From an uncultured Ignavibacteria bacterium (lineage in GTDB: Bacteria; Bacteroidota; Ignavibacteria; SZUA-365): a DNA stretch of 64,000 nt. Below, piece after piece: positions 1 to 64,000 of this stretch. Under the pieces are notes generated by a model, which worked only from the letters and a program-made list of their open reading frames with translations, made no database searches and was not told the origin of the DNA. Position numbers and translations under genes: made by a program. Position 1 is the first letter of the stretch; each line of letters starts with the position of its first letter. The stretch is from the NCBI GenBank assembly GCA_913061095.1, contig CAJXVM010000002.1, positions 124,001 through 188,000 on the forward strand, written 5' to 3'.

Positions 1-2
1 CC

Positions 3-1742
3 GATTATCCCCGCCTGAAATACCTCACCTACAGCGGACGCTTTCTCGACCGGCGATTCCTTTCGGGGCTTTCCTGGCCGGTGTACGATTCGCTCGTGCA
101 GGTCATCCAGCCGAAACTGACCGACTCCCTGCTGCTCGCAGCGGTGCACCGCATGCCCGACGAAGTGCGCGAGACAGAAGCACAGGCGCTGTTCGCGGTG
201 CTGCAGTCACGCAGGCAGACGCTGCCGGAGGCCGTGCGGGATTATTACGAAGTCCTCGCAGCGGAAACGGACATGCACTGCAGTGATGAAGCCGAGATGG
301 TCGAAGTGACCCGGCATCCCGGAGGTGATGTCAGCGTGTTCGCTCGTACACTCGGAAAAAGCGGGCGTCCCCCGATATTCCAGCGCACCTTCCATCCCGA
401 CGAGACGAAGGAGATCCGCATCTACATGAGGGATGGTGACGATATCGCCGTTGTCCGCGGCGTGCAGGACGGCAGCATTACCGTGCGTGTGATCGGCGAC
501 GGCGGCGAGGACCGCTACGTCGACAGCTCGCTCGTTCGCGGTCCTTTCCTCGGTCTGCTTCCGTTCATCAGAACCACCCGCACCGCAACCTATTTTTACG
601 ACCACGGCGATGAATCGATGTTCAGCATCAATACCTCGACCGCCATTGATCGCACGCGAATGCCGGAACCGCAGACCGATCTCGAGCGATACGAGCCGGA
701 GCCGCCGGACTGGGGATGGGATGTCCTTCCCGCGCTCATCGGTGCGTATCACGCCGATCTCGGTGTGCTCATCGGCGGCGGTCCGATCTACACGCGCTAC
801 GGATTCCGGGACGATCCTTACGATCATAAACTGAGCCTCATGGCGGGCTTCGCACCGATGACCTTCCTCGGCAAGGCGGAATTCATCGGGGATTTCCGGT
901 CGCTGCTTCCCGGAAGTACCGTGCTGATCACGGCGGGCGCATCGGGATTCGAGGTGCTGAATTTCTTCGGCTTCGGAAACGAGACGGCGAACCTCGACGA
1001 CGCCGATTACACGTATGCGGTCAAGCAGACGCAGGTGTATTTCAATCCGCGCGTCATGATCCCGGTCAGCGATCCTCTGACGCTGGATCTGGGACTCGGC
1101 ATCCGCCACGTGCGCAATGACCTCGACGACGAAAAGCTCTACCTGCAGGAGGCGGAGCCCTACGGCATCGACCCCACGAATCTCGCGCATGTGGAAGTCG
1201 GTCTCACCTACGATACGCGCGACGAACCGGCCTGGCCCTCTTCCGGACTCTATGCGCGTGTACTCGCAAAACACTTTCCCTCGCTGTTCGAATTGCTCTC
1301 ACGTTTCGAGACGATCGAAGGCGAACTGCGAAGTTACCTTTCCGCTGACATTCTGACCGACATGACTCTGGCGCTGCGGGCAGGCGGACAGTACAATCAC
1401 GGGAAGCATCCATTTTTCGAGGCCGCCTTTCTCGGCGGCAAGGGCAGCGCCCGCGGGTACGAGTTGAATCGCTTCGCCGGCGACGCCGCCGTATATGGCA
1501 GCGCGGAATGGCGCGCATACCTTTTCGACATGAGAATCATTTTTCCTTCGGAGTTCGGCGTGTTCGCCTTCGCCGAAACCGGACGCGTATTCCTGGAGGA
1601 GGAGGAATCCGATGTCTGGCATCCCTCATGGGGCGGCGGCATCTGGCTCGCCCCGGTGGAGCGCGCCTTCACCTTCAGTGCCTCGGCCGGCGTTTCGGAT
1701 GAAGGTCTGCGCATCGATGTGGCGGCAGGGTTTGCGTTCTGA
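3..1742 (+). CDS. Omp85/BamA-like outer-membrane barrel protein, 5' end missing
   Basis: The reading frame is open to the left edge. A GTG at 81 is the first possible start in the window, but the codons before it read as continuing protein, so the gene starts outside. The visible part has a helical stretch, then a beta-rich segment with a Gly/Asp-rich motif (GDGGEDRY), then from about base 700 alternating strands typical of a C-terminal Omp85/surface-antigen barrel. An RGY triplet in GSARGYELNRF matches the conserved loop-6 motif of Omp85 proteins, and the chain ends in Phe as barrels usually do. It probably sits in the outer membrane; members of this group in Bacteroidota can carry an N-terminal enzymatic domain, which cannot be judged here. 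A hairpin terminator overlaps its stop codon. Confidence 0.8.
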   Translation, partial: DYPRLKYLTYSGRFLDRRFLSGLSWPVYDSLVQVIQPKLTDSLLLAAVHRMPDEVRETEAQALFAVLQSRRQTLPEAVRDYYEVLAAETDMHCSDEAEMVEVTRHPGGDVSVFARTLGKSGRPPIFQRTFHPDETKEIRIYMRDGDDIAVVRGVQDGSITVRVIGDGGEDRYVDSSLVRGPFLGLLPFIRTTRTATYFYDHGDESMFSINTSTAIDRTRMPEPQTDLERYEPEPPDWGWDVLPALIGAYHADLGVLIGGGPIYTRYGFRDDPYDHKLSLMAGFAPMTFLGKAEFIGDFRSLLPGSTVLITAGASGFEVLNFFGFGNETANLDDADYTYAVKQTQVYFNPRVMIPVSDPLTLDLGLGIRHVRNDLDDEKLYLQEAEPYGIDPTNLAHVEVGLTYDTRDEPAWPSSGLYARVLAKHFPSLFELLSRFETIEGELRSYLSADILTDMTLALRAGGQYNHGKHPFFEAAFLGGKGSARGYELNRFAGDAAVYGSAEWRAYLFDMRIIFPSEFGVFAFAETGRVFLEEEESDVWHPSWGGGIWLAPVERAFTFSASAGVSDEGLRIDVAAGFAF

Positions 1743-1760
1743 CCCGCCGGTCAGATTTTT
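1739..1760 (+). terminator. Rho-independent terminator of the Omp85-like gene
   Basis: Inverted repeat CTGACC/GGTCAG with a 4-base loop (CGCC), followed directly by ATTTTT. The left arm overlaps the TGA stop at 1740-1742, so transcription would end at once after translation. Confidence 0.65.
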
Positions 1761-1777
1761 GAACCGTGCGTATAATT

Positions 1778-1795
1778 TTCCGACTCTGCTCGGAA
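1778..1795 (-). terminator. Weak terminator-like hairpin after the TonB receptor
   Basis: TTCCGA/TCGGAA arms with a 6-base loop, in the 80-bp gap between convergent genes. Read leftward it is followed by an AT-rich AATTAT rather than a true T-run, so it may only partly end the receptor transcript. Confidence 0.3.
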
Positions 1796-1822
1796 GAACC
1801 GATCCCGCCCCGTTCGCGCGGT

Positions 1823-4207
1823 TCAGTACTGGAAGTACAGCTTGTAGGTAACGCGGAGATTGCGGCCCGCCTCGGGCAGCACGGACTTCACTCGCGAAAG
1901 ATGATTGCGGTAGGGCTGATCGAGCATGTTTTCCGCAGTGACGGATACCGTGTGCACCTGCATCCCCGTTTCCCAGGAATACTGCGCGAAGGCGTTCAGT
2001 ATCGCATAGCCGGCGGTCTCCTCCTCGTACGTGTCCACCCGCGACTGCCGCGCGGCGAACTCGGACTGCAATCCCCCCTGCCATCCATCTCCCTGCCACG
2101 CGATACCCGCGCGTCCTTTCAGCGGTGGGATCTGCGGAAGCGGATCGCCACTGTCACGGAAGGATCCATGCGTGTAGCTCATTGACGCGGTGAACGTCAA
2201 TCCCCCGACCGCCCTCCACTCCATCTGCGCCTCCGCGCCCGTCAGCAGCGCCTCCACACCCTGTGTGACGTATACCGGCAGGAAAGTGGCATAATTGATC
2301 TCCCCGGAATTACGCGGGATGATGAATGACGAGAGCGTATTGCGGAAGAGGTTGATGTTGAAATACAGGTCGGGGAAGCGGTGATAGAGAAACAGCTCCA
2401 TGCCGATGCCCCGCTCGTCCTCGAGATCGGGATTGCCCACTTCGTAGGAGTATGCCGCGAGATGCGGTCCCTCGGAGTACAGCTCCTCGATGGTGGGCAC
2501 ACGGCTCGAACGGCTGATGTTGAATCCGAGATGCACGATGTCGGTCAGCTCGTACAGCGCGGTCGCGGAGGCGGACCAGGTGTGGAACTCGCGCTCACGG
2601 ATATGCCCGATACGCGCATCCGGCTTTTCGCGAAGCGGAGAAATGCGGTCATAGTTGTACCGCGCCGCGGCCTCGATAGCGAATGGACCCGCCTCCAGCC
2701 GTTCGAATACATGGGGAGCAACGTTCAGCGAAGTGCTGGGCATGGTGAATACGAATCCCCCGACGGTGAAGTCGCGGTACTCGAATCCCACACCGATGAT
2801 TCCTTCCTGCACCGGACCCAATGCGTGATGCGTCAGCCACATGCGGCCCGGATAACTGACGATGCGGAACTCCGAACCGATGAGTCCGTTCTCCTCGAAT
2901 TCACGGTGGCGGTAATACGCGCGGCTCAGCTGCATGGAAATGTCGTGCACGAACGCGTCGTCGAGCAGCATTGATGCGCGCGTACTGAGCTGACGGCGCT
3001 CGAGCTCGATATCCACTCCATTGGGATGCGCCCCCACGAACCCGCCCGGCACGCCGTAGGCAAGATCAAACGTGCGATACGAAATTCCGGCGAAATCATT
3101 GTCACGAATGTAGCTGCCGCCGATGGCGGCGTCCGTACTGCGGCTGTCTGAATTACCAAGCATGCCCTCGGGTGTAGACAGGTCACCGCTCTGCCTGCGG
3201 GTGAACTCACCGCGAAAGAGCAGCGGCTGCAGCGGCACCTCCGCCGTCGCGGATGCGAGATATCCGCTGTTTGCGGTCTCGCCGTACAGTCCCGCAGTGC
3301 CGAGGATATGGTCGTGCATGTCCTGCGGCACCTCGTGCCGCACCACGTTGACCACTCCGCCGATGGTGACGGGCGACTGCGTAAGCACTCTCGGACCGCG
3401 CAGCACCTCGATGCGCTCGACGCTGAACGGCTCGATGGTGACGGCGTGATCGGGCGACGAGGCGGAGAGATCCGTGGTCTTGCCGCCGTCCTCGCTGATG
3501 AGCACGCGGTCACCGCCAAGTCCGCGAATCACCGGACGCGCAGGTGCGGGACCCATGGCGCGCATGGCTACACCTGTTTCATTCTTCAGCGTGGCAGCGA
3601 GTGTGAGACCGAGTTCACGCTCCAGCTCGCGTCCCCTGAGCACGCTGCCGAGCTCGTCCACCTCCTCGAGATGCGAGTGCTGATGGCTGCCGGTCACGAC
3701 GACGGTCTCGGTGCGATACGTCCGCGGCTGCAGGTAGAGGATGATGTCGCGTTCCTCCCCTTCGGGGATGTCCACGTCAAGCAGCTGCGCCCGGTATCCC
3801 GCGCGGTTCACCTGCAGCACATATTCTCCCGGTCGAAGTGCCTCGAAGAGGAATGCTCCGTCGCTGCCGGTACTGACATCCCGTCCCTGTCCGGCCGATC
3901 CCGAGGGACGCAGGAACACATACGCCTGCTCCACCGGCGTGCCGGATTCCGCATCGAGAACAACGCCACGAAGGCCGGACTGCTGAGCCCACGAGGACTG
4001 CTGCGTCCGAGACAACTGCGCATGCATCGGTGCGACGAATGTCATCTGCGCGGCAAGTACAATGAGCAGAATACCCGGCAGGAATGTATGACCGCCTGCC
4101 GGGGATTCCTCGATAGAACGCAGCCCACCCGGGGCAGAGCGCAGCGCAGCGGGGAGCCGGCGGCTCCCGACGCACTGTGTGAATACGTGCATGTCAGATG
4201 GGCTCAC
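1823..4207 (-). CDS. TonB-dependent receptor, ZnuD-like (probable zinc/metal uptake)
   Basis: About 794 residues. A hydrophobic signal segment lies at residues 43-62 after an unusually long n-region, followed by a carboxypeptidase-regulatory-like domain (about 78-160), a plug domain (about 200-295) and a long barrel ending in aromatic Phe-Gln-Tyr. After the plug start there is a His cluster (HQHSH, residues 175-179), and the plug reads SSPDHAVTIEPFSVERIEVLRGP in two halves, strongly recalling the SPDHA...EVLRGP plug of ZnuD-type zinc receptors. It should move metal or metal complexes across the outer membrane using TonB energy. The start is GTG at 4207, 6 bp after the lipoprotein stop; ATG at 4192 is an alternative. 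It is the last gene of a leftward three-gene module. Zinc as substrate is inferred from the plug, the His motifs and neighbours. Confidence 0.85.
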   Translation of the reverse strand: MSPSDMHVFTQCVGSRRLPAALRSAPGGLRSIEESPAGGHTFLPGILLIVLAAQMTFVAPMHAQLSRTQQSSWAQQSGLRGVVLDAESGTPVEQAYVFLRPSGSAGQGRDVSTGSDGAFLFEALRPGEYVLQVNRAGYRAQLLDVDIPEGEERDIILYLQPRTYRTETVVVTGSHQHSHLEEVDELGSVLRGRELERELGLTLAATLKNETGVAMRAMGPAPARPVIRGLGGDRVLISEDGGKTTDLSASSPDHAVTIEPFSVERIEVLRGPRVLTQSPVTIGGVVNVVRHEVPQDMHDHILGTAGLYGETANSGYLASATAEVPLQPLLFRGEFTRRQSGDLSTPEGMLGNSDSRSTDAAIGGSYIRDNDFAGISYRTFDLAYGVPGGFVGAHPNGVDIELERRQLSTRASMLLDDAFVHDISMQLSRAYYRHREFEENGLIGSEFRIVSYPGRMWLTHHALGPVQEGIIGVGFEYRDFTVGGFVFTMPSTSLNVAPHVFERLEAGPFAIEAAARYNYDRISPLREKPDARIGHIREREFHTWSASATALYELTDIVHLGFNISRSSRVPTIEELYSEGPHLAAYSYEVGNPDLEDERGIGMELFLYHRFPDLYFNINLFRNTLSSFIIPRNSGEINYATFLPVYVTQGVEALLTGAEAQMEWRAVGGLTFTASMSYTHGSFRDSGDPLPQIPPLKGRAGIAWQGDGWQGGLQSEFAARQSRVDTYEEETAGYAILNAFAQYSWETGMQVHTVSVTAENMLDQPYRNHLSRVKSVLPEAGRNLRVTYKLYFQY

Positions 4208-4213
4208 TGCAAC

Positions 4214-4666
4214 TTACTGCACTACGACCGGGATTTTTCCGGAGCGGAAATCGGCATGTCCCGCATGCATGATAAACAGCTCGATCGTGGTTGTGCCGGG
4301 CTTGAGTCCTTTCAGGTGAAACTCGAATTCACCGTCATGCCCGTCATCCTGATGCACCTCTACGATGTCCGTATCGGCGATTTCCCATGAGAGGGTTTTT
4401 TCTCCGTCGTCAGGTGCGTCAACGACCTGTTCGTCCTCGTTGTAGAATTTCACCTCGAGATGATCTGATATTTCGTCCACCACAGCGTAGAGCGTGTCGC
4501 TGGTTTCGCCGCGCAGGATGGACACCATCTGGATGCCAGATGTCGTCAGAACGACGCCGATGGCTTCGAAATGCTCCTCCTGCGGAGTGACGGGATCGTC
4601 TTCACTGCAGGCGCCAAACAGCAGAATGACAAGGATTGCAGGGATCATAATCTTGATTGTATGCAT
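4214..4666 (-). CDS. Metal-module lipoprotein with acidic/His-rich domain
   Basis: 150 residues. The start at 4666 is chosen because GGAAG precedes that ATG and the protein then begins with a compact lipoprotein signal ending in LFGAC (lipobox). An ATG 27 bases upstream is in frame but lacks this support. The mature part is rich in Asp, Glu and His (EHFEAIG near the start, HQDDGHDGEFEFHLKG and MHAGHADF near the end) and looks like an immunoglobulin-like beta fold. Similar small lipoproteins occur beside ZnuD-like receptors in FCB bacteria, so a periplasmic or surface metal-binding partner of the receptor is likely; that role is inference. The stop lies 6 bp before the receptor start, so the two are co-transcribed. 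Confidence 0.78.
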   Translation of the reverse strand: MHTIKIMIPAILVILLFGACSEDDPVTPQEEHFEAIGVVLTTSGIQMVSILRGETSDTLYAVVDEISDHLEVKFYNEDEQVVDAPDDGEKTLSWEIADTDIVEVHQDDGHDGEFEFHLKGLKPGTTTIELFIMHAGHADFRSGKIPVVVQ

Positions 4667-4706
4667 GATGCTTCCATTTCCATTGGTGTTCATAAATCGG
4701 TCCGAA

Positions 4707-4722
4707 CCGCATCAATATGCGG
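4707..4722. promoter_or_regulatory. Small inverted repeat ahead of the lipoprotein gene
   Basis: CCGCAT/ATGCGG arms with a CAAT loop in the 129-bp gap between the small His-rich gene and the lipoprotein gene. No T-run follows on either side. It could be an mRNA processing hairpin or an operator; function not known. Confidence 0.25.
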
Positions 4723-4795
4723 CAACCGGTCGTGCAAAACGCTGTGCAATGCCGGAACGGCAAAACACGGTGTCAATACATCTGGATCGGGGGGA

Positions 4796-5143
4796 TCATG
4801 CAGACAAAGGGGGACCGCGAACGCTGAGCGCATGCGGGCTCGCATGGACTCCCGGCGACGGAGGAAGGACGATACCTTCTTCGCGAAAAACGATATCCAG
4901 GTTGAATCCGCCCGTCGAGGGTGCCGCCAGGAACGCCTGCTGCGCGTGATGGGTAATCGGGCAGTCGGGAGAGGAGTGGTGTCCCGTTTCAACGGGCCGC
5001 GGATTCGTGATACCGGATTGCGCTGCACGCGGATGATGATGATGCACCACCAGCATGATCACCAGGAAACTGTAGGAAGCCGCCAGCAGGATTGCCGGGA
5101 TCCGGGATCGGCGCGATATGGAGGTGACAGTGATCATCATCAC
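4796..5143 (-). CDS. Small His-rich membrane-anchored protein of the metal module
   Basis: 115 residues from GTG 5143; two ATG codons follow at once, so the true start may be 5140 or 5137. One hydrophobic segment (about residues 14-32) is followed directly by HHHH, then a stretch with HHSSPDCPITHHAQQ and a Pro-rich end finishing RGPPLSA. This layout (one N-terminal helix, a His cluster, a DCP..xxHH motif, a closing R-x-PP) is like small proteins found in metal-uptake loci of FCB bacteria. No enzyme motif is seen. It is the first gene of the leftward metal module and stands behind two inverted repeats at 5165-5202. The sequence is under-recognised by homology and the function is inferred only from composition and position; the chance that it is not translated is modest. 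Confidence 0.65.
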   Translation of the reverse strand: MMMITVTSISRRSRIPAILLAASYSFLVIMLVVHHHHPRAAQSGITNPRPVETGHHSSPDCPITHHAQQAFLAAPSTGGFNLDIVFREEGIVLPPSPGVHASPHALSVRGPPLSA

Positions 5144-5164
5144 ATAGGATGCACGAATGCTGCA

Positions 5165-5179
5165 AAAGGTACAACCTTT
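5165..5179. promoter_or_regulatory. Inverted repeat overlapping a predicted -7 element (candidate operator)
   Basis: AAAGGT/ACCTTT arms with a 3-base spacer (ACA). Read leftward the right half forms TACCTTTTG, close to the Bacteroidota -7 box TAnnTTTG, 21 to 30 bases ahead of the small His-rich gene start. A protein bound here would block that promoter. Confidence 0.4.
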
Positions 5180-5187
5180 CCGGCCGT

Positions 5188-5202
5188 GGAGGAAGTTCCT
5201 CC
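5188..5202. promoter_or_regulatory. Perfect 7-1-7 palindrome (candidate Fur/Zur-family operator)
   Basis: GGAGGAA-G-TTCCTCC, two perfect 7-base arms around a single base. It sits where the -33 region of the leftward promoter should be, 8 bases upstream of the other inverted repeat. The 7-1-7 geometry is that of Fur-family operators, although the bases differ from known AT-rich Fur and Zur boxes. Confidence 0.4.
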
Positions 5203-5341
5203 GTGTTCGTGGATATTGAACGACTGAATAGGCCGGGTGAAATGTGATGCGGGAACTCCCCGCCGCAGGCCGTGGTTGTTTTATTGTTCGAATTCAAAAC
5301 AATTCATCGAAATTCTTCCTTTACATAGAAATGGAACGCTT

Positions 5342-6121
5342 ATGAAATCCAACGGCACGCTGAAGTCTCCTGCCATCGGGCATCATCACAACGGTAACGG
5401 CCACAACGGTAGCGGCCACAACGGTAGCGGCCACAACGGAAACGGGTACACGACAGAAGATTTCTCCGACCTTATCCTTCAGGGTGATCAACACATTCCC
5501 GGTTCGGTGGACACACCCCTGCGCGAGGATGCCTTTCTCCTCGAGGACGAAGAAAAAATGCGCATTATCGAGTCGCATTTTCAGGACATCATGCTGACGC
5601 TCGGTCTCGACCTGTCGGACGACAGTCTCCGCGGCACGCCGCATCGCGTCGCAAAGATGTTCGTCAGCGAGATCTTCGGCGGACTCAATCCTGAAAACAA
5701 GCCTGAAGCCCGTGTCTTCGAAAACAGCTATCAGTACGGCGAGATGCTCGTGGAGAAAAATATCTCCCTCCACACGACCTGCGAACACCACTTCCTTCCC
5801 ATCGTTGGAAAGGCACATGTCGCCTATATCTCCACTGGCACGGTAATCGGTCTTTCGAAAATCAACCGCATCGTGGATTACTACGCACGTCGTCCGCAGG
5901 TGCAGGAACGCCTGACACGGCAGATCGCGGAGGAACTCAAGCGCGTGCTCAATACCGAAGATGTCGCCGTCGTCATCGATGCGAAGCACTTTTGCGTGGC
6001 TGCCCGCGGCATTCAGGATACCGACAGCAGTACGCTGACTTCAGAGTACAGCGGGCGCTTCCGCGAAGTCAGCATGCGGAAAGAATTTCTTCAGTATGTC
6101 ACCATGAATGCCGGCGGCTGA
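5342..6121 (+). CDS. folE: GTP cyclohydrolase I with His/Asn/Gly repeat leader
   Basis: 259 residues. It turns GTP into 7,8-dihydroneopterin triphosphate, the first step of folate/pterin synthesis. The catalytic core covers about residues 75-258 with the zinc ligands in TTCEHHF and HFCVAARG and the family motifs GLSKINRIV and RPQVQERLT. Start at ATG 5342 (GGAA 5 bases ahead); an upstream in-frame start has no site. Residues 13-36 are an unusual low-complexity leader, HHHNGNG followed by repeats of GHNGSG, encoded by a 15-bp tandem repeat. The enzyme needs zinc, and it stands divergently next to a zinc-type uptake module, which makes shared metal control possible. Core function is certain; the role of the leader is unknown. 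Confidence 0.95.
5384..5446 (+). repeat. 15-bp in-frame tandem repeat in folE
   Basis: About four copies of a 15-base unit GGCCACAACGGTAGC, the first and last diverged (AAC for AGC). Each encodes Gly-His-Asn-Gly-Ser/Asn, giving FolE a His-rich flexible leader. Length change by slippage would stay in frame. Confidence 0.85.
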
Positions 6122-6192
6122 AATCCGGGCCCAATGACCTCTGCCGGAACTGTTGCTGACGCGGCACCGGGAAAAACGGGCGGAAACGAGGA

Positions 6193-7194
6193 TTACTGCT
6201 CGCGCAGTGTCCGCCACAGCTCGGCGATCTGCACGGCATTTGTCGCCGCCCCTTTGCGGAGGTTGTCTGCAACCACCCAGAAGACAAGTCCGTTTTCCAC
6301 GGACGGGTCACGTCTGAATCTCCCTACATACACTTCATCACGCCCCGCTGCCATCGCGGCCAGCGGATACGATGTCGCATCCGGATCGTCAAGGAGGACA
6401 AGTCCCGAGGTATTGCGCAGTAGCTCACGGACGTCCTCGAGTTCATACTCCTCCCCCAGCTCCACATGCAGCGCCTCGCTGTGCGCATGAGCTATCGGCA
6501 CACGCACGCAGGTCGGACTCACTCCCAGCTGTGCATCCCCCAGTATCTTCCGCGTTTCATTGATCATCTTGTGCTCTTCCGCTGTGAAGCCGTCGTCGTC
6601 GAACTGCGCGATCTGCGGAATGGCATTTCCGACGATGGCATGGGGGAAGGCGCGCTTGGTCGCCAGGGCGCCGCGCAGCTCCGCCTGGAGCTGGTCAACA
6701 CCCTTCTGTCCGGCCCCGCTGACGGCCTGGTAGGTACACACCACCACACGGCGGAGTCCATACCGCTGCTGCAGCGGTTTGAGTGCGGCGACCATCTGAA
6801 TGGTCGAGCAATTGGGATTCGCGATGATGCGGGGCGACGCATCCGTCAGCGCATGCGGATTGACCTCCGGCACAATCAGCGGCACGTCGTCGTGCATGCG
6901 GAATGCACTGCTGTTGTCGATGACCACCGCACCGCGCTCCACTGCGACGGGTGCCCATGTGCGCGACGCCGATCCCCCCGCGGAGAAAAGCGCAACATCA
7001 ACGCCGTCGAATGCCTCCGCTGAGATCGGCTGCACTTCGATATCCTCTCCCCAGAACGATAGCTTCGTGCCCGCCGAGCGTTCGCTGGCGAGAAGGAGCA
7101 GGCGCGCGACGGGAAACGACCGCTCCTGCAGCACTTTGATCATCGTACGGCCCACCAGTCCGGTGGCACCGGCGACGGCAACAGTATAACTCAT
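6193..7194 (-). CDS. asd: Aspartate-semialdehyde dehydrogenase
   Basis: 333 residues, the usual length. It reduces aspartyl phosphate to aspartate semialdehyde with NADPH, feeding lysine, methionine, threonine and diaminopimelate synthesis in the cytoplasm. The N-terminal Rossmann motif GATGLVG (residues 8-14), the catalytic Cys in NPNCSTIQ and the substrate-binding stretch around AVSGAGQKG are all present. A strong GGAAGGAG site precedes ATG 7194. That site abuts the T-run of a hairpin terminator belonging to the gene upstream, so asd depends on readthrough or on a promoter further upstream. It converges with folE across a 71-bp gap. Confidence 0.96.
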   Translation of the reverse strand: MSYTVAVAGATGLVGRTMIKVLQERSFPVARLLLLASERSAGTKLSFWGEDIEVQPISAEAFDGVDVALFSAGGSASRTWAPVAVERGAVVIDNSSAFRMHDDVPLIVPEVNPHALTDASPRIIANPNCSTIQMVAALKPLQQRYGLRRVVVCTYQAVSGAGQKGVDQLQAELRGALATKRAFPHAIVGNAIPQIAQFDDDGFTAEEHKMINETRKILGDAQLGVSPTCVRVPIAHAHSEALHVELGEEYELEDVRELLRNTSGLVLLDDPDATSYPLAAMAAGRDEVYVGRFRRDPSVENGLVFWVVADNLRKGAATNAVQIAELWRTLREQ

Positions 7195-7206
7195 GATGCT
7201 CCTTCC

Positions 7207-7243
7207 AAAAAAAACGCCCTGTCAACATCGCAAACAGGGCGTT
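7207..7243 (-). terminator. Strong terminator / possible attenuator directly ahead of asd
   Basis: Perfect 10-bp stem AACGCCCTGT/ACAGGGCGTT with an 11-base loop, followed on the minus strand by eight Ts that run straight into GGAAGGAG, the asd ribosome-binding site. It ends the transcript of the large peptidase-barrel gene, which stops at 7265, and leaves only 12 bases before the asd start. Confidence 0.8.
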
Positions 7244-7264
7244 GAATGACAAACGGACAAGGCA

Positions 7265-10200
7265 TCAGAAATCCGCACCGAGGGAAAAATAGTATCGCGG
7301 CTCGGAGAAGCCGGCGCCGTTGTAGGCCCAGCCCACATCGAATTTCAGCGGGAAACCGAGGAACCACATGCGGAGACCGAAGCCGGTACCGATCAGAAGA
7401 TCCTGCGGCCGCAGGTCGCCGTCCTGGTTCCGCTCATAGGCCTTCATGGCTTCTATGTCATCGAACGCCGTGCCGACATCGAGGAACATGGCACCATTGA
7501 CCGTCTGCAGGATGTACGGAAGCACGCCGCCAAGGAAGTACTTGACCACCGGGAAGCGCAGTTCCGCGTTGCCGAGCGCGTAGCGGGTGGCGATGCGGGC
7601 ATTGTAATTGTAGCCGCGCAGGGGCAGACCCGGCGTCAGGAAGGCGAAATCCTCTACGTCTTCGATCGGGATGCGCCCGTTTTCGAATGTGCGGTTGATC
7701 CAGTTCTCCGTACCGCCGATAAAGAATCGCTGGGGATTGCGGCCGAAGCTGCCGCCACCCGATCCGCGCAGCGCGAAGGAGAAATCACCCCAGAAGCGCC
7801 AGTACGTGCGGTAGTCGAATGTCAGCGACATGAAGCTCAGCGGACGGCTGCCAATGCCCGGGCTGCCGAATGTCCGCAGCTCGTAGCGGGAGCCGCGCAC
7901 CGGCGCCCACATCCCCCAGAGCGTATTGTCATGCACATAGCCGATGTTCGGTACGATCAGTGACGTCTCGCTGATAGGCACATCCGGGCGATCGAGGTTT
8001 TCCTGCGACAGCGCCATGTAGGTCAGCGATCCCTCGATGCGATTGAACTTGTTGAAGGGATATGACGCCGACATGCCGAATCCGTACTGGCGATACCGGA
8101 TCAGATCGTCGTACAGGCTGCCCGAGTAGCTGAGCAGGAAGCGGGCGCTGTGAAATCCCTGAATGCCCCAGTCGATACGATCCGGCAGATAGGAGTATCC
8201 CAGCGCATAGTCGCTGTTTTTCAGGTCACCGATGAGATTCGTGATGAAGATGATCTGATGATCGCCGAGCATGTCGCTGAACGCCATCTGCGTGGAACCG
8301 AGGACGCCGTAAAACGTGCTGTAGCCCGCGTTGCCGTACACCAGGTCGGCTGAAAAGCTCAGCTTGTACTTGTTGACGACGAATTCGCCGTCCTCCGTCA
8401 TGGTATTGCTCAGACTGAACTGCCGCTGTGCCGTGGTGTCGGGCCTGCCGCCGAGGTCACTGCCAAAGAGAATGCGCTTGCGGACCGGTGCGGGCTCCGG
8501 CTTGCTCATGGTCGTGTCGGCAGTCTTCGGCTCGACCTGGCCGATCTGCACCACAACGTCCTCACCATATTCCACGGATTCCGCGGCAGTCTCCGACGCA
8601 TCGAGATCCATCGTGGAGGTGCTCGCAATGCCCTCCGCGGATCCGAGCGCCAACATGTCGTTCTCCCGCGCACGCCGCTGCACATACACGGTCGGCTCCA
8701 GATCCAGAATCGCTTCCTTCTCGAAGGGATTCTTCATGAGAAATATGTCGAATCCGGCTTCGTGCATCGATGAGAGCGCAAGCTTTTTGCCGTCAGATGT
8801 CAGTGAAATCTGATAGATACCCGAGAGGGAATTCGTGATCGGATATTCGCGACCAGAGCTGAATTCATGCACGTACAGGTTGTTGATGCCGTTGCGATCG
8901 GCGATGAATAGCAGGCGGTCGCCATCAGGCGAAGCTTGTGGGAAGGATTCGTCTGCTTCGGGTGTATCGGTCAGACGCGTGATTGCGCCGGTCTCGACCT
9001 CCACCCGGTAGAGATCCATCTGCGAATAATCGTGGTCGAACATGTCGAAATCCTCAGGGATCTCAACGCCCGTCACGAAATGCCTGCGATCGGAGGAAAA
9101 ATATACCGATCGGCTGTCGGCGGACCAGGCCGGTTCCGCATCCGAGAACACATCGGCCGTCAGGTTCTTCGTCTCGTGTGTCTTGAGATCGTAGACCCAT
9201 ATGTCTGACTGATGGGTGGAATTCCCAACGTATGCGAGCTTGCTGCCGTCGGGAGACCACTGCACGGAATAGATGCCGTCTTTTGCGACATCCAGCTGCT
9301 CATACGCGCCGGTCTCAACGTCGATGATGCTGATTGCGTCGTTGGCACCGGCTTTCGATGAGAGCGCGATGAACTTGCCGTCAGGGGACCAGGAAAGTCC
9401 GGGCGTCAGCAGATGCAGTTCCTCGAAATCGTTGGTGTTGTTGCCCTCGACCAGTTTGCGTACATCGCTGCCGTCGATGGCCGACATGACAAAGACACCG
9501 AAGTAATCGTCGCGGTTGGAGATGAAGGCGATGCGATCACCGGAGGGCGATATTGCCGGACTCGTGTTGTAGAACGCGCTGATTTCATTGTGATCGGTCA
9601 GCCGCTTGGCGTAATCGGTCGGGGATTCGCGCTTGGCGACATCCGGATAGTATAGCTTCTTCTGTTCGTCCATCCAGCGCTCGGAAAGCTCCTTGAGCGT
9701 AAGTCCGATGGATTTCTTGAGTCCCTTGTCGATACTCCCCTCGCTGCGCAGACTCGCCAGAATGTCGCCGACTTTCTGACGGCCGTACTTCTCGGAAATG
9801 TACCACCAGACCGACTGTCCCCCACGGTAGGCGAAATACCCCCGGAGATACGGGATCGGCGGAAGGTAATTACTTGTTGCCGCATCGCGCAGGAACATAT
9901 CTGAATCGGTATCCCACCCGCCGAGCGATTCATATTCCGCGAGTCCCTCGTTCATCCAGAGGGGCAGCACCAGCGAGATCCGGTTCGTGACAGCGGCCTG
10001 AAAGCTGCCGCCGTAAAACATCTCGTTGATGACGGCATGCACGAGCTCGTGATGAATCACGTGGCGAAACTGGCTGTAGGATCCTTCAAACGGAACGACC
10101 ACGCGGTTCTTGAATAGCTCGGTCACGCCGCCGATGCCTTCCTCGAGATAAGCGCCGACAACGTTGGTCTGCTGGAAGTCATTGTGCGAGTTGTACACGA

Positions 10201-10465
10201 CGAACGGGATGCGGTTGTTGATGCGATAGTTCATCGTGTTCTGTATGCTCATCAGCGCTTCCTCGGCCGCACGCGCTGCGAAGGCCGCAACTTCGTAGCC
10301 GTCGTTGGAAAAATAGACGTCGAAGTGCTCGGACTGTATGTAGAACCAGTCGAAATCCGTGTACTGTACCTTGTTTTTCCCGAAATACTGCGCATGCGCG
10401 GGTATGGCTGAACAGAGTGCCAGTACAGCGAACATGACAAGGGTCAGAATGGTGTTTCGATACAT
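7265..10465 (-). CDS. Secreted metallopeptidase / TolB-propeller / Omp85-barrel fusion
   Basis: 1066 residues. The start at ATG 10465 gives a clean signal peptide ending AHAQ (about residue 26); an in-frame extension upstream lacks this. Domains in order: a gluzincin-like peptidase domain (about 27-300) with HHELVHA (His139, Glu140, His143) and a likely third ligand in WMNEGLAEYE (Glu173); five or more WD40-like/TolB propeller repeats (about 320-620) marked by SPDG; an acidic linker; and a C-terminal Omp85-like barrel (about 720-1066) with an LRGY loop motif and terminal Phe. It is therefore predicted to be anchored in the outer membrane with the peptidase and propeller in the periplasm. A sigma70-like promoter stands at 10521-10549. 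Its substrate is not known; folding or processing of envelope proteins is a guess. Confidence 0.88.
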   Translation of the reverse strand: MYRNTILTLVMFAVLALCSAIPAHAQYFGKNKVQYTDFDWFYIQSEHFDVYFSNDGYEVAAFAARAAEEALMSIQNTMNYRINNRIPFVVYNSHNDFQQTNVVGAYLEEGIGGVTELFKNRVVVPFEGSYSQFRHVIHHELVHAVINEMFYGGSFQAAVTNRISLVLPLWMNEGLAEYESLGGWDTDSDMFLRDAATSNYLPPIPYLRGYFAYRGGQSVWWYISEKYGRQKVGDILASLRSEGSIDKGLKKSIGLTLKELSERWMDEQKKLYYPDVAKRESPTDYAKRLTDHNEISAFYNTSPAISPSGDRIAFISNRDDYFGVFVMSAIDGSDVRKLVEGNNTNDFEELHLLTPGLSWSPDGKFIALSSKAGANDAISIIDVETGAYEQLDVAKDGIYSVQWSPDGSKLAYVGNSTHQSDIWVYDLKTHETKNLTADVFSDAEPAWSADSRSVYFSSDRRHFVTGVEIPEDFDMFDHDYSQMDLYRVEVETGAITRLTDTPEADESFPQASPDGDRLLFIADRNGINNLYVHEFSSGREYPITNSLSGIYQISLTSDGKKLALSSMHEAGFDIFLMKNPFEKEAILDLEPTVYVQRRARENDMLALGSAEGIASTSTMDLDASETAAESVEYGEDVVVQIGQVEPKTADTTMSKPEPAPVRKRILFGSDLGGRPDTTAQRQFSLSNTMTEDGEFVVNKYKLSFSADLVYGNAGYSTFYGVLGSTQMAFSDMLGDHQIIFITNLIGDLKNSDYALGYSYLPDRIDWGIQGFHSARFLLSYSGSLYDDLIRYRQYGFGMSASYPFNKFNRIEGSLTYMALSQENLDRPDVPISETSLIVPNIGYVHDNTLWGMWAPVRGSRYELRTFGSPGIGSRPLSFMSLTFDYRTYWRFWGDFSFALRGSGGGSFGRNPQRFFIGGTENWINRTFENGRIPIEDVEDFAFLTPGLPLRGYNYNARIATRYALGNAELRFPVVKYFLGGVLPYILQTVNGAMFLDVGTAFDDIEAMKAYERNQDGDLRPQDLLIGTGFGLRMWFLGFPLKFDVGWAYNGAGFSEPRYYFSLGADF

Positions 10466-10520
10466 GGGTGCACCTGTCTTGAAACGAGAAGATTGCCGGA
10501 TGGCGGGCATATCACCTGCT

Positions 10521-10549
10521 ATAATAGCGCCGTGCCGGAGGTGAGTCAA
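10521..10549 (-). promoter_or_regulatory. Sigma70-like promoter of the peptidase-barrel gene
   Basis: On the minus strand TTGACT, exactly 17 bases, then TATTAT, ending 56 bases before ATG 10465. The -10 lies in a small palindrome GCTATAATAGC. It is the best matching promoter in the window. Confidence 0.55.
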
Positions 10550-10585
10550 GCCAATTCGGAGATCGAGGGTCTGCTTCACAGCTGT

Positions 10586-10614
10586 TTGACACATCTTTTG
10601 TATATTGGGTTACT
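10586..10614 (+). promoter_or_regulatory. Possible promoter of the amidohydrolase gene
   Basis: A perfect TTGACA at 10586-10591, with a poor -10 (GTTACT) at 17 bases spacing; a TATATT stands too close. It is divergent from the minus-strand promoter 37 bp away. Confidence 0.3.
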
Positions 10615-10643
10615 CGAATACCGGGAAAAAATCCGAACTCATC

Positions 10644-12374
10644 ATGAAAACGCATACTCTTGTTATACTCGCGGGAATGCTCATGACTGCGTGCTCCACT
10701 CCGCAGAACTGCGATCTGATCATCTTCAACGCCGCCGTGCAGACCATGGACGAGAGCTGTTCCGTGGTGGAAGCCTTCGCAGTGTGTGACGGACGCATTG
10801 TCGCCACCGGATCGTCGGAAGAGGTCAGGTCCTCCTGGAAAGCGGACCAATCCATAGATCTCGGGGGCGCCATCGTCTATCCCGGTTTCATTGATGCCCA
10901 TGCGCATCTCTACGGCCTCGGCGAGGAGGCCATGACGCTTACGCTGCTCGGTACCCGCAGCGAGAAGGAGATTCTGCAGCTCGTGCGCACGCGTGCCGGA
11001 GAAATGCCCGACGGAGCATGGATCCGTGGCCGCGGCTGGGATCAGAACGACTGGCCCGTCCAGCAATTTCCCAACAAAGAATCCCTTGACAATGTTACCA
11101 CGGCGCACCCGGTTTTTCTCAGCCGCATCGACGGACATGCGGCCTGGGTGAATTCACGCGCGCTCGAACTCTGCGGCATCACCGCCACCACCAAAGATCC
11201 GGCGGGCGGACGCATCCTGCGCGACGCCCAGGGGAATCCCACCGGACTGCTTCTCGACAATGCAATCGATTTGCTCCGTGCACACATCCCCCCTCCCTCG
11301 AAGGAAGAACTGCGGATTGGATACGAAAACGCCGTTGAGCGCTGCCTAGCGACGGGCATGACCGGCATGCATGACATGGGAATGGACGCAGAAGACATCC
11401 GCGCCGTGACCTCGCTGATTGAGGAGGATCGATTCCCGTTCCGCGTGGTCGGCTATGTCAACGGACGTGGAGATACATGGGAAGAGCACTTGAGCCGGGG
11501 ACGCCAAGTCATTGGCCAGCAGCAACTTACAATCGCCGGCCTCAAGCTGTACGCCGATGGGGCACTGGGGTCGCGCGGGGCATGGCTGCTTGAGCCGTAC
11601 GCCGACGATCCGGGAAATTCCGGTATCCCCATCATTGCGGGCGACACGATCGCGTACGAGGCACGCCGCGCGCTGGAGCGAGGGATGCAGGTCTGCGTGC
11701 ACGCCATCGGTGACGCTGCCTCGCGTCTCGTGCTGGATGCGTACGAAAAGGCGCTCGCGCACACGGAGTCCGTCGTCTATCCCCTCCGCGTCGAGCATGC
11801 ACAGGTGCTGCATCCCGATGATATCCCCCGCTTCGCGGCACTGGGAGTGATTCCGTCCATGCAGCCCACACATTGCACGAGCGACATGTACTGGGCCGAG
11901 GCGCGGCTCGGTGCGGATCGCGTGCGGCGCGGCTATGCATGGAAGGATCTGATCGACAGCGGTGCCCGGGTGGCAGGCGGCAGTGATTTCCCCGTGGAAC
12001 GCCCCGATCCGCTTCCCGGGATATATGCCGCCGCTTTCCGCAAGGACGCTCAGGGACGTCCCTCATCCCAGGAAGATATCGCCGCGCACTTCGCCGTGGA
12101 TCCTGCCGATCCCAGAGATGAGGATCGATGGCAAGATGGTTGGTATGGCTCCCAGTGCATGTCACGGGAGGAAGCCGTGCGTGCTTTTACCACCTGGGCG
12201 GCTGCTGCCGCGGGGATGGATAGCGACGTGGGCTCCCTGCAGCCGGGGAAATATGCCGATTTCGTGGTGCTCTCGGCCGATATTCTTCACGTGTCCCGTG
12301 AGCGTTTCCTGCAGACGCGCATCATCGAAACCTGGGTCGGCGGCAGTCGCGTTTATCAGTACGAACGCCCCTGA
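10644..12374 (+). CDS. Amidohydrolase-family (YtcJ-like) lipoprotein
   Basis: 576 residues. Start at ATG 10644 is chosen because it begins a lipoprotein signal with lipobox MTAC (Cys17). The body is an amidohydrolase_3 / YtcJ-type metal-dependent hydrolase: metal motif DAHAHLYG (His86, His88), then HDMGMD, GLKLYADGALGSRGAWL, VCVHAIGDAASR, the His-rich RVEHAQVLHP and GGSDFPVE. Members hydrolyse amide-type bonds of small molecules; the substrate here is unknown. Being lipid-anchored, it would act in the periplasm or on the outer membrane. It stands alone between divergent and tandem genes, and has its own promoter region. Confidence 0.88.
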   Translation: MKTHTLVILAGMLMTACSTPQNCDLIIFNAAVQTMDESCSVVEAFAVCDGRIVATGSSEEVRSSWKADQSIDLGGAIVYPGFIDAHAHLYGLGEEAMTLTLLGTRSEKEILQLVRTRAGEMPDGAWIRGRGWDQNDWPVQQFPNKESLDNVTTAHPVFLSRIDGHAAWVNSRALELCGITATTKDPAGGRILRDAQGNPTGLLLDNAIDLLRAHIPPPSKEELRIGYENAVERCLATGMTGMHDMGMDAEDIRAVTSLIEEDRFPFRVVGYVNGRGDTWEEHLSRGRQVIGQQQLTIAGLKLYADGALGSRGAWLLEPYADDPGNSGIPIIAGDTIAYEARRALERGMQVCVHAIGDAASRLVLDAYEKALAHTESVVYPLRVEHAQVLHPDDIPRFAALGVIPSMQPTHCTSDMYWAEARLGADRVRRGYAWKDLIDSGARVAGGSDFPVERPDPLPGIYAAAFRKDAQGRPSSQEDIAAHFAVDPADPRDEDRWQDGWYGSQCMSREEAVRAFTTWAAAAAGMDSDVGSLQPGKYADFVVLSADILHVSRERFLQTRIIETWVGGSRVYQYERP

Positions 12375-12521
12375 GACCGGGCCGCGGTCAATCCGTCAGC
12401 ATCCTCTCCGTCCGCTCTTCCGACGGAAACATTTTACGAACGGCTGCCGTATACGGCACAGCAAGCGCCGTTTCTCCCGCCGCTACCGCATTTCCACGCT
12501 TTCATCCGTGAAATTCTTTTG

Positions 12522-12529
12522 TATCTTTC
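12522..12529 (+). promoter_or_regulatory. Bacteroidota-type -7 element ahead of the secreted-protein operon
   Basis: TATCTTTC, 7 of 8 matches to TAnnTTTG, with TTTC 18 bases upstream (12500-12503). A start a few bases later would give a 5' leader of about 30 bases to ATG 12569, which supports that start over the one at 12533. Confidence 0.4.
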
Positions 12530-12568
12530 AAGATGAGTTTTTTCGAGGCACCGTACTTCACTTTTTCC

Positions 12569-13453
12569 ATGAAGCTCATAGTTTTCATCACGATCGCGTT
12601 CAGCGTGTGCACCGTTCCAATGCTCGCGCAGGAATACCAGCTCCGTTATGACATGCCGGAGAACGACAGTTACCGCTTCAAACAGGTCGAGGAAACGACC
12701 GCGCTGGCGCAGAGCAATGACGGACGCACGGTTGAAATTGACCGCAAGACAACACGGTATTTGCACCTGACTGTCGAAGGGGTTTCCGATGGGGCAATCA
12801 CATACACCGTGCTGCAGGACACGGCGATCGTGGAGGAAAACAATGAAGATCCCCGCGTTCAGCGGCAGAATCTGCTCTCACAGAACATCCTTACCGGGAA
12901 ACGCATCCGTGTGCGGCAGTCGCGCACCGGTGATATCCTGGAGACACGTGCCCTCGATCCCCTCAATGCCCGGGAAGCGCTCGGACCGGCCGTAAATGAC
13001 GCGATGTTCGTACAGCGCGCCGCAATCCTGCCCAAACTGCCCGAGCGCACCCTTCGGGTAAATATCCAGTGGACCGAACAGCGCGGCGATACACTCCAGC
13101 CCACGAAGACACTGCCGGGATATGGCACCGGGAACGGCGTTCGTTATATCGGCAGCAGCACGGAGTACACCGTGGACGGAACGGAGACGCTTCAGGACAG
13201 GGACTGCCTCGTGCTTACCTGGAAAAGCAACGGCAGCATGGAGGAGGCACTGATGTTCGAGACGCTCGAGGAGTTCAACGAAGAATTCACCAAGGGCAGC
13301 GGTACGATGAAAATCGCCCTCGAAAGCGGACTCCCCCTCTGGGTGGAAGTGTATTCCGATCAGGAAACGACGCGCGCGATATTCGGGAAACAGACCAGCA
13401 TTATTCCCGCATCCATCAGTACACACACGACACTTGAATTTTTTTCTCAATAA
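12569..13453 (+). CDS. Secreted protein of unknown function
   Basis: 294 residues. Start at ATG 12569 gives a clean signal peptide (hydrophobic residues 3-17, cleavage after MLAQ); the frame also opens at 12533 but that start would sit on the promoter. The mature part begins YQLRYDMPENDSYRFKQVEETTALAQ and is beta-rich, with a TxxKS-type central region and no enzyme motif. Its N-terminus resembles that of the next gene (both read Y-x-x-R/Y, a short charged stretch, then YRF/YKYLI and a Glu-Thr pair), and both look like the DUF6263-type family, so the two may be diverged duplicates. The stop overlaps the possible ATG at 13453. Periplasmic location is likely; function is unknown. Confidence 0.75.
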   Translation: MKLIVFITIAFSVCTVPMLAQEYQLRYDMPENDSYRFKQVEETTALAQSNDGRTVEIDRKTTRYLHLTVEGVSDGAITYTVLQDTAIVEENNEDPRVQRQNLLSQNILTGKRIRVRQSRTGDILETRALDPLNAREALGPAVNDAMFVQRAAILPKLPERTLRVNIQWTEQRGDTLQPTKTLPGYGTGNGVRYIGSSTEYTVDGTETLQDRDCLVLTWKSNGSMEEALMFETLEEFNEEFTKGSGTMKIALESGLPLWVEVYSDQETTRAIFGKQTSIIPASISTHTTLEFFSQ

Positions 13454-13470
13454 TGAATCCGGAGCACAGC

Positions 13471-14283
13471 ATGCGCAACATGTTCACCGCACTGCTCGTC
13501 GTCATCGCGATGACCGCGACGATGAGCGCACAGAACGCCACCTATCGCTATGAAGAAGGAAAAGAGTACAAATACCTGATTGAAGAGACGGGTCTGACGA
13601 TTCAGGAAGTCCCCGGCCAGACGGTCAATATCAACACCGAATCCACGATTACAACTGTGCTGTCGCTGCTCGAGAAGATGGACAACGGCCATCAGCGCGT
13701 ACAGACGACAATCGAGAGCGCGCTGGTGATCTCCGAGAACCCCCGCGAAACCAACACCTTCGGAGGCGACGCGGCGGGAAAGAGCGTGACGTATGAGATT
13801 GACAACACCGGTGAACTCGTCGATGTGGATTCCACCATCCGTGATATGGATAATGAATTGCGTTCCATTCTGATGGGTGCCGCCAACGTGCTTCCCTCCT
13901 TCGACGCCAGCCGTATCGACGACGAGGAATGGACGGTTGAGGACGTCGACACCACCGGCGAAGGCGAAAGCCAGATCATTCGCGAGTCGGAGACGACTTA
14001 CAAGGTCAAGGGCATGAAGGAAGTCAACGGCTACAACTGCCATGAGATCAGCATTGAAACCGAAACCGAAAGCGACGGCAAGCTGGTGCGCGGTGAGCAG
14101 GAAATGATGCTCAGCGGCACGCAGGAAGGCAAGGGCATGTTCTACTATTCCGCGGAAAAGGGTCTGCTCGTCAAAATGGAACTCGAGGTCAACGGCGATC
14201 AGACGATCATGTTCCCGGGCAACAACATGCGTATCCCGATCACTTCGAACCAGGTCGCGAAAGTCGAACTGCTGGGCGAATAA
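13471..14283 (+). CDS. Secreted protein, probable paralogue of the preceding gene
   Basis: 270 residues. GGAG at 13461-13464 stands 6 bases before ATG 13471, which gives a signal peptide MRNMFTALLVVIAMTATMSAQ; an ATG at 13453 overlapping the previous stop is less likely. The mature part is acidic, beta-rich and carries YRYEEGKEYKYLI near the start and EVNGYNCHEISIETE in the second half, where one Cys is present. It ends in LLGE. Co-transcribed with the gene before and probably with the barrel gene after. Function unknown; the pairing with an outer-membrane barrel suggests envelope maintenance or a secreted ligand, which is inference. Confidence 0.75.
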   Translation: MRNMFTALLVVIAMTATMSAQNATYRYEEGKEYKYLIEETGLTIQEVPGQTVNINTESTITTVLSLLEKMDNGHQRVQTTIESALVISENPRETNTFGGDAAGKSVTYEIDNTGELVDVDSTIRDMDNELRSILMGAANVLPSFDASRIDDEEWTVEDVDTTGEGESQIIRESETTYKVKGMKEVNGYNCHEISIETETESDGKLVRGEQEMMLSGTQEGKGMFYYSAEKGLLVKMELEVNGDQTIMFPGNNMRIPITSNQVAKVELLGE

Positions 14284-14303
14284 TCGTCAGCTGCCGAATC
14301 GTG

Positions 14304-14339
14304 CGGGGCTGTCTGCAGTGACGAATGCGGACAGCCTCG
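14304..14339 (+). terminator. Hairpin between secreted-protein genes and the barrel gene
   Basis: A 13-bp stem with two G-U pairs (CGGGGCTGTCTGC/GCGGACAGCCTCG) and a 10-base loop. It is not followed by a strong T-run, so it may be a partial terminator or an mRNA end-protecting hairpin. Confidence 0.4.
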
Positions 14340-14438
14340 CTCTCGTTTCCCGGCAGTTTTTCTCCCCTCCGGGTGAACCATTTGACGTTTTCAGCGTATA
14401 ATGCCACAGTGCACTATCCATCAGCGCGAGTATCAGCA

Positions 14439-16052
14439 ATGAACACACATCGATTGATCCGTTTTTCCCTGACACTCTTCATGCTGCTTTCGACGGCAGG
14501 ACTTCATGCCGTCGCCCAGGTCGAGCAGTCCGCCGAGGACAGCCTTCGCGCAGTGGAACAGATCCGTCAGGAACAGACGCAGCTTACCGAGGAACTCGAG
14601 CAGCTTCGAACGGAGCTGCAGATGGTCAAATCCGATGCAGACGCCACCGATCGACAGCAGCGCATCGATGACATCGAAACGCGTATGGAGGATATCGAAC
14701 TGCGGCTGCAGGCCCTGGAACGGAGCATCAAGGCCATCGCTTCTCCCGGCGGAGATGAGGGATGGGAAAGCGGGGACGATTCCTGGTCCGATGAGTGGGA
14801 CGACGAATCCTGGGATGACGACGACGAATGGTCGTGGTGGAAACAGGACGATGGCGATGACGACCAGTTCGACATCGAGGACACGTTCTTCAAAAAGTAC
14901 CCGGGGAATTTCCCGTGGATGTTTCCGATGACGACGCGCCTGCACGAGACCTTCTTCCGCTACAACCGTGTCGAAGGCGTCTATCTCGGGATCGCGCAGA
15001 GCAAACGTCTGTACTGGCACAGCAAGCCCTGGCTCGTCAGCACCGGATCGCTCGGATATGGCTTCGCCAACCACACGTGGCGCTACAACCTCGGACTGTA
15101 CTTCCCCATCTACCTCGATAATCAGATTATCGAAATCGGCGGAGAAGGATACAGCTTCACCGATTCGAAAGATCAGTGGTCGTTCGATCGCGACGAGAAC
15201 ACACTGACCGCCATTGTCGCGCGCGAAGATTTCATGGATTATTTCGAGCGGCGGGGATTCAACGCGAACGCAGCCTGGTATTATCGGGGTGACGGCCCGC
15301 TGAATCTGCGCGCAAGCGTCGGCTATGTGCATGACACCTACGCGAACATGAATCGCGAAACCAACTGGTCCATCTTCGGCGGCGACAAGACGTTCCGTCC
15401 CAATCCGCGCATCAACGATGGCAATGTGAACAGCATGGTCGTCTCGCTCGGAGCCACGACGCTCGGCGATCTCGACCAGCGCACCGATGGATGGGATGCA
15501 CAGCTGCAGTATGAATCCGCCGGCGGTTTCGCGGCGGGAGATTTCGAGTTTTCACAGATCATCGTCGATGTGCGGCGCTATCAGCCGCTCGGCGAGCATC
15601 TCAATCTGAACCTCCGCGGACGCGGCGGTGTCAGCGACGGACTGATTCCGCAGCAGCGCGCCTTCGAGCTCGGCGGTCCGGGCACGCTTCCCGGCTACCG
15701 ATTCAAGGAGTTTCAGGGCAGCAGCGTCGCCCTTCTGAGTGCGGAATTCATCGTGCGCAGCAGCATCGTCGGCAACGCCCGCGGATGGGCAAAACGCCTG
15801 CTGCAGAGCACGAATCTGATTTTCTTTGCCAACACCGGCGCAACCGACGACGTCATGCCCATCGTAACGCGCGATGTCACGAACGGCGCCATTGAGACGG
15901 AATTCGCCGATGGATTCGACTTCGGCGACTGGAAATCCGACATCGGCGTGGCATTCGGCAGCGGGGACGGTGATTTCCGCATCGGCGCATCGTGGCGGCT
16001 TGACCGTTCGGAATCCCCGAACTTCGTGCTGCGCTTCTCGCGACCATTCTGA
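14439..16052 (+). CDS. Coiled-coil/acidic-linker Omp85-like barrel protein
   Basis: 537 residues. Start at ATG 14439 gives a signal peptide ending HAVAQ (residue 27). Residues 30-100 form a heptad coiled coil (EQTQLTEELEQLRTELQ and following), then residues 105-148 are an extreme Asp/Glu/Trp linker (for example DDSWSDEWDDESWDDDD). From about 155 it is a C-terminal surface-antigen barrel with a LPGYRF motif in place of the usual RGY loop motif, ending in Phe. It probably sits in the outer membrane with the coiled coil in the periplasm, acting as a tether or oligomerisation domain. The acidic stretch could bind cations. Role unknown; the position behind two secreted proteins suggests they work together. 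Confidence 0.82.
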   Translation: MNTHRLIRFSLTLFMLLSTAGLHAVAQVEQSAEDSLRAVEQIRQEQTQLTEELEQLRTELQMVKSDADATDRQQRIDDIETRMEDIELRLQALERSIKAIASPGGDEGWESGDDSWSDEWDDESWDDDDEWSWWKQDDGDDDQFDIEDTFFKKYPGNFPWMFPMTTRLHETFFRYNRVEGVYLGIAQSKRLYWHSKPWLVSTGSLGYGFANHTWRYNLGLYFPIYLDNQIIEIGGEGYSFTDSKDQWSFDRDENTLTAIVAREDFMDYFERRGFNANAAWYYRGDGPLNLRASVGYVHDTYANMNRETNWSIFGGDKTFRPNPRINDGNVNSMVVSLGATTLGDLDQRTDGWDAQLQYESAGGFAAGDFEFSQIIVDVRRYQPLGEHLNLNLRGRGGVSDGLIPQQRAFELGGPGTLPGYRFKEFQGSSVALLSAEFIVRSSIVGNARGWAKRLLQSTNLIFFANTGATDDVMPIVTRDVTNGAIETEFADGFDFGDWKSDIGVAFGSGDGDFRIGASWRLDRSESPNFVLRFSRPF

Positions 16053-16194
16053 TCTATCGCCTGTGATGCGGTGCCGGCGCCATTCCGGTACGGCACGCGA
16101 TTTCAATGTCTCCGTCAGAACCGCAGGGGAACGGCTTCCCGGCGTTTCAATTCGCACAAGGAACAGCAATCACCCATCGGACGTTTTCATCACC

Positions 16195-16611
16195 ATGGAA
16201 GCGTCCGATATTTTTTTACTCGTCCTGGCGGTGCCGGGGCTGCTGATCTCTCTGTGGTTCACGCTCGTCACGTACGGCATCCTGCCGGCGGATGCGCGGG
16301 CAGTGCCGCAGTTCTGCCGCATGGATGACCGCTCCTGTGCCTCCATCCTTCACACCCCGCAGGCGCGTGTGTTCCGCATCGCGCCGAACGCGGTATTCGG
16401 TACTGCATGGTATGGAATCGTGATTGCCGTATCGCTGGTCTCCCTCTCACCCCTCATGATGGATATCGCCGTCACGGCCTCATGGCTGACCGTTCTGCTG
16501 TCCGCCTGGCTGGCCTGGTCGCTGCGCTTCCGACTGCGTACACACTGTCCGCTCTGCTATACTTCCCATCTTCTCAATCTCGGGATCGCGCTCACCCTGT
16601 CCCTGCGCTGA
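16195..16611 (+). CDS. Vitamin K epoxide reductase (VKOR) family membrane protein
   Basis: 138 residues from ATG 16195. Four hydrophobic segments are seen at about 7-28, 63-84, 87-110 and 121-137. The Cys pattern matches VKOR: two loop Cys (41 and 48, in QFCRMDDRSC) and the CxxC active site HCPLCYTS (118, 121). Such proteins pass electrons from thiol oxidases to quinone and so drive disulfide formation in the periplasm. No thioredoxin domain is fused here, so a separate partner is needed; the TlpA-like protein at 30.9 kb is one possible but unlinked candidate. Its end overlaps the convergent exonuclease/UvrC gene by 20 bp. Confidence 0.82.
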   Translation: MEASDIFLLVLAVPGLLISLWFTLVTYGILPADARAVPQFCRMDDRSCASILHTPQARVFRIAPNAVFGTAWYGIVIAVSLVSLSPLMMDIAVTASWLTVLLSAWLAWSLRFRLRTHCPLCYTSHLLNLGIALTLSLR

Positions 16612-18334
16612 GTTCCTCATTCTCTTCACCCGCCATGCCCGCCGAGCGCAGGGCATCGATCACAGCGTCCACGCTCTCGTCCAGCGGCGCATCGAGATCG
16701 ATTTCCAGAATCATCGAATCGTTGCGCCGCGTCAGACACCAGGATGCGATGATGCGCATCTCGTCGATGTCTTCCCTCCTCCCCTGGAAGAGCTCCTCCT
16801 GCCGCGCGTAGAAGACCTCTTCGATGCGGTTGCGCAGCTGCTGCTGGGGAATGCTCTTCTGATCAACCATGAACTGCGCGGCAAGCATGCCGGATTTGAT
16901 CAGGTGCACCTCCACACTGCTGCCGCGCGCGAGGGTAACGATGACGAGGTGCTGCTTGCGAACGGATTGCACCATGAGCCGCTGCTGCCGGATGATGGTA
17001 TCCACGGCGGCGATGCGGTCGCGCAGCACTGCCGCGCCCTCGAAATCGAGATCTTCCGAACGCCGGTGCATGCGCGCGCGGAGACGATCCATCATCTCGT
17101 CGTGCTCCCCCTGCAGGAACAGCACGATGTCTTCGACTTCCCGCTGATACTCCTCCTCGCCCGTCAGTTTCGCGCAGGGGGCACCGCAGCGCTTGATGTC
17201 ATGATACAGGCACGGGGACTTGTTCTCGTCAGGCTTCAGCGAACCTTCGCATTCACGGAGCATGAAGAGCTTGTTGATGCTGTCAAGGGCATCCTCCACG
17301 GCGAAGCGGGACCGGAAGGGACCGAAGTATTCCGCTCCGTCGTCTTCGATGTCATAGCACCATCCGATGGTCGGCCACGGATCGTTGCGGTCGATGCGGA
17401 TGAAGGGATAGCGCCGGTAGCTTTTCAGCATCGTGTTGAAGGAGGGCTGATGCTGCTTGATCAGTCGCGACTCCGCCAGCAGCGCGGAAAGCTCCGTCTC
17501 CATGCTCTTCCACGTGATGCCGTGCACGCCGCGCACCAGGCGGCGTATTTTCTCCGTGTGTCCGATGTTGTGATAGAAGTAGGAGCTGACGCGCTCCTTC
17601 AGATCCCGCGCCTTCCCGATGTACAGCACGCCGCCGCGGCGGTCGTGGAAGAAATACACGCCGGGCGCATGCGGCAGCTCGGAGAGATTTTTCTGCAGAC
17701 GGGAAAAATACTTCGGCGCACCGGTGATGCGGTAGATCTGTTTGTTCTGAAAGGTCAACAGCTCCGCGGTGCTGTGGAGATCGAACTCCTCCTCGAGCAG
17801 CGAAAAAAATGCGAGCAGCACACGCGCAGTCGCTTCGGCATCCCCCATCGCGCGATGCCGCTTTTTGATGCGGATACCGTAGTGACGCGCAATGGCACCC
17901 AGACTCTTGCCGCCTTTGGTGGGAATCAGCCTCCGAGCCAGCCGGGCCGTGCAGAGATTCGGCACCTGCAGCGCCTCCATGCCGGATCGCAGCAGCGCGG
18001 CATCGACGAACGAGCGGTCAAAACGCACGTTGTGTCCCACGAACACACCGTCGCCAATAAATTCGCGCGCGACGCGCATGACCTCTTCGGCCTCGGGCGC
18101 GGTGTACACCATTTCGTTCGTGATGCCAGTGAGACGCTGGACTTCCTGCGGAATGAACTGCCGGGGGTTGATCAGGGATTCATACCGGTCGATTACATGT
18201 CCTCCGCGGATGCGCAGCAGCGCGATCTCTGTCAGCCGTTTCCGCTGCGGATCGAGTCCGGTGGTCTCGACGTCGCACACCACGAAATCGGTGTCATGAA
18301 TCTGCAGTTGATATGCCGGGTGATCGGTATTCAA
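16592..18334 (-). CDS. DEDD exonuclease fused to UvrC-type GIY-YIG endonuclease
   Basis: 580 residues. Residues 14-180 form a DnaQ-like 3'-5' exonuclease with Exo I DVETTG (Asp21, Glu23), a central FVGHNVRFD and Exo III HRAMGDAEA. From about 210 comes a UvrC N-terminal nuclease domain (PGVYFFHD, VLYIGKARDLKERV), then a Cys-rich region (RECEGSLK, SPCLYHDIKRCGAPC) and a UVR helical motif (about 430-465). The C-terminal UvrC RNase-H-like nuclease and HhH domains are absent, as in Cho-type nucleases. Such a fusion should cut DNA 3' of lesions and trim ends, acting in repair. It is the last gene of the long leftward run from dnaN and starts 39 bp after the ftsE stop. Confidence 0.88.
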   Translation of the reverse strand: MNTDHPAYQLQIHDTDFVVCDVETTGLDPQRKRLTEIALLRIRGGHVIDRYESLINPRQFIPQEVQRLTGITNEMVYTAPEAEEVMRVAREFIGDGVFVGHNVRFDRSFVDAALLRSGMEALQVPNLCTARLARRLIPTKGGKSLGAIARHYGIRIKKRHRAMGDAEATARVLLAFFSLLEEEFDLHSTAELLTFQNKQIYRITGAPKYFSRLQKNLSELPHAPGVYFFHDRRGGVLYIGKARDLKERVSSYFYHNIGHTEKIRRLVRGVHGITWKSMETELSALLAESRLIKQHQPSFNTMLKSYRRYPFIRIDRNDPWPTIGWCYDIEDDGAEYFGPFRSRFAVEDALDSINKLFMLRECEGSLKPDENKSPCLYHDIKRCGAPCAKLTGEEEYQREVEDIVLFLQGEHDEMMDRLRARMHRRSEDLDFEGAAVLRDRIAAVDTIIRQQRLMVQSVRKQHLVIVTLARGSSVEVHLIKSGMLAAQFMVDQKSIPQQQLRNRIEEVFYARQEELFQGRREDIDEMRIIASWCLTRRNDSMILEIDLDAPLDESVDAVIDALRSAGMAGEENEELSAGTG

Positions 18335-18373
18335 AACGCTGAATCCGTGGACCGTTTCTGATGCGTTGCCTGC

Positions 18374-19030
18374 TCAGACCACATCGTAAAAACTGTGGTT
18401 CTGAATTTTAATAACGCGTCCAGGACGCTGTGCGAGAAGGCTGTAGTCATGCGTGGCCATGATGATGGCCGTGCCGCGACGATTGACACGATCGAAAATC
18501 GCGAGAATGTCGCGGGATGCGGTCGGATCGAGATTGCCGGTCGGTTCATCGGCGAGAAGGATGACGGGATCGTTTACCAGCGCGCGCGCAATGGCGACGC
18601 GTTGTTTTTCGCCACCGGAGAGGTCGTCGGGCATGGCGAATTCCTTCGAGGACAGGCCGACTTCGGACAGCAGCCGATGAACTTTGGATGCGATGACCTG
18701 CCGCCGCGCCCCGGTAACATGCAGCGCAAACGCGACGTTGTCGAAGACGTTGCGGTCTTCGAGCAGGCGGTAATCCTGAAACACGATGCCGATCGTGCGC
18801 CGCAGAAAGGGGATCTGGTGCCGCGTGATGGATGAAGAGTCGTACCCACCGATGCGGACGCGCCCGAAGGTGGGCAGCGTATCCATGTACAGCAGCCGGA
18901 GAAACGAGCTTTTCCCGATCCCCGTTTCCCCGATGACGTAAACGAACTCGCCTTCCGAGATCGCAAGGTTTGCGTGATCGAATATGTCCTGGTTTCCGAA
19001 TGTCAGCCGGACATTGTGAAATTCGATCAT
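18374..19030 (-). CDS. ftsE: FtsE-type ABC transporter ATP-binding protein
   Basis: 218 residues. Walker A GETGIGKSS (residues 34-42), Q-loop in VFQDYRLL, signature LSGGEKQR and Walker B LLADEPTG are all present, plus the switch His in MATHDY. The overall pattern, in particular DNVAFAL and TGNLDP, fits FtsE, which with FtsX signals from the divisome to peptidoglycan hydrolases. No ftsX is adjacent or anywhere in the window, so the partner lies elsewhere. It follows pdxA by 25 bp in the same leftward run. FtsE is favoured, but another small ABC export ATPase (LolD-like) is not excluded. Confidence 0.8.
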   Translation of the reverse strand: MIEFHNVRLTFGNQDIFDHANLAISEGEFVYVIGETGIGKSSFLRLLYMDTLPTFGRVRIGGYDSSSITRHQIPFLRRTIGIVFQDYRLLEDRNVFDNVAFALHVTGARRQVIASKVHRLLSEVGLSSKEFAMPDDLSGGEKQRVAIARALVNDPVILLADEPTGNLDPTASRDILAIFDRVNRRGTAIIMATHDYSLLAQRPGRVIKIQNHSFYDVV

Positions 19031-19055
19031 GAAGCGCGCCTCCGATGCGTTGGAA

Positions 19056-20048
19056 TTACTGCAATCTATTCATTGCGATGGTGCGGGCAAAATAGACGGC
19101 CTCTTTCATGCTCTCCGCGCTGGCGACGCCGTGCGAGGCGATGGAGTAGGCCGTGCCGTGATCAGGGGATGTGCGGACGATCGGGAGTCCGGCGGTCACG
19201 TTGACGCCGCGCCCCTTGGCCTGCAGCTTGAACGGCACCAGTCCCTGATCATGGTACATGGCGATTACCAGATCATACAGCTTGCGGTTGTGCGCGGAGA
19301 AAAATCCATCGGCGGGGAATGGTCCTTCCACCTGAATCTCCTCGCGCTGCATGTTCTTCACTGCCGGCAGAATGACGCTCTCCTCCTCCATCCCGAGAAC
19401 GCCGCCGTCCCCGGCATGTGGATTCAGCGCAAGCACGGCGATGCGCGGATCTTCGACGCCAAAATCCTCGTCCATCGCCAGATGCCCGAGACGAATGGCG
19501 CGCTCGACGCCCTCCTGTGTGACATGGGATGCGACTTCGCGCAGCGGAACATGCACGGTCACGAGACCGACATTCAGGGTGTTGCTGCTGAGAATCATGA
19601 GCACATCGTCGCCGCATCCGCACATGGAGGCCAGCATGTCGGTGTGACCATGGAAGGTGCTGCCGGCCATCGCAATGGCTTCCTTGGAAATCGGCGCCGT
19701 GACGAGCGCCTGCGCATGGTCGTCGCGTACGGCGAAATACGCATTGCGAATGGCGTCGATGCTGACGCGTCCCGATTCCTCGGTAGGATTGCCGACGGCA
19801 TCCGCATCGAAACTGCCCGGAACCGCGATGATGTTGAGGCGTCTTTCCTCAGCATCCGCGGGATTCGTGATTTCCTTTATGTCGAACTGAAGTCCGATCC
19901 TGTCGTGATAATGGTGCAGCACCTCCGGCGGAGCAAAAACTACCGGCGTGCAGAGGTCGAACAGGTCGGAGCGGTGGAAGGCTTTGAGAATGACCTCGGG
20001 TCCCACACCATTCATGTCTCCAATCGATATGGCTATGACAGGGAGCAT
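19056..20048 (-). CDS. pdxA: 4-hydroxythreonine-4-phosphate dehydrogenase
   Basis: 330 residues from ATG 20048, 4 bases after the GWxTD gene stop, with GAGGAG 9 bases ahead. It oxidises 4-hydroxy-L-threonine phosphate in the DXP-dependent vitamin B6 pathway. The start ISIGDMNGVGPEV, the metal ligand regions FHGHTD and MYHDQGLVPFK, the ALNPHAG stretch and the RTSPDHGTAYSIA end are all characteristic. It is cytoplasmic and acts with PdxJ, which is not in this window. Its place inside the dnaN-gyrB run is conserved operon packing rather than a functional link, as far as can be seen. Confidence 0.95.
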   Translation of the reverse strand: MLPVIAISIGDMNGVGPEVILKAFHRSDLFDLCTPVVFAPPEVLHHYHDRIGLQFDIKEITNPADAEERRLNIIAVPGSFDADAVGNPTEESGRVSIDAIRNAYFAVRDDHAQALVTAPISKEAIAMAGSTFHGHTDMLASMCGCGDDVLMILSSNTLNVGLVTVHVPLREVASHVTQEGVERAIRLGHLAMDEDFGVEDPRIAVLALNPHAGDGGVLGMEEESVILPAVKNMQREEIQVEGPFPADGFFSAHNRKLYDLVIAMYHDQGLVPFKLQAKGRGVNVTAGLPIVRTSPDHGTAYSIASHGVASAESMKEAVYFARTIAMNRLQ

Positions 20049-20052
20049 ATGT

Positions 20053-23398
<3,346 letters not shown>

Positions 23399-23417
23399 CT
23401 ATGAAAGTGTGAATGAT

Positions 23418-24812
23418 TCATTTTCCGATGCAGAAGCGGGCGAATATACTGTTGAGCACGTCCTCCGATGAAACCGCGCCGATGATTTCGCCGAGCGCGT
23501 CGATGGCTCGTCGCACCTCATATGCGAGGAATTCCTCGGTCATCCTGTCGCGGCGCGCGCGCTGCGCATCCCTGAGCGCGTCGATACCCCGTTGGAGACA
23601 GTCAGCGTGCCGGGCGTTGGTCACGAGCACACTGCCCTGTTCGCTTGTCTGCCGAGCTGCGCGCGCCAGTTCCGCGAGCCGCGCTGTCAGGCGGTCCATA
23701 CCGTCACCGGTCCGTGCGGAAATCACCAGTCCATGCTCCGCAAGCTCCGTGGCAGTATCCGCGGCGACAAGATCCGCCTTGTTGAACAGCAGCTGCACGC
23801 GCGCATCCTCCTCTTCGAGCAGGGCCAGGTCGCGAACGGAGACTGCGGCGCGCGCGCCCTCACGCGCATCGGCGATGAGACAGACGATGTCCGCGTCACG
23901 CAGCATGTCACGGCTGATGGCTATGCCCTCGTTTTCGATTCGATCATCCGTACTGCGCATACCCGCGGTATCGATGAAGCGCATGTATTCGCCGTTGAGC
24001 AGCATCCCCTCCTCGATGTAATCACGCGTGGTGCCGGGCACCTCCGTCACGATGGCGCGTCGGGTTCCCAGCAGGGTGTTGAGCAGGCTTGATTTCCCGA
24101 CGTTGGGAGGACCCGCGAGCGCCACCCGCATCCCGTCACGGATGATCCTGCCGCTGCCGAAGGAATCGAGCGCGGTCTGGATGCGGCGGATGCTTTCATC
24201 AAACAGTGTATTGAGCTGTCCATCATCGAGCAGTTCGACATCATCTTCGACGAAATCGAGACTCAGCTCGAGCATGCCCGCAGCGTGCAGCAATTCATCC
24301 CTGATCCCGCCCACAAAGCGGGAAAGCGCCCCCTCGAGCTGCCGCACCGATGCCTGATGCGCCTCTTCGGACTGCGCATGGATCAGGTCGGCAACTGCCT
24401 CGGCCTGCGCCAGATCCATTTTGCCGTTCAGGAATGCGCGGCGCGTGAATTCTCCCGGTTCCGCATGCCGGACACCGGTTTCGAGCAGACTCGACAGCAC
24501 GCGGCGCGAGACTACCGCGCCCCCGTGACAGCTGATCTCGACACTGTTCTCACCCGTGTAAGAGCGAGGTTCGCGGAAAACGGAGACAAGCACCTCATCG
24601 AGAATTCGCCCCCGGGTATCGCAGATGCGGCCGTGATGCAGCGTATGTGTGGCCGCTTCGCGGATGTCAGCGCCGCGGAAGCGAGCAGCGACGCGGTCGA
24701 TGGCGTCGTCACCGGAGACCCGAATGACGGCGATCCCCGATGTGCCGGGTGGTGTCGCGATGGCCGCGATCGTGTCCTGCCCCGCCGTTGCACGTGTCTG
24801 CTGCTGCGTCAT
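23418..24812 (-). CDS. mnmE: tRNA modification GTPase MnmE
   Basis: 464 residues from ATG 24812, which overlaps the dciA stop by 4 bases (ATGA); the frame runs further upstream but that part is another gene's shadow. With MnmG it builds the 5-carboxymethylaminomethyl group on wobble uridine. A TrmE N-domain (TIAAIATPPGTSGIAVIRVSG) is followed by the G domain with GPPNVGKSS (G1), TTRD (G2), DTAGMR (G3) and NKAD (G4), and the chain ends in the invariant FCIGK. mnmG is not in the window. Placement beside recF and gyrB is typical of replication-origin neighbourhoods in many bacteria. Confidence 0.96.
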   Translation of the reverse strand: MTQQQTRATAGQDTIAAIATPPGTSGIAVIRVSGDDAIDRVAARFRGADIREAATHTLHHGRICDTRGRILDEVLVSVFREPRSYTGENSVEISCHGGAVVSRRVLSSLLETGVRHAEPGEFTRRAFLNGKMDLAQAEAVADLIHAQSEEAHQASVRQLEGALSRFVGGIRDELLHAAGMLELSLDFVEDDVELLDDGQLNTLFDESIRRIQTALDSFGSGRIIRDGMRVALAGPPNVGKSSLLNTLLGTRRAIVTEVPGTTRDYIEEGMLLNGEYMRFIDTAGMRSTDDRIENEGIAISRDMLRDADIVCLIADAREGARAAVSVRDLALLEEEDARVQLLFNKADLVAADTATELAEHGLVISARTGDGMDRLTARLAELARAARQTSEQGSVLVTNARHADCLQRGIDALRDAQRARRDRMTEEFLAYEVRRAIDALGEIIGAVSSEDVLNSIFARFCIGK

Positions 24813-25102
24813 CGGAAACGGATCTCCTCCACGACGGATGCGCCGAGTGCGTCGTTGATTTTTTCGATGAGTCCAGTCCGCATCATGGTCAGTTCCTGTC
24901 GCCAGGTGGCGTCGCGGACCTGGATCCACAACACCCCGTTTCGCAGGCGTGTGGGCTGCGTATGATTGGCAATCGCGGTGCCAACGAGCTCGTTCCAGCG
25001 CTGCAGAACTTCCTGTTCGCGAATGCGCCGCACGAGTCCCTGCCGCTCCAGACTTTCCTGAAGGGCGCGACCGAAGGTCATCGTTTTCCAGTGCGATTTC
25101 AT
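24809..25102 (-). CDS. dciA: DciA/DUF721-family protein (helicase-loading factor)
   Basis: 97 residues. The chain has the DUF721 core: LQESLERQGL, then VLQRWNELVG, a short beta strand with LWIQVRDATWRQEL and a C-terminal INDAL helix. DciA is the ancestral loader of replicative helicase DnaB in bacteria lacking DnaC/DnaI. It overlaps recF by 4 bases upstream and mnmE by 4 bases downstream, so translation is coupled. Length fits the short FCB form, which lacks the extra N-terminal part. Its position between recF and gyrB is the standard one. Confidence 0.8.
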   Translation of the reverse strand: MKSHWKTMTFGRALQESLERQGLVRRIREQEVLQRWNELVGTAIANHTQPTRLRNGVLWIQVRDATWRQELTMMRTGLIEKINDALGASVVEEIRFR

Positions 25103-26235
25103 GCAACTTCCGCAAGCGTCTTCACAATGCCGTTTTCTATTTTCAGTGTGCGATTGCCGTTATCCGCATGGGCAAAAAAATTGAGCGTCGCCGCGTTCGC
25201 GGATGTAATGAATGTCTGCCCGAGTCCCTGCGCCTGCTGCAGGACGCTGGCGAGGCGGTCGTCGTCGAGCTCGCTGAAGACGTCGTCGAGCAGGAGGATC
25301 GGCGTTTCGTCGAGATGGCTGTCGAGATAGCGATGCTCGGCGAGTTTCAGGGCGATGAGCACGGTCTTGTGCTGCCCCTGCGATGCCTGTGCGCGCACGT
25401 CGAGCGCATTGAGCAGGATATCCATGTCGTCCCGATGCGGCCCGACGGTCGTCGTGCCCCTGCGCAGGTCCAGATTGAAGCGCCGCTCCAGCAGCCGGTG
25501 ATACTCCGCGGGTGCAGCATCGCCTTCGGGATCGATATCCGCGGTGCTGCGATACTGCAGAGCGACCTGCTCGCGCTCGCCGATCACGCCCTGCATCGCC
25601 GTCTGGAAATAGGGCGTGAACTCCTCGATGAAACGGTGCCGCCGTCGCAAGATGCGCACCGCCGTCTCCGCAAGGGAGGCATCCCACGCATCGAGTGTCG
25701 TACGAATCTCCTCGGGACGCCGGTCCATGTCCGACAGCAGGGCGTTTCGCTGACGTAGGGTGCGCCGGTACGCGATCAGATCCATCAAATAGGCGTGGTG
25801 CACCTGCGAAATGATGAAATCGATGAAGCTGCGACGCTCTCCGGGTCCCCCGGCGGTTATCGGCCGGTGCTGCGGCGACAGCGCGACCATGGGGAATTGT
25901 CCGATCAGGTCGGACGCCGACGGCAGCGACGCATGATCGAGGTCAATCTGCTTTCTTCCCTGCTCCGCGTGATATTCCATCACGACCTCATGCTGCGAAC
26001 CGCCATCGGTTGTAAACACGCCCTCGACGCGAAAGGCGTCGGCATCTTTCTGGAGAAGTCCCCGGTCCTGATGCGTTACGAAACTGCGGGTCGAACAGAG
26101 AAGGGAAATCGACTCGAGCACCGTGGTCTTGCCTGCGCCATTTTCACCGAGAAGGAGAAGGGTGCCTTCGGGACAGTCTATTTCAGTATGCCCGTGATTG
26201 CGAACGTGAGAAATGCGCAGGCGATGAAGAATCAT
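25099..26235 (-). CDS. recF: DNA replication/repair protein RecF
   Basis: 378 residues. An SMC-like ATPase that helps load RecA onto gapped DNA. Walker A is GENGAGKT (about 30-37); the signature SQGQHKTV and Walker B LLLDDVFSELDD are near the C-terminus. The first ATG at 26235 lies 2 bp after the dnaN stop; its last 4 bases overlap dciA. The order dnaN-recF-dciA is a classic replication cluster. Confidence 0.97.
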   Translation of the reverse strand: MILHRLRISHVRNHGHTEIDCPEGTLLLLGENGAGKTTVLESISLLCSTRSFVTHQDRGLLQKDADAFRVEGVFTTDGGSQHEVVMEYHAEQGRKQIDLDHASLPSASDLIGQFPMVALSPQHRPITAGGPGERRSFIDFIISQVHHAYLMDLIAYRRTLRQRNALLSDMDRRPEEIRTTLDAWDASLAETAVRILRRRHRFIEEFTPYFQTAMQGVIGEREQVALQYRSTADIDPEGDAAPAEYHRLLERRFNLDLRRGTTTVGPHRDDMDILLNALDVRAQASQGQHKTVLIALKLAEHRYLDSHLDETPILLLDDVFSELDDDRLASVLQQAQGLGQTFITSANAATLNFFAHADNGNRTLKIENGIVKTLAEVA

Positions 26236-26237
26236 GA

Positions 26238-27365
26238 TTACGCGTTCAGTCGAAGCGGCATGACCAGCATGAGTATTTCGAAATCTTCTTTCTGTTCATT
26301 GGGCTGAATCAGGCCGGCGCGCGTCGGTGCGCTGAAGAAAAAGTCGACATCGTCGGTACCGAGATGCTGCAACGCCTCGGTGATATAGCGGGCGTTGAAT
26401 CCGATCTCGAGTTCCTCGTCCGTGGAAAACGACCCCGGAACGCTTTCGCGCGCTTCCCCACCGACATCCACGTCCTCGGCGGAAACACGCAGTTCCTCCT
26501 TGCTCACCGAGAAACGGATCTGGTTGGTAATGGCATTCGAGAAAATCGAGCAGCGCTGCACCGCCGCGATCAGGGCGTTGCGATTGACTGTGAGCTGCTT
26601 GTCGTTCTCGAGAGGAATCACACTTTCGTAATTCGGGTAGCGCTCATCGATGATGCGGCTGATCAGTGTCATCTCGCCGAACGTGAAACGCACGTTACTC
26701 CGGCCGAATACCACCGAGGCTTCGCCCTCTCCGAGCGAGCGCGAGACGATGTTCAGTGCTTTCGCGGGGATGATGACATCCCGGTTCCCTTCCGTGTTCG
26801 CTTCCGCGATCACGCCCGCATGCCGGATGCGCACCAGGCGATGCCCATCGGTCGCGACCGCGTAGAACTCCTCGCCCTTCCATTGAAACAGCACACCCAT
26901 CATCGACGGACGCAGATCGTCGGTGCTGACGGCATAGACGGTACGTGCTATGATGTTCTTGAGCAGCTCCGTGTCGAGTTGAAGCGAGAACTCTTCCTGA
27001 ATGCTTTCCGCCTCCGGAAAGTTGCTCGCTCCTTCGCCGGTCATCTTGTATTCCCCCTGATCGGTTTTCAGCGTGATCCGGTGAGAAGTCGCATCCGCAG
27101 TGAACACCATGTCCACGCTTCCGAGTGCACGCAGCGTCTCGTTGAGTTTTTTCGCAGGAACGGCAATCTTTCCGTCCTCTTCGCCACCGGTCTGCATCGC
27201 AACGGTCATCGAGATTTCGAGATCGCTCGCTGTCAGTCGCAACTCGTTGCCGGTGAGCTCGAACAGCACGTTTTCGAGAATGGGCAGGGTCGACTTTGTC
27301 GGAACGACGCTGATGATTTTCGAAAGCGCCTTGTGCAGATCACTGCTCACTGCGGAAAATTTCAT
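26238..27365 (-). CDS. dnaN: DNA polymerase III subunit beta (sliding clamp)
   Basis: 375 residues, the usual length. It forms the dimeric ring that tethers polymerase to DNA. The start MKFSAVSSDLHKAL, the first-domain ILENVLFEL, the second-domain DLRPSMMGVLF and the ending LMLVMPLRLN are typical. GGAGG stands 5 bases before ATG 27365. It opens the leftward run dnaN-recF-dciA-mnmE-gyrB-GWxTD-pdxA-ftsE-exonuclease. dnaA is not upstream; the next gene there is RNase G. Confidence 0.97.
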   Translation of the reverse strand: MKFSAVSSDLHKALSKIISVVPTKSTLPILENVLFELTGNELRLTASDLEISMTVAMQTGGEEDGKIAVPAKKLNETLRALGSVDMVFTADATSHRITLKTDQGEYKMTGEGASNFPEAESIQEEFSLQLDTELLKNIIARTVYAVSTDDLRPSMMGVLFQWKGEEFYAVATDGHRLVRIRHAGVIAEANTEGNRDVIIPAKALNIVSRSLGEGEASVVFGRSNVRFTFGEMTLISRIIDERYPNYESVIPLENDKQLTVNRNALIAAVQRCSIFSNAITNQIRFSVSKEELRVSAEDVDVGGEARESVPGSFSTDEELEIGFNARYITEALQHLGTDDVDFFFSAPTRAGLIQPNEQKEDFEILMLVMPLRLNA

Positions 27366-27476
27366 GAAGTCCTCCGATGGAATGCTCGTGTGTGTTTGCG
27401 GGGATTGACTGCTGCCTGCGGCTGCGAAACAGCGTTCGCGCGTCGAGGAATGCGCGTGTGCACTGCCGTATGACGG

Positions 27477-27494
27477 AATGATGATGTCATCATT
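27477..27494. promoter_or_regulatory. 18-bp palindrome at the likely dnaN transcription start
   Basis: AATGATGATGTCATCATT, two perfect 8-base arms around TG. It begins directly after the leftward -7 element, so it covers the expected transcription start. Candidate operator for the dnaN-gyrB transcript. Confidence 0.5.
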
Positions 27495-27502
27495 AAAATA
27501 TA
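27495..27502 (-). promoter_or_regulatory. Bacteroidota-type -7 element of the dnaN operon
   Basis: Minus-strand TATATTTT, 7 of 8 matches to TAnnTTTG, squeezed between the RNase G terminator and the palindrome. No clear -33 box is seen upstream. Confidence 0.4.
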
Positions 27503-27504
27503 CG

Positions 27505-27531
27505 AAAAAAACCGATGGAAATCCACCGGTT
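27505..27531 (-). terminator. Rho-independent terminator of the RNase G gene
   Basis: Stem AACCG/CGGTT continued by GGA/TCC with one internal mismatch pair and a two-base loop; followed on the minus strand by a run of Ts. It lies about 70 bp after the RNase G stop and separates it from dnaN. Confidence 0.65.
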
Positions 27532-27600
27532 CCTCTCGTCGGAAAGTCTTTGTTTACAACAGGTTACGCCGCATCCCACAGGGCTGCTGCATCGGCACTG

Positions 27601-29199
27601 TCATGTGATGAATTCCTTGGTGATATCGCGGTTTTTCCGCCGGGAAATCACCTGGAATTCGTCAACGGGCAGTGTGTGTTCGGCGACCACCTTGATGCGG
27701 ACGAAGTACTTGAGCATCATGCGCGCGACATGCGAAAGCCGGCCCTCGGTGAGAAAATCCGCCATGGTGGGATGCACCTTCAGTGTGATCCGCAGATCCT
27801 TGCTTTTCGCGCGGAAGCGCCGCATCCACCGCTCGATCTGTGTCAGCATCGATGTTTTCGACAGCACACGGCCCGTTCCCTGGCAGGTGGGACAGGTTTC
27901 ACTCACCGACATCTGCACGCTTTCGCGCACGCGCTGGCGCGTGATCTGCATGAGCCCGAACTCCGTCAGCGGCAGAATGGTGTACTTGGCGCGATCGCGC
28001 CGCATTTCACGCCGCATTTCATCGAAGAGCTTACGCCTGTTTTCCTCATTGTCCATGTCAATGAAGTCGATGACGAGGATGCCGCCGAGGTCACGCAGCC
28101 GCACCTGCCGCGCGATTTCGCGTGCGGCTTCAAGGTTCGTGCGCAGGGAATTCAGCTCCTGCTCACGCTTGGCCGCATAGCGACCGCTGTTGACATCGAT
28201 GACTTTCATCGCTTCGGTGTGCTCGATAATCAGGTACCCTCCGCTCTTCAGCCACACGCGCCGGGCCATTGACTGCTGAATCTGTTTTTCGATGTCAAGC
28301 TTGTCGAAAATCGGAATCTGGTCGCTGTGCAGCTGAAGCACATCCACCTTATGCGGCGCGACAAGGTTGAGGTACGCACGAATCTCACGGTACATTTTCC
28401 GGGAATCCACCGCAACACGCGTTACATCCTCGGAAAACAGATCGCGCATCGTGCTCGAGGAGGTGTTCATGTCCTTGTAGAGAAGCGCCGGTGGACGCGA
28501 TTTACGCATCGTGCGCTCGATCTCACGCCAGCTGGCAATCAGTCCCTCAAGATCGGCGCGCAGGACGTCCTCCGATTTCCCTTCGGCCACAGTGCGGATG
28601 ATCACCCCGAAGCCACTTGGCAGAATCGAACGGGTGAGACGGCGAAGGCGTCGCTTTTCCTTGAAATTCTGAATTTTGCGCGAGACGCCAATTTTATTGT
28701 CGAATGGCATCAGCACCAGGAATCGTCCCGGGAGCGCGACTTCCGTTGTCACGCGCACGCCCTTGCTTCCCACCGGTTCCTTGAAAATCTGAACGACGAT
28801 TTCCTGGCCGCGGGTCAGCTGCACCTGCGACGGCGGACGCCGTCTGCGCGACCGCCTCCTGTCGCCGCCTTTCTTCCCTTTCGGCCGCCCCCCTGATCCG
28901 TCGTCGTCGTCGTCACTGTCGCTATCGTCGATCTCGTCATCGTCACCGGTGATGGCCGCGTATTCACGGAAGGCATCACCGACGTCGGAAAAATGAAGGA
29001 ATGCATCCTGCTCCAGCCCAATATCGATGAAGGAGGCCTGAATACCCGGCATAACCTTGGCGATCGTGCCGAGGTAGATATCCCCCACCATGCGCTCCTT
29101 CTCCTCGCTTTCGATAAAAAGTTCGGCGAGTCGACCGTCCTCGACGATCGCAATGCGTTGCAGATCATCGGAGGCATTGATGATAATTTCTTTTTGCAT
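27601..29199 (-). CDS. rng: Ribonuclease G (RNase E/G family) with charged insertion
   Basis: 532 residues. Endoribonuclease acting in rRNA processing and mRNA decay. An S1 domain starts at about residue 36 (MVGDIYLGTIAKVMPGIQASFIDIG in two parts), but is interrupted by about 45 residues (85-130) with an acidic run (DDDEIDDSDSDDDDD) then a basic run (KGKKGGDRRRSRRRRPP). The catalytic Asp residues lie in KVIDVNSGRY and ILVIDFIDMD, and the Zn-link Cys pair in CPTCQGTG. Start at ATG 29199 without a clear ribosome-binding site. The insertion is far larger than in E. coli RNase G and may bind RNA or protein partners. Terminated at 27505-27531. Confidence 0.93.
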   Translation of the reverse strand: MQKEIIINASDDLQRIAIVEDGRLAELFIESEEKERMVGDIYLGTIAKVMPGIQASFIDIGLEQDAFLHFSDVGDAFREYAAITGDDDEIDDSDSDDDDDGSGGRPKGKKGGDRRRSRRRRPPSQVQLTRGQEIVVQIFKEPVGSKGVRVTTEVALPGRFLVLMPFDNKIGVSRKIQNFKEKRRLRRLTRSILPSGFGVIIRTVAEGKSEDVLRADLEGLIASWREIERTMRKSRPPALLYKDMNTSSSTMRDLFSEDVTRVAVDSRKMYREIRAYLNLVAPHKVDVLQLHSDQIPIFDKLDIEKQIQQSMARRVWLKSGGYLIIEHTEAMKVIDVNSGRYAAKREQELNSLRTNLEAAREIARQVRLRDLGGILVIDFIDMDNEENRRKLFDEMRREMRRDRAKYTILPLTEFGLMQITRQRVRESVQMSVSETCPTCQGTGRVLSKTSMLTQIERWMRRFRAKSKDLRITLKVHPTMADFLTEGRLSHVARMMLKYFVRIKVVAEHTLPVDEFQVISRRKNRDITKEFIT

Positions 29200-29298
29200 A
29201 TGTATCGCTCGTTAAAACCTGTATATGGGGCAGCGCCGAACGCCAGTGCATCCGGTCTGACCGTCACTATCATATCTCACGGCTGCTGCCGTGTCATC

Positions 29299-30906
29299 TC
29301 AAAGCTGGGAAAGCAGCGATACGCGAACACCGTCGAAGGGCAGGATTTCACGGCAGATCCCGCTCGTGCAGACAAGCCCTCCGCGCTCAGTGCCGTAACT
29401 GATGGTTGCGATATGCTGATTTCCGAGACGGTATGCGAATTCCAGCGTACGCCAGAAGTCCTTGCCCGTCTTGTCTTCTTCATCCGTCGTGTACTCCATG
29501 CGAAGTGTCACGGACCATTGCGCGGCACGCGCGAACGTCAGTGAAACGAATTCGTTGAAGTATTCCGGATTTTTCTGACTGAATGAATCATGGAAAAACT
29601 GCTGCTCGAACGTGGCACCGATACTGTACTCCTTGTTCAGCATGTACTCGATGCGCACTGGAAACGTCGTACTCGATTGCTCATGCGGCTGATTCGCCTC
29701 ATACGGAGCGTCATAGCGCCTGTTCACGGCGGCGCGGAGGTACGACTGTCCGTCGAAATACCATTCCACTTCACCATACAGCTCCCAGAATGGAGAGAAT
29801 TTTTCATCGAGCGTCGGCATGAACGATACGTCGCGATCATAGGTCACGAGGAATCCGTCGCGTGTGACGTAGCCATCGTGCCGGCTCGCCATCGCACCAT
29901 TGAGGTTGATCGTAACGGTGGGTGAGACGGAATAGAACACATCGAGCTGCATGCCGACTTCGTCGTTGAAGTCCACGACATGCGGATTGCGCGAAAGCAG
30001 CGTGAAATAATGCTCCTTGTGCACGATCGGCGGATTCTGCATCGGCAACATGCGTGTCGGCCGGTTCGGATCGCGCTCCTCTTCCCCGACCACGTCATAG
30101 CGGTAGTCCTTGTATTCGAAGGTCACCCCGAGGCCGATATCGGAAGTATAGGAAATACTTCCATACCAGGCATCGCCGTCGCTCTCATAGGAGCGGAAAC
30201 CCCCGCCAGGCTGCGGACTCATGATGCTCGAGCGCTTCCAGGCACGCTGCACGAACACATCGAAGCCGAGCCCGCGAAGCGTGACCATGAACTCCGGAAT
30301 GTCGGCATGCACCTGATCCATGCCGAACGGCGTCGGCAGTTCGCCGTCCGCGCCGACGATACTTCCGCCGAGGCGGAGAAAACGGAACGGACGCACATCC
30401 ACGTGCCCGCTGCGTACGGAGTACGTCTCGATGCGGTCGGAATTCAGCAGATCGTAGTAGCGCATCGTCCCGAGTGCGAATATGGCGTTCACATGGCGGT
30501 TGCGGTACGTGCCGCGCAGTCCGTCGAGACGCGTGTCATAATTGATACCGCGGTTCTCGAAGAGGTTCATTGCCAGGCCCTTGCCGTAAAGCGTGTAGAA
30601 ATCACCGGCACGCAGTTCGAGACCCTTTTTGGAAAACTCGACGAAGCGCTTCCGGATACCCTGATAGCGGGGACCAAACTCGGGAGGATCGTCATACAGG
30701 TACTCGAAACCGACGGTGAAGTCGTCCCAGAAAAGCCGAACGTTCGTCTGGTTTTCAATGTACTCCTTGTCGCGGAGCTGTCCGCCGATTACCTGCTCGC
30801 CGTTCCCGTAACGCATGAAGTTGCCCACGGAATATTCCACCTGTGCGAACAGGGCAGCCGGACCGCACAGAACGAGTGCCGCCAGCAGCAAACCAAAACG
30901 TTTCAT
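29299..30906 (-). CDS. DUF6029-family outer-membrane barrel protein
   Basis: 535 residues. A signal peptide (MKRFGLLLAALVLCGPAALFAQ) is followed by SVGNFMRYGNGEQVIGGQL and long alternating beta strands through to the end (VRVSLLSQL), which fits an outer-membrane barrel. The N-terminal part and spacing match DUF6029, a Bacteroidota/Ignavibacteria family of unknown function that often accompanies a TlpA-like thiol protein, as here. The start overlaps the stop of that neighbour by 4 bases. One Cys pair (CTSGIC) lies near the C-terminus and could form a disulfide, suiting the neighbour. Function not known. Confidence 0.82.
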   Translation of the reverse strand: MKRFGLLLAALVLCGPAALFAQVEYSVGNFMRYGNGEQVIGGQLRDKEYIENQTNVRLFWDDFTVGFEYLYDDPPEFGPRYQGIRKRFVEFSKKGLELRAGDFYTLYGKGLAMNLFENRGINYDTRLDGLRGTYRNRHVNAIFALGTMRYYDLLNSDRIETYSVRSGHVDVRPFRFLRLGGSIVGADGELPTPFGMDQVHADIPEFMVTLRGLGFDVFVQRAWKRSSIMSPQPGGGFRSYESDGDAWYGSISYTSDIGLGVTFEYKDYRYDVVGEEERDPNRPTRMLPMQNPPIVHKEHYFTLLSRNPHVVDFNDEVGMQLDVFYSVSPTVTINLNGAMASRHDGYVTRDGFLVTYDRDVSFMPTLDEKFSPFWELYGEVEWYFDGQSYLRAAVNRRYDAPYEANQPHEQSSTTFPVRIEYMLNKEYSIGATFEQQFFHDSFSQKNPEYFNEFVSLTFARAAQWSVTLRMEYTTDEEDKTGKDFWRTLEFAYRLGNQHIATISYGTERGGLVCTSGICREILPFDGVRVSLLSQL

Positions 30907-31418
30907 TCCTGCTCCAGGATTTTCTTGATGTCATCCTCGATTTCGTGTTCGTCACCGGCGATGTATCCCGTACGCTTCGCGACAAGTTCGCCATCCTGAT
31001 TGATCAGGAGTGAGTAAGGCATGCTCTGACCGTTGAGCTTTTTGAACACCTCACTGTTGGGATCGAGCCAGAAATCGTAGGGCAGTTTCTGTGCCTTCAC
31101 ATACGCCTTGACCTTTGCCAGGCTGCGCGGGTTGTCGAGATTGATGGCGAGATAGTGGAAGTTCTGGTCCTTGTATTTTTCGTACACGGGTTTGAGCGCT
31201 TTCATTTCCTGCTTGCAGGGTTCGCACCACATGGCCCAGAAGCTGATGAACACGGCACCCCTGTCACTGCCGTCACGGATGTCGGCGAGGTAATCCTGGA
31301 AGGAATGCTCATCGCCGTCGATGTCCTGCAGATAAAGGTCAACGGAAGTCAGATCCTGTGCGGCGACCCGTCCGGCGACGCTCAGGAACACGGCAAGGAG
31401 AACAACAAACGTTTTCAT
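30903..31418 (-). CDS. TlpA-like periplasmic thiol-disulfide protein
   Basis: 171 residues from ATG 31418 (a GTG 6 bases upstream is less likely). Signal peptide MKTFVVLLAVFLSVAGRVAAQ, then a thioredoxin fold with active site FWAMWCEPCKQE and cis-Pro in SMPYSLLI. TlpA/ResA-type proteins keep Cys residues reduced in the envelope. It overlaps the DUF6029 gene by 4 bases, so the partner's Cys pair near its end is a plausible client. It may also be redox-linked to the VKOR-family protein at 16.2 kb, with no genomic link to support this. Confidence 0.88.
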   Translation of the reverse strand: MKTFVVLLAVFLSVAGRVAAQDLTSVDLYLQDIDGDEHSFQDYLADIRDGSDRGAVFISFWAMWCEPCKQEMKALKPVYEKYKDQNFHYLAINLDNPRSLAKVKAYVKAQKLPYDFWLDPNSEVFKKLNGQSMPYSLLINQDGELVAKRTGYIAGDEHEIEDDIKKILEQE

Positions 31419-31455
31419 ACACACAATCCTGAAATGATTGAAACACTCATTATGA

Positions 31456-32073
31456 TCACGTCCCGAGCGGGACGTTGTACATGTTCAAAATATCACGCAC
31501 TCCCTGCACGGATACATACTGGTATGCATGCAATCCGAGAGCGGATGCGGCATCCACATACGCCGCGATATCGTCGAAATAGAGCGCCTGATCGGCGGGG
31601 ACACCGGCTCGGCGCAGAGCCTCGTGAAAGATGCCGGGAGCCGGCTTCACGAAGCCGGTATCATACGAGAACACCTGCTCGTCGAACGGTGCGAACACCT
31701 CGGGGAATCGCTCGCGTGCATAGGCGATATGCATGGGATTGGTGTTCGACAGCATGACGAGACGGAGCGAGGATTTCACATCGCGCATGAGCGCGAGATA
31801 CTCCTCGTTCAGCCAGAAAATGTCGCCCCAGAGCATACGGAAATGCTCTTCGTCGAGCTGGCCTGGCGCATCGAGCAGCATGCCGGCTTCGCGGAGAAAC
31901 ACGTCGGTCTCCGCCGCCCCGCGTTCGAATTCCTGTACCAGCGTCCAGAAGCGCTGTTCCTTTTCTTCGTTCCACGGTGTATGCGGGAAATGCTCCGACA
32001 GCCGCTGCGCGATGATGCGGTGGTCGAAATGCAGGAGGACGTTGCCCAGATCACTGATAAGCGCGCGGATCAT
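31456..32073 (-). CDS. HAD-superfamily phosphatase, YihX-like
   Basis: 205 residues. Start at ATG 32073 overlaps the peroxiredoxin stop by 4 bases; the longer frame is a shadow of that gene. HAD motif I is ALISDLGNVLLHFD (catalytic Asp8; the usual second Asp is Gly, as in YihX), motif II is LSNTNP, motif III is the Lys in GFVKPAPGIF and motif IV is YFDD. YihX acts on glucose-1-phosphate; here the substrate is unknown. An inverted repeat (ACGTCCCG/CGGGACGT, 31458-31475) overlaps its stop without a T-run. Confidence 0.85.
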   Translation of the reverse strand: MIRALISDLGNVLLHFDHRIIAQRLSEHFPHTPWNEEKEQRFWTLVQEFERGAAETDVFLREAGMLLDAPGQLDEEHFRMLWGDIFWLNEEYLALMRDVKSSLRLVMLSNTNPMHIAYARERFPEVFAPFDEQVFSYDTGFVKPAPGIFHEALRRAGVPADQALYFDDIAAYVDAASALGLHAYQYVSVQGVRDILNMYNVPLGT

Positions 32074-32510
32074 GTATTCAGCTCCTGCAGGAGACGCTCC
32101 GGCTTGATATACCATGCAGGGAAGGTTTTGTACGCGAAGCGGATCATCCCCTCCGCGTCCAGGATGTATACCGCGCGCTGTGCCATGCCGAGAAGATTCA
32201 GTACGTCGTAGGACCGGCATACTTCCCTGTCGGCGTCCGCGAGCAGCGGAAAGGGGAAGGCGCAGCGCACCTGAAAACGGTCATGCGAGCGCACGTCATC
32301 GGTGCTGACAGCGAGGATCTTCGCGCCGGCACTCTCGAATTCCGCCACATGCGCCGCATAATCGTTCAGCTGCTTCGTGCACACGGCGGAATGATCTTTG
32401 GGATAGAAGACCAGTACGACTGGACTGCCAAGAAAATCACTGAGGGAAACGGGGGAACCGTTCGAATCAGGGAGGGTGAATTCCGGGGCGCGTGTGTTGG
32501 GAGGAAGCAT
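32070..32510 (-). CDS. Peroxiredoxin, AhpC/Bcp type
   Basis: 146 residues. ATG 32510 is chosen over TTG 32513. Thioredoxin-fold peroxidase of the AhpC/TSA class: the active-site stretch is YPKDHSAVCTKQ, where the peroxidatic Cys is in the PxxxSxxC form with Ser in place of the common Thr. The resolving Cys five residues later, seen in Bcp, is missing; two more Cys (VRCAF, REVCRSY) could resolve it or it could be 1-Cys. It destroys peroxides in the cytoplasm. Overlaps the HAD gene by 4 bases. A promoter candidate lies at 32541-32571. Confidence 0.88.
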   Translation of the reverse strand: MLPPNTRAPEFTLPDSNGSPVSLSDFLGSPVVLVFYPKDHSAVCTKQLNDYAAHVAEFESAGAKILAVSTDDVRSHDRFQVRCAFPFPLLADADREVCRSYDVLNLLGMAQRAVYILDAEGMIRFAYKTFPAWYIKPERLLQELNT

Positions 32511-32540
32511 CAATCAGGTGTTGCCGAACAACGAAACAAA

Positions 32541-32574
32541 GCAAGATAGCGAAAGGGTGAAGCGGAATCAACTT
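32541..32574 (-). promoter_or_regulatory. Possible promoter of the peroxiredoxin-HAD pair
   Basis: Minus strand: TTGATT, 17 bases, TATCTT, ending 31 bases before ATG 32510. The same sequence also fits a Bacteroidota spacing of TTG-N20-TATCTTGC. Two readings, one location. Confidence 0.35.
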
Positions 32575-32629
32575 CTTTGTTTTCAAGGGATAATGCGCCG
32601 CGCGCATATATCGTTTACCCCTTGCTCCG

Positions 32630-32705
32630 CCTCCGGGTTCCCGCTCCGCCTCCGGGTTCCCGCTCCGCCTCCGGGTTCCCGCTCCGCCTCCGGGTTCCCG
32701 CTCCG
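32630..32705. repeat. Four-copy 19-bp tandem repeat
   Basis: Four exact copies of CCTCCGGGTTCCCGCTCCG (19 bases), with a partial copy at the left (ending GCTCCG). Nineteen is not a multiple of three, so it is not coding. Each unit is GC-rich and could form short hairpins. It is likely a variable-number minisatellite or a spreading intergenic repeat. Confidence 0.9.
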
Positions 32706-32814
32706 CAGCCATCCCCCGCGCATCAACGCCACGCCGTGAAACGCTGCGATGACGTCCCGTGTTAGGGAGTCATGAGAAATACTGACGCTGCACAAAATGT
32801 CTGGAGAAACTGAT

Positions 32815-33279
32815 ATGGCGACAACACGATACTGGTTGCTCAAATCCGAACCTGGTGCGTACAGCATCGAGGATCTGAAAAAGGACAAAACAACGTTCTG
32901 GGACGGCGTACGTAACTACCAGGCACGGAATATGCTCCGTGATGACATCAAGAAGGGCGACCGCGTGTTCTTCTATCACAGCAACGCCAAACCACCCGCC
33001 ATCGTCGGAGTGGCGCGCGTTGTCCGCGACGGATATCCCGACCACACACAGTTCGAGCAGGGACATCCGAAATTCGATCCCAAAACCTCACCCGACAATC
33101 CGCGCTGGTACATGGTGGACATCGCGTTCGAAAAGGAGTTCGCTGAACCTCTCCCTATCGATCAGCTGCGCGACATCCCGGAACTTGAGGGAATGGAACT
33201 CCTGCGTAAAGGCAGTCGGCTTTCGGTGCAGCCCGTGACGAAGAAGGAATGGGACACCATCATGAAGCACGCACGCTGA
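32815..33279 (+). CDS. EVE-domain protein
   Basis: 154 residues. GGAGAA at 32802-32807 supports ATG 32815; an upstream ATG at 32797 is in frame but less placed. The whole chain is an EVE domain of the PUA superfamily: YWLLKSEPGAYSIEDL at the start, FWDGVRNYQARN, DRVFFYHSN, GVARVVRDGYPD and a WYMVDI core. EVE proteins bind modified bases in DNA or RNA. No methyltransferase or restriction gene is nearby, so this one stands alone, as in most genomes. Precise ligand unknown. Confidence 0.92.
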   Translation: MATTRYWLLKSEPGAYSIEDLKKDKTTFWDGVRNYQARNMLRDDIKKGDRVFFYHSNAKPPAIVGVARVVRDGYPDHTQFEQGHPKFDPKTSPDNPRWYMVDIAFEKEFAEPLPIDQLRDIPELEGMELLRKGSRLSVQPVTKKEWDTIMKHAR

Positions 33280-33313
33280 AACGCCTCCCATACGTCCACC
33301 CGCGATAGGCTGA

Positions 33314-33334
33314 GCACAAACGCTGATTTTGTGC
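33314..33334 (+). terminator. Possible terminator of the EVE gene
   Basis: GCACAAA/TTTGTGC arms with a 7-base loop, 35 bp after the EVE stop. The bases following are GTTACGCTGTTTT, so a true T-run comes only after a gap. Confidence 0.35.
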
Positions 33335-33421
33335 GTTACGCTGTTTTCATGCGATACACGTTCCTCCCTCGTTAGGCTGACGTGTCGGAAGGCCCGACGG
33401 GGAAACGGAAGGGGTACGGCG

Positions 33422-36400
33422 CTATTTCAGCAGCCGCATCGGCCGCATGCGCACCTGCGTGGGAGTCTTCAATACGCTGATGTAAATACCGGAGGTCAGA
33501 TCTCCAGCCTCGAACGCAACCTGATATCGCCCGGGTTCAATTGAGGACTGCAGCAGCGTGGCGACACGGCGGCCCAGAACATCCATCACGAACAGTTCCG
33601 TGTGACCTCTCTCGATTACTTCGAACGTGATGACGGTCATCGCATTGAAGGGATTCGGGTGGTTCGGTTCGAGAGCCAACTCACCTGTCGCGTCAAACAG
33701 GCGCTCGCCGCCCTCCCGGCAGATGCCGAGACGGAACTCCCCGTCGATGCGTGTCAGTGCGACGTCCGGCAGATCCCAGGAGAAGGATTCGATCACCAGC
33801 GGCGTGGAAGATGCGTTCCCGAGTGCGGCAACGAACTCGAGGCGGTGCAGCAGCTCGCTCGTTGAATCGAACGGGCCCGAGAGATCGATGATCCTCTGTC
33901 CGCCGACAAGACGCCCTTCCGGCGTTCCCCCGACCGGCACGAGCAGACTGCCGTTGAAACGAATCCGCGCATCATACGTCTGCACTCCCGCCGCGACCAG
34001 ATCATGCCGATCCGTCATGCGGAAGTCAATCGTCACGTGTTCGCCGGGATTCGCCTCAACCACAGGGAGCGCTACCGTGGATGCCGGTTCCAGCGGATCG
34101 ACATGACGCTGCCAGGAATACGGCAGCGAAATCGTGTCACAGCCGAAATCACTCCAGATCCGCACCCAGTACAGAGTATCGGGATTCGAGCGCATGATGC
34201 GATCCGTTGCGCCCGGGATTGCCACGCGCCGGCCGTCGATCTCCCAGTACCACTGATAACGCGGTGCTGGAGTCGAGATCAGCGAATCACCGGTGCGGCT
34301 GATCTGTGGCGGTTCCGGGATAGGGTGCACCGTTACCGTCAGCGGGAGCGCATCACCCCGACACCCATCCTGTGTCCATACCGACAGGTCGTACCTGCCG
34401 CTGCTGCGCACGGTGATGGTGCGTGTCGTATCTCCGGTGGACCAAGCATATCGCGCGTATGGTTGTTCACTGCGCAGACGCACGCTGTCTCCCTCGCAGA
34501 ATTCCAGCGGCCCTTCCGCGATGATCTGCGGGAACGGCAGGGGATTGAACCGCAGTTCGTACGGAACAGCGGCGCCGCTGCATCCGTCGGCAGTCGTGAC
34601 AGTCACGCCGTATGAGCCGGCGCTGCGTACCGTCAGCGTCGGCGCAGTCGAACCATCGGACCACCGGTATCCGGCGTATGGTTTCCTCAGTCCGAGTACG
34701 ACGCTGTCTCCCTCGCACACCGGCTCCGCGGTCAGTGCAATGATTTCCGGCGCGGGAAGCGGATGGACCACAACGCTGACGGAGGGCGATATTCCAACAC
34801 ATCCCGCGGTGGAAACCACGGTGACAGAGTAGCTGCCGGCACGGTCAACCGTAATCTCCCGAGTGCTGTCCCCCGTCGACCACTCGTATCGCGCGAACCC
34901 AGAGGGCGCAGACAGTGTGACGTTTTCACCTTCGCAGAATGCCAGCGGTCCGCCAGCCCCGATCACCGGCTCGGGGATGGGGTGTACGATAACCGTAATC
35001 GTCGTGTCTCCGCGGCAGGATGCACGGCCGAACACCTGGTCGATGCGCACGGAGTAACTTCCCGGCGCGGGCCAGGACACCGTGATACCCGATGTTCCCT
35101 GCCCCGACAGCAGCACACCGCCGCTCACGCTCCAGTCATAGGTCGCTCCCGGCATGTCCGGCACCGCGAACGACGCCGTATCACCCGCGCAGAGCTCTTT
35201 CGGACCGCTGATGCGCGGCGCCGGTTTCTCACTGACGATGACGTCAACAGTATCCGAAATGCCCGGACAACCCTCGACGGATGTCACTTCCACCCAGTAT
35301 GATCCGGCGGTCCCCGTGGTGATGCTGCGGGTCTGCGCGCCGTTGGACCACCGGTAGGATGCGAATCCCGCCCCTGCGTCGAGGCGCACACTGTCACCGA
35401 CACAGAACACCGGAGACCCAAGGATGTCGATACGCGGCTGCGGCTCCGGCCACACGGTCACCAGCACCGAATCACTGCGCACACAGCCGGCAGCGTCCAC
35501 CACGGTCACTATGTACCACATGCTGACCGGCGGAGAAGCACTCGGTGCGGCAATATCCGCGGCGCTCAGTCCTGTCGAAGGTGCCCAGCGGTAGATGTAC
35601 GGCGCCCTTCCGCGGTCGATCCGTACACGCAGCTGCGCGCTGTCTCCCGGACAGATTGCCCGGGATGGACCTGCGTTGATAGCGAGGTGGTTTACCACCA
35701 CGCGAACAGTGTCACGCGCCACGCAGCCGCTCGCACTTGTCGCAGTGACAATGTACGTCGTGGTCTGTGCTGGGGATGCGGTGGGATTGGCGATGAACGG
35801 ATAGTCGAGACCTTCCCGCGGCTCCCATTCGTATGTCACGGGAGGATCGTTCGTCGAGGCCGTGTCGCCAATCATCCGCGCCTGTCCCTCGCAGATCGCG
35901 ACATCTGGCCCAGCATTGGCATCAACATGCAGCACGGTGACCGTGACACTGTCAGTCACCGTGCAGCCGTTGCTGCTGTGTACGGTCAGATAATACGTCG
36001 TGGTGGAATCAGGCGTCACGGTATTCTGCGGCGCACCGGGATTCGGCACGGCGGATGCCGGCGACCACCGATACGTATACGGCGGTACACCGCCCGCCGC
36101 TTCTCCGCCGATGGTCACACTGCCGCCCGCGCAGAGCACCGTGTCGGGACCGGCATCGACCACGACCTGGGATACGAACACGGTCACCGTATCCTCCGAG
36201 ACGCAGCCGTTCAGGCTGGTCACCGTCATGGTATACGTCGTTGTCTGTGCAGGTGAAGCCTGCGGACTGACCGCGGCCGAATTGCTGAGACCGTTCAAGG
36301 GTGACCAGACCACCTGGTACGGAGGATGCAATCCGTTCATCGTCGCTTCCAGCTGCGTGATGCCGCCGGGACAGATGACCTTGTCAGGACCGGCATCCAC

Positions 36401-37729
36401 CACCGGAGGTTCCTCGAGAACAACGGTAACGGTATCACGCTGCTCACAGCCCGTCACCGAATCACGCACGGTAAAGACATATTCACCGGCGATGGCGGGA
36501 CTCAGCTGAAGGATACGCGTTCGGTTGCCTCCCGTCCAGTTCATCTGAAAGACACCGGACCCGCCGTTGATCACCGCTTCCATGTACAGGTTATCACCCT
36601 GGCAGAGCACGGTATCAGCGAGTCCCTCGACCTCAAACGGCGGCACCTCGCGAATGCGCACGGAATCGCGAACGAGTCCCGTATTGCAGATATCTTCGAT
36701 ATAAATGGTCACGAACTCTCCGCCGTCGGCGATGGAATCCGGGAAGGCATCAATGGGGATGCGCACACTGCCCTGTCCGCTGAAAAATGTGACCTTGTTC
36801 GGGATGGCGTCGTAGTCCGTTCCGTTGACCGCGTCACCGAGAACGTGAAAGAAGACCGTGACCGAATCGCTGAGATTACCAAGACGCTGAATTTCGATGA
36901 TACCCGGTTCGCAACCGCTTTCCACCGCGTCACGCACGCCGACCACGCTGTACTGATTTCCCGCGTCGAAGCTGCCAGACTTCAGGAACACGCCGGAGTC
37001 GAGCAGATTGTCGGATACATCGGCAATCGCGAGTTTCAGATGATAGCGCTCACAGGGGATGACCGCGGCGGACGCCTCCAGAACCGTCGTGAAACCGTCG
37101 TACTGTACGGTCTGTCCCCCATAGTTGTTGATGTAGTACTGCGTGAAGTCGAGATGGTTGACATTATTGATGGCCACCGGAATCGTTGTGCCGGGAATAA
37201 GCGCAATGTTCTTTTTTCCGGTAATGCCGGGACCGCTGATGAAAAACGCGAATACATCATTGTACACGGATGTGACGTACTCGGTGTACTCCTCCGAGGC
37301 GAAGACATATTCGAAACGCACGGTGTCCTGGAAAGGGATGAAATCGAACTCCAGCACGGCCGCGTCCATGGTGAAATAATTCACCAGCGCACTCAGATCC
37401 GAATCGCCCCCGGCCAGCGCGGGATATGTCATGTCATCGGAATTGTTCGGCCCGATGGCCAACCGTACCCAGCCGGATGTCAGCAACACCCCCTCATCGA
37501 TACCGATGTTGGACCGCGTGCCGTTGAAATACCCGATGGCGCGGGGAAATCCCTTGTAGACGATGTTCTCGACCTGCGCACCGCCCCCGATGAAATAGGT
37601 CCGCACGAGCGAATCGATCGGGATGCCCTCCTGCACGATGAGCTGGGCTCGAAGCGGCATCGCGGCAAGCGCAAATGCGGCCGCTGCTATGAGCGATGGA
37701 ATAATACGCCTGTTTCGAGGATATCGCAT
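33422..37729 (-). CDS. Large T9SS-exported surface protein with choice-of-anchor L and PKD-type repeats
   Basis: 1435 residues. Start at ATG 37729 gives a signal peptide (MRYPRNRRIIPSLIAAAAF..., cleavage near LRAQ at residue 29); an in-frame extension upstream is ignored. An N-terminal choice-of-anchor L domain (about 40-240) has GIDEGVLLTSG, FEYVFASEEYTEYV and FAFFISGPG. It is followed by a beta domain and about ten Ig/PKD-like repeats with VDAGPD..C.G and TTTYTVTVTS-type ends. The last 80 residues are a type A sorting domain (LEPNHPNPFN, VMDVLGRRVATLL, GIYISVL), showing export by T9SS. It is likely a cell-surface adhesin. The repeats invite recombination and assembly error. It has no partner in the neighbourhood. 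Confidence 0.88.
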   Translation of the reverse strand: MRYPRNRRIIPSLIAAAAFALAAMPLRAQLIVQEGIPIDSLVRTYFIGGGAQVENIVYKGFPRAIGYFNGTRSNIGIDEGVLLTSGWVRLAIGPNNSDDMTYPALAGGDSDLSALVNYFTMDAAVLEFDFIPFQDTVRFEYVFASEEYTEYVTSVYNDVFAFFISGPGITGKKNIALIPGTTIPVAINNVNHLDFTQYYINNYGGQTVQYDGFTTVLEASAAVIPCERYHLKLAIADVSDNLLDSGVFLKSGSFDAGNQYSVVGVRDAVESGCEPGIIEIQRLGNLSDSVTVFFHVLGDAVNGTDYDAIPNKVTFFSGQGSVRIPIDAFPDSIADGGEFVTIYIEDICNTGLVRDSVRIREVPPFEVEGLADTVLCQGDNLYMEAVINGGSGVFQMNWTGGNRTRILQLSPAIAGEYVFTVRDSVTGCEQRDTVTVVLEEPPVVDAGPDKVICPGGITQLEATMNGLHPPYQVVWSPLNGLSNSAAVSPQASPAQTTTYTMTVTSLNGCVSEDTVTVFVSQVVVDAGPDTVLCAGGSVTIGGEAAGGVPPYTYRWSPASAVPNPGAPQNTVTPDSTTTYYLTVHSSNGCTVTDSVTVTVLHVDANAGPDVAICEGQARMIGDTASTNDPPVTYEWEPREGLDYPFIANPTASPAQTTTYIVTATSASGCVARDTVRVVVNHLAINAGPSRAICPGDSAQLRVRIDRGRAPYIYRWAPSTGLSAADIAAPSASPPVSMWYIVTVVDAAGCVRSDSVLVTVWPEPQPRIDILGSPVFCVGDSVRLDAGAGFASYRWSNGAQTRSITTGTAGSYWVEVTSVEGCPGISDTVDVIVSEKPAPRISGPKELCAGDTASFAVPDMPGATYDWSVSGGVLLSGQGTSGITVSWPAPGSYSVRIDQVFGRASCRGDTTITVIVHPIPEPVIGAGGPLAFCEGENVTLSAPSGFARYEWSTGDSTREITVDRAGSYSVTVVSTAGCVGISPSVSVVVHPLPAPEIIALTAEPVCEGDSVVLGLRKPYAGYRWSDGSTAPTLTVRSAGSYGVTVTTADGCSGAAVPYELRFNPLPFPQIIAEGPLEFCEGDSVRLRSEQPYARYAWSTGDTTRTITVRSSGRYDLSVWTQDGCRGDALPLTVTVHPIPEPPQISRTGDSLISTPAPRYQWYWEIDGRRVAIPGATDRIMRSNPDTLYWVRIWSDFGCDTISLPYSWQRHVDPLEPASTVALPVVEANPGEHVTIDFRMTDRHDLVAAGVQTYDARIRFNGSLLVPVGGTPEGRLVGGQRIIDLSGPFDSTSELLHRLEFVAALGNASSTPLVIESFSWDLPDVALTRIDGEFRLGICREGGERLFDATGELALEPNHPNPFNAMTVITFEVIERGHTELFVMDVLGRRVATLLQSSIEPGRYQVAFEAGDLTSGIYISVLKTPTQVRMRPMRLLK

Positions 37730-38065
37730 GGGGTGCGTCTGACTGCGTGTTCGGCCACGGGCGCTCAGGACGACTGACGCCGCCGGACACCGGATGAAGA
37801 TGCCGTCTCGGTAATGGAGACAGTTGGATACATTGAAAGTTACGCTTTCTGCGGGAGGACTTCCAGTCAATCATTCAGGGGAAAGAACATGGACCGCCTC
37901 ACCGCGTATGGGCCATTGTAAAAAGTTTCATTTTCAGGCGAAAAAAAAGAGGTCAAAAAAAAATCCCTGAAATATTTTTTTCAATTCGTGCAACCTGACC
38001 CGGGGCTGACCGTACACGACAGTGTTGATAATCGCAAACACTCATATAGATCCCTGGAGGATATC
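37730..38065. other. Divergent intergenic region with A-tracts
   Basis: 336 bp between the surface-protein gene (leftward) and a small secreted-protein gene (rightward). Bases 37912-37990 are strongly AT-rich with A-tracts at 37941-37948 and 37955-37963 and a TTTCAGG/CCTGAAA inverted repeat (37932-37938, 37966-37972) ahead of TATTTTTTT. This looks like promoter DNA, perhaps for both genes. No RNA gene or further open frame is supported. Confidence 0.6.
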
Positions 38066-38521
38066 ATGAAAAAGTCCCTGATTGCACTGCTGGTTATGAT
38101 GGTCGTCGCATCGGCCTCCGTTTTCGCCCAGGTCAACAATCCCCCGCTCTCCGCCGAGCGGCAGAACGATATCAAGACAAACCTGCTCGCCGGTCTGCAG
38201 CATTCCTCGATGGAAGTCCAGGCAGACTACGTTCAGCTGGCGATCGATCTCAAGCGCGCCTATCCCGAGTATGACTTCAATTATGCGATCATCCCTCTGA
38301 TGGACAAGCTGAAGAACGAGTCGGATCCCGGTATCCGCATCCTCGCCGCACTTGCACTCTATGAATTCAAGGATTCCCGCATGAGCAAGTTCGCAATCGA
38401 GCAGACGGCGATTCACGACGGCTCCAAGCGCGTCGCCCGCCACTGCCAGACGCTGATCCGCAAGTGGGACAACCGCACCGAGCATCCCATCTATACCGCG
38501 CAGGTCGTCTATCCTTTCTGA
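38066..38521 (+). CDS. Small secreted HEAT-like protein
   Basis: 151 residues. GGAGG 6 bases before ATG 38066 fixes the start. Signal peptide MKKSLIALLVMMVVASASVFAQ, then a helical body: LSAERQNDIKTNLLAGLQ, MEVQADYVQLAIDLKRAY, AIIPLMDKLKN, IRILAALALYEF. The pattern of paired helices, the ILAALALYEFKDSR segment and the regular spacing resemble HEAT-type repeats. It is probably periplasmic; no enzyme motif is seen. Its strong ribosome-binding site, own promoter region and strong terminator suggest high expression as a single gene. Confidence 0.82.
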   Translation: MKKSLIALLVMMVVASASVFAQVNNPPLSAERQNDIKTNLLAGLQHSSMEVQADYVQLAIDLKRAYPEYDFNYAIIPLMDKLKNESDPGIRILAALALYEFKDSRMSKFAIEQTAIHDGSKRVARHCQTLIRKWDNRTEHPIYTAQVVYPF

Positions 38522-38562
38522 AACTTCTCGCTGATACGGTACGCATAGACTGATGACAGAAG

Positions 38563-38588
38563 AACCCCCGCTGCACGCGGGGGTTTTT
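38563..38588 (+). terminator. Strong terminator after the small secreted protein
   Basis: AACCCCCGC/GCGGGGGTT arms, a 5-base loop (TGCAC) and TTTTT. It may serve the convergent Nudix gene as well, although leftward only a broken T-run follows. Confidence 0.85.
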
Positions 38589-38590
38589 CT

Positions 38591-39211
38591 TTACGCCTGC
38601 AGCTGCAGTTCGTCTGTGTCGCCCGGCAGCATGCCGAGAAAGCGGAGAAAGTTGCGAATGATCAGCGCCGTCGCCCCCCAGATCGTCTCATTGTCATAGT
38701 AATAGAAGTACACGTTGCGCTCGACACCGTCGTGCTCGAATATCTGCGGCTCCGCGTTCCGATCATCCGCAAAGTAGGCAAGCGGGACGGAGAAGATGCG
38801 GGACACTTCGACGGGATTCGGCACAAGATCCGACAGAGAGCGAATCACGCCGACGACGGGTGAAATCACGAATCCCGTCGGTGTCCAGATATCGTCATGA
38901 CAGCCGAGCACATCAACATCCGACGGATGAAGTGCGACTTCCTCTTCCGCCTCACGCAGTGCCGTGGCGACGCAATCCTCTCCGGCATCCACGCTCCCGC
39001 CCGGGAAGGCAATCTGTCCGCGATGATGCGGCAGATCCGACGTGCGGCGCGTCAGAAGCAGCTGCCAAGCTCCGTCTTTCGCGAACAGACCGATCAGCAC
39101 TGCTGCGTGACGATACCCGCTGCGCTCCTGCACCTGCCGCTCGTGTGCATGGAGGCGGTCACGGATTGCCTCGCGGGACGGACAGGGATCATGCATATCC
39201 GCGGGCCTCAA
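38591..39211 (-). CDS. Nudix hydrolase, CoA-pyrophosphatase-like
   Basis: 206 residues. A complete Nudix box starts at GGSVDAGEDC and ends REAEEEV, just after HRGQIAFPGG, the hallmark of the NudL-type family that splits CoA into phosphopantetheine and 3',5'-ADP. An N-terminal LLLTRRTSDLPHH also fits that family. Acts in the cytoplasm. It overlaps nadC by 4 bases (ATGA) and is the last gene of the leftward run from the S41 protease. The CoA substrate is inferred from the motif only. Confidence 0.88.
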   Translation of the reverse strand: MRPADMHDPCPSREAIRDRLHAHERQVQERSGYRHAAVLIGLFAKDGAWQLLLTRRTSDLPHHRGQIAFPGGSVDAGEDCVATALREAEEEVALHPSDVDVLGCHDDIWTPTGFVISPVVGVIRSLSDLVPNPVEVSRIFSVPLAYFADDRNAEPQIFEHDGVERNVYFYYYDNETIWGATALIIRNFLRFLGMLPGDTDELQLQA

Positions 39212-40083
39212 TCCTCATCTGCATGTATATTGAAGGATATATCCAGGGCACGGACGGAATGAGTCAGTCCACCCACGGAAATCATATCAACGCCCGTCTC
39301 CGCGATGCCGCGCACGGTTTGTTCGCTGACATTGCCGGACGCTTCGATGCGCACATCCTCGCGCCTGCCGCGGATCAGTTTGACGGCAGTTGCCATTTCA
39401 TCGAGCGAGTAGTTATCGAGCATGATGATATCGACCGCTTCGCAGGACAGCGCCTCAATAACCTGATTGAGATCCGCCGTCTCCACCTCGATCTGGATTC
39501 CACGGTCCTTCGGGACGCGCGCGGCGACCAGATCGACTGCTGCTTTGAGCCCCCCGGCAGCGGCAATGTGGTTGTCCTTGATGAGCACCATGTCATCGAG
39601 TCCGAAACGGTGGTTGCTTCCCCGTCCGTGCTTGACGGCAAGTTTGTCGAACGTGCGCAGACCGGGTACGGTTTTCCGTGTATCGAGGATCCGGGCTTCC
39701 GTCCCCTCGATCAGCTTCATCAGTGATGCAGTAGCGGTGGCGATACCCGACATGCGCTGGAGGAAATTGAGCGCGGTGCGCTCGGCGGTCAGCATCGAGG
39801 CGATGCGGCCGCGTGCCACAGCAATGTTTGCACCGCGCAGCACGGGCATGCCATCGGTTACCGTGGCGTCGACAATCAGTTCGCGATCCACCAGCTGCAT
39901 GACCGTGGCGGCGACTTCCATTCCGCTGAGCACGCCGTTGGCCTTGGCCACAAACACTCCCTCACCTTCGAGATCCGGGGGAACGGTGCATTCAGTCGTA
40001 ATATCGCCGGTACCGATATCCTCGCGCAGCGCGGTCTCGATGCGCTGCAGCATGGTGCTGTCGTGAAGAAGACTCAGTCTCAT
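39208..40083 (-). CDS. nadC: Nicotinate-nucleotide pyrophosphorylase (carboxylating)
   Basis: 291 residues. It joins quinolinate with PRPP to make nicotinate mononucleotide in NAD synthesis. Typical motifs are REDIGTGDITT at the start, AERTALNFLQRMSGIAT, DTRKTVPGLR, KHGRGSNHRFGLDDMVLIKDNH and the EASGNVS and VDMISVGGLTHS stretches at the end. It overlaps the carbonic-anhydrase-like gene by 4 bases upstream and Nudix downstream. nadA and nadB are not in the window. Confidence 0.97.
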   Translation of the reverse strand: MRLSLLHDSTMLQRIETALREDIGTGDITTECTVPPDLEGEGVFVAKANGVLSGMEVAATVMQLVDRELIVDATVTDGMPVLRGANIAVARGRIASMLTAERTALNFLQRMSGIATATASLMKLIEGTEARILDTRKTVPGLRTFDKLAVKHGRGSNHRFGLDDMVLIKDNHIAAAGGLKAAVDLVAARVPKDRGIQIEVETADLNQVIEALSCEAVDIIMLDNYSLDEMATAVKLIRGRREDVRIEASGNVSEQTVRGIAETGVDMISVGGLTHSVRALDISFNIHADED

Positions 40084-40652
40084 ATGCGCCCCGATTTCCT
40101 GTATTCAAGATAGGAGTGGAAATCCAGTCCCCGCTCGAGCCCCTTGTTTTTCCGATATGATTCGACGTAGCGCAGGTACTGTCGGGCAGACTCCCGGACA
40201 TGCTCACGCTCTTCATCGCTGAGCTCACGGACGATGCGCGCGGGTACTCCGGCCACGAGTGTCCCGGGCGGCACCTCGAAGCCTTCGCGCACGACGGCGC
40301 CAGCGGCGACCAGCGATTCACTGTGTACGACCGCGTTGTCGAGCACGGTCGCACCCATGCCGATAAGACAGGCATCGTGCAGGGTGCAGGCGTGCAGCAC
40401 TGCGGCATGACCGACCGTGACATCCTCTCCGATGATCAGGGGATATTTCTGATAGGTCTCGTGCAGGGTGCAGTTGTCCTGGATATTCGTCCGCGCCCCG
40501 ATGCGCACCTGGTTGACATCCCCGCGGATCACGGTGCCGAACCACAGGTTGACATCCTCCGCGATATGCACGTCGCCGACGATAATCACATCCTCCGACA
40601 TGAACACGCTCGGATGAATAACGGGATACTTCCCCTCGTATGGATAAATCAT
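40080..40652 (-). CDS. Gamma carbonic anhydrase-family left-handed beta-helix protein
   Basis: 190 residues. Hexapeptide repeats of the left-handed beta helix run from about residue 15 to 150 (VIIVGDVHIAEDVNLWFG, VRIGARTNIQDNC, VTVGHAAVLHAC, CLIGMGATVLDNAVV). The three His ligands expected for a metal site are seen in LHETYQ, VGHAAVLHAC. Related proteins (YrdA, PaaY) are hydratases or thioesterases. Cytoplasmic. Its C-terminal tail is helical and charged. It overlaps nadC by 4 bases. Confidence 0.88.
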   Translation of the reverse strand: MIYPYEGKYPVIHPSVFMSEDVIIVGDVHIAEDVNLWFGTVIRGDVNQVRIGARTNIQDNCTLHETYQKYPLIIGEDVTVGHAAVLHACTLHDACLIGMGATVLDNAVVHSESLVAAGAVVREGFEVPPGTLVAGVPARIVRELSDEEREHVRESARQYLRYVESYRKNKGLERGLDFHSYLEYRKSGRI

Positions 40653-40667
40653 GATGCGTTTCCTTCT

Positions 40668-41558
40668 TCAATCCTTCACAATGGGCGGCGACCAGCCCGG
40701 CCGCTTCCACTTCACGAGTTCGATCCGCACACTGCCGATGAGCACGTGCATTTTCGCTGCGATCGGTACCGCGGCGCGGTCGTCGCTGAACCAGCCCTCG
40801 AAGCCGCCGGTCAGTCCGAATATACCGGTAAATCCGGTTTCTCCATCGAGTTTGACCGTGCGGACGTCATCGTCAATGGCGTCGATATCCTGCTCCTCGC
40901 GCTCGATCCCGAAATTGATGGTCGTCACTGCCTTGCTCCGGTACATGAGAACGGGAACTTCCTTTCGGCAGTGCGCATGTACATAGGCGCGCGCGTAGAA
41001 AAGAAGTGACAGACCGTCCTGCCAGTGCTTCCCTTCGAGGTCCAGCGTGTCGACGCGCGACCAGCCCGGTTTGTCCGTCACCGTCTCACCGATGACAACC
41101 GCGTCGCTTCCGTCTGGATAGAAATACGTGATGTGCTTGTACACGGTGTCGTCGCGCAGATACTCCGTGTTGCGAAAGGCCGTCGACTGCAGGGCAGGGC
41201 CGATCCGGCTTTTGAAGTGGGTGTTCAGCGTGACGAAGGGCACTCCCTTGAACGTCCGAATATGTGCTTCAGTGCGAACAGCCAGGCCGCGCGCGGTGCT
41301 GTCCACCGAAACGATTCTGCTGCTGATCGTCCCCAGACCGATGCCGAGATAGCTCACCTCGAAGAGCAGGCGCTCACCTTCGACGAACACGCCGTAATTC
41401 GGCCTGCAATCCGTCCGCTTTCCGCTGTGTGACTGCCCTGACAGCGGTTCCGGAGCGATGATCGCCGCGATAACGACCACAGCAAGACTCACTGCGGTGA
41501 AAAGAGAAACGTGGTTTCGCGGGAAACCACGTTTCGTATGCTTTCGGGATGTTTTCAC
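40668..41558 (-). CDS. DUF3108-family secreted protein
   Basis: 296 residues from GTG 41558, 12 bp after the S41 gene stop. The chain has an N-terminal hydrophobic segment (about residues 23-40) behind an odd basic leader, then a beta-rich DUF3108 domain: GERLLFEVSYLGIGLGT, FVTLNTHFKSRIG and DGLSLLFYAR, ending in VRIELVKWKRPGWSPP. DUF3108 proteins are periplasmic, of unknown function and often near lipid or envelope genes. A perfect inverted repeat with a U-rich tail lies inside the leader. If that is a terminator or control hairpin, translation may start at the in-frame GTG 41492, which gives a shorter, normal signal peptide. Confidence 0.78.
   Translation of the reverse strand: MKTSRKHTKRGFPRNHVSLFTAVSLAVVVIAAIIAPEPLSGQSHSGKRTDCRPNYGVFVEGERLLFEVSYLGIGLGTISSRIVSVDSTARGLAVRTEAHIRTFKGVPFVTLNTHFKSRIGPALQSTAFRNTEYLRDDTVYKHITYFYPDGSDAVVIGETVTDKPGWSRVDTLDLEGKHWQDGLSLLFYARAYVHAHCRKEVPVLMYRSKAVTTINFGIEREEQDIDAIDDDVRTVKLDGETGFTGIFGLTGGFEGWFSDDRAAVPIAAKMHVLIGSVRIELVKWKRPGWSPPIVKD
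41506..41535 (-). terminator. Perfect 13-bp inverted repeat inside the start of the DUF3108 gene
   Basis: GAAACGTGGTTTC, a 4-base loop and GAAACCACGTTTC; on the minus strand TCTTTTC follows. Each arm is itself an inverted repeat (GAAAC...GTTTC), so two smaller hairpins are possible. It lies between the S41 protease gene and the bulk of the DUF3108 gene and could stop or slow RNA polymerase. Confidence 0.5.
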
Positions 41559-41570
41559 GGCGTACCTGCC

Positions 41571-43172
41571 TTATCGGAGACCGGCGATCTTCCTGGCCTC
41601 GGGGAACAGCGACACGGCCTTCTCGTATTGCGGATCAACTTCGAGCATGGTGCGGAACTGTCCTTCATTGCCATACAGAGTGCGGGCGATCTGCGCCTTC
41701 ACCGCGGCCATCAGCCAGTCCTTGTCCTTTTCGTATCCTTCCTCATCAAATTCGACGCCCTTGGATTTCCCGAAATCGATGAGTTCCTTCATCATTGCAT
41801 CAGTCACGGAGAAGGCTTCGACGAACTGCCTGGCGTCGGCATCCGCGTATCGCTCACGCAGGTCGTTGCCCTTCTTATCGATGAACGCAGTGGTGTATTC
41901 GAAGATGTGGATACGCATCCTCCCGACGTATGTGCTCAGATTTTCGTAGCGCACGATGTAATCCGGGGTGATGCCGCCGCCGCCGTACACGGTGCGGCCC
42001 GCATCGGTCTTGTATTTCGGACGCGTGGTATCGGCCTCATGCTCGTGCATGATGTTGTCGCCGTCCTCTTCGTCACGGTCATACGCGCCGCGGTAGTAAT
42101 CCTCGTCGCTGCCGTCGTAGGGACGCTGAATCATGCGTCCGCTGGGGGTGTAATACCGCGCTGTTGTCAGGCGGAAGGCGGAACCGTCGGGCAGCTCGAA
42201 CTGCCGCTGCACCAGACCTTTGCCAAACGAAGTCTCGCCGACGATGAGACCGCGGTCGTGATCCTGCACCGCACCCGCGACAATCTCGCTGGCGGATGCA
42301 CTCCCGTTGCTCAGGAGAATGATCAGCGGCAGATCCTGCATTTCTCCGCTGCCGGTTGCGACGAAGTTCTCATCGAAATCCGACCGGCGTCCCTTCGTGT
42401 AGACGATCTTCTCACCACGCTCGAGAAATTCATTGGCCATGCGGAAGGACTGCTCGAGATAGCCGCCCGGATTGCTGCGCAGATCGAGCACGAGTTTTTT
42501 CATCCCCTCGGTCTTGAGATTGCGCAGACCGGTGAGAAATTCATCGTACGTCGTCGAGGAAAATCGGTTGATCGACATGTAGCCGATGCCGTCATCCATC
42601 ATGAAACTCGCGGTTACACTGTACAGCGGGATCTTGTCACGAATGATGGTGATGTCGATGGGATCTTCCAGACCGGAACGGACGATGCCGACAGTGACCT
42701 TGGTTCCCTTTTCACCGCGCAGCCGTTTCTGCACGTCGTCATTCGTGAATTCAACGGAGCTCTCTCCGTCGATTTCCACGATTTTGTCACCTGCGAGCAG
42801 ACCGACCTTCTCACTGGGGCCGCCGTAAATCACGTTTGCGACGGTAATCGTGTCATTGACGATGCGAAACTCGATGCCGATGCCCTCGAAGCTTCCCTTG
42901 AAGTCCTCCTGAACCTTTTCCAGCTGCTTGGGACTGATGTACACCGAATGCGGATCGAGCGATTTCAGCATGCCCTCGATCGCGGAAGCGACCAGGTCCG
43001 AAATCTTCACTTCGTCCACATAATACTTCTGCGTGTAGTTCAGGACATCCTTGAATTTGTTGAACTGCTGGTAAATGTTGTCTTCGGAAATCGCACGGAC
43101 TTGAGTGCCCATGAAAATCCCGAACACGAGCAGAACAAAAACGCTGGCCAGGGAAATCTTCTTCTTGAACAT
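41571..43172 (-). CDS. S41-family C-terminal processing protease (CtpA-like)
   Basis: 533 residues. One N-terminal membrane anchor (residues 6-25), then a PDZ domain (about 95-180, with GIGIEF, VIYGGPSEKVGLLAGDKIVEID) and a tail-specific protease domain holding the catalytic Ser in SNGSASASEI and Lys in FGKGLVQ. The tail from about 340 has an Asp/Glu/His-rich stretch and a helical end. It degrades or trims envelope proteins from their C-termini. Its place before DUF3108-CA-nadC-Nudix suggests a shared leftward transcript, interrupted by the hairpin at 41506-41535. Confidence 0.94.
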   Translation of the reverse strand: MFKKKISLASVFVLLVFGIFMGTQVRAISEDNIYQQFNKFKDVLNYTQKYYVDEVKISDLVASAIEGMLKSLDPHSVYISPKQLEKVQEDFKGSFEGIGIEFRIVNDTITVANVIYGGPSEKVGLLAGDKIVEIDGESSVEFTNDDVQKRLRGEKGTKVTVGIVRSGLEDPIDITIIRDKIPLYSVTASFMMDDGIGYMSINRFSSTTYDEFLTGLRNLKTEGMKKLVLDLRSNPGGYLEQSFRMANEFLERGEKIVYTKGRRSDFDENFVATGSGEMQDLPLIILLSNGSASASEIVAGAVQDHDRGLIVGETSFGKGLVQRQFELPDGSAFRLTTARYYTPSGRMIQRPYDGSDEDYYRGAYDRDEEDGDNIMHEHEADTTRPKYKTDAGRTVYGGGGITPDYIVRYENLSTYVGRMRIHIFEYTTAFIDKKGNDLRERYADADARQFVEAFSVTDAMMKELIDFGKSKGVEFDEEGYEKDKDWLMAAVKAQIARTLYGNEGQFRTMLEVDPQYEKAVSLFPEARKIAGLR

Positions 43173-43363
43173 GAGTCGGTCTCTATCTGAAAGTGATTGA
43201 TATCATCGGCGTAAGCGCATCCTTATTGTAGTAAATGTCGCTCTGGAAATCAATGCGCTTAAATGTGCCTATCGAAAAGGGATACGCACATTCTTTCAAC
43301 TCATCGGCGAAACGGAAAGGTTCCGGAGAGCTGAATGATTGCCCTTTCCCGGACAGAAGCGAC

Positions 43364-44188
43364 CTACTCTGCCCTGCGTACCACGCGGAAACCGATGTCG
43401 ATGCCGCTGAGATCCGGCTCCAGCATCGATCGGAACGACGCCCGGCAGCCATACTCATAGACGAACCACGATCCTCCGCGGCAGACTTTCTCCTCACCGC
43501 CTTCCGGACCGCGGGGATTGGCGTTCTCCGCCTGCCCGTAGTAATTCGCACCATACCAGTCCCAACACCATTCGAACACGTTGCCATGCATGTCCTGCAG
43601 TCCGAATGTGTTGGCCTCGAGCTGACCGGCATTCCGCGGATGGCCGTCCGCGTTGCCGGAGAACCAGGCGCAGCGGCCGAGATCTCCGACCGATTCACCG
43701 GTGTAATACCTGGTGGTCGTCCCTGCCCTGCATGCGTATTCCCACTCCACTTCCGTGGGAAGACGGTATCCGTTCGCGGAAAAATCGGCGGAGAGATTCC
43801 CGTCGATGTCCGCATACACCGGCTCCAGTCCCTCGCTCTCCGAAAGCGCGTTGCAGAACCGCAGCGCATCATACCATGTCACCTTTTCCACCGGCTGCGC
43901 TGACGCCAAGCTGGAACTGGGATTGGCGCCAATTATATCCTGATACTGCGCCTGCGTAATCTCGGTTTTACTCATATAAAAGGCATCGAGCGACACCGTT
44001 CGTGACGGACGCTCGTTCGCTTCGAAAATGCCGCGTTCATCCCCCATGGTAAATGATCCGGCCGGAATGAGCAGCATCTCGGGTCTGGCCGGTCCTTCAT
44101 CATCATCGTCACTGCAGGAAGCCGTGAGCAGGGAAAGGACAATCAGGGGCAGCAGCAGGAATGTTCGGGATAAAAACAATACGGACAT
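43364..44188 (-). CDS. SUMF1/formylglycine-generating-enzyme-like lipoprotein
   Basis: 274 residues. ATG 44188 gives a lipoprotein signal with lipobox LLTASC (Cys about 24); ATG 44209 is an alternative. The body is an FGE-sulfatase domain: LLIPAGSFTMGDE, the TEITQAQYQDI stretch, PVEKVTWYDALRFCNALS, YRLPTEVEWEYACRAG, NTFGLQDMHGNVFEWCWDWY, and CRGGSW near the end. It lacks any sulfatase gene nearby. Such lipid-anchored forms in FCB bacteria are seldom true sulfatase activators and often have structural or surface roles. The function of this one is open. Confidence 0.88.
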   Translation of the reverse strand: MSVLFLSRTFLLLPLIVLSLLTASCSDDDDEGPARPEMLLIPAGSFTMGDERGIFEANERPSRTVSLDAFYMSKTEITQAQYQDIIGANPSSSLASAQPVEKVTWYDALRFCNALSESEGLEPVYADIDGNLSADFSANGYRLPTEVEWEYACRAGTTTRYYTGESVGDLGRCAWFSGNADGHPRNAGQLEANTFGLQDMHGNVFEWCWDWYGANYYGQAENANPRGPEGGEEKVCRGGSWFVYEYGCRASFRSMLEPDLSGIDIGFRVVRRAE

Positions 44189-44256
44189 ACACCAACCATC
44201 ACTGATCATGAAACATGTGATGAAAATATACGCACTGCATTCCGGATAACCAGCGC

Positions 44257-44979
44257 TCAGCGCACTGCTTCCCACTCCTCGCTCGAGGAGGAATTGCGGA
44301 AGATCACCGCGAGAGCGTTCCGCGTCCAACCCCACAGAATGTGCAGGTATCCGTAGCGGCGGAAGCGTCGGGGGGACTCGAATATCGTGATATCCTTCAG
44401 CATGACAATTTTTCCCCGCTTCCGGACGCGCCGGAAAAGATCGTAATCCTCCCCCGCCACCATGGATGGATTGTACCCGCCGACGGTGCGAAACATCCCG
44501 GCCGTAAGCACCTGGCACTCGCCGCGCCCCATCCCCTCACCGATGAGATTCAGGAAGCGCACATAGGTATTGTGCCAGATATGGAAGATGCGATCGGCAG
44601 TGATTTCCTCCTCGGGAAAAACATGCACCCGCGCCGTGATGCCCGCCACTCCGCTGCGGGAGAGGACCACGGGAATAAGAGTCAGGAATGCACGAACGTC
44701 ACTGATGCGGATATCGGCGTTGATGAACACCAGAATATCACCGCGCGCTTCGGCGGCTCCTCGGTTGCGTCCTTCGGCGATGGTCTGGCGCCGGGACTCG
44801 TCATGACGCACAACACGGGCACCGTGCCGCTCCGCGATCGTGAGCGTCTCGTCGGTGCTTCCGCCGTCACTGACGATGAGCTCGAGGTCGAACGCGTCGC
44901 GCAGATCCGCGGGAAACTGATCGAGTATCTGGGGCAGCAGCCGGCCTTCCTGGAGCGTGGGTATGATGATGCTGATCAA
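44257..44979 (-). CDS. Glycosyltransferase family 2 protein
   Basis: 240 residues, taking TTG 44979, preceded by GAGAGG at proper spacing; the frame also opens at TTG 45015 inside the neighbour. A GT-A fold begins ISIIIPTLQEG, followed by LIVSDGGSTDET, a NRGAAEARGDILVFINADI stretch with the metal-binding region and GEDYDLFRRVRKRG with the acceptor-site Asp. A C-terminal hydrophobic stretch (YLHILWGWTRNALAVIF) may touch the membrane. It should transfer a sugar to a lipid or surface glycan. It follows the DUF2279 gene. Confidence 0.82.
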   Translation of the reverse strand: MISIIIPTLQEGRLLPQILDQFPADLRDAFDLELIVSDGGSTDETLTIAERHGARVVRHDESRRQTIAEGRNRGAAEARGDILVFINADIRISDVRAFLTLIPVVLSRSGVAGITARVHVFPEEEITADRIFHIWHNTYVRFLNLIGEGMGRGECQVLTAGMFRTVGGYNPSMVAGEDYDLFRRVRKRGKIVMLKDITIFESPRRFRRYGYLHILWGWTRNALAVIFRNSSSSEEWEAVR

Positions 44980-44992
44980 ACGGCGCCGCCTC

Positions 44993-46045
44993 TCAAAAAT
45001 ACAGTCCGTAGGCAACGTAATTCGGGGAGATCCGAATGGCCGGTGCCGGAAAATGGATGAAGTTCAGTCCCTCTTTCAGGGCGCGCATCAGCCAGCTGTC
45101 TCCGGGGAGGATTTTCGTCATGTCGTAGTCGAGCGCGAGGATGAGGTTGCGCTCCATCGGGGGATTGTCGCCCGTGCTCCAGTGCGGCATGTTGCGCACC
45201 GACACACCGACGGCCAGTCCGAGCCACTCGGGCCAGTACGACTGCCAGCTCCGCGGCAGCAGTCCGTGCACATGCACGCCCATCCAGTACGTCTGTCCCT
45301 CATAATCGTCGATGGCGTTGCCCTTGTGTGTGCCATCACGAAAGGCCTGCGACGGGAAATACGAATATTTCGGCTGGAAATGCTCCGCATAGGGAACGTA
45401 ATACTGCACGACGGGCCATGCCGCACCAATCACATCGGCGATGGCGTCGCCCGGACTGAATCCCCAGTCCTGCGCGAAGCCGTCCTCGAATTCGACGTAC
45501 AGTTCAAACAGCGCGCCCATCGCGAAGCCGCCCCACACGGCGGTGCTGCGGCTCGCGCCCGACCATTCGAGCGACTTCTGACCGATGAACGAACCCAGCG
45601 CACCACCGTAGACGTGTCCCGCCTTGTCGACGTTTAGCGCATAATCGGGATCATTCTGAAAATGAAAGCTCGTGCGCCGGTCCTGCCACCAGGCATTCTG
45701 CTGATAGAGATGGATGGCCGTTACCGTCGCACCGAGCACGCCCCCGACGATGGCGACACGCGGCCATTGCCACTGCGAGCGTGCGGGATCGTATCCCTCG
45801 AAGGGCAGAGCGCGAAGGGAGTCGATCGTCCGTCCCTCATGCAGCGAGAATGGCGTTCGCTGCGGTGCGGCCGCGGACGAAGCGGCATGGGCATGCAGGG
45901 AATCGCTGCTGTCTGCGCCGTCCTGGGCCCGGAGAAAAACGGGATTCAGGATCAGAAGTGTGAGGAATATGATGCTGCGGGAGGACGACACGAACAACGG
46001 GTCCGATATCTGAAAATTATCAATCAATAAAAATAGCCCCTCCAT
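44993..46045 (-). CDS. DUF2279-family envelope protein
   Basis: About 350 residues. The start is unsure: GTG 46051, ATG 46045 or a later TTG/GTG; the latest (GTG in FVSSSRSII) gives the best signal peptide (SIIFLTLLILNPVFLRAQ). The body has a DUF2279 core with VAIVGGVLGATVTAIHLYQQNAWW, DKAGHVYGGALGSFIG, GGFAMGALFELYVEFEDGF and SPGDAIADVIGAAW, which resemble YfiM-type proteins. It has several hydrophobic helices and ends in an aromatic strand, so it is likely in the envelope. Its end overlaps the long form of the glycosyltransferase. Function unknown. Confidence 0.78.
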   Translation of the reverse strand: MEGLFLLIDNFQISDPLFVSSSRSIIFLTLLILNPVFLRAQDGADSSDSLHAHAASSAAAPQRTPFSLHEGRTIDSLRALPFEGYDPARSQWQWPRVAIVGGVLGATVTAIHLYQQNAWWQDRRTSFHFQNDPDYALNVDKAGHVYGGALGSFIGQKSLEWSGASRSTAVWGGFAMGALFELYVEFEDGFAQDWGFSPGDAIADVIGAAWPVVQYYVPYAEHFQPKYSYFPSQAFRDGTHKGNAIDDYEGQTYWMGVHVHGLLPRSWQSYWPEWLGLAVGVSVRNMPHWSTGDNPPMERNLILALDYDMTKILPGDSWLMRALKEGLNFIHFPAPAIRISPNYVAYGLYF

Positions 46046-46152
46046 TTTCACTGAACAAGTCGATCACGCGTCCCGCGGGAATCCCCGCCGAAATTTCTAT
46101 GTTGGGATACACGGCGGCCGCGGGCCCCATCACCGTTGCACGACACGAAGTC

Positions 46153-47229
46153 ATGAAACCCAACCTCTTTGGAAAAACCCTGCCGGAACTCGAGGCGGAG
46201 TGCATCTCGGCCGGCCTTCCCCGTTTTCGCGGTGAGCAACTGTTTTACTGGCTGTACAATCGCGATGTGACGGACTTCGACGCCTGTGACAATCTTCCGA
46301 AAAGCCTGCGCGCGGATCTTGCCGGCACCTATACGATCACGCATCCCGAATGCGCCGACGAACAGCTGAGCGCGGACGGCACACGCAAATTCCTCTTCCG
46401 GCTCGCGGACGGCCGACAGGTCGAGACCGTCCTCATTCCGTCCGAATCGGAGGAGGCGGGCGAACCGAAGCGGTTGACCATCTGCGTGTCCACGCAGGTC
46501 GGCTGCCCGCTCGACTGCAGGTTCTGCGCCACCGCGTCGATGAAACTCAAACGCAATCTCACCGCCGGAGAGATCGTCGGACAGTACCTCGGGGTGCAAT
46601 CCGTCTCCGACCGCCGCATCACCAACCTCGTTTTCATGGGCATGGGCGAACCTATGCTCAACTACGACGAAGTGATGAAATCCGTCGACATCATGACGCA
46701 TGAAAAAACCGGCGGCCTCGCGCACAGTCACATCACCCTGTCGACCGCGGGACTGGTCGACGGTATCCGGCGCATGGCCGACGAGGGGCGCAGAATCAAG
46801 CTGGCAATTTCCCTGCACGCGACCACCGACGAGCTGCGGCGCCGGCTGATGCCCATCAATAAAAAGTGGCCGCTGCGTGACATCCTCGACGCGGCAGAAT
46901 ATTACTACCGAAGCACGAAGCGCCGCATCACCTACGAGTACATTCTCTTCGACGGACTCAACGACGGAGAGGATGACATCCGTCGCCTGGTGAAACTCAC
47001 GCGCCGCGTGCCAAGCAAGGTCAACATCATTCCCTTCCACCCCGTTGACAGCGCCTGGCCAGGGGGTCCGCCCATGCAGCTTGCGGCCACCTCACGCGAG
47101 AGGATCGAAGAATTCGCACAGCGCCTGCGCGCGCAGAACGTGACAGTGATGCTGCGTTCCAGTTCCGGGCGGGACATTGATGCGGCGTGCGGCCAGCTGG
47201 CCGTGCGGCATGATCAAACAGGACCATGA
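46153..47229 (+). CDS. rlmN: 23S rRNA/tRNA adenine-C2 methyltransferase (RlmN)
   Basis: 358 residues. ATG 46153 is chosen since the earlier in-frame ATG lies in the divergent promoter zone. It is a radical-SAM enzyme that methylates C2 of A2503 in 23S rRNA and of A37 in tRNA. The iron-sulfur motif is CPLDCRFCATAS; the acceptor Cys near the end is in DIDAACGQL. KPNLFGKTLPELEAE at the start and the FMGMGEP and STAGLVDGIR motifs fit. Divergent from DUF2279. Confidence 0.96.
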   Translation: MKPNLFGKTLPELEAECISAGLPRFRGEQLFYWLYNRDVTDFDACDNLPKSLRADLAGTYTITHPECADEQLSADGTRKFLFRLADGRQVETVLIPSESEEAGEPKRLTICVSTQVGCPLDCRFCATASMKLKRNLTAGEIVGQYLGVQSVSDRRITNLVFMGMGEPMLNYDEVMKSVDIMTHEKTGGLAHSHITLSTAGLVDGIRRMADEGRRIKLAISLHATTDELRRRLMPINKKWPLRDILDAAEYYYRSTKRRITYEYILFDGLNDGEDDIRRLVKLTRRVPSKVNIIPFHPVDSAWPGGPPMQLAATSRERIEEFAQRLRAQNVTVMLRSSSGRDIDAACGQLAVRHDQTGP

Positions 47230-47240
47230 TTGTCTGAGAT

Positions 47241-47272
47241 TTGTTCAGGAGATGAAATTCCGTACTTTCAGT
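47241..47272 (+). promoter_or_regulatory. Possible Bacteroidota-type promoter of adk
   Basis: TTTG near 47243, about 19 bases, then TACTTTCAG, similar to TTTG-N19/21-TAnnTTTG although the -7 is imperfect. It precedes adk by about 60 bases. Confidence 0.3.
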
Positions 47273-47328
47273 TTTACACGCTCGATGCACCGTCAATCTT
47301 GTCCATCTGATAGATATTCGAGGTCCAC

Positions 47329-47883
47329 ATGCGGCTTCTGATATTCGGTCCTCCGGGGGCCGGCAAAGGAACCCAAGCACAGTTCATTTCCAGGCGCTAC
47401 TCCATCCCGCACATTTCCACCGGGGATATTTTCCGTGAGAACATCCGAAACGACACCCCGCTCGGTCAGGAAGCGAAACGGTACTCCGAGGCGGGTGAGC
47501 TCGTGCCCGATGCGGTGACCAACGCCATGGTGAAAGAGCGGCTCTCGCAGCCCGACACCGAAAACGGATTCCTTCTCGACGGGTATCCGCGCACACAGGA
47601 CCAGGCACGAGCACTCGAGCGCGTGCTGCCCGATGGCACCTCACTCGACGCCGTGCTCAACATGATCGTGCCGGAGCATGAGATTCTCGAACGTCTGAGC
47701 AAGCGCGGCCGCAGTGACGACGCCGACGACACCATTCTCAAGCGCCTGCGCATCTATCACGAGACCACCGAACCGATCGCGGAGTACTACCGCGACAGGG
47801 GGATCCTCCATGACATCAAGGGCGTGGGCTCGATCGAGGACATCACTCAGCGCATCATTCGCGCGATAGAACAAACCGCCTGA
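47329..47883 (+). CDS. adk: Adenylate kinase, short form
   Basis: 184 residues. P-loop GPPGAGKGTQ (residues 7-16), the AMP-binding STGDIFREN and GFLLDGYPRTQ regions. The LID is the short kind: no zinc Cys cluster, just GRSDDADD. It equilibrates ATP, ADP and AMP. GAGG is 5 bases before ATG 47329. It is followed after 6 bp by the first DUF6588 gene, with which it may be co-transcribed. Confidence 0.97.
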   Translation: MRLLIFGPPGAGKGTQAQFISRRYSIPHISTGDIFRENIRNDTPLGQEAKRYSEAGELVPDAVTNAMVKERLSQPDTENGFLLDGYPRTQDQARALERVLPDGTSLDAVLNMIVPEHEILERLSKRGRSDDADDTILKRLRIYHETTEPIAEYYRDRGILHDIKGVGSIEDITQRIIRAIEQTA

Positions 47884-47889
47884 GGTACA

Positions 47890-48813
47890 ATGCAATCGAT
47901 CTTCCGAATCCTTCTCCGCATGAGCATGACCGGAGCAGCGCTCCTGTTGCTTGCCGCGACACCCGTCCGGGCACAGTCACTTGGTGACCTGGTCGAGCAG
48001 CTCGGCATTCAGCAGCTGGCGCGCGACTACCTGCGTCCGGGAGTGGACGCAGTCGGATATACGCTCAACAGCGGCTATGCGCACACCGCGCGGGTGGATA
48101 CGGGATTCAGTGTCTGGGCAGGCGCGAAAGTCGTCACCACCTTCATTCCCGATGCCGACCGCACCTTCGTCGCCATGCTGCCGCCGGATCTGACCGGGCT
48201 CGGATATCCGTCCCGCATGGTCACGGCAACCGTCGTCGGTGACGAGGGCGCCGTGCTTCGATCCAGCGATCCCTCGCAGCCCGAGATCCAGCTCCCCGGC
48301 GGCACGGGGCTGCAGCAGGCCCTGCTCGTCATGCCGCAACTGTCGATCGGCTCGGTGCTTGGCACCGAGGTCATCCTCCGCGGCATCCCGCCGGTGACCT
48401 ACGATCCCGAAGTCGGCAAGGTCAGCTTCTACGGGGCCGGACTCAAACATGAACTGACACATTATTTCGATACGCCGTTTGCGCTCGCGGTTGTCGCGGG
48501 CATGCAACAGTTCGAAATCACCGACGTCATCGACGGACAGGGATACGCGGGGATGTTGCTCGCCAGTGTCGACGCGCGGATGCTCACCCTGTTCGGCGGC
48601 GTGGGATACGAGGCCTATCGCATCGATGTGTCTTACGATCCAGTGCCCCAGGCGGGCGTTGATCCCGGTCCCGTCACGCTCGAGTTTCAGCGCCGGAACC
48701 TCCGCTTCAGCTTCGGCGGCGCGCTCACGCTGCTCTCCCTCATCGATCTCACCGCCGAATACAGCTTCGGCGTTCAGGACAATCTCACCGTCGGCATCGG
48801 ACTCACCCTCTGA
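47890..48813 (+). CDS. DUF6588-family secreted protein, first paralogue
   Basis: 307 residues. Signal peptide (about 1-29, ending RAQS), then a beta-rich body. The hallmark GKVSFYGAGLKHELTHYFDTPFA in two parts and the ending strand IGLTL are of the DUF6588 outer-membrane-type family. GAGG is 5 bases before ATG 47890. It shares with the next gene the pattern MPQLSIGSVLGTEVILRGIPPVTYD...GKVSFYG..LKH. Possibly a small barrel. Function unknown. Confidence 0.8.
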   Translation: MQSIFRILLRMSMTGAALLLLAATPVRAQSLGDLVEQLGIQQLARDYLRPGVDAVGYTLNSGYAHTARVDTGFSVWAGAKVVTTFIPDADRTFVAMLPPDLTGLGYPSRMVTATVVGDEGAVLRSSDPSQPEIQLPGGTGLQQALLVMPQLSIGSVLGTEVILRGIPPVTYDPEVGKVSFYGAGLKHELTHYFDTPFALAVVAGMQQFEITDVIDGQGYAGMLLASVDARMLTLFGGVGYEAYRIDVSYDPVPQAGVDPGPVTLEFQRRNLRFSFGGALTLLSLIDLTAEYSFGVQDNLTVGIGLTL

Positions 48814-48824
48814 AAGGAATCCCA

Positions 48825-49943
48825 ATGCGCATCTTCTGTTTCATTCTGCTGCTGGTCACACTCGCATGGACAAACGGGTACGCACAGGTCCCGCGTGAGA
48901 TCACACGCGGACTGCTCGAAGACTACTCACGGGAAATCTTCGACCAGAATGCCGAGGGATTCATGAGTCCGCTGGTCATCGTTGCGAACGTGGGCGCAAA
49001 CGACGCGTTTTACAACAGCGCCTACGTGCCCCGGGAGAACGCACTGTACTTCGATGTCTCCGTCCGCAGCATGACGGCTTTCGTGCTCGAGGAAGAGCGC
49101 ACGTTCACCGCCATCCTTCCGCTGGAACAGAAGAATTACAAGGATGCAACGCCCGAGGAGCAGCTGCGCGGGTTCTATCTCAACACCTTCAAGTCGCTGC
49201 TGCAGGATGCGGCGGAGGAGGGTGAGCTGGAGACGGAAGTCGTCACCGCCACCGTCTTCGGCGGCGAAGGAAAGGGCTTTGTCATCCCCAAGGAATATCT
49301 GCAGGAGAACGCATCGGCGATCATCGACAGCGCCGTGCTGGCCGGGCTCCCCTCGCAGCTCGCGCTGACGCCCGGGACGAATCAGGACATGGTCATTGCC
49401 GCCGTGCCGCAGATCACCGTGGGATCGTATTACAGCTCGGAATTGCTCGTGCGGTACATCCCCCCCGTCGTCTTCGATGAGAACATCGGGAAATTCTCCT
49501 TCTTCGGCATTGCCGTCAAGCACGGGTTCACGAACTGGCTGGACGATCCCCCGTTCGATGCCGCGGTGCAGGTGGGATTCCAGCACAGCAGCATCACCAA
49601 CGAGGTCGGTGTCACACGGGCGAAACTGGAAGCGGACACCGACCTGTTTGCCGTGAATCTGCACGCCAGCCGGCGCTTCGGATGGATCGAACCCTACGCG
49701 GGATTCTCCTTCGAAACGCTGAACTCGGAAGGCAGCTATACATTCACGCTGCCGCAGAACATCAAGGATGAGATCGGATACGACATCAATCCCCAGACCG
49801 TGCCCGTGACGCTGAGCGACAATGCCGTGAAGGGGACGCTGGGCGTGACCGCGTATCTCGGTCCGATGCAGGTCTTCGCCAGCGCCGGCATCGCCAAGCA
49901 CATGATTTTCAGCGGCGGACTCGGCTACCGTTTCTCCCCGTAA
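48825..49943 (+). CDS. DUF6588-family secreted protein, second paralogue
   Basis: 372 residues. Signal peptide MRIFCFILLLVTLAWTNGYAQ. It matches the first copy at VPQITVGSYYSSELLVRYIPPVVFD and GKFSFFGIAVKHGFT, but carries an extra segment of some 60 residues in the first half (LPLEQKNYKDATPEEQ onward). The chain ends in an aromatic strand (GGLGYRFSP) fitting a barrel. It is 11 bp after the first copy, with AAGGAA ahead. Its end overlaps the convergent CNNM gene by 19 bp. The pair likely arose by tandem duplication and has since diverged. Confidence 0.8.
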   Translation: MRIFCFILLLVTLAWTNGYAQVPREITRGLLEDYSREIFDQNAEGFMSPLVIVANVGANDAFYNSAYVPRENALYFDVSVRSMTAFVLEEERTFTAILPLEQKNYKDATPEEQLRGFYLNTFKSLLQDAAEEGELETEVVTATVFGGEGKGFVIPKEYLQENASAIIDSAVLAGLPSQLALTPGTNQDMVIAAVPQITVGSYYSSELLVRYIPPVVFDENIGKFSFFGIAVKHGFTNWLDDPPFDAAVQVGFQHSSITNEVGVTRAKLEADTDLFAVNLHASRRFGWIEPYAGFSFETLNSEGSYTFTLPQNIKDEIGYDINPQTVPVTLSDNAVKGTLGVTAYLGPMQVFASAGIAKHMIFSGGLGYRFSP

Positions 49944-50977
49944 TCATCACTCCCTCGCCTGCGCAGCTCCTTGAGCATCCGCGCGCGGACGCGAAGGTCC
50001 ACGTCGCGGTCGTGCTCATCGACGATTTCCCCCACCAGCTGCTCGAGGATATCCTCGAGCGTGATCACGCCCGCCATCCCTCCGTGTTCATCGACCACAA
50101 CGGAGAGATGCTCGCGGTTTTTCTGGAAGTTGCCCAGCAGCACGTTCACGCGCACGGTATCGGGCACGAAGCTCACCTCGTCAGCGAAATCCCGAAGCGC
50201 CTTCTCCTGCTTGCCGCGCGCAAGCGCGGCCAGCAGGTCGCGGATATGCGCGATACCGATGATGTTGTCGAGATCCTCCTCGAAAATAGGGATACGGCTT
50301 ACCGAGGCGCGGTATAGATCATCCGCGATATCGCCGAGCGTATCCGACGCCCTGAGGGCGAACACCACCGTACGCGGCGTCATGATGTCGCGCGCCATGA
50401 TATCATCGAGCTGCAGCACCCGGCGAATCAACGTGTTCTCGAGATCAAGGATGTTGCCGTGCCGGTGGCTCATGCGCGCGAGGATTTTGATTTCGTCCTC
50501 CGAGAGCCGGTGACGCACAGCGGCACTGCCACCGAACGGGCGGGCAAGCAGGTTGATGAGCAGGATCAGCGGCATGAACACGATACGCAGCAGAAACACC
50601 AGACGAGCAGTGCCGCGCGCGTATCCGGCGGCGTAGCGTTCACCGATGGTCTTCGGCACGACTTCGCCGAGCAGGATGATGACAAAGGTGAGCACGGCGG
50701 AAAACACACCGACCCAGAGTTCCCCGAACACCTCGACCGCAAGCGCGCCCACGAGAATGGAGCCGGCGATGTTCGACAGGTTGTTCAGGATGACAATCGC
50801 GATGATGGATTCCTGGATATCCTCCTTGTTCGAGCGCAGCCGGACCGCACCCGGACGGTTTTCCTCGACCATCTGTTCGATCTGTATGGGCGTGACGGAA
50901 AACAGCGCGGCTTCCATGCTCGAGGCCAGGAAAGACAACAGGAGGATCAGTACGCACAGAATGATGAGCACAACCAT
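49925..50977 (-). CDS. CNNM/HlyC-CorC-type membrane protein with CBS domains
   Basis: 350 residues from ATG 50977, the first residue of the first membrane segment. A DUF21 (CNNM) domain with four hydrophobic segments (about 1-175) carries SNKEDIQESI and LLGEVVPKTIGERYA. Then a pair of CBS domains (about 205-330), including DIMTPRTVV, SRIPIFEEDLDNIIGIAHIRDLL and VVDEHGGMAGVITLEDILEQLVGEI. The usual C-terminal CorC_HlyC domain (about 80 residues) is missing; only about 30 residues follow. Members export Mg/Co ions or sense nucleotides. Divergent from porX. Confidence 0.88.
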   Translation of the reverse strand: MVVLIILCVLILLLSFLASSMEAALFSVTPIQIEQMVEENRPGAVRLRSNKEDIQESIIAIVILNNLSNIAGSILVGALAVEVFGELWVGVFSAVLTFVIILLGEVVPKTIGERYAAGYARGTARLVFLLRIVFMPLILLINLLARPFGGSAAVRHRLSEDEIKILARMSHRHGNILDLENTLIRRVLQLDDIMARDIMTPRTVVFALRASDTLGDIADDLYRASVSRIPIFEEDLDNIIGIAHIRDLLAALARGKQEKALRDFADEVSFVPDTVRVNVLLGNFQKNREHLSVVVDEHGGMAGVITLEDILEQLVGEIVDEHDRDVDLRVRARMLKELRRRGSDDYGEKR

Positions 50978-51113
50978 GCCCGAATCTATCGGAATACGCA
51001 CTGAAAGGCAACAGCGCACCTGCCGCCGGGGCCTCATCTTGCGTGCCCACGCGATCTTTCGTAGTTTATTTGTTTGATTTTCCACGCTTGCATCACGACT
51101 GAGAGGTAGCCGG

Positions 51114-52679
51114 ATGGCGCCGGACGACAAAGGACATATTCTCTGGGTGGATGACGAAGTCGAGCTGCTTCGTCCGCATATCCTCCATCTCGAACAGCGG
51201 GGCTACACCGTCAGCACGGCCACCAACGGCGAAGATGCGCTGGACGTGGTGCGCGATCAGGACATCGACCTGATCCTGCTCGACGAATCCATGCCCGGCA
51301 TGGGGGGACTCGAGACGCTGTCGGAAATCAAGGAAGTGCGTCCGAACATTCCCGTCGTCATGGTGACGAAGAACGAGGAAGAGGCCCTCATGGAGGAGGC
51401 CATCGGCGAGAAAATCAGCGATTATCTCACCAAACCGGTCAATCCGAGCCAGATCCTCCTCGTCGCGAAAAAGGTGCTGCAGGGCAAGCGCATCGTGGGC
51501 GACCGCACCGCGCAGGACTACATACGGGAATTCCAGAATGTCATGATGAAGCTCCAGGGTCCGATGGATCTCGAGGAGTGGATGGATATCTACAAAAAGC
51601 TTGTCGAATGGGAAATCGAGCTCGATCAGCACCCGCAGCTGGGACTGCAGCAGACCATGGCCGACCAGCGCAAGGAGTGCAACCAGGAATTCTGCAAGTT
51701 CGTCGAACGCAACTATCGCGACTGGCTCGATGACGACGACGTAACACTCTCACCGAAGGTCGTCGACCGTTTCCTCCTTCCGCACCTGGATTCGAAGGGA
51801 CCGGTTTTCTTTTTTGTCATCGACTGCATGCGCTACGACCAGTGGCTGGTCATGGAGCAGCATCTGCGCAGTCTCTACACGATCCGGAAGGATTTCTATC
51901 TCGGCATCCTCCCCACTGCCACTCCCTATGCACGGAACGCGATTTTCAGCGGCTACTATCCCAGCGAAATCGAAAAGGTGTTTCCCGATCTCTGGGCCAG
52001 CAAGGACGATGACGATTACTCGATGAACAAGTACGAGAAGGAGTTCCTCGAGAAACTGCTCGAACGGCGGCGCGTCAAGCTGCGCAACGAACTGAAGTAC
52101 ATCAAGATCATCGATCCGGAATTCGGCAAGCAGATGGTCGGCAACATTTCGTCGTTCATCAAGAATCACCTGACGGCCATCGTGGTGAATTTCGTGGACA
52201 TGCTGGCGCACAGCCGTTCCGACTATCCGATCCTCAAGGAGATCGCGCCCGACGAATCCGCATACCGCTCGCTGACCAACACCTGGTTCACGCATTCGTC
52301 GCTGTACAGCATGTTCCAGAACATTGCGCGCACGCCGAATGCAACGGTGGTCGTCACAACCGATCACGGCAGTGTGCGCTGCATGCGCGGCACCAAGGTG
52401 CTCGGCGACCGGGAAACTTCGACGAACCTGCGCTACAAGTATGGCCGCAACGTCAAAGCCGACAGCAAGCACGCGATGCACATCAAGGATCCCGGCGAGT
52501 ACCGCCTGCCGAAGCGCGGCGTCACCGTGAACTACATTATCGCGAAGGAGGATCATTATTTCGTGTATCCCACGGAGTACAACAAGTATCTCTCCTACTA
52601 CCGCGACAGTTTCCAGCACGGCGGCATGTCGCTGGAGGAGCTCATCCTGCCGGTCATCACCATGAAACCGAAGGGCTGA
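51114..52679 (+). CDS. porX: PorX-type T9SS response regulator with PglZ domain
   Basis: 521 residues. An N-terminal receiver domain (1-125) has WVDDE, phospho-acceptor Asp57 in LILLDESMPG, and Lys in LTKPVNP. A helical linker leads to a PglZ/alkaline-phosphatase-like domain (about 225-520): FFFVIDCMRYDQW, TPYARNAIFSGYYPSEIEKVFP and VTTDHGSVRC, which hold the metal ligands. PorX controls T9SS; in Porphyromonas it is phosphorylated by PorY and acts with SigP. Its PglZ domain has been described as a phosphodiesterase for nucleotides. porY and sigP are not in the window. It heads a tight run with tsaE, tsaB, accD and pantothenate genes. Confidence 0.94.
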   Translation: MAPDDKGHILWVDDEVELLRPHILHLEQRGYTVSTATNGEDALDVVRDQDIDLILLDESMPGMGGLETLSEIKEVRPNIPVVMVTKNEEEALMEEAIGEKISDYLTKPVNPSQILLVAKKVLQGKRIVGDRTAQDYIREFQNVMMKLQGPMDLEEWMDIYKKLVEWEIELDQHPQLGLQQTMADQRKECNQEFCKFVERNYRDWLDDDDVTLSPKVVDRFLLPHLDSKGPVFFFVIDCMRYDQWLVMEQHLRSLYTIRKDFYLGILPTATPYARNAIFSGYYPSEIEKVFPDLWASKDDDDYSMNKYEKEFLEKLLERRRVKLRNELKYIKIIDPEFGKQMVGNISSFIKNHLTAIVVNFVDMLAHSRSDYPILKEIAPDESAYRSLTNTWFTHSSLYSMFQNIARTPNATVVVTTDHGSVRCMRGTKVLGDRETSTNLRYKYGRNVKADSKHAMHIKDPGEYRLPKRGVTVNYIIAKEDHYFVYPTEYNKYLSYYRDSFQHGGMSLEELILPVITMKPKG

Positions 52680-52691
52680 GCCGCAGCGGTG

Positions 52692-53177
52692 ATGCGAAAA
52701 GAACTGACGACATACGGCGAGGAGGAAACGCGCCGTGAGGGACGCATGCTGGCCGAGGAGCTGCCCGGCGATGCGCTCGTCGCGTTCAGCGGCGACCTCG
52801 GAACCGGCAAGACGGCGTTCATCCGCGGCATGTGCGATGCGTTCGGCTGCGCGGCACAGGTTTCGAGTCCGTCGTTCACGATCATCAACGAGTACCGCGG
52901 CACGCGCGAAGTTGCCCACTGCGATCTCTACCGCCTCGAGACCGTCAACGAAATGCTTGCGATCGGGCTGGACGATCTGTTCGCATCAGCGCGGACGGTG
53001 TTGGTGGAGTGGGCCGAGCGCGCCCTCCCGCTGCTCCCGCTGCCGCGATATGAAATCGCCGCCCGTCACGGCGCCGAGCATGACCAGCGGCACATCGTGA
53101 TACAGCGGATCGAGCGGCCGGACGAATCCTCCATCCTCTTCGCTCCCGCGGAACTTACATTTCGGAGGACGCCGTGA
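52692..53177 (+). CDS. tsaE: tRNA t6A biosynthesis ATPase TsaE
   Basis: 161 residues. ATG 52692, 12 bp after porX; GTG 52689 also possible. Walker A GDLGTGKTAFIRG, then SSPSFTIINEYRG and AHCDLYRLET with Walker B-type Asp, and VEWAERA. It works with TsaB and TsaD to add threonylcarbamoyl to adenosine 37 of tRNAs reading ANN codons. The C-terminus overlaps the next gene by 4 bases (GTGA). Cytoplasmic. Confidence 0.95.
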   Translation: MRKELTTYGEEETRREGRMLAEELPGDALVAFSGDLGTGKTAFIRGMCDAFGCAAQVSSPSFTIINEYRGTREVAHCDLYRLETVNEMLAIGLDDLFASARTVLVEWAERALPLLPLPRYEIAARHGAEHDQRHIVIQRIERPDESSILFAPAELTFRRTP

Positions 53178-53866
53178 TACTGGGCATCGAAACCACGACG
53201 CAGCTGCTCAGTGTCGCCCTGCTCGAGGGCGACCGTCTGCGCGGTGCCGTCACTATCGACCGTCCGAACGCACACGACGAACTGCTTGCGCCGCTCTGCC
53301 GCGACCTGCTGCGGCACTGCGGCGCCGTGCCGGAGGACCTGCGCGCCGTCGCCGTTTCTGCGGGACCCGGTTCATTCACCGGACTGCGCATCGGCATGGC
53401 AGTGGCAAAAGGCATGGCCCTGTCGCTGCATATCCCCCTTGCCGCGGTCCCGACACCCGATGCCGTCGCCGCCGGCATGGTGCGGCTGCTGGCACCAGCG
53501 CAGGATACCGCCGCGGCGGTGTTTCTGCCCGCGCGGCGTGGTGAAGTATACGCGGCGTGCTACACACTGCGTCCGCACTGCGCCGAACGAAACGGAGATA
53601 TCGCCGTTCTCTCCGAAACGGAGGCGGCGGAAAAGATCGTGAACGGACTGCTCATCGCGGGCGATGCGGCGGAGCATCTGCTTTCGCTTCCCGCTACCGG
53701 AGCGGGCCTCCTGCTGCGGCAGGTTCAGGCAGACGCGCGAGATGTCGCCGCGCTCGGCGCCGACATGATCGCGGACGGCAACGCGGCGGATCCCGCATCC
53801 TGCGAGCCGATTTACATTCAGGAATTCGAGGTGCGTCAGGGGAAAAATCCCCTCACGCGCCCATGA
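53174..53866 (+). CDS. tsaB: tRNA t6A biosynthesis protein TsaB
   Basis: 230 residues from GTG 53174, overlapping tsaE by 4 bases. An ASKHA-fold protein with ILGIETTTQLLSVALLEG, SAGPGSFTGLRIGMAVAKG and a degenerate second half, as in all TsaB, which serve as scaffold to TsaD. AHDELLAPL (the H-x-x-x-L helix) fits. The end is followed after 19 bp by accD. Confidence 0.94.
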   Translation: MILGIETTTQLLSVALLEGDRLRGAVTIDRPNAHDELLAPLCRDLLRHCGAVPEDLRAVAVSAGPGSFTGLRIGMAVAKGMALSLHIPLAAVPTPDAVAAGMVRLLAPAQDTAAAVFLPARRGEVYAACYTLRPHCAERNGDIAVLSETEAAEKIVNGLLIAGDAAEHLLSLPATGAGLLLRQVQADARDVAALGADMIADGNAADPASCEPIYIQEFEVRQGKNPLTRP

Positions 53867-53885
53867 CACAGACGGAGATACAGCA

Positions 53886-54734
53886 ATGGCATGGTTCAAA
53901 CGAGACAGAAACAACATAGAGACTGCCGGCAAAAAGCGCGAAATGCCCGACGGCTCCTGGGTAAAATGCCAGCACTGCAGCGAAATGATGCATCAGAAGC
54001 AGCTCGAAAGCGCGCTCTACACCTGCATACACTGCGGCGCTTCCTTTCGCGTAAACAGTGAGCAGTATCTTTCCATCCTGCTTGACGAGGGCAGCTTCCG
54101 GGAGCATGACCGGAAAATGCACGCGACCGATCCCCTTGAATTCTCCGACAGCAAACCCTACCGCGAGCGCATCGATGCGACGATCAGGAAATCGGGGCTT
54201 CAGGATGCCATGCGCAGCGGCATGGGAAAGATTCACGGCATCCCGGTTTCCATCGCGATGATGGATTTCGGCTTCATCGGAGGAAGCATGGGATCGGTGG
54301 TCGGCGAAAAAATCGCCCGCAGCATCGACCGGGCGCTGAAAAACAAATGCGGACTGATCATCGTCTCCGCCAGCGGTGGCGCACGCATGATGGAAGGCGC
54401 CTTTTCCCTGATGCAGATGGCAAAGACCAGCGCCCGCCTGACGCTGCTGCACGACGCCGGACTCCCCTTCATTTCCATCATGCTCGATCCGACGACGGGT
54501 GGAGTGACCGCGAGTTTCGCCATGCTCGGGGATGTGAATCTCGCCGAACCCCGTGCGCTGATCGGCTTTGCCGGTCCCCGCGTGATCAAACAGACCATCG
54601 GCCGCGATCTGCCCGAGGGCTTCCAGCGCGCCGAATTTCTGCTCGAGAAGGGATTCCTGGACATGGTCGTGCCGCGCAAGGATATGCGTGACACGGTCGC
54701 TCTCCTGCTGCGTCACATGGGTGGAGACCACTGA
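53886..54734 (+). CDS. accD: Acetyl-CoA carboxylase carboxyltransferase subunit beta
   Basis: 282 residues. With AccA it transfers carboxyl from biotin to acetyl-CoA to make malonyl-CoA. An N-terminal zinc ribbon (VKCQHCSEMM and YTCIHCGASF; CxxC twice) precedes the crotonase-like fold with FGFIGGSMGSVVGEK, SASGGARMMEG and TTGGVTASFA. GGAG stands 8 bases before ATG 53886. accA is not in the window. Length and motifs are normal. Confidence 0.97.
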   Translation: MAWFKRDRNNIETAGKKREMPDGSWVKCQHCSEMMHQKQLESALYTCIHCGASFRVNSEQYLSILLDEGSFREHDRKMHATDPLEFSDSKPYRERIDATIRKSGLQDAMRSGMGKIHGIPVSIAMMDFGFIGGSMGSVVGEKIARSIDRALKNKCGLIIVSASGGARMMEGAFSLMQMAKTSARLTLLHDAGLPFISIMLDPTTGGVTASFAMLGDVNLAEPRALIGFAGPRVIKQTIGRDLPEGFQRAEFLLEKGFLDMVVPRKDMRDTVALLLRHMGGDH

Positions 54735-54738
54735 TCGC

Positions 54739-55590
54739 ATGCATATCATTCGCAGCATCGAGGAGATGCAGCGCGAGGCAAACAGCCACCGCGCCGCGGG
54801 TGCAGTCATCGGCTTCGTGCCGACAATGGGGTTCCTGCACGAGGGACACCTCGACCTCCTGCGTCTTGCCCGCCGGCGCAGCGATGTTACTGTCTGCTCA
54901 ATTTTCGTCAACCCCACACAGTTCGGTGAAGGCGAGGATCTCGCGCGCTATCCCCGCGACTTCGACCGCGACTGCCGCCTGCTCGAAGCAGTGGGCTGCG
55001 ACATCGTTTTCGCCCCTGGCGTGGAAGAGATGTACCCCGAAGGCGATACGACATGGGTGCAGGTGGAAGGACTCACAAACGTGCTCGAGGGCGCGTTTCG
55101 ACCGACGCATTTCCGTGGTGTGACCACCGTCGTCGCCAAGCTGTTCCATGCCGTGCGCCCGCATCTTGCCGCGTTCGGGCAGAAAGATGCCCAGCAGGTG
55201 GCCGTCATTCGCCGCATGACCCGCGACCTGCGTTTCGGTGTGGAAATCGCCGTCGCACCGATTCGGAGGGAAAAAGATGGACTGGCAATGAGTTCCAGAA
55301 ACACGTATCTTGACAAGGATGAGCGCAAGGAAGCGCTTGCGCTGTACCGTTCCCTGCAGACCGCGCAGCGGCTTTTCAGCGGCGGCGAGCGGCGTCCGGA
55401 ATTCATCCAGCGCGTCGTGGAGGAAGAAATTCTCCGCAGCGGCGCAATGAAACTCGATTATACCGCTGTCGTACATCCCGACAGCATGCAGCCGTATGAG
55501 GGCGCGATCGATGGTCCCGCACTGGTCGCCGTCGCCGCGCGCATCGGCTCGACCCGATTGATTGACAACACCGTGCTCGGAGAGGAATAG
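54739..55590 (+). CDS. panC: Pantothenate synthetase
   Basis: 283 residues from ATG 54739, 4 bases after accD. Joins pantoate and beta-alanine using ATP. The motifs [36 protein letters not shown] and [12 protein letters not shown] are characteristic. It is followed by panD, the enzyme that makes its beta-alanine substrate. panB is not in the window. Confidence 0.97.
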
Positions 55591-55598
55591 AATCCGTC

Positions 55599-55955
55599 AT
55601 GAAACGCATCATGTTCAAGTCCAAGATACACCGCGCCCGCGTCACGCAGGCCGAGTTGTATTACGAGGGCAGCATCACGATCGACAGCGATCTTATGGCG
55701 AAGGCGGACATGCTCGAATACGAAAAGGTGCAGGTGGTGAACGTCAACAACGGCCACCGTTTCGAGACCTACGCACTCAAGGGAGAAGCGGGAAGCGGTA
55801 CGGTCTGTCTGAACGGCGCCGCGGCGCGCCTGGGACATGTCGGGGATGAAGTGATCATCATCACCTACGCGGAATACGCGGACGACGAACTGCAGGATCA
55901 CAAACCTTCCATCATCCTCGTCGACGAACACAACAACGTCAAAAGCATCCTGTGA
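55599..55955 (+). CDS. panD: Aspartate 1-decarboxylase (proenzyme)
   Basis: 118 residues. Makes beta-alanine from aspartate. The self-cleavage site Gly24-Ser25 is in YYEGSITID, which gives the pyruvoyl cofactor; the later stretch [16 protein letters not shown] is typical. 8 bp after panC, with a GGAGAGGAA site. Its stop overlaps the next start by 4 bases. Confidence 0.97.
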
Positions 55956-56713
55956 ATCCTCCAGCTCCCCTCGCAGCAGTCATCATGGCAGCCGGTCAGG
56001 GCAAGAGGATGAAAAATCCTGACAGGGCGAAAGTCATGCACGAACTCGGCGGTATCCCGCTCGTCCAACATGTCGTGCGCCTCGCCCGCAGCGTCGGCGC
56101 CGACCGCATCATCGTTGTCGTCGGGCATCAGCGCCAGAGCGTCATCGATTATCTGTCTGGCATTGATGCGTCCATTGAATTCGCCGTACAGGCCGAGCAG
56201 CTCGGCACCGGTCACGCGGTGCAGATGACCGAAGAACAGCTGCGTGACTTCGACGGTGACGTGCTCATCCTTTCGGGTGACGCTCCCATGACACGGCCCG
56301 AAACCCTGCGCGACGCGCTGGAAAAACATCGCGTCGCAGATGCCGCCGTCACCGTCCTCACCGCTCTCCTGCCCGATCCGACCGGATACGGTCGCGTCAT
56401 CCGCGACGGGGATGGCAGGGTGCTGCGCATCGTCGAGCACAAGGATGCCACGGAAGAGGAACGCGCCGTGCGCGAAATCAACAGCGGTATCTACGTCTTC
56501 CGTCGTGACGCCCTGTTTTCCGCGCTCGCGCGCATCGACAACGACAACGCTCAGGGCGAATACTACCTCCCCGACGTCTTCGCGATCTTCCAGAAGGAAC
56601 ACCGCACGATGATTCCGCATGTCGTTGAAGATTTCGATGAGCTGCGCGGCGTCAATACCGTGGAACAGCTCGCGGAGCTGGAGGGACTCTACGCCACGAG
56701 ACGACACCAGTAA
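55952..56713 (+). CDS. Nucleotidyltransferase, GlmU N-domain-like (standalone)
   Basis: 253 residues from GTG 55952, overlapping panD by 4 bases. It matches the uridyltransferase half of Glm[14 protein letters not shown] at the start, [33 protein letters not shown], and [22 protein letters not shown], ending in NSGIYVFR and FDELRGVNT. The left-handed beta-helix acetyltransferase half is missing and the protein ends cleanly. It could make UDP-GlcNAc with a separate acetyltransferase, or act on another sugar phosphate. Placement in the pan/t6A run gives no functional link. Confidence 0.85.
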
Positions 56714-56733
56714 CGCAAGACACTGAAGAGACG

Positions 56734-57372
56734 ATGGCAACCCGTTACAGAATCCACCCCGACAACCCGCAGATGCGGCTGGTCGACGAAGTCGTCGAGC
56801 AGCTCCAGCGTGGCGCGGTGATGCTCTATCCCACCGATACCGTCTATGCGATCGGCTGCGACATTCAGAGTAAATCCGCCCAGCAGCAGATCCGCCGTAT
56901 TCGCAATCTTCCCGATGACAAACCGCTGACCTTCGTAGCGGCGAACATCTCACAGATTTCTGATTACGCGAAAATATCCGATAGCGCGTATCAGGTGATC
57001 CGACAGCTCGTTCCCGGTCCATACACCTTTCTCCTCCCGGCGACCAAGGCGGTGCCGAACCTGGTGCTCAATCCCCGCCGGAAAACCACCGGCATCCGCG
57101 TGCCCGACCACTTCCTCTGCCAGACACTGATCGCGGAACTCGGCAATCCCGTCATTTCGATGTCCGCCAAGCTCCCCGACTGGGAGGAACCGGATACGAA
57201 TGAAGGACTCTTTGACGTGTTCGATTCGCTGGTGGATATCATCATCGAAGTGGACGCCGAATACCGGTCCCCCTTCAACGATCATCTCTCCACGATGATC
57301 GACTTTACCGACGACGTGCCGCAGATCGCGCGGGAGGGACTCGGCATCGAGCTCGCATCGCAGCTGATCTGA
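56734..57372 (+). CDS. Sua5/YciO/YrdC-family protein (YciO-like, possible TsaC)
   Basis: 212 residues. A YrdC fold with AVMLYPTDTVYAIGCDI, LVPGPYTFLLPATKAVP, KTTGIRVPDHFLC and NPVISMSAKLPDWEEPD. TsaC/Sua5 makes threonylcarbamoyl-AMP, the donor for TsaB-D-E. The KPLTFVAANISQISDYA segment looks more like the YciO branch than classic TsaC, so activity is not certain. It ends the porX-tsaE-tsaB-accD-panC-panD-GlmU run, 20 bp after the GlmU-like gene, with a GAAGAG site. Confidence 0.82.
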   Translation: MATRYRIHPDNPQMRLVDEVVEQLQRGAVMLYPTDTVYAIGCDIQSKSAQQQIRRIRNLPDDKPLTFVAANISQISDYAKISDSAYQVIRQLVPGPYTFLLPATKAVPNLVLNPRRKTTGIRVPDHFLCQTLIAELGNPVISMSAKLPDWEEPDTNEGLFDVFDSLVDIIIEVDAEYRSPFNDHLSTMIDFTDDVPQIAREGLGIELASQLI

Positions 57373-57442
57373 CAACCGCCGCAACACACCGCTGCCGGCA
57401 TTCACCGACCTTTTCCACCACGCACGCAGATCAACCGCCGCA

Positions 57443-57739
57443 TTATGCGCCGGCGGGCTGTTTCTGCCGCTGTTTGATGAAGTACGTTCCGTAGAGAATC
57501 GCCTCGAAAAGCGTGACGAGCACCAGGGAGATGCTGTCATTGTCGAGCCACTCCCACAGCCCCTCCTCCGGGAAGAGAAAGCGCACGATGAAGCCGGCGA
57601 GCGTCCATCCCACCGAAAAAATGATGGCGACGAACGCCAGCGACATGAACGCATCGACGAGCTTGTGCTCGACGTATCCCTTGCTGAAGGCATAGACGGC
57701 GCCGACGATGTGCAGGTAGAAGACGAGGATGGCAATCAT
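57443..57739 (-). CDS. Small three-helix membrane protein
   Basis: 98 residues. Hydrophobic segments at about 1-19, 29-56 and 69-87, charged tail QRQKQP. The loop EEGLWEWLDND between the last two segments is acidic and aromatic. The start at ATG 57739 is 1 bp after the glycosylphosphotransferase stop, so they share a transcript. No family could be recognised with confidence; it may help the neighbour that makes polyprenyl-linked sugars. An inverted repeat CCGCCG/CGGCGG overlaps its stop without a T-run. Confidence 0.7.
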   Translation of the reverse strand: MIAILVFYLHIVGAVYAFSKGYVEHKLVDAFMSLAFVAIIFSVGWTLAGFIVRFLFPEEGLWEWLDNDSISLVLVTLFEAILYGTYFIKQRQKQPAGA

Positions 57740-57740
57740 A

Positions 57741-59153
57741 TCAGTAGGCGTCTTTTCCGAAAAGAATCGTGTATATGGTCTTGAAGATGATGCGCAGGTC
57801 GAGCTTCATCGACCAGTTCTCGATGTAGTACAGATCGTACTTCGTGCGCTCGGCGATGGGCACCTCGCCACGCAGTCCGTTGACCTGCGCCCAGCCGGTG
57901 AGTCCGGTCTTGAGCCGGTGCCGTTCGAGATACTTCGGCACGTACTGCTGGAACTGCTGCACGAACTCGGGCCGTTCGGGACGGGGACCGACAACACTCA
58001 TCTCCCCTTTCAGCACGTTGATGAACTGCGGGATCTCATCGAGACTGAGTCGCCGCAGCAGACGTCCGATGCGCGTAACGCGGGGGTCGCCGCGCTTGGT
58101 CCATGTCGGACCGGTCTCTGACTCGGCATCGGCGCGCATGGTGCGGAACTTGTACAGCTCGAACTCCTCCCCCTCGAGTCCGATGCGCACCTGGCGGTAA
58201 AAAATCGGCCGTCCCGATTCCGCCCAGATCACCAGTGCGATCACGAGAGCGAACGGCGCGAAGAGAATCAGCACGGCGAGGCTGAAGAGAATATCGAACG
58301 AGCGCTTGGCGATGCGCGCCCAGGTGGTCATCGGCAGATCCTTCACGCCGAGGAAGGGCGTGCCGAACATCTCGCCGATGCGCAGGCGCAGCGGCGTAAT
58401 ACCCATGACGTCGGGTTGGATGAGGATCTGCACCGTACGTCCCTCCAGGCGGGATATCAGGCGCGCCAGTTCGTCGTTTTCGCCCGGCGGCAGGCAGACG
58501 ATGATGGATTCAATGCGATGCTCCGGCACGAGTTCGGCGATGTCGTCGAGCTCCCCGAGCCGGGGAATCGACACGCTTTCGATGCGTTCATCCTGCGGTG
58601 CCACGAATCCCAGCAAACGGTAGCCCAGCGTCGGAGTCTGCGTAATGCGAAGCGCGATATCCTGCGCCAGCGTGTTCGTCCCGACGATCAGGACGTTGCG
58701 CAGTTCGCGTCCCTTTCGGTACAGGAATTTCTCGTATGCCAGCACCAGCGCGCGTCCGGCGAAAATGAGCGCGACCGCCAGCACCCAGACGAACAGAAAG
58801 ACAAGACGCGAATACGAAAACGCGCGATAGAAGAAGGCGAGGCTGAGCACGACCAGCATCCCGAAGCTCACCTGTCGCACGACGCGGAAAAACTCGAGAC
58901 TCAGATCCACATCGCGGCGTGCGCGGTAGATGCTGGATCGCTGAAACAGGATGATCCAGACCGGCGCGATGACGGCGGCGCCGTAAAGGTAGGCCTCCAG
59001 CGGCGGATATCCCTTCGTGACCGGGAAAAAGCCGACGAGGAAACTCTCGAAGCGCAGTTCGTAGGAGAAGTAAAAGGACAGAACGATCGCCGCAGCATCC
59101 GCGAGGACCGCGAGGAGTGGAATGAGCAGATCGTTTCGACGGGGTCTCGCCAT
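57741..59153 (-). CDS. Polyprenyl-phosphate sugar-phosphotransferase (WcaJ/WbaP-like)
   Basis: 470 residues. Four or five N-terminal helices (to about 125), a Rossmann-like CoA-binding domain (about 145-260, NVLIVGTNTLAQDIALRI), and a C-terminal bacterial sugar transferase domain: AKRSFDILFSLAVLILFAP, GEEFELYKFRTMR, LRRLSLDEIPQFINVLKG and SVVGPRPERPEF. It starts exopolysaccharide or glycan synthesis by moving a sugar phosphate to undecaprenyl phosphate. Only the first-step enzyme and one glycosyltransferase (44.3 kb) are in the window, so its pathway lies elsewhere. Confidence 0.94.
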   Translation of the reverse strand: MARPRRNDLLIPLLAVLADAAAIVLSFYFSYELRFESFLVGFFPVTKGYPPLEAYLYGAAVIAPVWIILFQRSSIYRARRDVDLSLEFFRVVRQVSFGMLVVLSLAFFYRAFSYSRLVFLFVWVLAVALIFAGRALVLAYEKFLYRKGRELRNVLIVGTNTLAQDIALRITQTPTLGYRLLGFVAPQDERIESVSIPRLGELDDIAELVPEHRIESIIVCLPPGENDELARLISRLEGRTVQILIQPDVMGITPLRLRIGEMFGTPFLGVKDLPMTTWARIAKRSFDILFSLAVLILFAPFALVIALVIWAESGRPIFYRQVRIGLEGEEFELYKFRTMRADAESETGPTWTKRGDPRVTRIGRLLRRLSLDEIPQFINVLKGEMSVVGPRPERPEFVQQFQQYVPKYLERHRLKTGLTGWAQVNGLRGEVPIAERTKYDLYYIENWSMKLDLRIIFKTIYTILFGKDAY

Positions 59154-59165
59154 GGGGCGTTCCCG

Positions 59166-61403
59166 CTAGAATTCGACGCGGAGATTGACGGTCGGAAGGA
59201 TCGGGAGCATGTCGATGCGCTCGCCGGTCGTCCGGTCGTAATAGAACATGTTGTTGCGGTCGTACAGGTTCAGCACGCTCGCTTCGAGCACCATGGTGAG
59301 GTAGTCGAGCTCGAACGCCCGCGACACACTGACATCCAGGCGGTGGTACGAGGGCAGGCGGCCGCTGTTCTTGGGTCCGAGCATCGTGTACGGCTCCCCG
59401 CTCTCGTCGATGTAGCCATCGCCGTCGAAAAGCCCCGAAAAGCGCAGGCGATCGTAGAAGCCGATGATCTGCGAGAACGGCAGACCGGAACCGTATTCCC
59501 AGCGCACGTTGACATCCCAGCCGGACGCGGGCTTCCAGCCGGCGATGATGTTCAGACTGTGGCGGCGGTCGTAGCGGGGATTGTAGATGAAATTCTGCAG
59601 CTCGCGCTCGGTGTAGCTGAGCGCGTAGGAAACCAGTCCGTAATAGCGCGGATGCTTTTCCTCAAGGAAAAACTCGAATCCGTACGAACGGCCCGAGGCA
59701 CGCGCGAAATCGGGATCCGACGAATCGACCTTGTCGCGGTTGTAATCGACCAGGTTGCGCAGATCCTTGTAGTAGCCCTGGATGTTGAAATTCAGTCCGG
59801 GCACGTACGTGATGTCACCGTCGAAACCGACGATGTAATGGTCGGCGAGCTGCGAGGGCTCGTCCTCGGGCACCGGAATCCACGTCTCAAACAGCGAGAC
59901 CACGTCGTCTTCGTTCGTGATGGTGATCACGCGCTGATGCACCCGGGCGTAGGAGGCCTTGAAAGCCAGGTTGGGATTGATGTCCCACGCGAAGCCGGCA
60001 CGCGGTTCGAAGGCGTCGGAGCTGTTCGGCGACAGCACGGAAAAGATGTCCGAGCGGATGCCGAGTTCGAGCGAGAAGGGACGAAACTGCTTGATCTTGT
60101 ACTTGAACCAGATGCCTGTTTCGCTGTTTTTCTTCACCTCGTCCCGCTCGAAGTTGGCGGCGTTGACGAAGCGGTAATGATACTCGGGCAGACGGAACAT
60201 GAAGCCTGCGCCGTACTGGTCGCCGTTGTCGCGGAAATACGTCACCGCCCCGTTGAAATACACGTCGTTGACCTCCGAGAGGCGCGGCGTGATCTGCGCG
60301 TTTTCGCGCGGCTTCAGCTCGCCGAGGAAATTCGAGAAGCTGAACGTGGTCTCGATCAGGTACTTGTTTTCGAGCACTTGGAACCAGCTCATGCCGTACG
60401 CGGCATTGCTCCACGCGTACTCCGGATCGAACTCCGAGCCCGGACGGATATTGTCGCCGCTGAACAGCGTGTGCACCGACAGGCGGCCCGCCTCGCCGGT
60501 AGCCACGTTCATGCGTCCGATGACGTCATAGAAATCGAACGGCGTCTCCTGCCGCACGAAACTCTGCAGCACTTCGTCGAAAAAACTCTTGCGAACAGAC
60601 ACCATCCACGATCCCTCCCAGGGCGTGGGTCCCTCGAGCAGCGCCTTGCCGCTGACCTGGCTGACGTTGAGCTTGCCCGAGAAGCGGTTCTTGTTTCCCT
60701 CCCGCGTGCGGATGTTGATGACCGATGAAAGGCGGTTGCCCCACTGCGCCGGGAAGCCGCCCTTGATGATCTCGGCCTCCTTGATGGCATCGGCGTCGAA
60801 AATCGAAAAGATGCCGAGCGCGTGAAAGGGATTGTAAATCGTCATGCCGTCGAGGATGATCAGGTTCTGATCTCCCCCGCCGCCGCGCACGTAAAACTGA
60901 CTGCTCACGTCGCTGGTGGATACCACCCCGGGGAGGACGGCGATTGTGCGAAACAGGTCTGCCTCCACCGCCTTCGGCACGACGGAAATCTCCGCGGCGG
61001 AGATGGGCTGCGTACTGATCTGCGTGTCGTAGCGGATGCGCCGCTCGGCAACCGTTTCCACCATCTCCATCTCCACGACGGAGGGCGAAAGCTCGAAATT
61101 CATCGTCACGATCTTTCCGGCGATAATTTCAATTTCGCGGATGATCGTCCCGTACCCGATCAGCGTCGCGCGGATCGTGTGCGTGCCGGAGGAGATATTC
61201 CCGATGAAATAAAACCCGTTGGCATCCGTGGCGGCGCCGACCCCCTCCTCCGGGAGATAGACGTTCACCAGCGAAAGGCGTTCACCGGTCAGCGAATCGG
61301 AGGCAATGCCTTTGACGCCCCCCGTGGTACTCTGCGCCAGGGTGGTATGCGGTATGAACAAGATTGAGAGAAACAGACAGGCGACGGTCGCAATGCGCTT
61401 CAT
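59166..61403 (-). CDS. TonB-dependent receptor with carboxypeptidase-like domain
   Basis: 745 residues from ATG 61403, which gives a signal peptide MKRIATVACLFLSILFIPHTTLAQ; the longer frame upstream runs into the divergent gene. A carboxypeptidase-regulatory-like domain (about 28-110) is followed by a plug (about 125-240: LFRTIAVLPGVVS, FYVRGGGGDQNLIILDGMTIYN) and a 22-stranded-type barrel. Substrate cannot be told; the VRGGGGDQNLIILDG plug is common in FCB receptors. It is not joined to an SusD-like lipoprotein. It lies 12 bp upstream of the glycosylphosphotransferase, in the same direction. Confidence 0.92.
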   Translation of the reverse strand: MKRIATVACLFLSILFIPHTTLAQSTTGGVKGIASDSLTGERLSLVNVYLPEEGVGAATDANGFYFIGNISSGTHTIRATLIGYGTIIREIEIIAGKIVTMNFELSPSVVEMEMVETVAERRIRYDTQISTQPISAAEISVVPKAVEADLFRTIAVLPGVVSTSDVSSQFYVRGGGGDQNLIILDGMTIYNPFHALGIFSIFDADAIKEAEIIKGGFPAQWGNRLSSVINIRTREGNKNRFSGKLNVSQVSGKALLEGPTPWEGSWMVSVRKSFFDEVLQSFVRQETPFDFYDVIGRMNVATGEAGRLSVHTLFSGDNIRPGSEFDPEYAWSNAAYGMSWFQVLENKYLIETTFSFSNFLGELKPRENAQITPRLSEVNDVYFNGAVTYFRDNGDQYGAGFMFRLPEYHYRFVNAANFERDEVKKNSETGIWFKYKIKQFRPFSLELGIRSDIFSVLSPNSSDAFEPRAGFAWDINPNLAFKASYARVHQRVITITNEDDVVSLFETWIPVPEDEPSQLADHYIVGFDGDITYVPGLNFNIQGYYKDLRNLVDYNRDKVDSSDPDFARASGRSYGFEFFLEEKHPRYYGLVSYALSYTERELQNFIYNPRYDRRHSLNIIAGWKPASGWDVNVRWEYGSGLPFSQIIGFYDRLRFSGLFDGDGYIDESGEPYTMLGPKNSGRLPSYHRLDVSVSRAFELDYLTMVLEASVLNLYDRNNMFYYDRTTGERIDMLPILPTVNLRVEF

Positions 61404-61502
61404 AGTCGTGCAGCTCGTGGGATGGAGATCATGTGCGGAACGGGAAAGAGAGCGAAAATCGGTATGTTCAGGAAAAAGGAAGACACTGTCACGGGCGCGA
61501 TC

Positions 61503-62708
61503 ATGAGCTTCACCTTCTCGACGGAACAGGCAGCGTTTCTCTCCTCGGACCGTGCCGCCGACGTCCGCGCGGGACACCGGAGGCAGGTCAAAAAATACGC
61601 CGATTCGCTCAGGATTCAAACCGCGCTGAGGGGACAATTTCCTGACCTCCCGCCGACACTGATCGCCGCCTGCATGGAGCAGTTCCGCCTCGGGGAGCGC
61701 GGCACCGGGAAATGCGTCCTCCCGGAAGGATGCCTGTACACGGCCGACGCCCTCGAGATGGCCTCATCCGCTGCCGCCGCACAGCTGCATGCATCCCTCC
61801 TTCCCGCAGGAGGCATCATCCTCGACATCGCCGCGGGCATCGGGTCGGATGCGGTACGGCTGGCCGAAAAAGCCGAAGGAGTCATCTGTGTGGAGTCCGA
61901 TCCCGTGCACGCGCATTTTCTCAGGCACAACCTCGACACCGCGCGGCGGCGCAATGCGCTCGTGTTGCGGGGACGCGCCGAGCAATGGCTGCCGGCACTG
62001 CGTCTTGACCGCATCGCCGGCGTCTTCGCCGATCCCGCGCGCCGTGATGAACGCGGACGCCACAGTGCGCTCGAGAACATGCATCCCCCGCTCGCGCTGT
62101 TCGACCGCCTGCCCGAGGGCATGCCCGTGCTCGTGAAAATCGCGCCGGGCGTGGATCCTCCATCCGACTGGAGCGTCGCCACCGTGGCCGTCGGACGCGA
62201 ATGCAGCGAGCAGCTGCTGCACCGCGGTCTCGACCTGCCGCCGGTCTGCGCCCTGCATGCCGATGAGGGGCTCCGCTGGGAGCCGTCGAACGCAAAGGCT
62301 GACGTGCTGCCGGATCTTCCGTCGCTGCTGCGCAGTGGTCCGCGCTGCCTGGTCGAGCCACACGCCGCCATCATTCGCACGGGCGCCGTGGCGCAGTACT
62401 TCGGGGAACTGGGAGCGGTCATGCACGATGCGCACATCGCGTACGGATGGACAGACACGCAGCCGCCCGCCTCGCCGTGGCATCAGGTCTTCCGCATCCT
62501 GCGCGTGGAAAAATTTCATCGGAAGGAGCTTCGCCGCATTGCGGCCGAACTGGATTTTGGTCCGTCAACGGAACTGAAAAAACGCGGCTTCCCCGACGCG
62601 CCGGAGGATCTGCGCCGTCAGCTCCGCCTGCGCGGTTCCCGGCGGGGAGTGATTCTCCTCACGCGCCAGGGCGACGGACACCTCATGGTATTTGCGGAAC
62701 GGTTGTGA
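61503..62708 (+). CDS. THUMP-like class I SAM-dependent methyltransferase
   Basis: 401 residues if ATG 61503 is used; in-frame ATGs at 61422, 61431 and 61464 are alternatives, and 61503 is preferred since the earlier ones lie in the divergent promoter zone. After an N-terminal helical domain there is a Rossmann fold: IILDIAAGIGSDAVRLAE (motif I) and VICVESDP (acidic end), then a FADPARRDERGRH loop and a C-terminal THUMP-like part with KAIRT-type LVEPHAAIIRTGAVAQYFGELGA. Methylates a nucleic acid probably; target not known. It is a single gene with divergent and convergent neighbours. Confidence 0.84.
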   Translation: MSFTFSTEQAAFLSSDRAADVRAGHRRQVKKYADSLRIQTALRGQFPDLPPTLIAACMEQFRLGERGTGKCVLPEGCLYTADALEMASSAAAAQLHASLLPAGGIILDIAAGIGSDAVRLAEKAEGVICVESDPVHAHFLRHNLDTARRRNALVLRGRAEQWLPALRLDRIAGVFADPARRDERGRHSALENMHPPLALFDRLPEGMPVLVKIAPGVDPPSDWSVATVAVGRECSEQLLHRGLDLPPVCALHADEGLRWEPSNAKADVLPDLPSLLRSGPRCLVEPHAAIIRTGAVAQYFGELGAVMHDAHIAYGWTDTQPPASPWHQVFRILRVEKFHRKELRRIAAELDFGPSTELKKRGFPDAPEDLRRQLRLRGSRRGVILLTRQGDGHLMVFAERL

Positions 62709-62740
62709 CGAAGCGATACCGACAGCAGAGAGGGCACCAC

Positions 62741-62768
62741 AAAAAGGGCGATCCGATGGATCGCCCTT
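62741..62768 (-). terminator. Bidirectional terminator between methyltransferase and peptidase genes
   Basis: Perfect 11-bp stem AAGGGCGATCC/GGATCGCCCTT with a GAT loop. Five Ts follow on the minus strand, ending the peptidase transcript; on the plus strand only TT follows, so it serves that side less well. Confidence 0.75.
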
Positions 62769-62794
62769 GTCATACAGGATGGCCGGAACGGCTG

Positions 62795-64000
62795 TCAGCC
62801 CGCAGATTTCATTTTGGCGTACTCCTCAAGGAAGTGCACGGTCGTCTGCATTCCGTTGCGGAACTGCGAGATGTCCATTTTCTCATTCGGGGCGTGGAGG
62901 TTGTCGTCGGGCAGTCCGAAGCCGAGCAGGATTGCGTCGACGCCGAGCAGATGCTGGAAATCGGCCACGACGGGAATCGAGCCGCCTTCGCGCGTGAAGA
63001 ACGGATCCTTCTTGAAAACCTTTTTGATCGCCGTGGATGCGGCCTTCATGCCGTCCGCCGTGAGCGGTGTCAGGGCGGCGTAGCCGTTATTGTCGTACAG
63101 CTTGACATCCACCTTCACGGTGTCCGGTGTGATATCCTTGATATAATCCTTGAACGCCTTGGCGATCTTGTCGGGATCCTGGTTGGCGACGAGGCGCATG
63201 GACACCTTGGCGTGCGCCTCGGCGGGAAGCACCGTCTTCACGCCCGCGCCCGTGTGTCCGCCCCAGATGCCGTTGATCTCGAAGGTCGGACGCGCGCCGG
63301 TACGCTCGATCGTGGAATATCCCTTTTCACCGAAGGTGCTCACCGCGCCGAGGTTCTTCGCGTACATCGCGTCGTCGTGCGGAATTTTCGCCAGCTCGTT
63401 GCGTTCCTTGCGCGAGAGCGGCACCACATCGCTGTAGAAACCGGGGATTTTCACCTTGCTGGTTTTCGGATCCTTGCACTTGACCAGCAGCTCCGACAGC
63501 ACCTGAATGGGATTGGCCACGCCGCCGCCGAAGGTGCCGCTGTGCTGATCTCCGCTCAGCGACTTGACCGAGACCTCGAGGTATGTCAGTCCGCGCAGAC
63601 CGTAGGTAATGCTCGGCTTGGTTTTGCCGATCATGTTCGTATCGGAGATCAGGATGGTGTCGGACTTCAGCAGCGCGCGATGCTTCTTGATGAAATCCAC
63701 CAGGTTCGTGCTGCCGACCTCTTCCTCACCCTCCACGATGACTTTAATGTTCACCGGTAACTTCTTGACAGTCTTGAGGTAGGCCTCGATCACCTTGAAG
63801 TGAATGAACACCTGTCCCTTGTCATCCGACGTTCCGCGGCCGAACATCTTGCCGCCCTTGATGGTCATTTCGAAGGGATCGGTTTTCCACTTCTCCAGCG
63901 GCTCGACCGGCTGCACGTCATAATGACCGTAGACCAGAATCGTCGGAGCGCCCTTTGCGCCCATCCACTCGCCATAGACGACAGGATTGCCCTTCGTCGG
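62795..64000 (-). CDS. M20-family metallopeptidase (dipeptidase-like), 5' end missing
   Basis: The frame runs to the right edge without a stop: before ATG 63964 the codons read on as protein (PTKGNPVVYGEW), so this is the C-terminal 401 residues. Zinc-site motifs are VYGHYDVQP (His, Asp), GRGTSDDKGQ, VIVEGEEEVGS (catalytic Glu pair) and DTNMIG, then the dimerisation lid with GGVANPIQVL, and GLPDDNLHAPNEKM with the last ligand His. It fits the M20/PepV-CNDP-type dipeptidases. It ends at 62795 and is followed by a terminator at 62741-62768. Metal-dependent, probably cytoplasmic. Confidence 0.93.
   Translation of the reverse strand, partial: PTKGNPVVYGEWMGAKGAPTILVYGHYDVQPVEPLEKWKTDPFEMTIKGGKMFGRGTSDDKGQVFIHFKVIEAYLKTVKKLPVNIKVIVEGEEEVGSTNLVDFIKKHRALLKSDTILISDTNMIGKTKPSITYGLRGLTYLEVSVKSLSGDQHSGTFGGGVANPIQVLSELLVKCKDPKTSKVKIPGFYSDVVPLSRKERNELAKIPHDDAMYAKNLGAVSTFGEKGYSTIERTGARPTFEINGIWGGHTGAGVKTVLPAEAHAKVSMRLVANQDPDKIAKAFKDYIKDITPDTVKVDVKLYDNNGYAALTPLTADGMKAASTAIKKVFKKDPFFTREGGSIPVVADFQHLLGVDAILLGFGLPDDNLHAPNEKMDISQFRNGMQTTVHFLEEYAKMKSAG

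Follow-up and report, generated by a model that had tools for sequence, protein, structure and literature searches.

A perfect 13-bp inverted repeat followed by a U-rich tail lies inside the coding leader of a DUF3108 gene, behind the gene of an S41 peptidase; an earlier note on this DNA had reported it, and we found it as described, at positions 41535-41506. We consider it probable, at roughly two chances in three, that hairpin and U-tract are the intrinsic (Rho-independent) terminator of the S41 gene, attenuating the genes downstream and embedded in the signal-peptide codons of DUF3108. Judged by comparison of sequences, the hairpin itself is real, selected and old; from the same comparison we infer that RNA polymerase terminates at it, with some efficiency and some effect on DUF3108 levels.

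The hairpin and its setting

The window (the whole stretch of 64,000 nt that was analysed) belongs to a genome of 4.61 Mb in 42 contigs. The features considered below are the following:

41571..43172, minus strand: S41 (CtpA-like) peptidase gene (ORF; Pfam PF03572, E 8.9e-49, and PDZ)
41573-41571, minus strand: stop codon of the S41 gene
41559..41570, minus strand: gap of 12 nt separating the stop codon of S41 from the start of DUF3108 (from the sequence)
40668..41558, minus strand: DUF3108 gene, GTG start at 41558 (PF11306, E 1.4e-08)
41523..41535, minus strand: 5' arm of the hairpin, GAAACGTGGTTTC, encoding K-R-G-F
41519..41522, minus strand: loop of 4 nt, CCGC, free in sequence and constant in length in 11 of 11 aligned genomes
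41506..41518, minus strand: 3' arm of the hairpin, GAAACCACGTTTC, encoding N-H-V and the start of S
41497..41505, minus strand: U-rich tail, TCTTTTCAC, the codons with which the hydrophobic part of the signal peptide begins

Read on the minus strand, the element is GAAACGTGGTTTC-CCGC-GAAACCACGTTTC-TCTTTTCAC, with a computed value of -18.3 kcal/mol. The inverted repeat (41506-41518 with 41523-41535) falls in codons 8-18 of the DUF3108 ORF; its distance is 35 nt from the stop of S41 and, counted from the first base of the GTG start, 23 nt. The N-terminus of the protein, MKTSRKHTKRGFPRNHVSLFTAV..., resembles a signal peptide, and the hairpin encodes KRGFxxNHV, its basic n-region (both judged by eye). 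Among the perfect stems of the 64-kb window whose loops measure 3-8 nt it is the longest; in 20 copies of the window drawn from a first-order Markov model, no such stem exceeded 11 bp. The earlier note had proposed a genome search for the same 30-bp element; the exact 30-mer turned out to occur once in the window genome, as did a looser pattern of paired GAAACNNNGTTTC arms separated by 2-10 nt.

No curated covariance model of Rfam matched the hairpin when positions 41300-41800 were searched with E up to 1; the sole match, to an unrelated family at 41300-41345 (E 0.27), was under the gathering score and away from the hairpin. A sigma-70 promoter search of 40400-42200 found none, a result that is uninformative for Bacteroidota-type promoters. 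The gene order at 38591-43172 of the window is S41 peptidase, DUF3108, hexapeptide-repeat protein, nadC-like and NUDIX-like genes, the last two named by eye; this order, from S41 to the NUDIX-like gene, is conserved in six fetched relatives (genus and family). The window genome (G000) contains two more DUF3108-like stretches, at C5:72063-72851 (30% identity) and C17:55871-56188 (27%).

Conservation and covariation across the order

The DUF3108 protein was searched for in 81 genomes, of which 67 matched. The order is represented by 16 of them (G000-G015), and the S41-DUF3108 junction is present in 14 (G000-G012 and G014), G013 and G015 having weak partial DUF3108 matches alone. Eleven of these 14 (G000-G004, G006 and G008-G012) share both the hairpin and its position. 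Two more, G005 and G014, carry hairpins of unrelated sequence 33-35 nt past the S41 stop, with T at five of the next nine bases, and G007 has the junction without such a hairpin. A stricter, exact pattern located the element in eight of the 81 genomes, at a single place in each.

In the alignment of the 11 sequences (A1) the stem begins 32-35 nt past the S41 stop codon; the flanks and the loop sequence vary, while the loop is 4 nt long throughout. Pairing was seen in 97.9% of 143 cells (cells count sequences, not independent events), with double-sided changes in six of the 13 pairs, and on each of the five measures used the alignment outdid all 500 shuffles. Sliding the partner by one column left 49-52% pairing and at least halved the covariation score; at +1 five pairs with double changes could still be counted, although pairing was down to 49% and the covariation score to half.

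Run against the 81 genomes, a covariance model built on the element gave one strong site (47-62 bits) in each of the 11 source genomes. Among the matches listed, and antisense readings of the same sites aside, the best site elsewhere scored 32 bits, and no second site exceeded 33 bits. A mobile palindromic element of the REP or RPE type was rejected, since there is one exact copy in the window genome and, among the matches listed, one strong site in each of the 11 genomes. The single exact genome copy and the variable flanks would agree with a recent palindrome, mobile or arisen by chance, inserted in the leader, and the earlier note had named an insertion as one of two possibilities; this one is refuted by the comparison, which finds the hairpin at the same position in 11 of 14 genomes of the order and with compensatory changes, and we give it practically no credence.

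The pairs also tell which strand is under constraint. Among the inner 11 pairs, eight of 121 cells are non-Watson-Crick; on the coding strand every one of the eight is a G-U pair, with no cell left unpaired, so that the mRNA strand is what appears to be kept. This points to an mRNA hairpin, not a DNA palindrome, as the conserved structure. The antisense fold is weaker than the coding-strand fold in seven of the 11 genomes, stronger in three and equal in one. A DNA operator, that is, a palindromic protein-binding site on ACGTGG and CCACGT, would explain why the former is invariant in 11 of 11 genomes and the latter present in 10 of 11. The coding-strand G-U cells of the inner stem argue against it, as do the unrelated hairpins occupying the same place in G005 and G014 and the lack, among the matches listed for the 81 genomes, of a second site above 33 bits; we regard an operator as hardly credible.

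The earlier note was correct that each arm has the form GAAAC-NNN-GTTTC, yet each of the small hairpins so formed is worth just -1.0 kcal/mol. The switch that it proposed, between one long hairpin and two short ones, found no support: -18.3 kcal/mol stands against -1.0 for each short form, and the short-arm pairs do not covary (no double changes; 257 of 500 shuffles pair equally well).

Silent sites and double constraint

The codons of the hairpin are close to frozen: Arg is CGT in 11 of 11 genomes, Gly is GGT in 10 and Val is GTT in 10. The residues themselves are constant too (R, G and V in all 11 genomes, H in 10), as they would be if the peptide KRGFxxNHV were selected as a signal-peptide motif, with the inverted repeat a by-product. 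However, silent sites that are nearly frozen in the hairpin are free in the invariant C-terminal residues of S41 from the same genomes, where Gly uses three codons, Ala three to four and Leu three to four. Furthermore, of 1536 synonymous codings of KRGF..NHV, two keep the nine inner Watson-Crick pairs (16 if G-U is allowed), and the observed coding is one of the two. In G008 and G010 a single silent change faces a changed residue and restores the pair (GGC with AGC and GTC with AGA, respectively), and G005 and G014 hold a hairpin with a different peptide. Selection on the peptide as the whole explanation is thus very improbable. A further change, His to Arg in G012, is answered by a G-U pair.

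Residues conserved in orthologues with the hairpin bases free to change was the outcome that the earlier note had set against its own observation; this is not what we found, the bases being conserved more tightly than the residues require. With each arm serving both as code and as pairing partner of its counterpart, hardly any base can change freely.

For contrast we considered one control junction, at 38562-38586 of the window. It holds a two-way terminator-like hairpin between two convergent ORFs, 37988-38521 on the plus strand and the NUDIX-like 38591-39211 on the minus strand (named by eye). T-tailed hairpins are found at this junction in G001, G003, G004, G006 and G009, with widely different stems and loops, the congeners G006 and G009 sharing part of the stem; the sixth fetched relative, G008, does not show the upstream gene in the stretch taken from it. 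The deeper conservation of the stem in DUF3108, relative to this single contrast terminator, may be ascribed to the double constraint; recognition by a protein is an alternative.

Terminator-like features at the junction

Over the 11 genomes T makes up 0.60 of the nine bases past the stem, compared with 0.24 for the following 40 nt and 0.23 for the spacer that precedes the stem. At least five of these nine are T in nine of 11 genomes (in the window tail, five of nine); G010 has four and G011 two. As far as sequence can tell, the element shows three marks of an intrinsic terminator: a short-loop hairpin on the coding strand, a U-tract after the stem and a position past a stop codon.

We then considered the junction outside the order as well. 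Of 110 loci examined, 79 had S41 and DUF3108 in the needed order; eight of these (L060-L066 and L093) were dropped as repeats, as judged by the first 60 nt past the stop, which left 71 distinct junctions. A hairpin with a T-rich tail at -12 kcal/mol or better was present at 29 of the 71, namely at 12 of the 14 from the order and 17 of the other 57, and the same criterion was satisfied in none of 71 S41 interiors and none of 71 DUF3108 interiors. At a cut-off of -11 kcal/mol 31 junctions qualified, 12 in the order (where G007 and G010 fail) and 19 outside. All 12 qualifying order loci are open through the hairpin, with a start upstream. Among the 19 outside the order, seven have the DUF3108 frame closed by a stop codon within or beyond the hairpin, which is then intergenic; five more have no start ahead of the hairpin; and the last seven have both a start and an open frame, their stems being mostly irregular. 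Outside the order, 38 of 57 junctions were without a qualifying hairpin; by this survey terminator-like hairpins between S41 and DUF3108 occur in a minority of the class. One could speculate that the embedded hairpin descended from an intergenic one.

Four loci from class-level MAGs (L107, L111, L112 and L118) share a near-identical terminator-like hairpin, GCGGCTTCC..GAAGCCGT and then TTTTTATTT, located 26-29 nt past the S41 stop with no DUF3108 start ahead of it.

Similar stems occur elsewhere in these genomes. Eight weaker sites of the covariance model, taken from G000, G002, G003, G004, G006 and G008, are all strong stems, and six of the eight have at least five T in the next nine bases (for instance GAAACGCCGGTC-AAAG-GACCGGCGTTTC-T8 in G008); L141 (G000) and L147 (G004) have poor tails, with three and four T. 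As these sites were found by the model, their resemblance to it is partly selected for. Four strong stems of the window found without the model (7243-7213, 27539-27502, 38562-38586 and 62768-62744) lie 21-61 nt past the ends of ORFs; they are the credible ones picked by eye from a terminator scan that also flags many GC-rich coding hairpins.

Several observations do not sit easily with a terminator. The hairpin persists in G010 and G011 in spite of their poor tails, and so something beyond termination may keep it. G007 has no hairpin, and neither do the majority of outside-order junctions just mentioned qualify. Also, transcription ending inside an ORF ahead of its stop codon would make non-stop mRNAs, which is a cost.

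In G011 (L010, approximately 1362-1500) the mature-domain motif is 265 nt past the S41 stop; in the ten remaining genomes of the alignment this distance is 155-205 nt. Its stem is a perfect 13 bp while its T-rich tail is nearly lost (two of nine); perhaps termination has decayed there and the hairpin has been kept.

Predicted translation through the hairpin

All 13 order genomes with a hairpin have a start codon ahead of it and an open frame from there on. The earlier note had named a later DUF3108 start, at GTG 41492, as its other possibility. In G001, G003 and G014, though, there is no in-frame ATG, GTG or TTG from the hairpin to the mature-domain motif, so DUF3108 must start upstream of the hairpin in these genomes; a start at GTG 41492 in the window genome is, by this comparison, unlikely. 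Thus the putative terminator overlaps a frame predicted to be translated, as in attenuators of the pyrBI type.

Past the S41 stop, the first in-frame start follows at 9-12 nt in 12 of 13 genomes and at 19 nt in G003; it is a GTG or TTG in nine of 13, with several genomes having more than one candidate start. Measured in the common 13-bp register, the distance from start to stem is 23 nt in 10 of 11 genomes and 14 nt in G003, and the residues in between differ among genomes despite the constant 23 nt.

Such spacing could speak for a hairpin that controls translation and is no terminator: placed just past the ribosome initiating at a weak start, it would slow the first ribosome or aid start selection or signal-peptide export. 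The prevalence of GTG and TTG starts and the persistence of the hairpin in poor-tailed G010 and G011 are in line with this idea as well. However, it gives no role to the U-tract enrichment, nor to the terminator-like hairpins that lie between the genes at this junction in some other families, and the sole start of G003 is 14 nt from the stem. We judge a translation-control hairpin unlikely; at that estimate it is the main rival of the embedded terminator.

A possible mechanism

Under the embedded-terminator reading, RNA polymerase leaving the S41 gene would make the hairpin while the last S41 ribosome is at the stop codon, 32-35 nt upstream and too distant to block folding. A fraction of transcripts would end in the U-tract, and the remainder would continue into DUF3108 and the genes behind. 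On the read-through RNA, a ribosome starting 23 nt ahead of the stem would melt the hairpin and translate it as the basic n-region KRGFxxNHV, with the U-tract read as the first hydrophobic residues.

The part of PMC4824070 concerned with the E. coli terminator tR2 reports that it is repressed by the ribosome near a stop codon and fully efficient beyond 27-30 nt, and that a tR2 copy 30 bp into a coding region loses just ~10%. By analogy, the spacing seen here, 32-35 nt to the stop codon and 23 nt to the start codon, would fit a terminator that the S41 ribosome cannot reach and that still has time to act ahead of a newly arriving one.

A more speculative extension, which we find doubtful, is a self-gating operon joint. 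The first ribosome of DUF3108 would race RNA polymerase and so decide whether its own mRNA is finished; terminated RNAs, with an open start and no stop, would send their ribosomes to tmRNA rescue, and the n-region would thereby have been frozen over the depth of the order by the terminator that it encodes. Such rescue could, in addition, act back on the mRNA of S41. A tmRNA gene above the family cut-off is present in the window genome, and in 12 of 17 genomes searched.

Comparison with known systems

The element is like a two-gene intrinsic terminator or operon attenuator in its stable stem, short loop, U-tract and position 32-35 nt past the stop. It differs in lying inside the translated start of the next gene, for which it supplies signal-peptide codons, and in a sequence conserved order-wide. 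The pyrBI attenuator of E. coli, as presented in the relevant part of PMC4824070, is similar in that the terminator is in a translated frame and can be melted by a ribosome; that frame is a leader-peptide gene, whereas the present hairpin lies in the signal-peptide codons of the downstream protein itself, and we identified no sensor or pause site here. Internal hairpins are described also for brfA of B. subtilis and arfA of E. coli; in the sections of PMC6881298 and PMC8012679 that treat them, a Rho-independent terminator or hairpin inside the CDS yields non-stop mRNA. In both cases the gene encodes a rescue factor and the terminator lies close to its 3' end, while the present one is at the 5' end of DUF3108, the presumed 3' end of S41 transcripts. 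In the open-licence PMC literature we recognised no paper describing a hairpin at the S41-DUF3108 junction, which does not prove that none exists.

If the embedded terminator is real, one stretch of DNA would serve as both transcription terminator and protein targeting signal, maintained by compensatory change throughout the order. It would offer a natural site at which ribosome and RNA polymerase share a terminator in a start region, a situation for which engineered constructs were used in the experiments given in PMC4824070. Double coding could thus freeze two things that are both expected to drift, a terminator stem and the n-region of a signal peptide.
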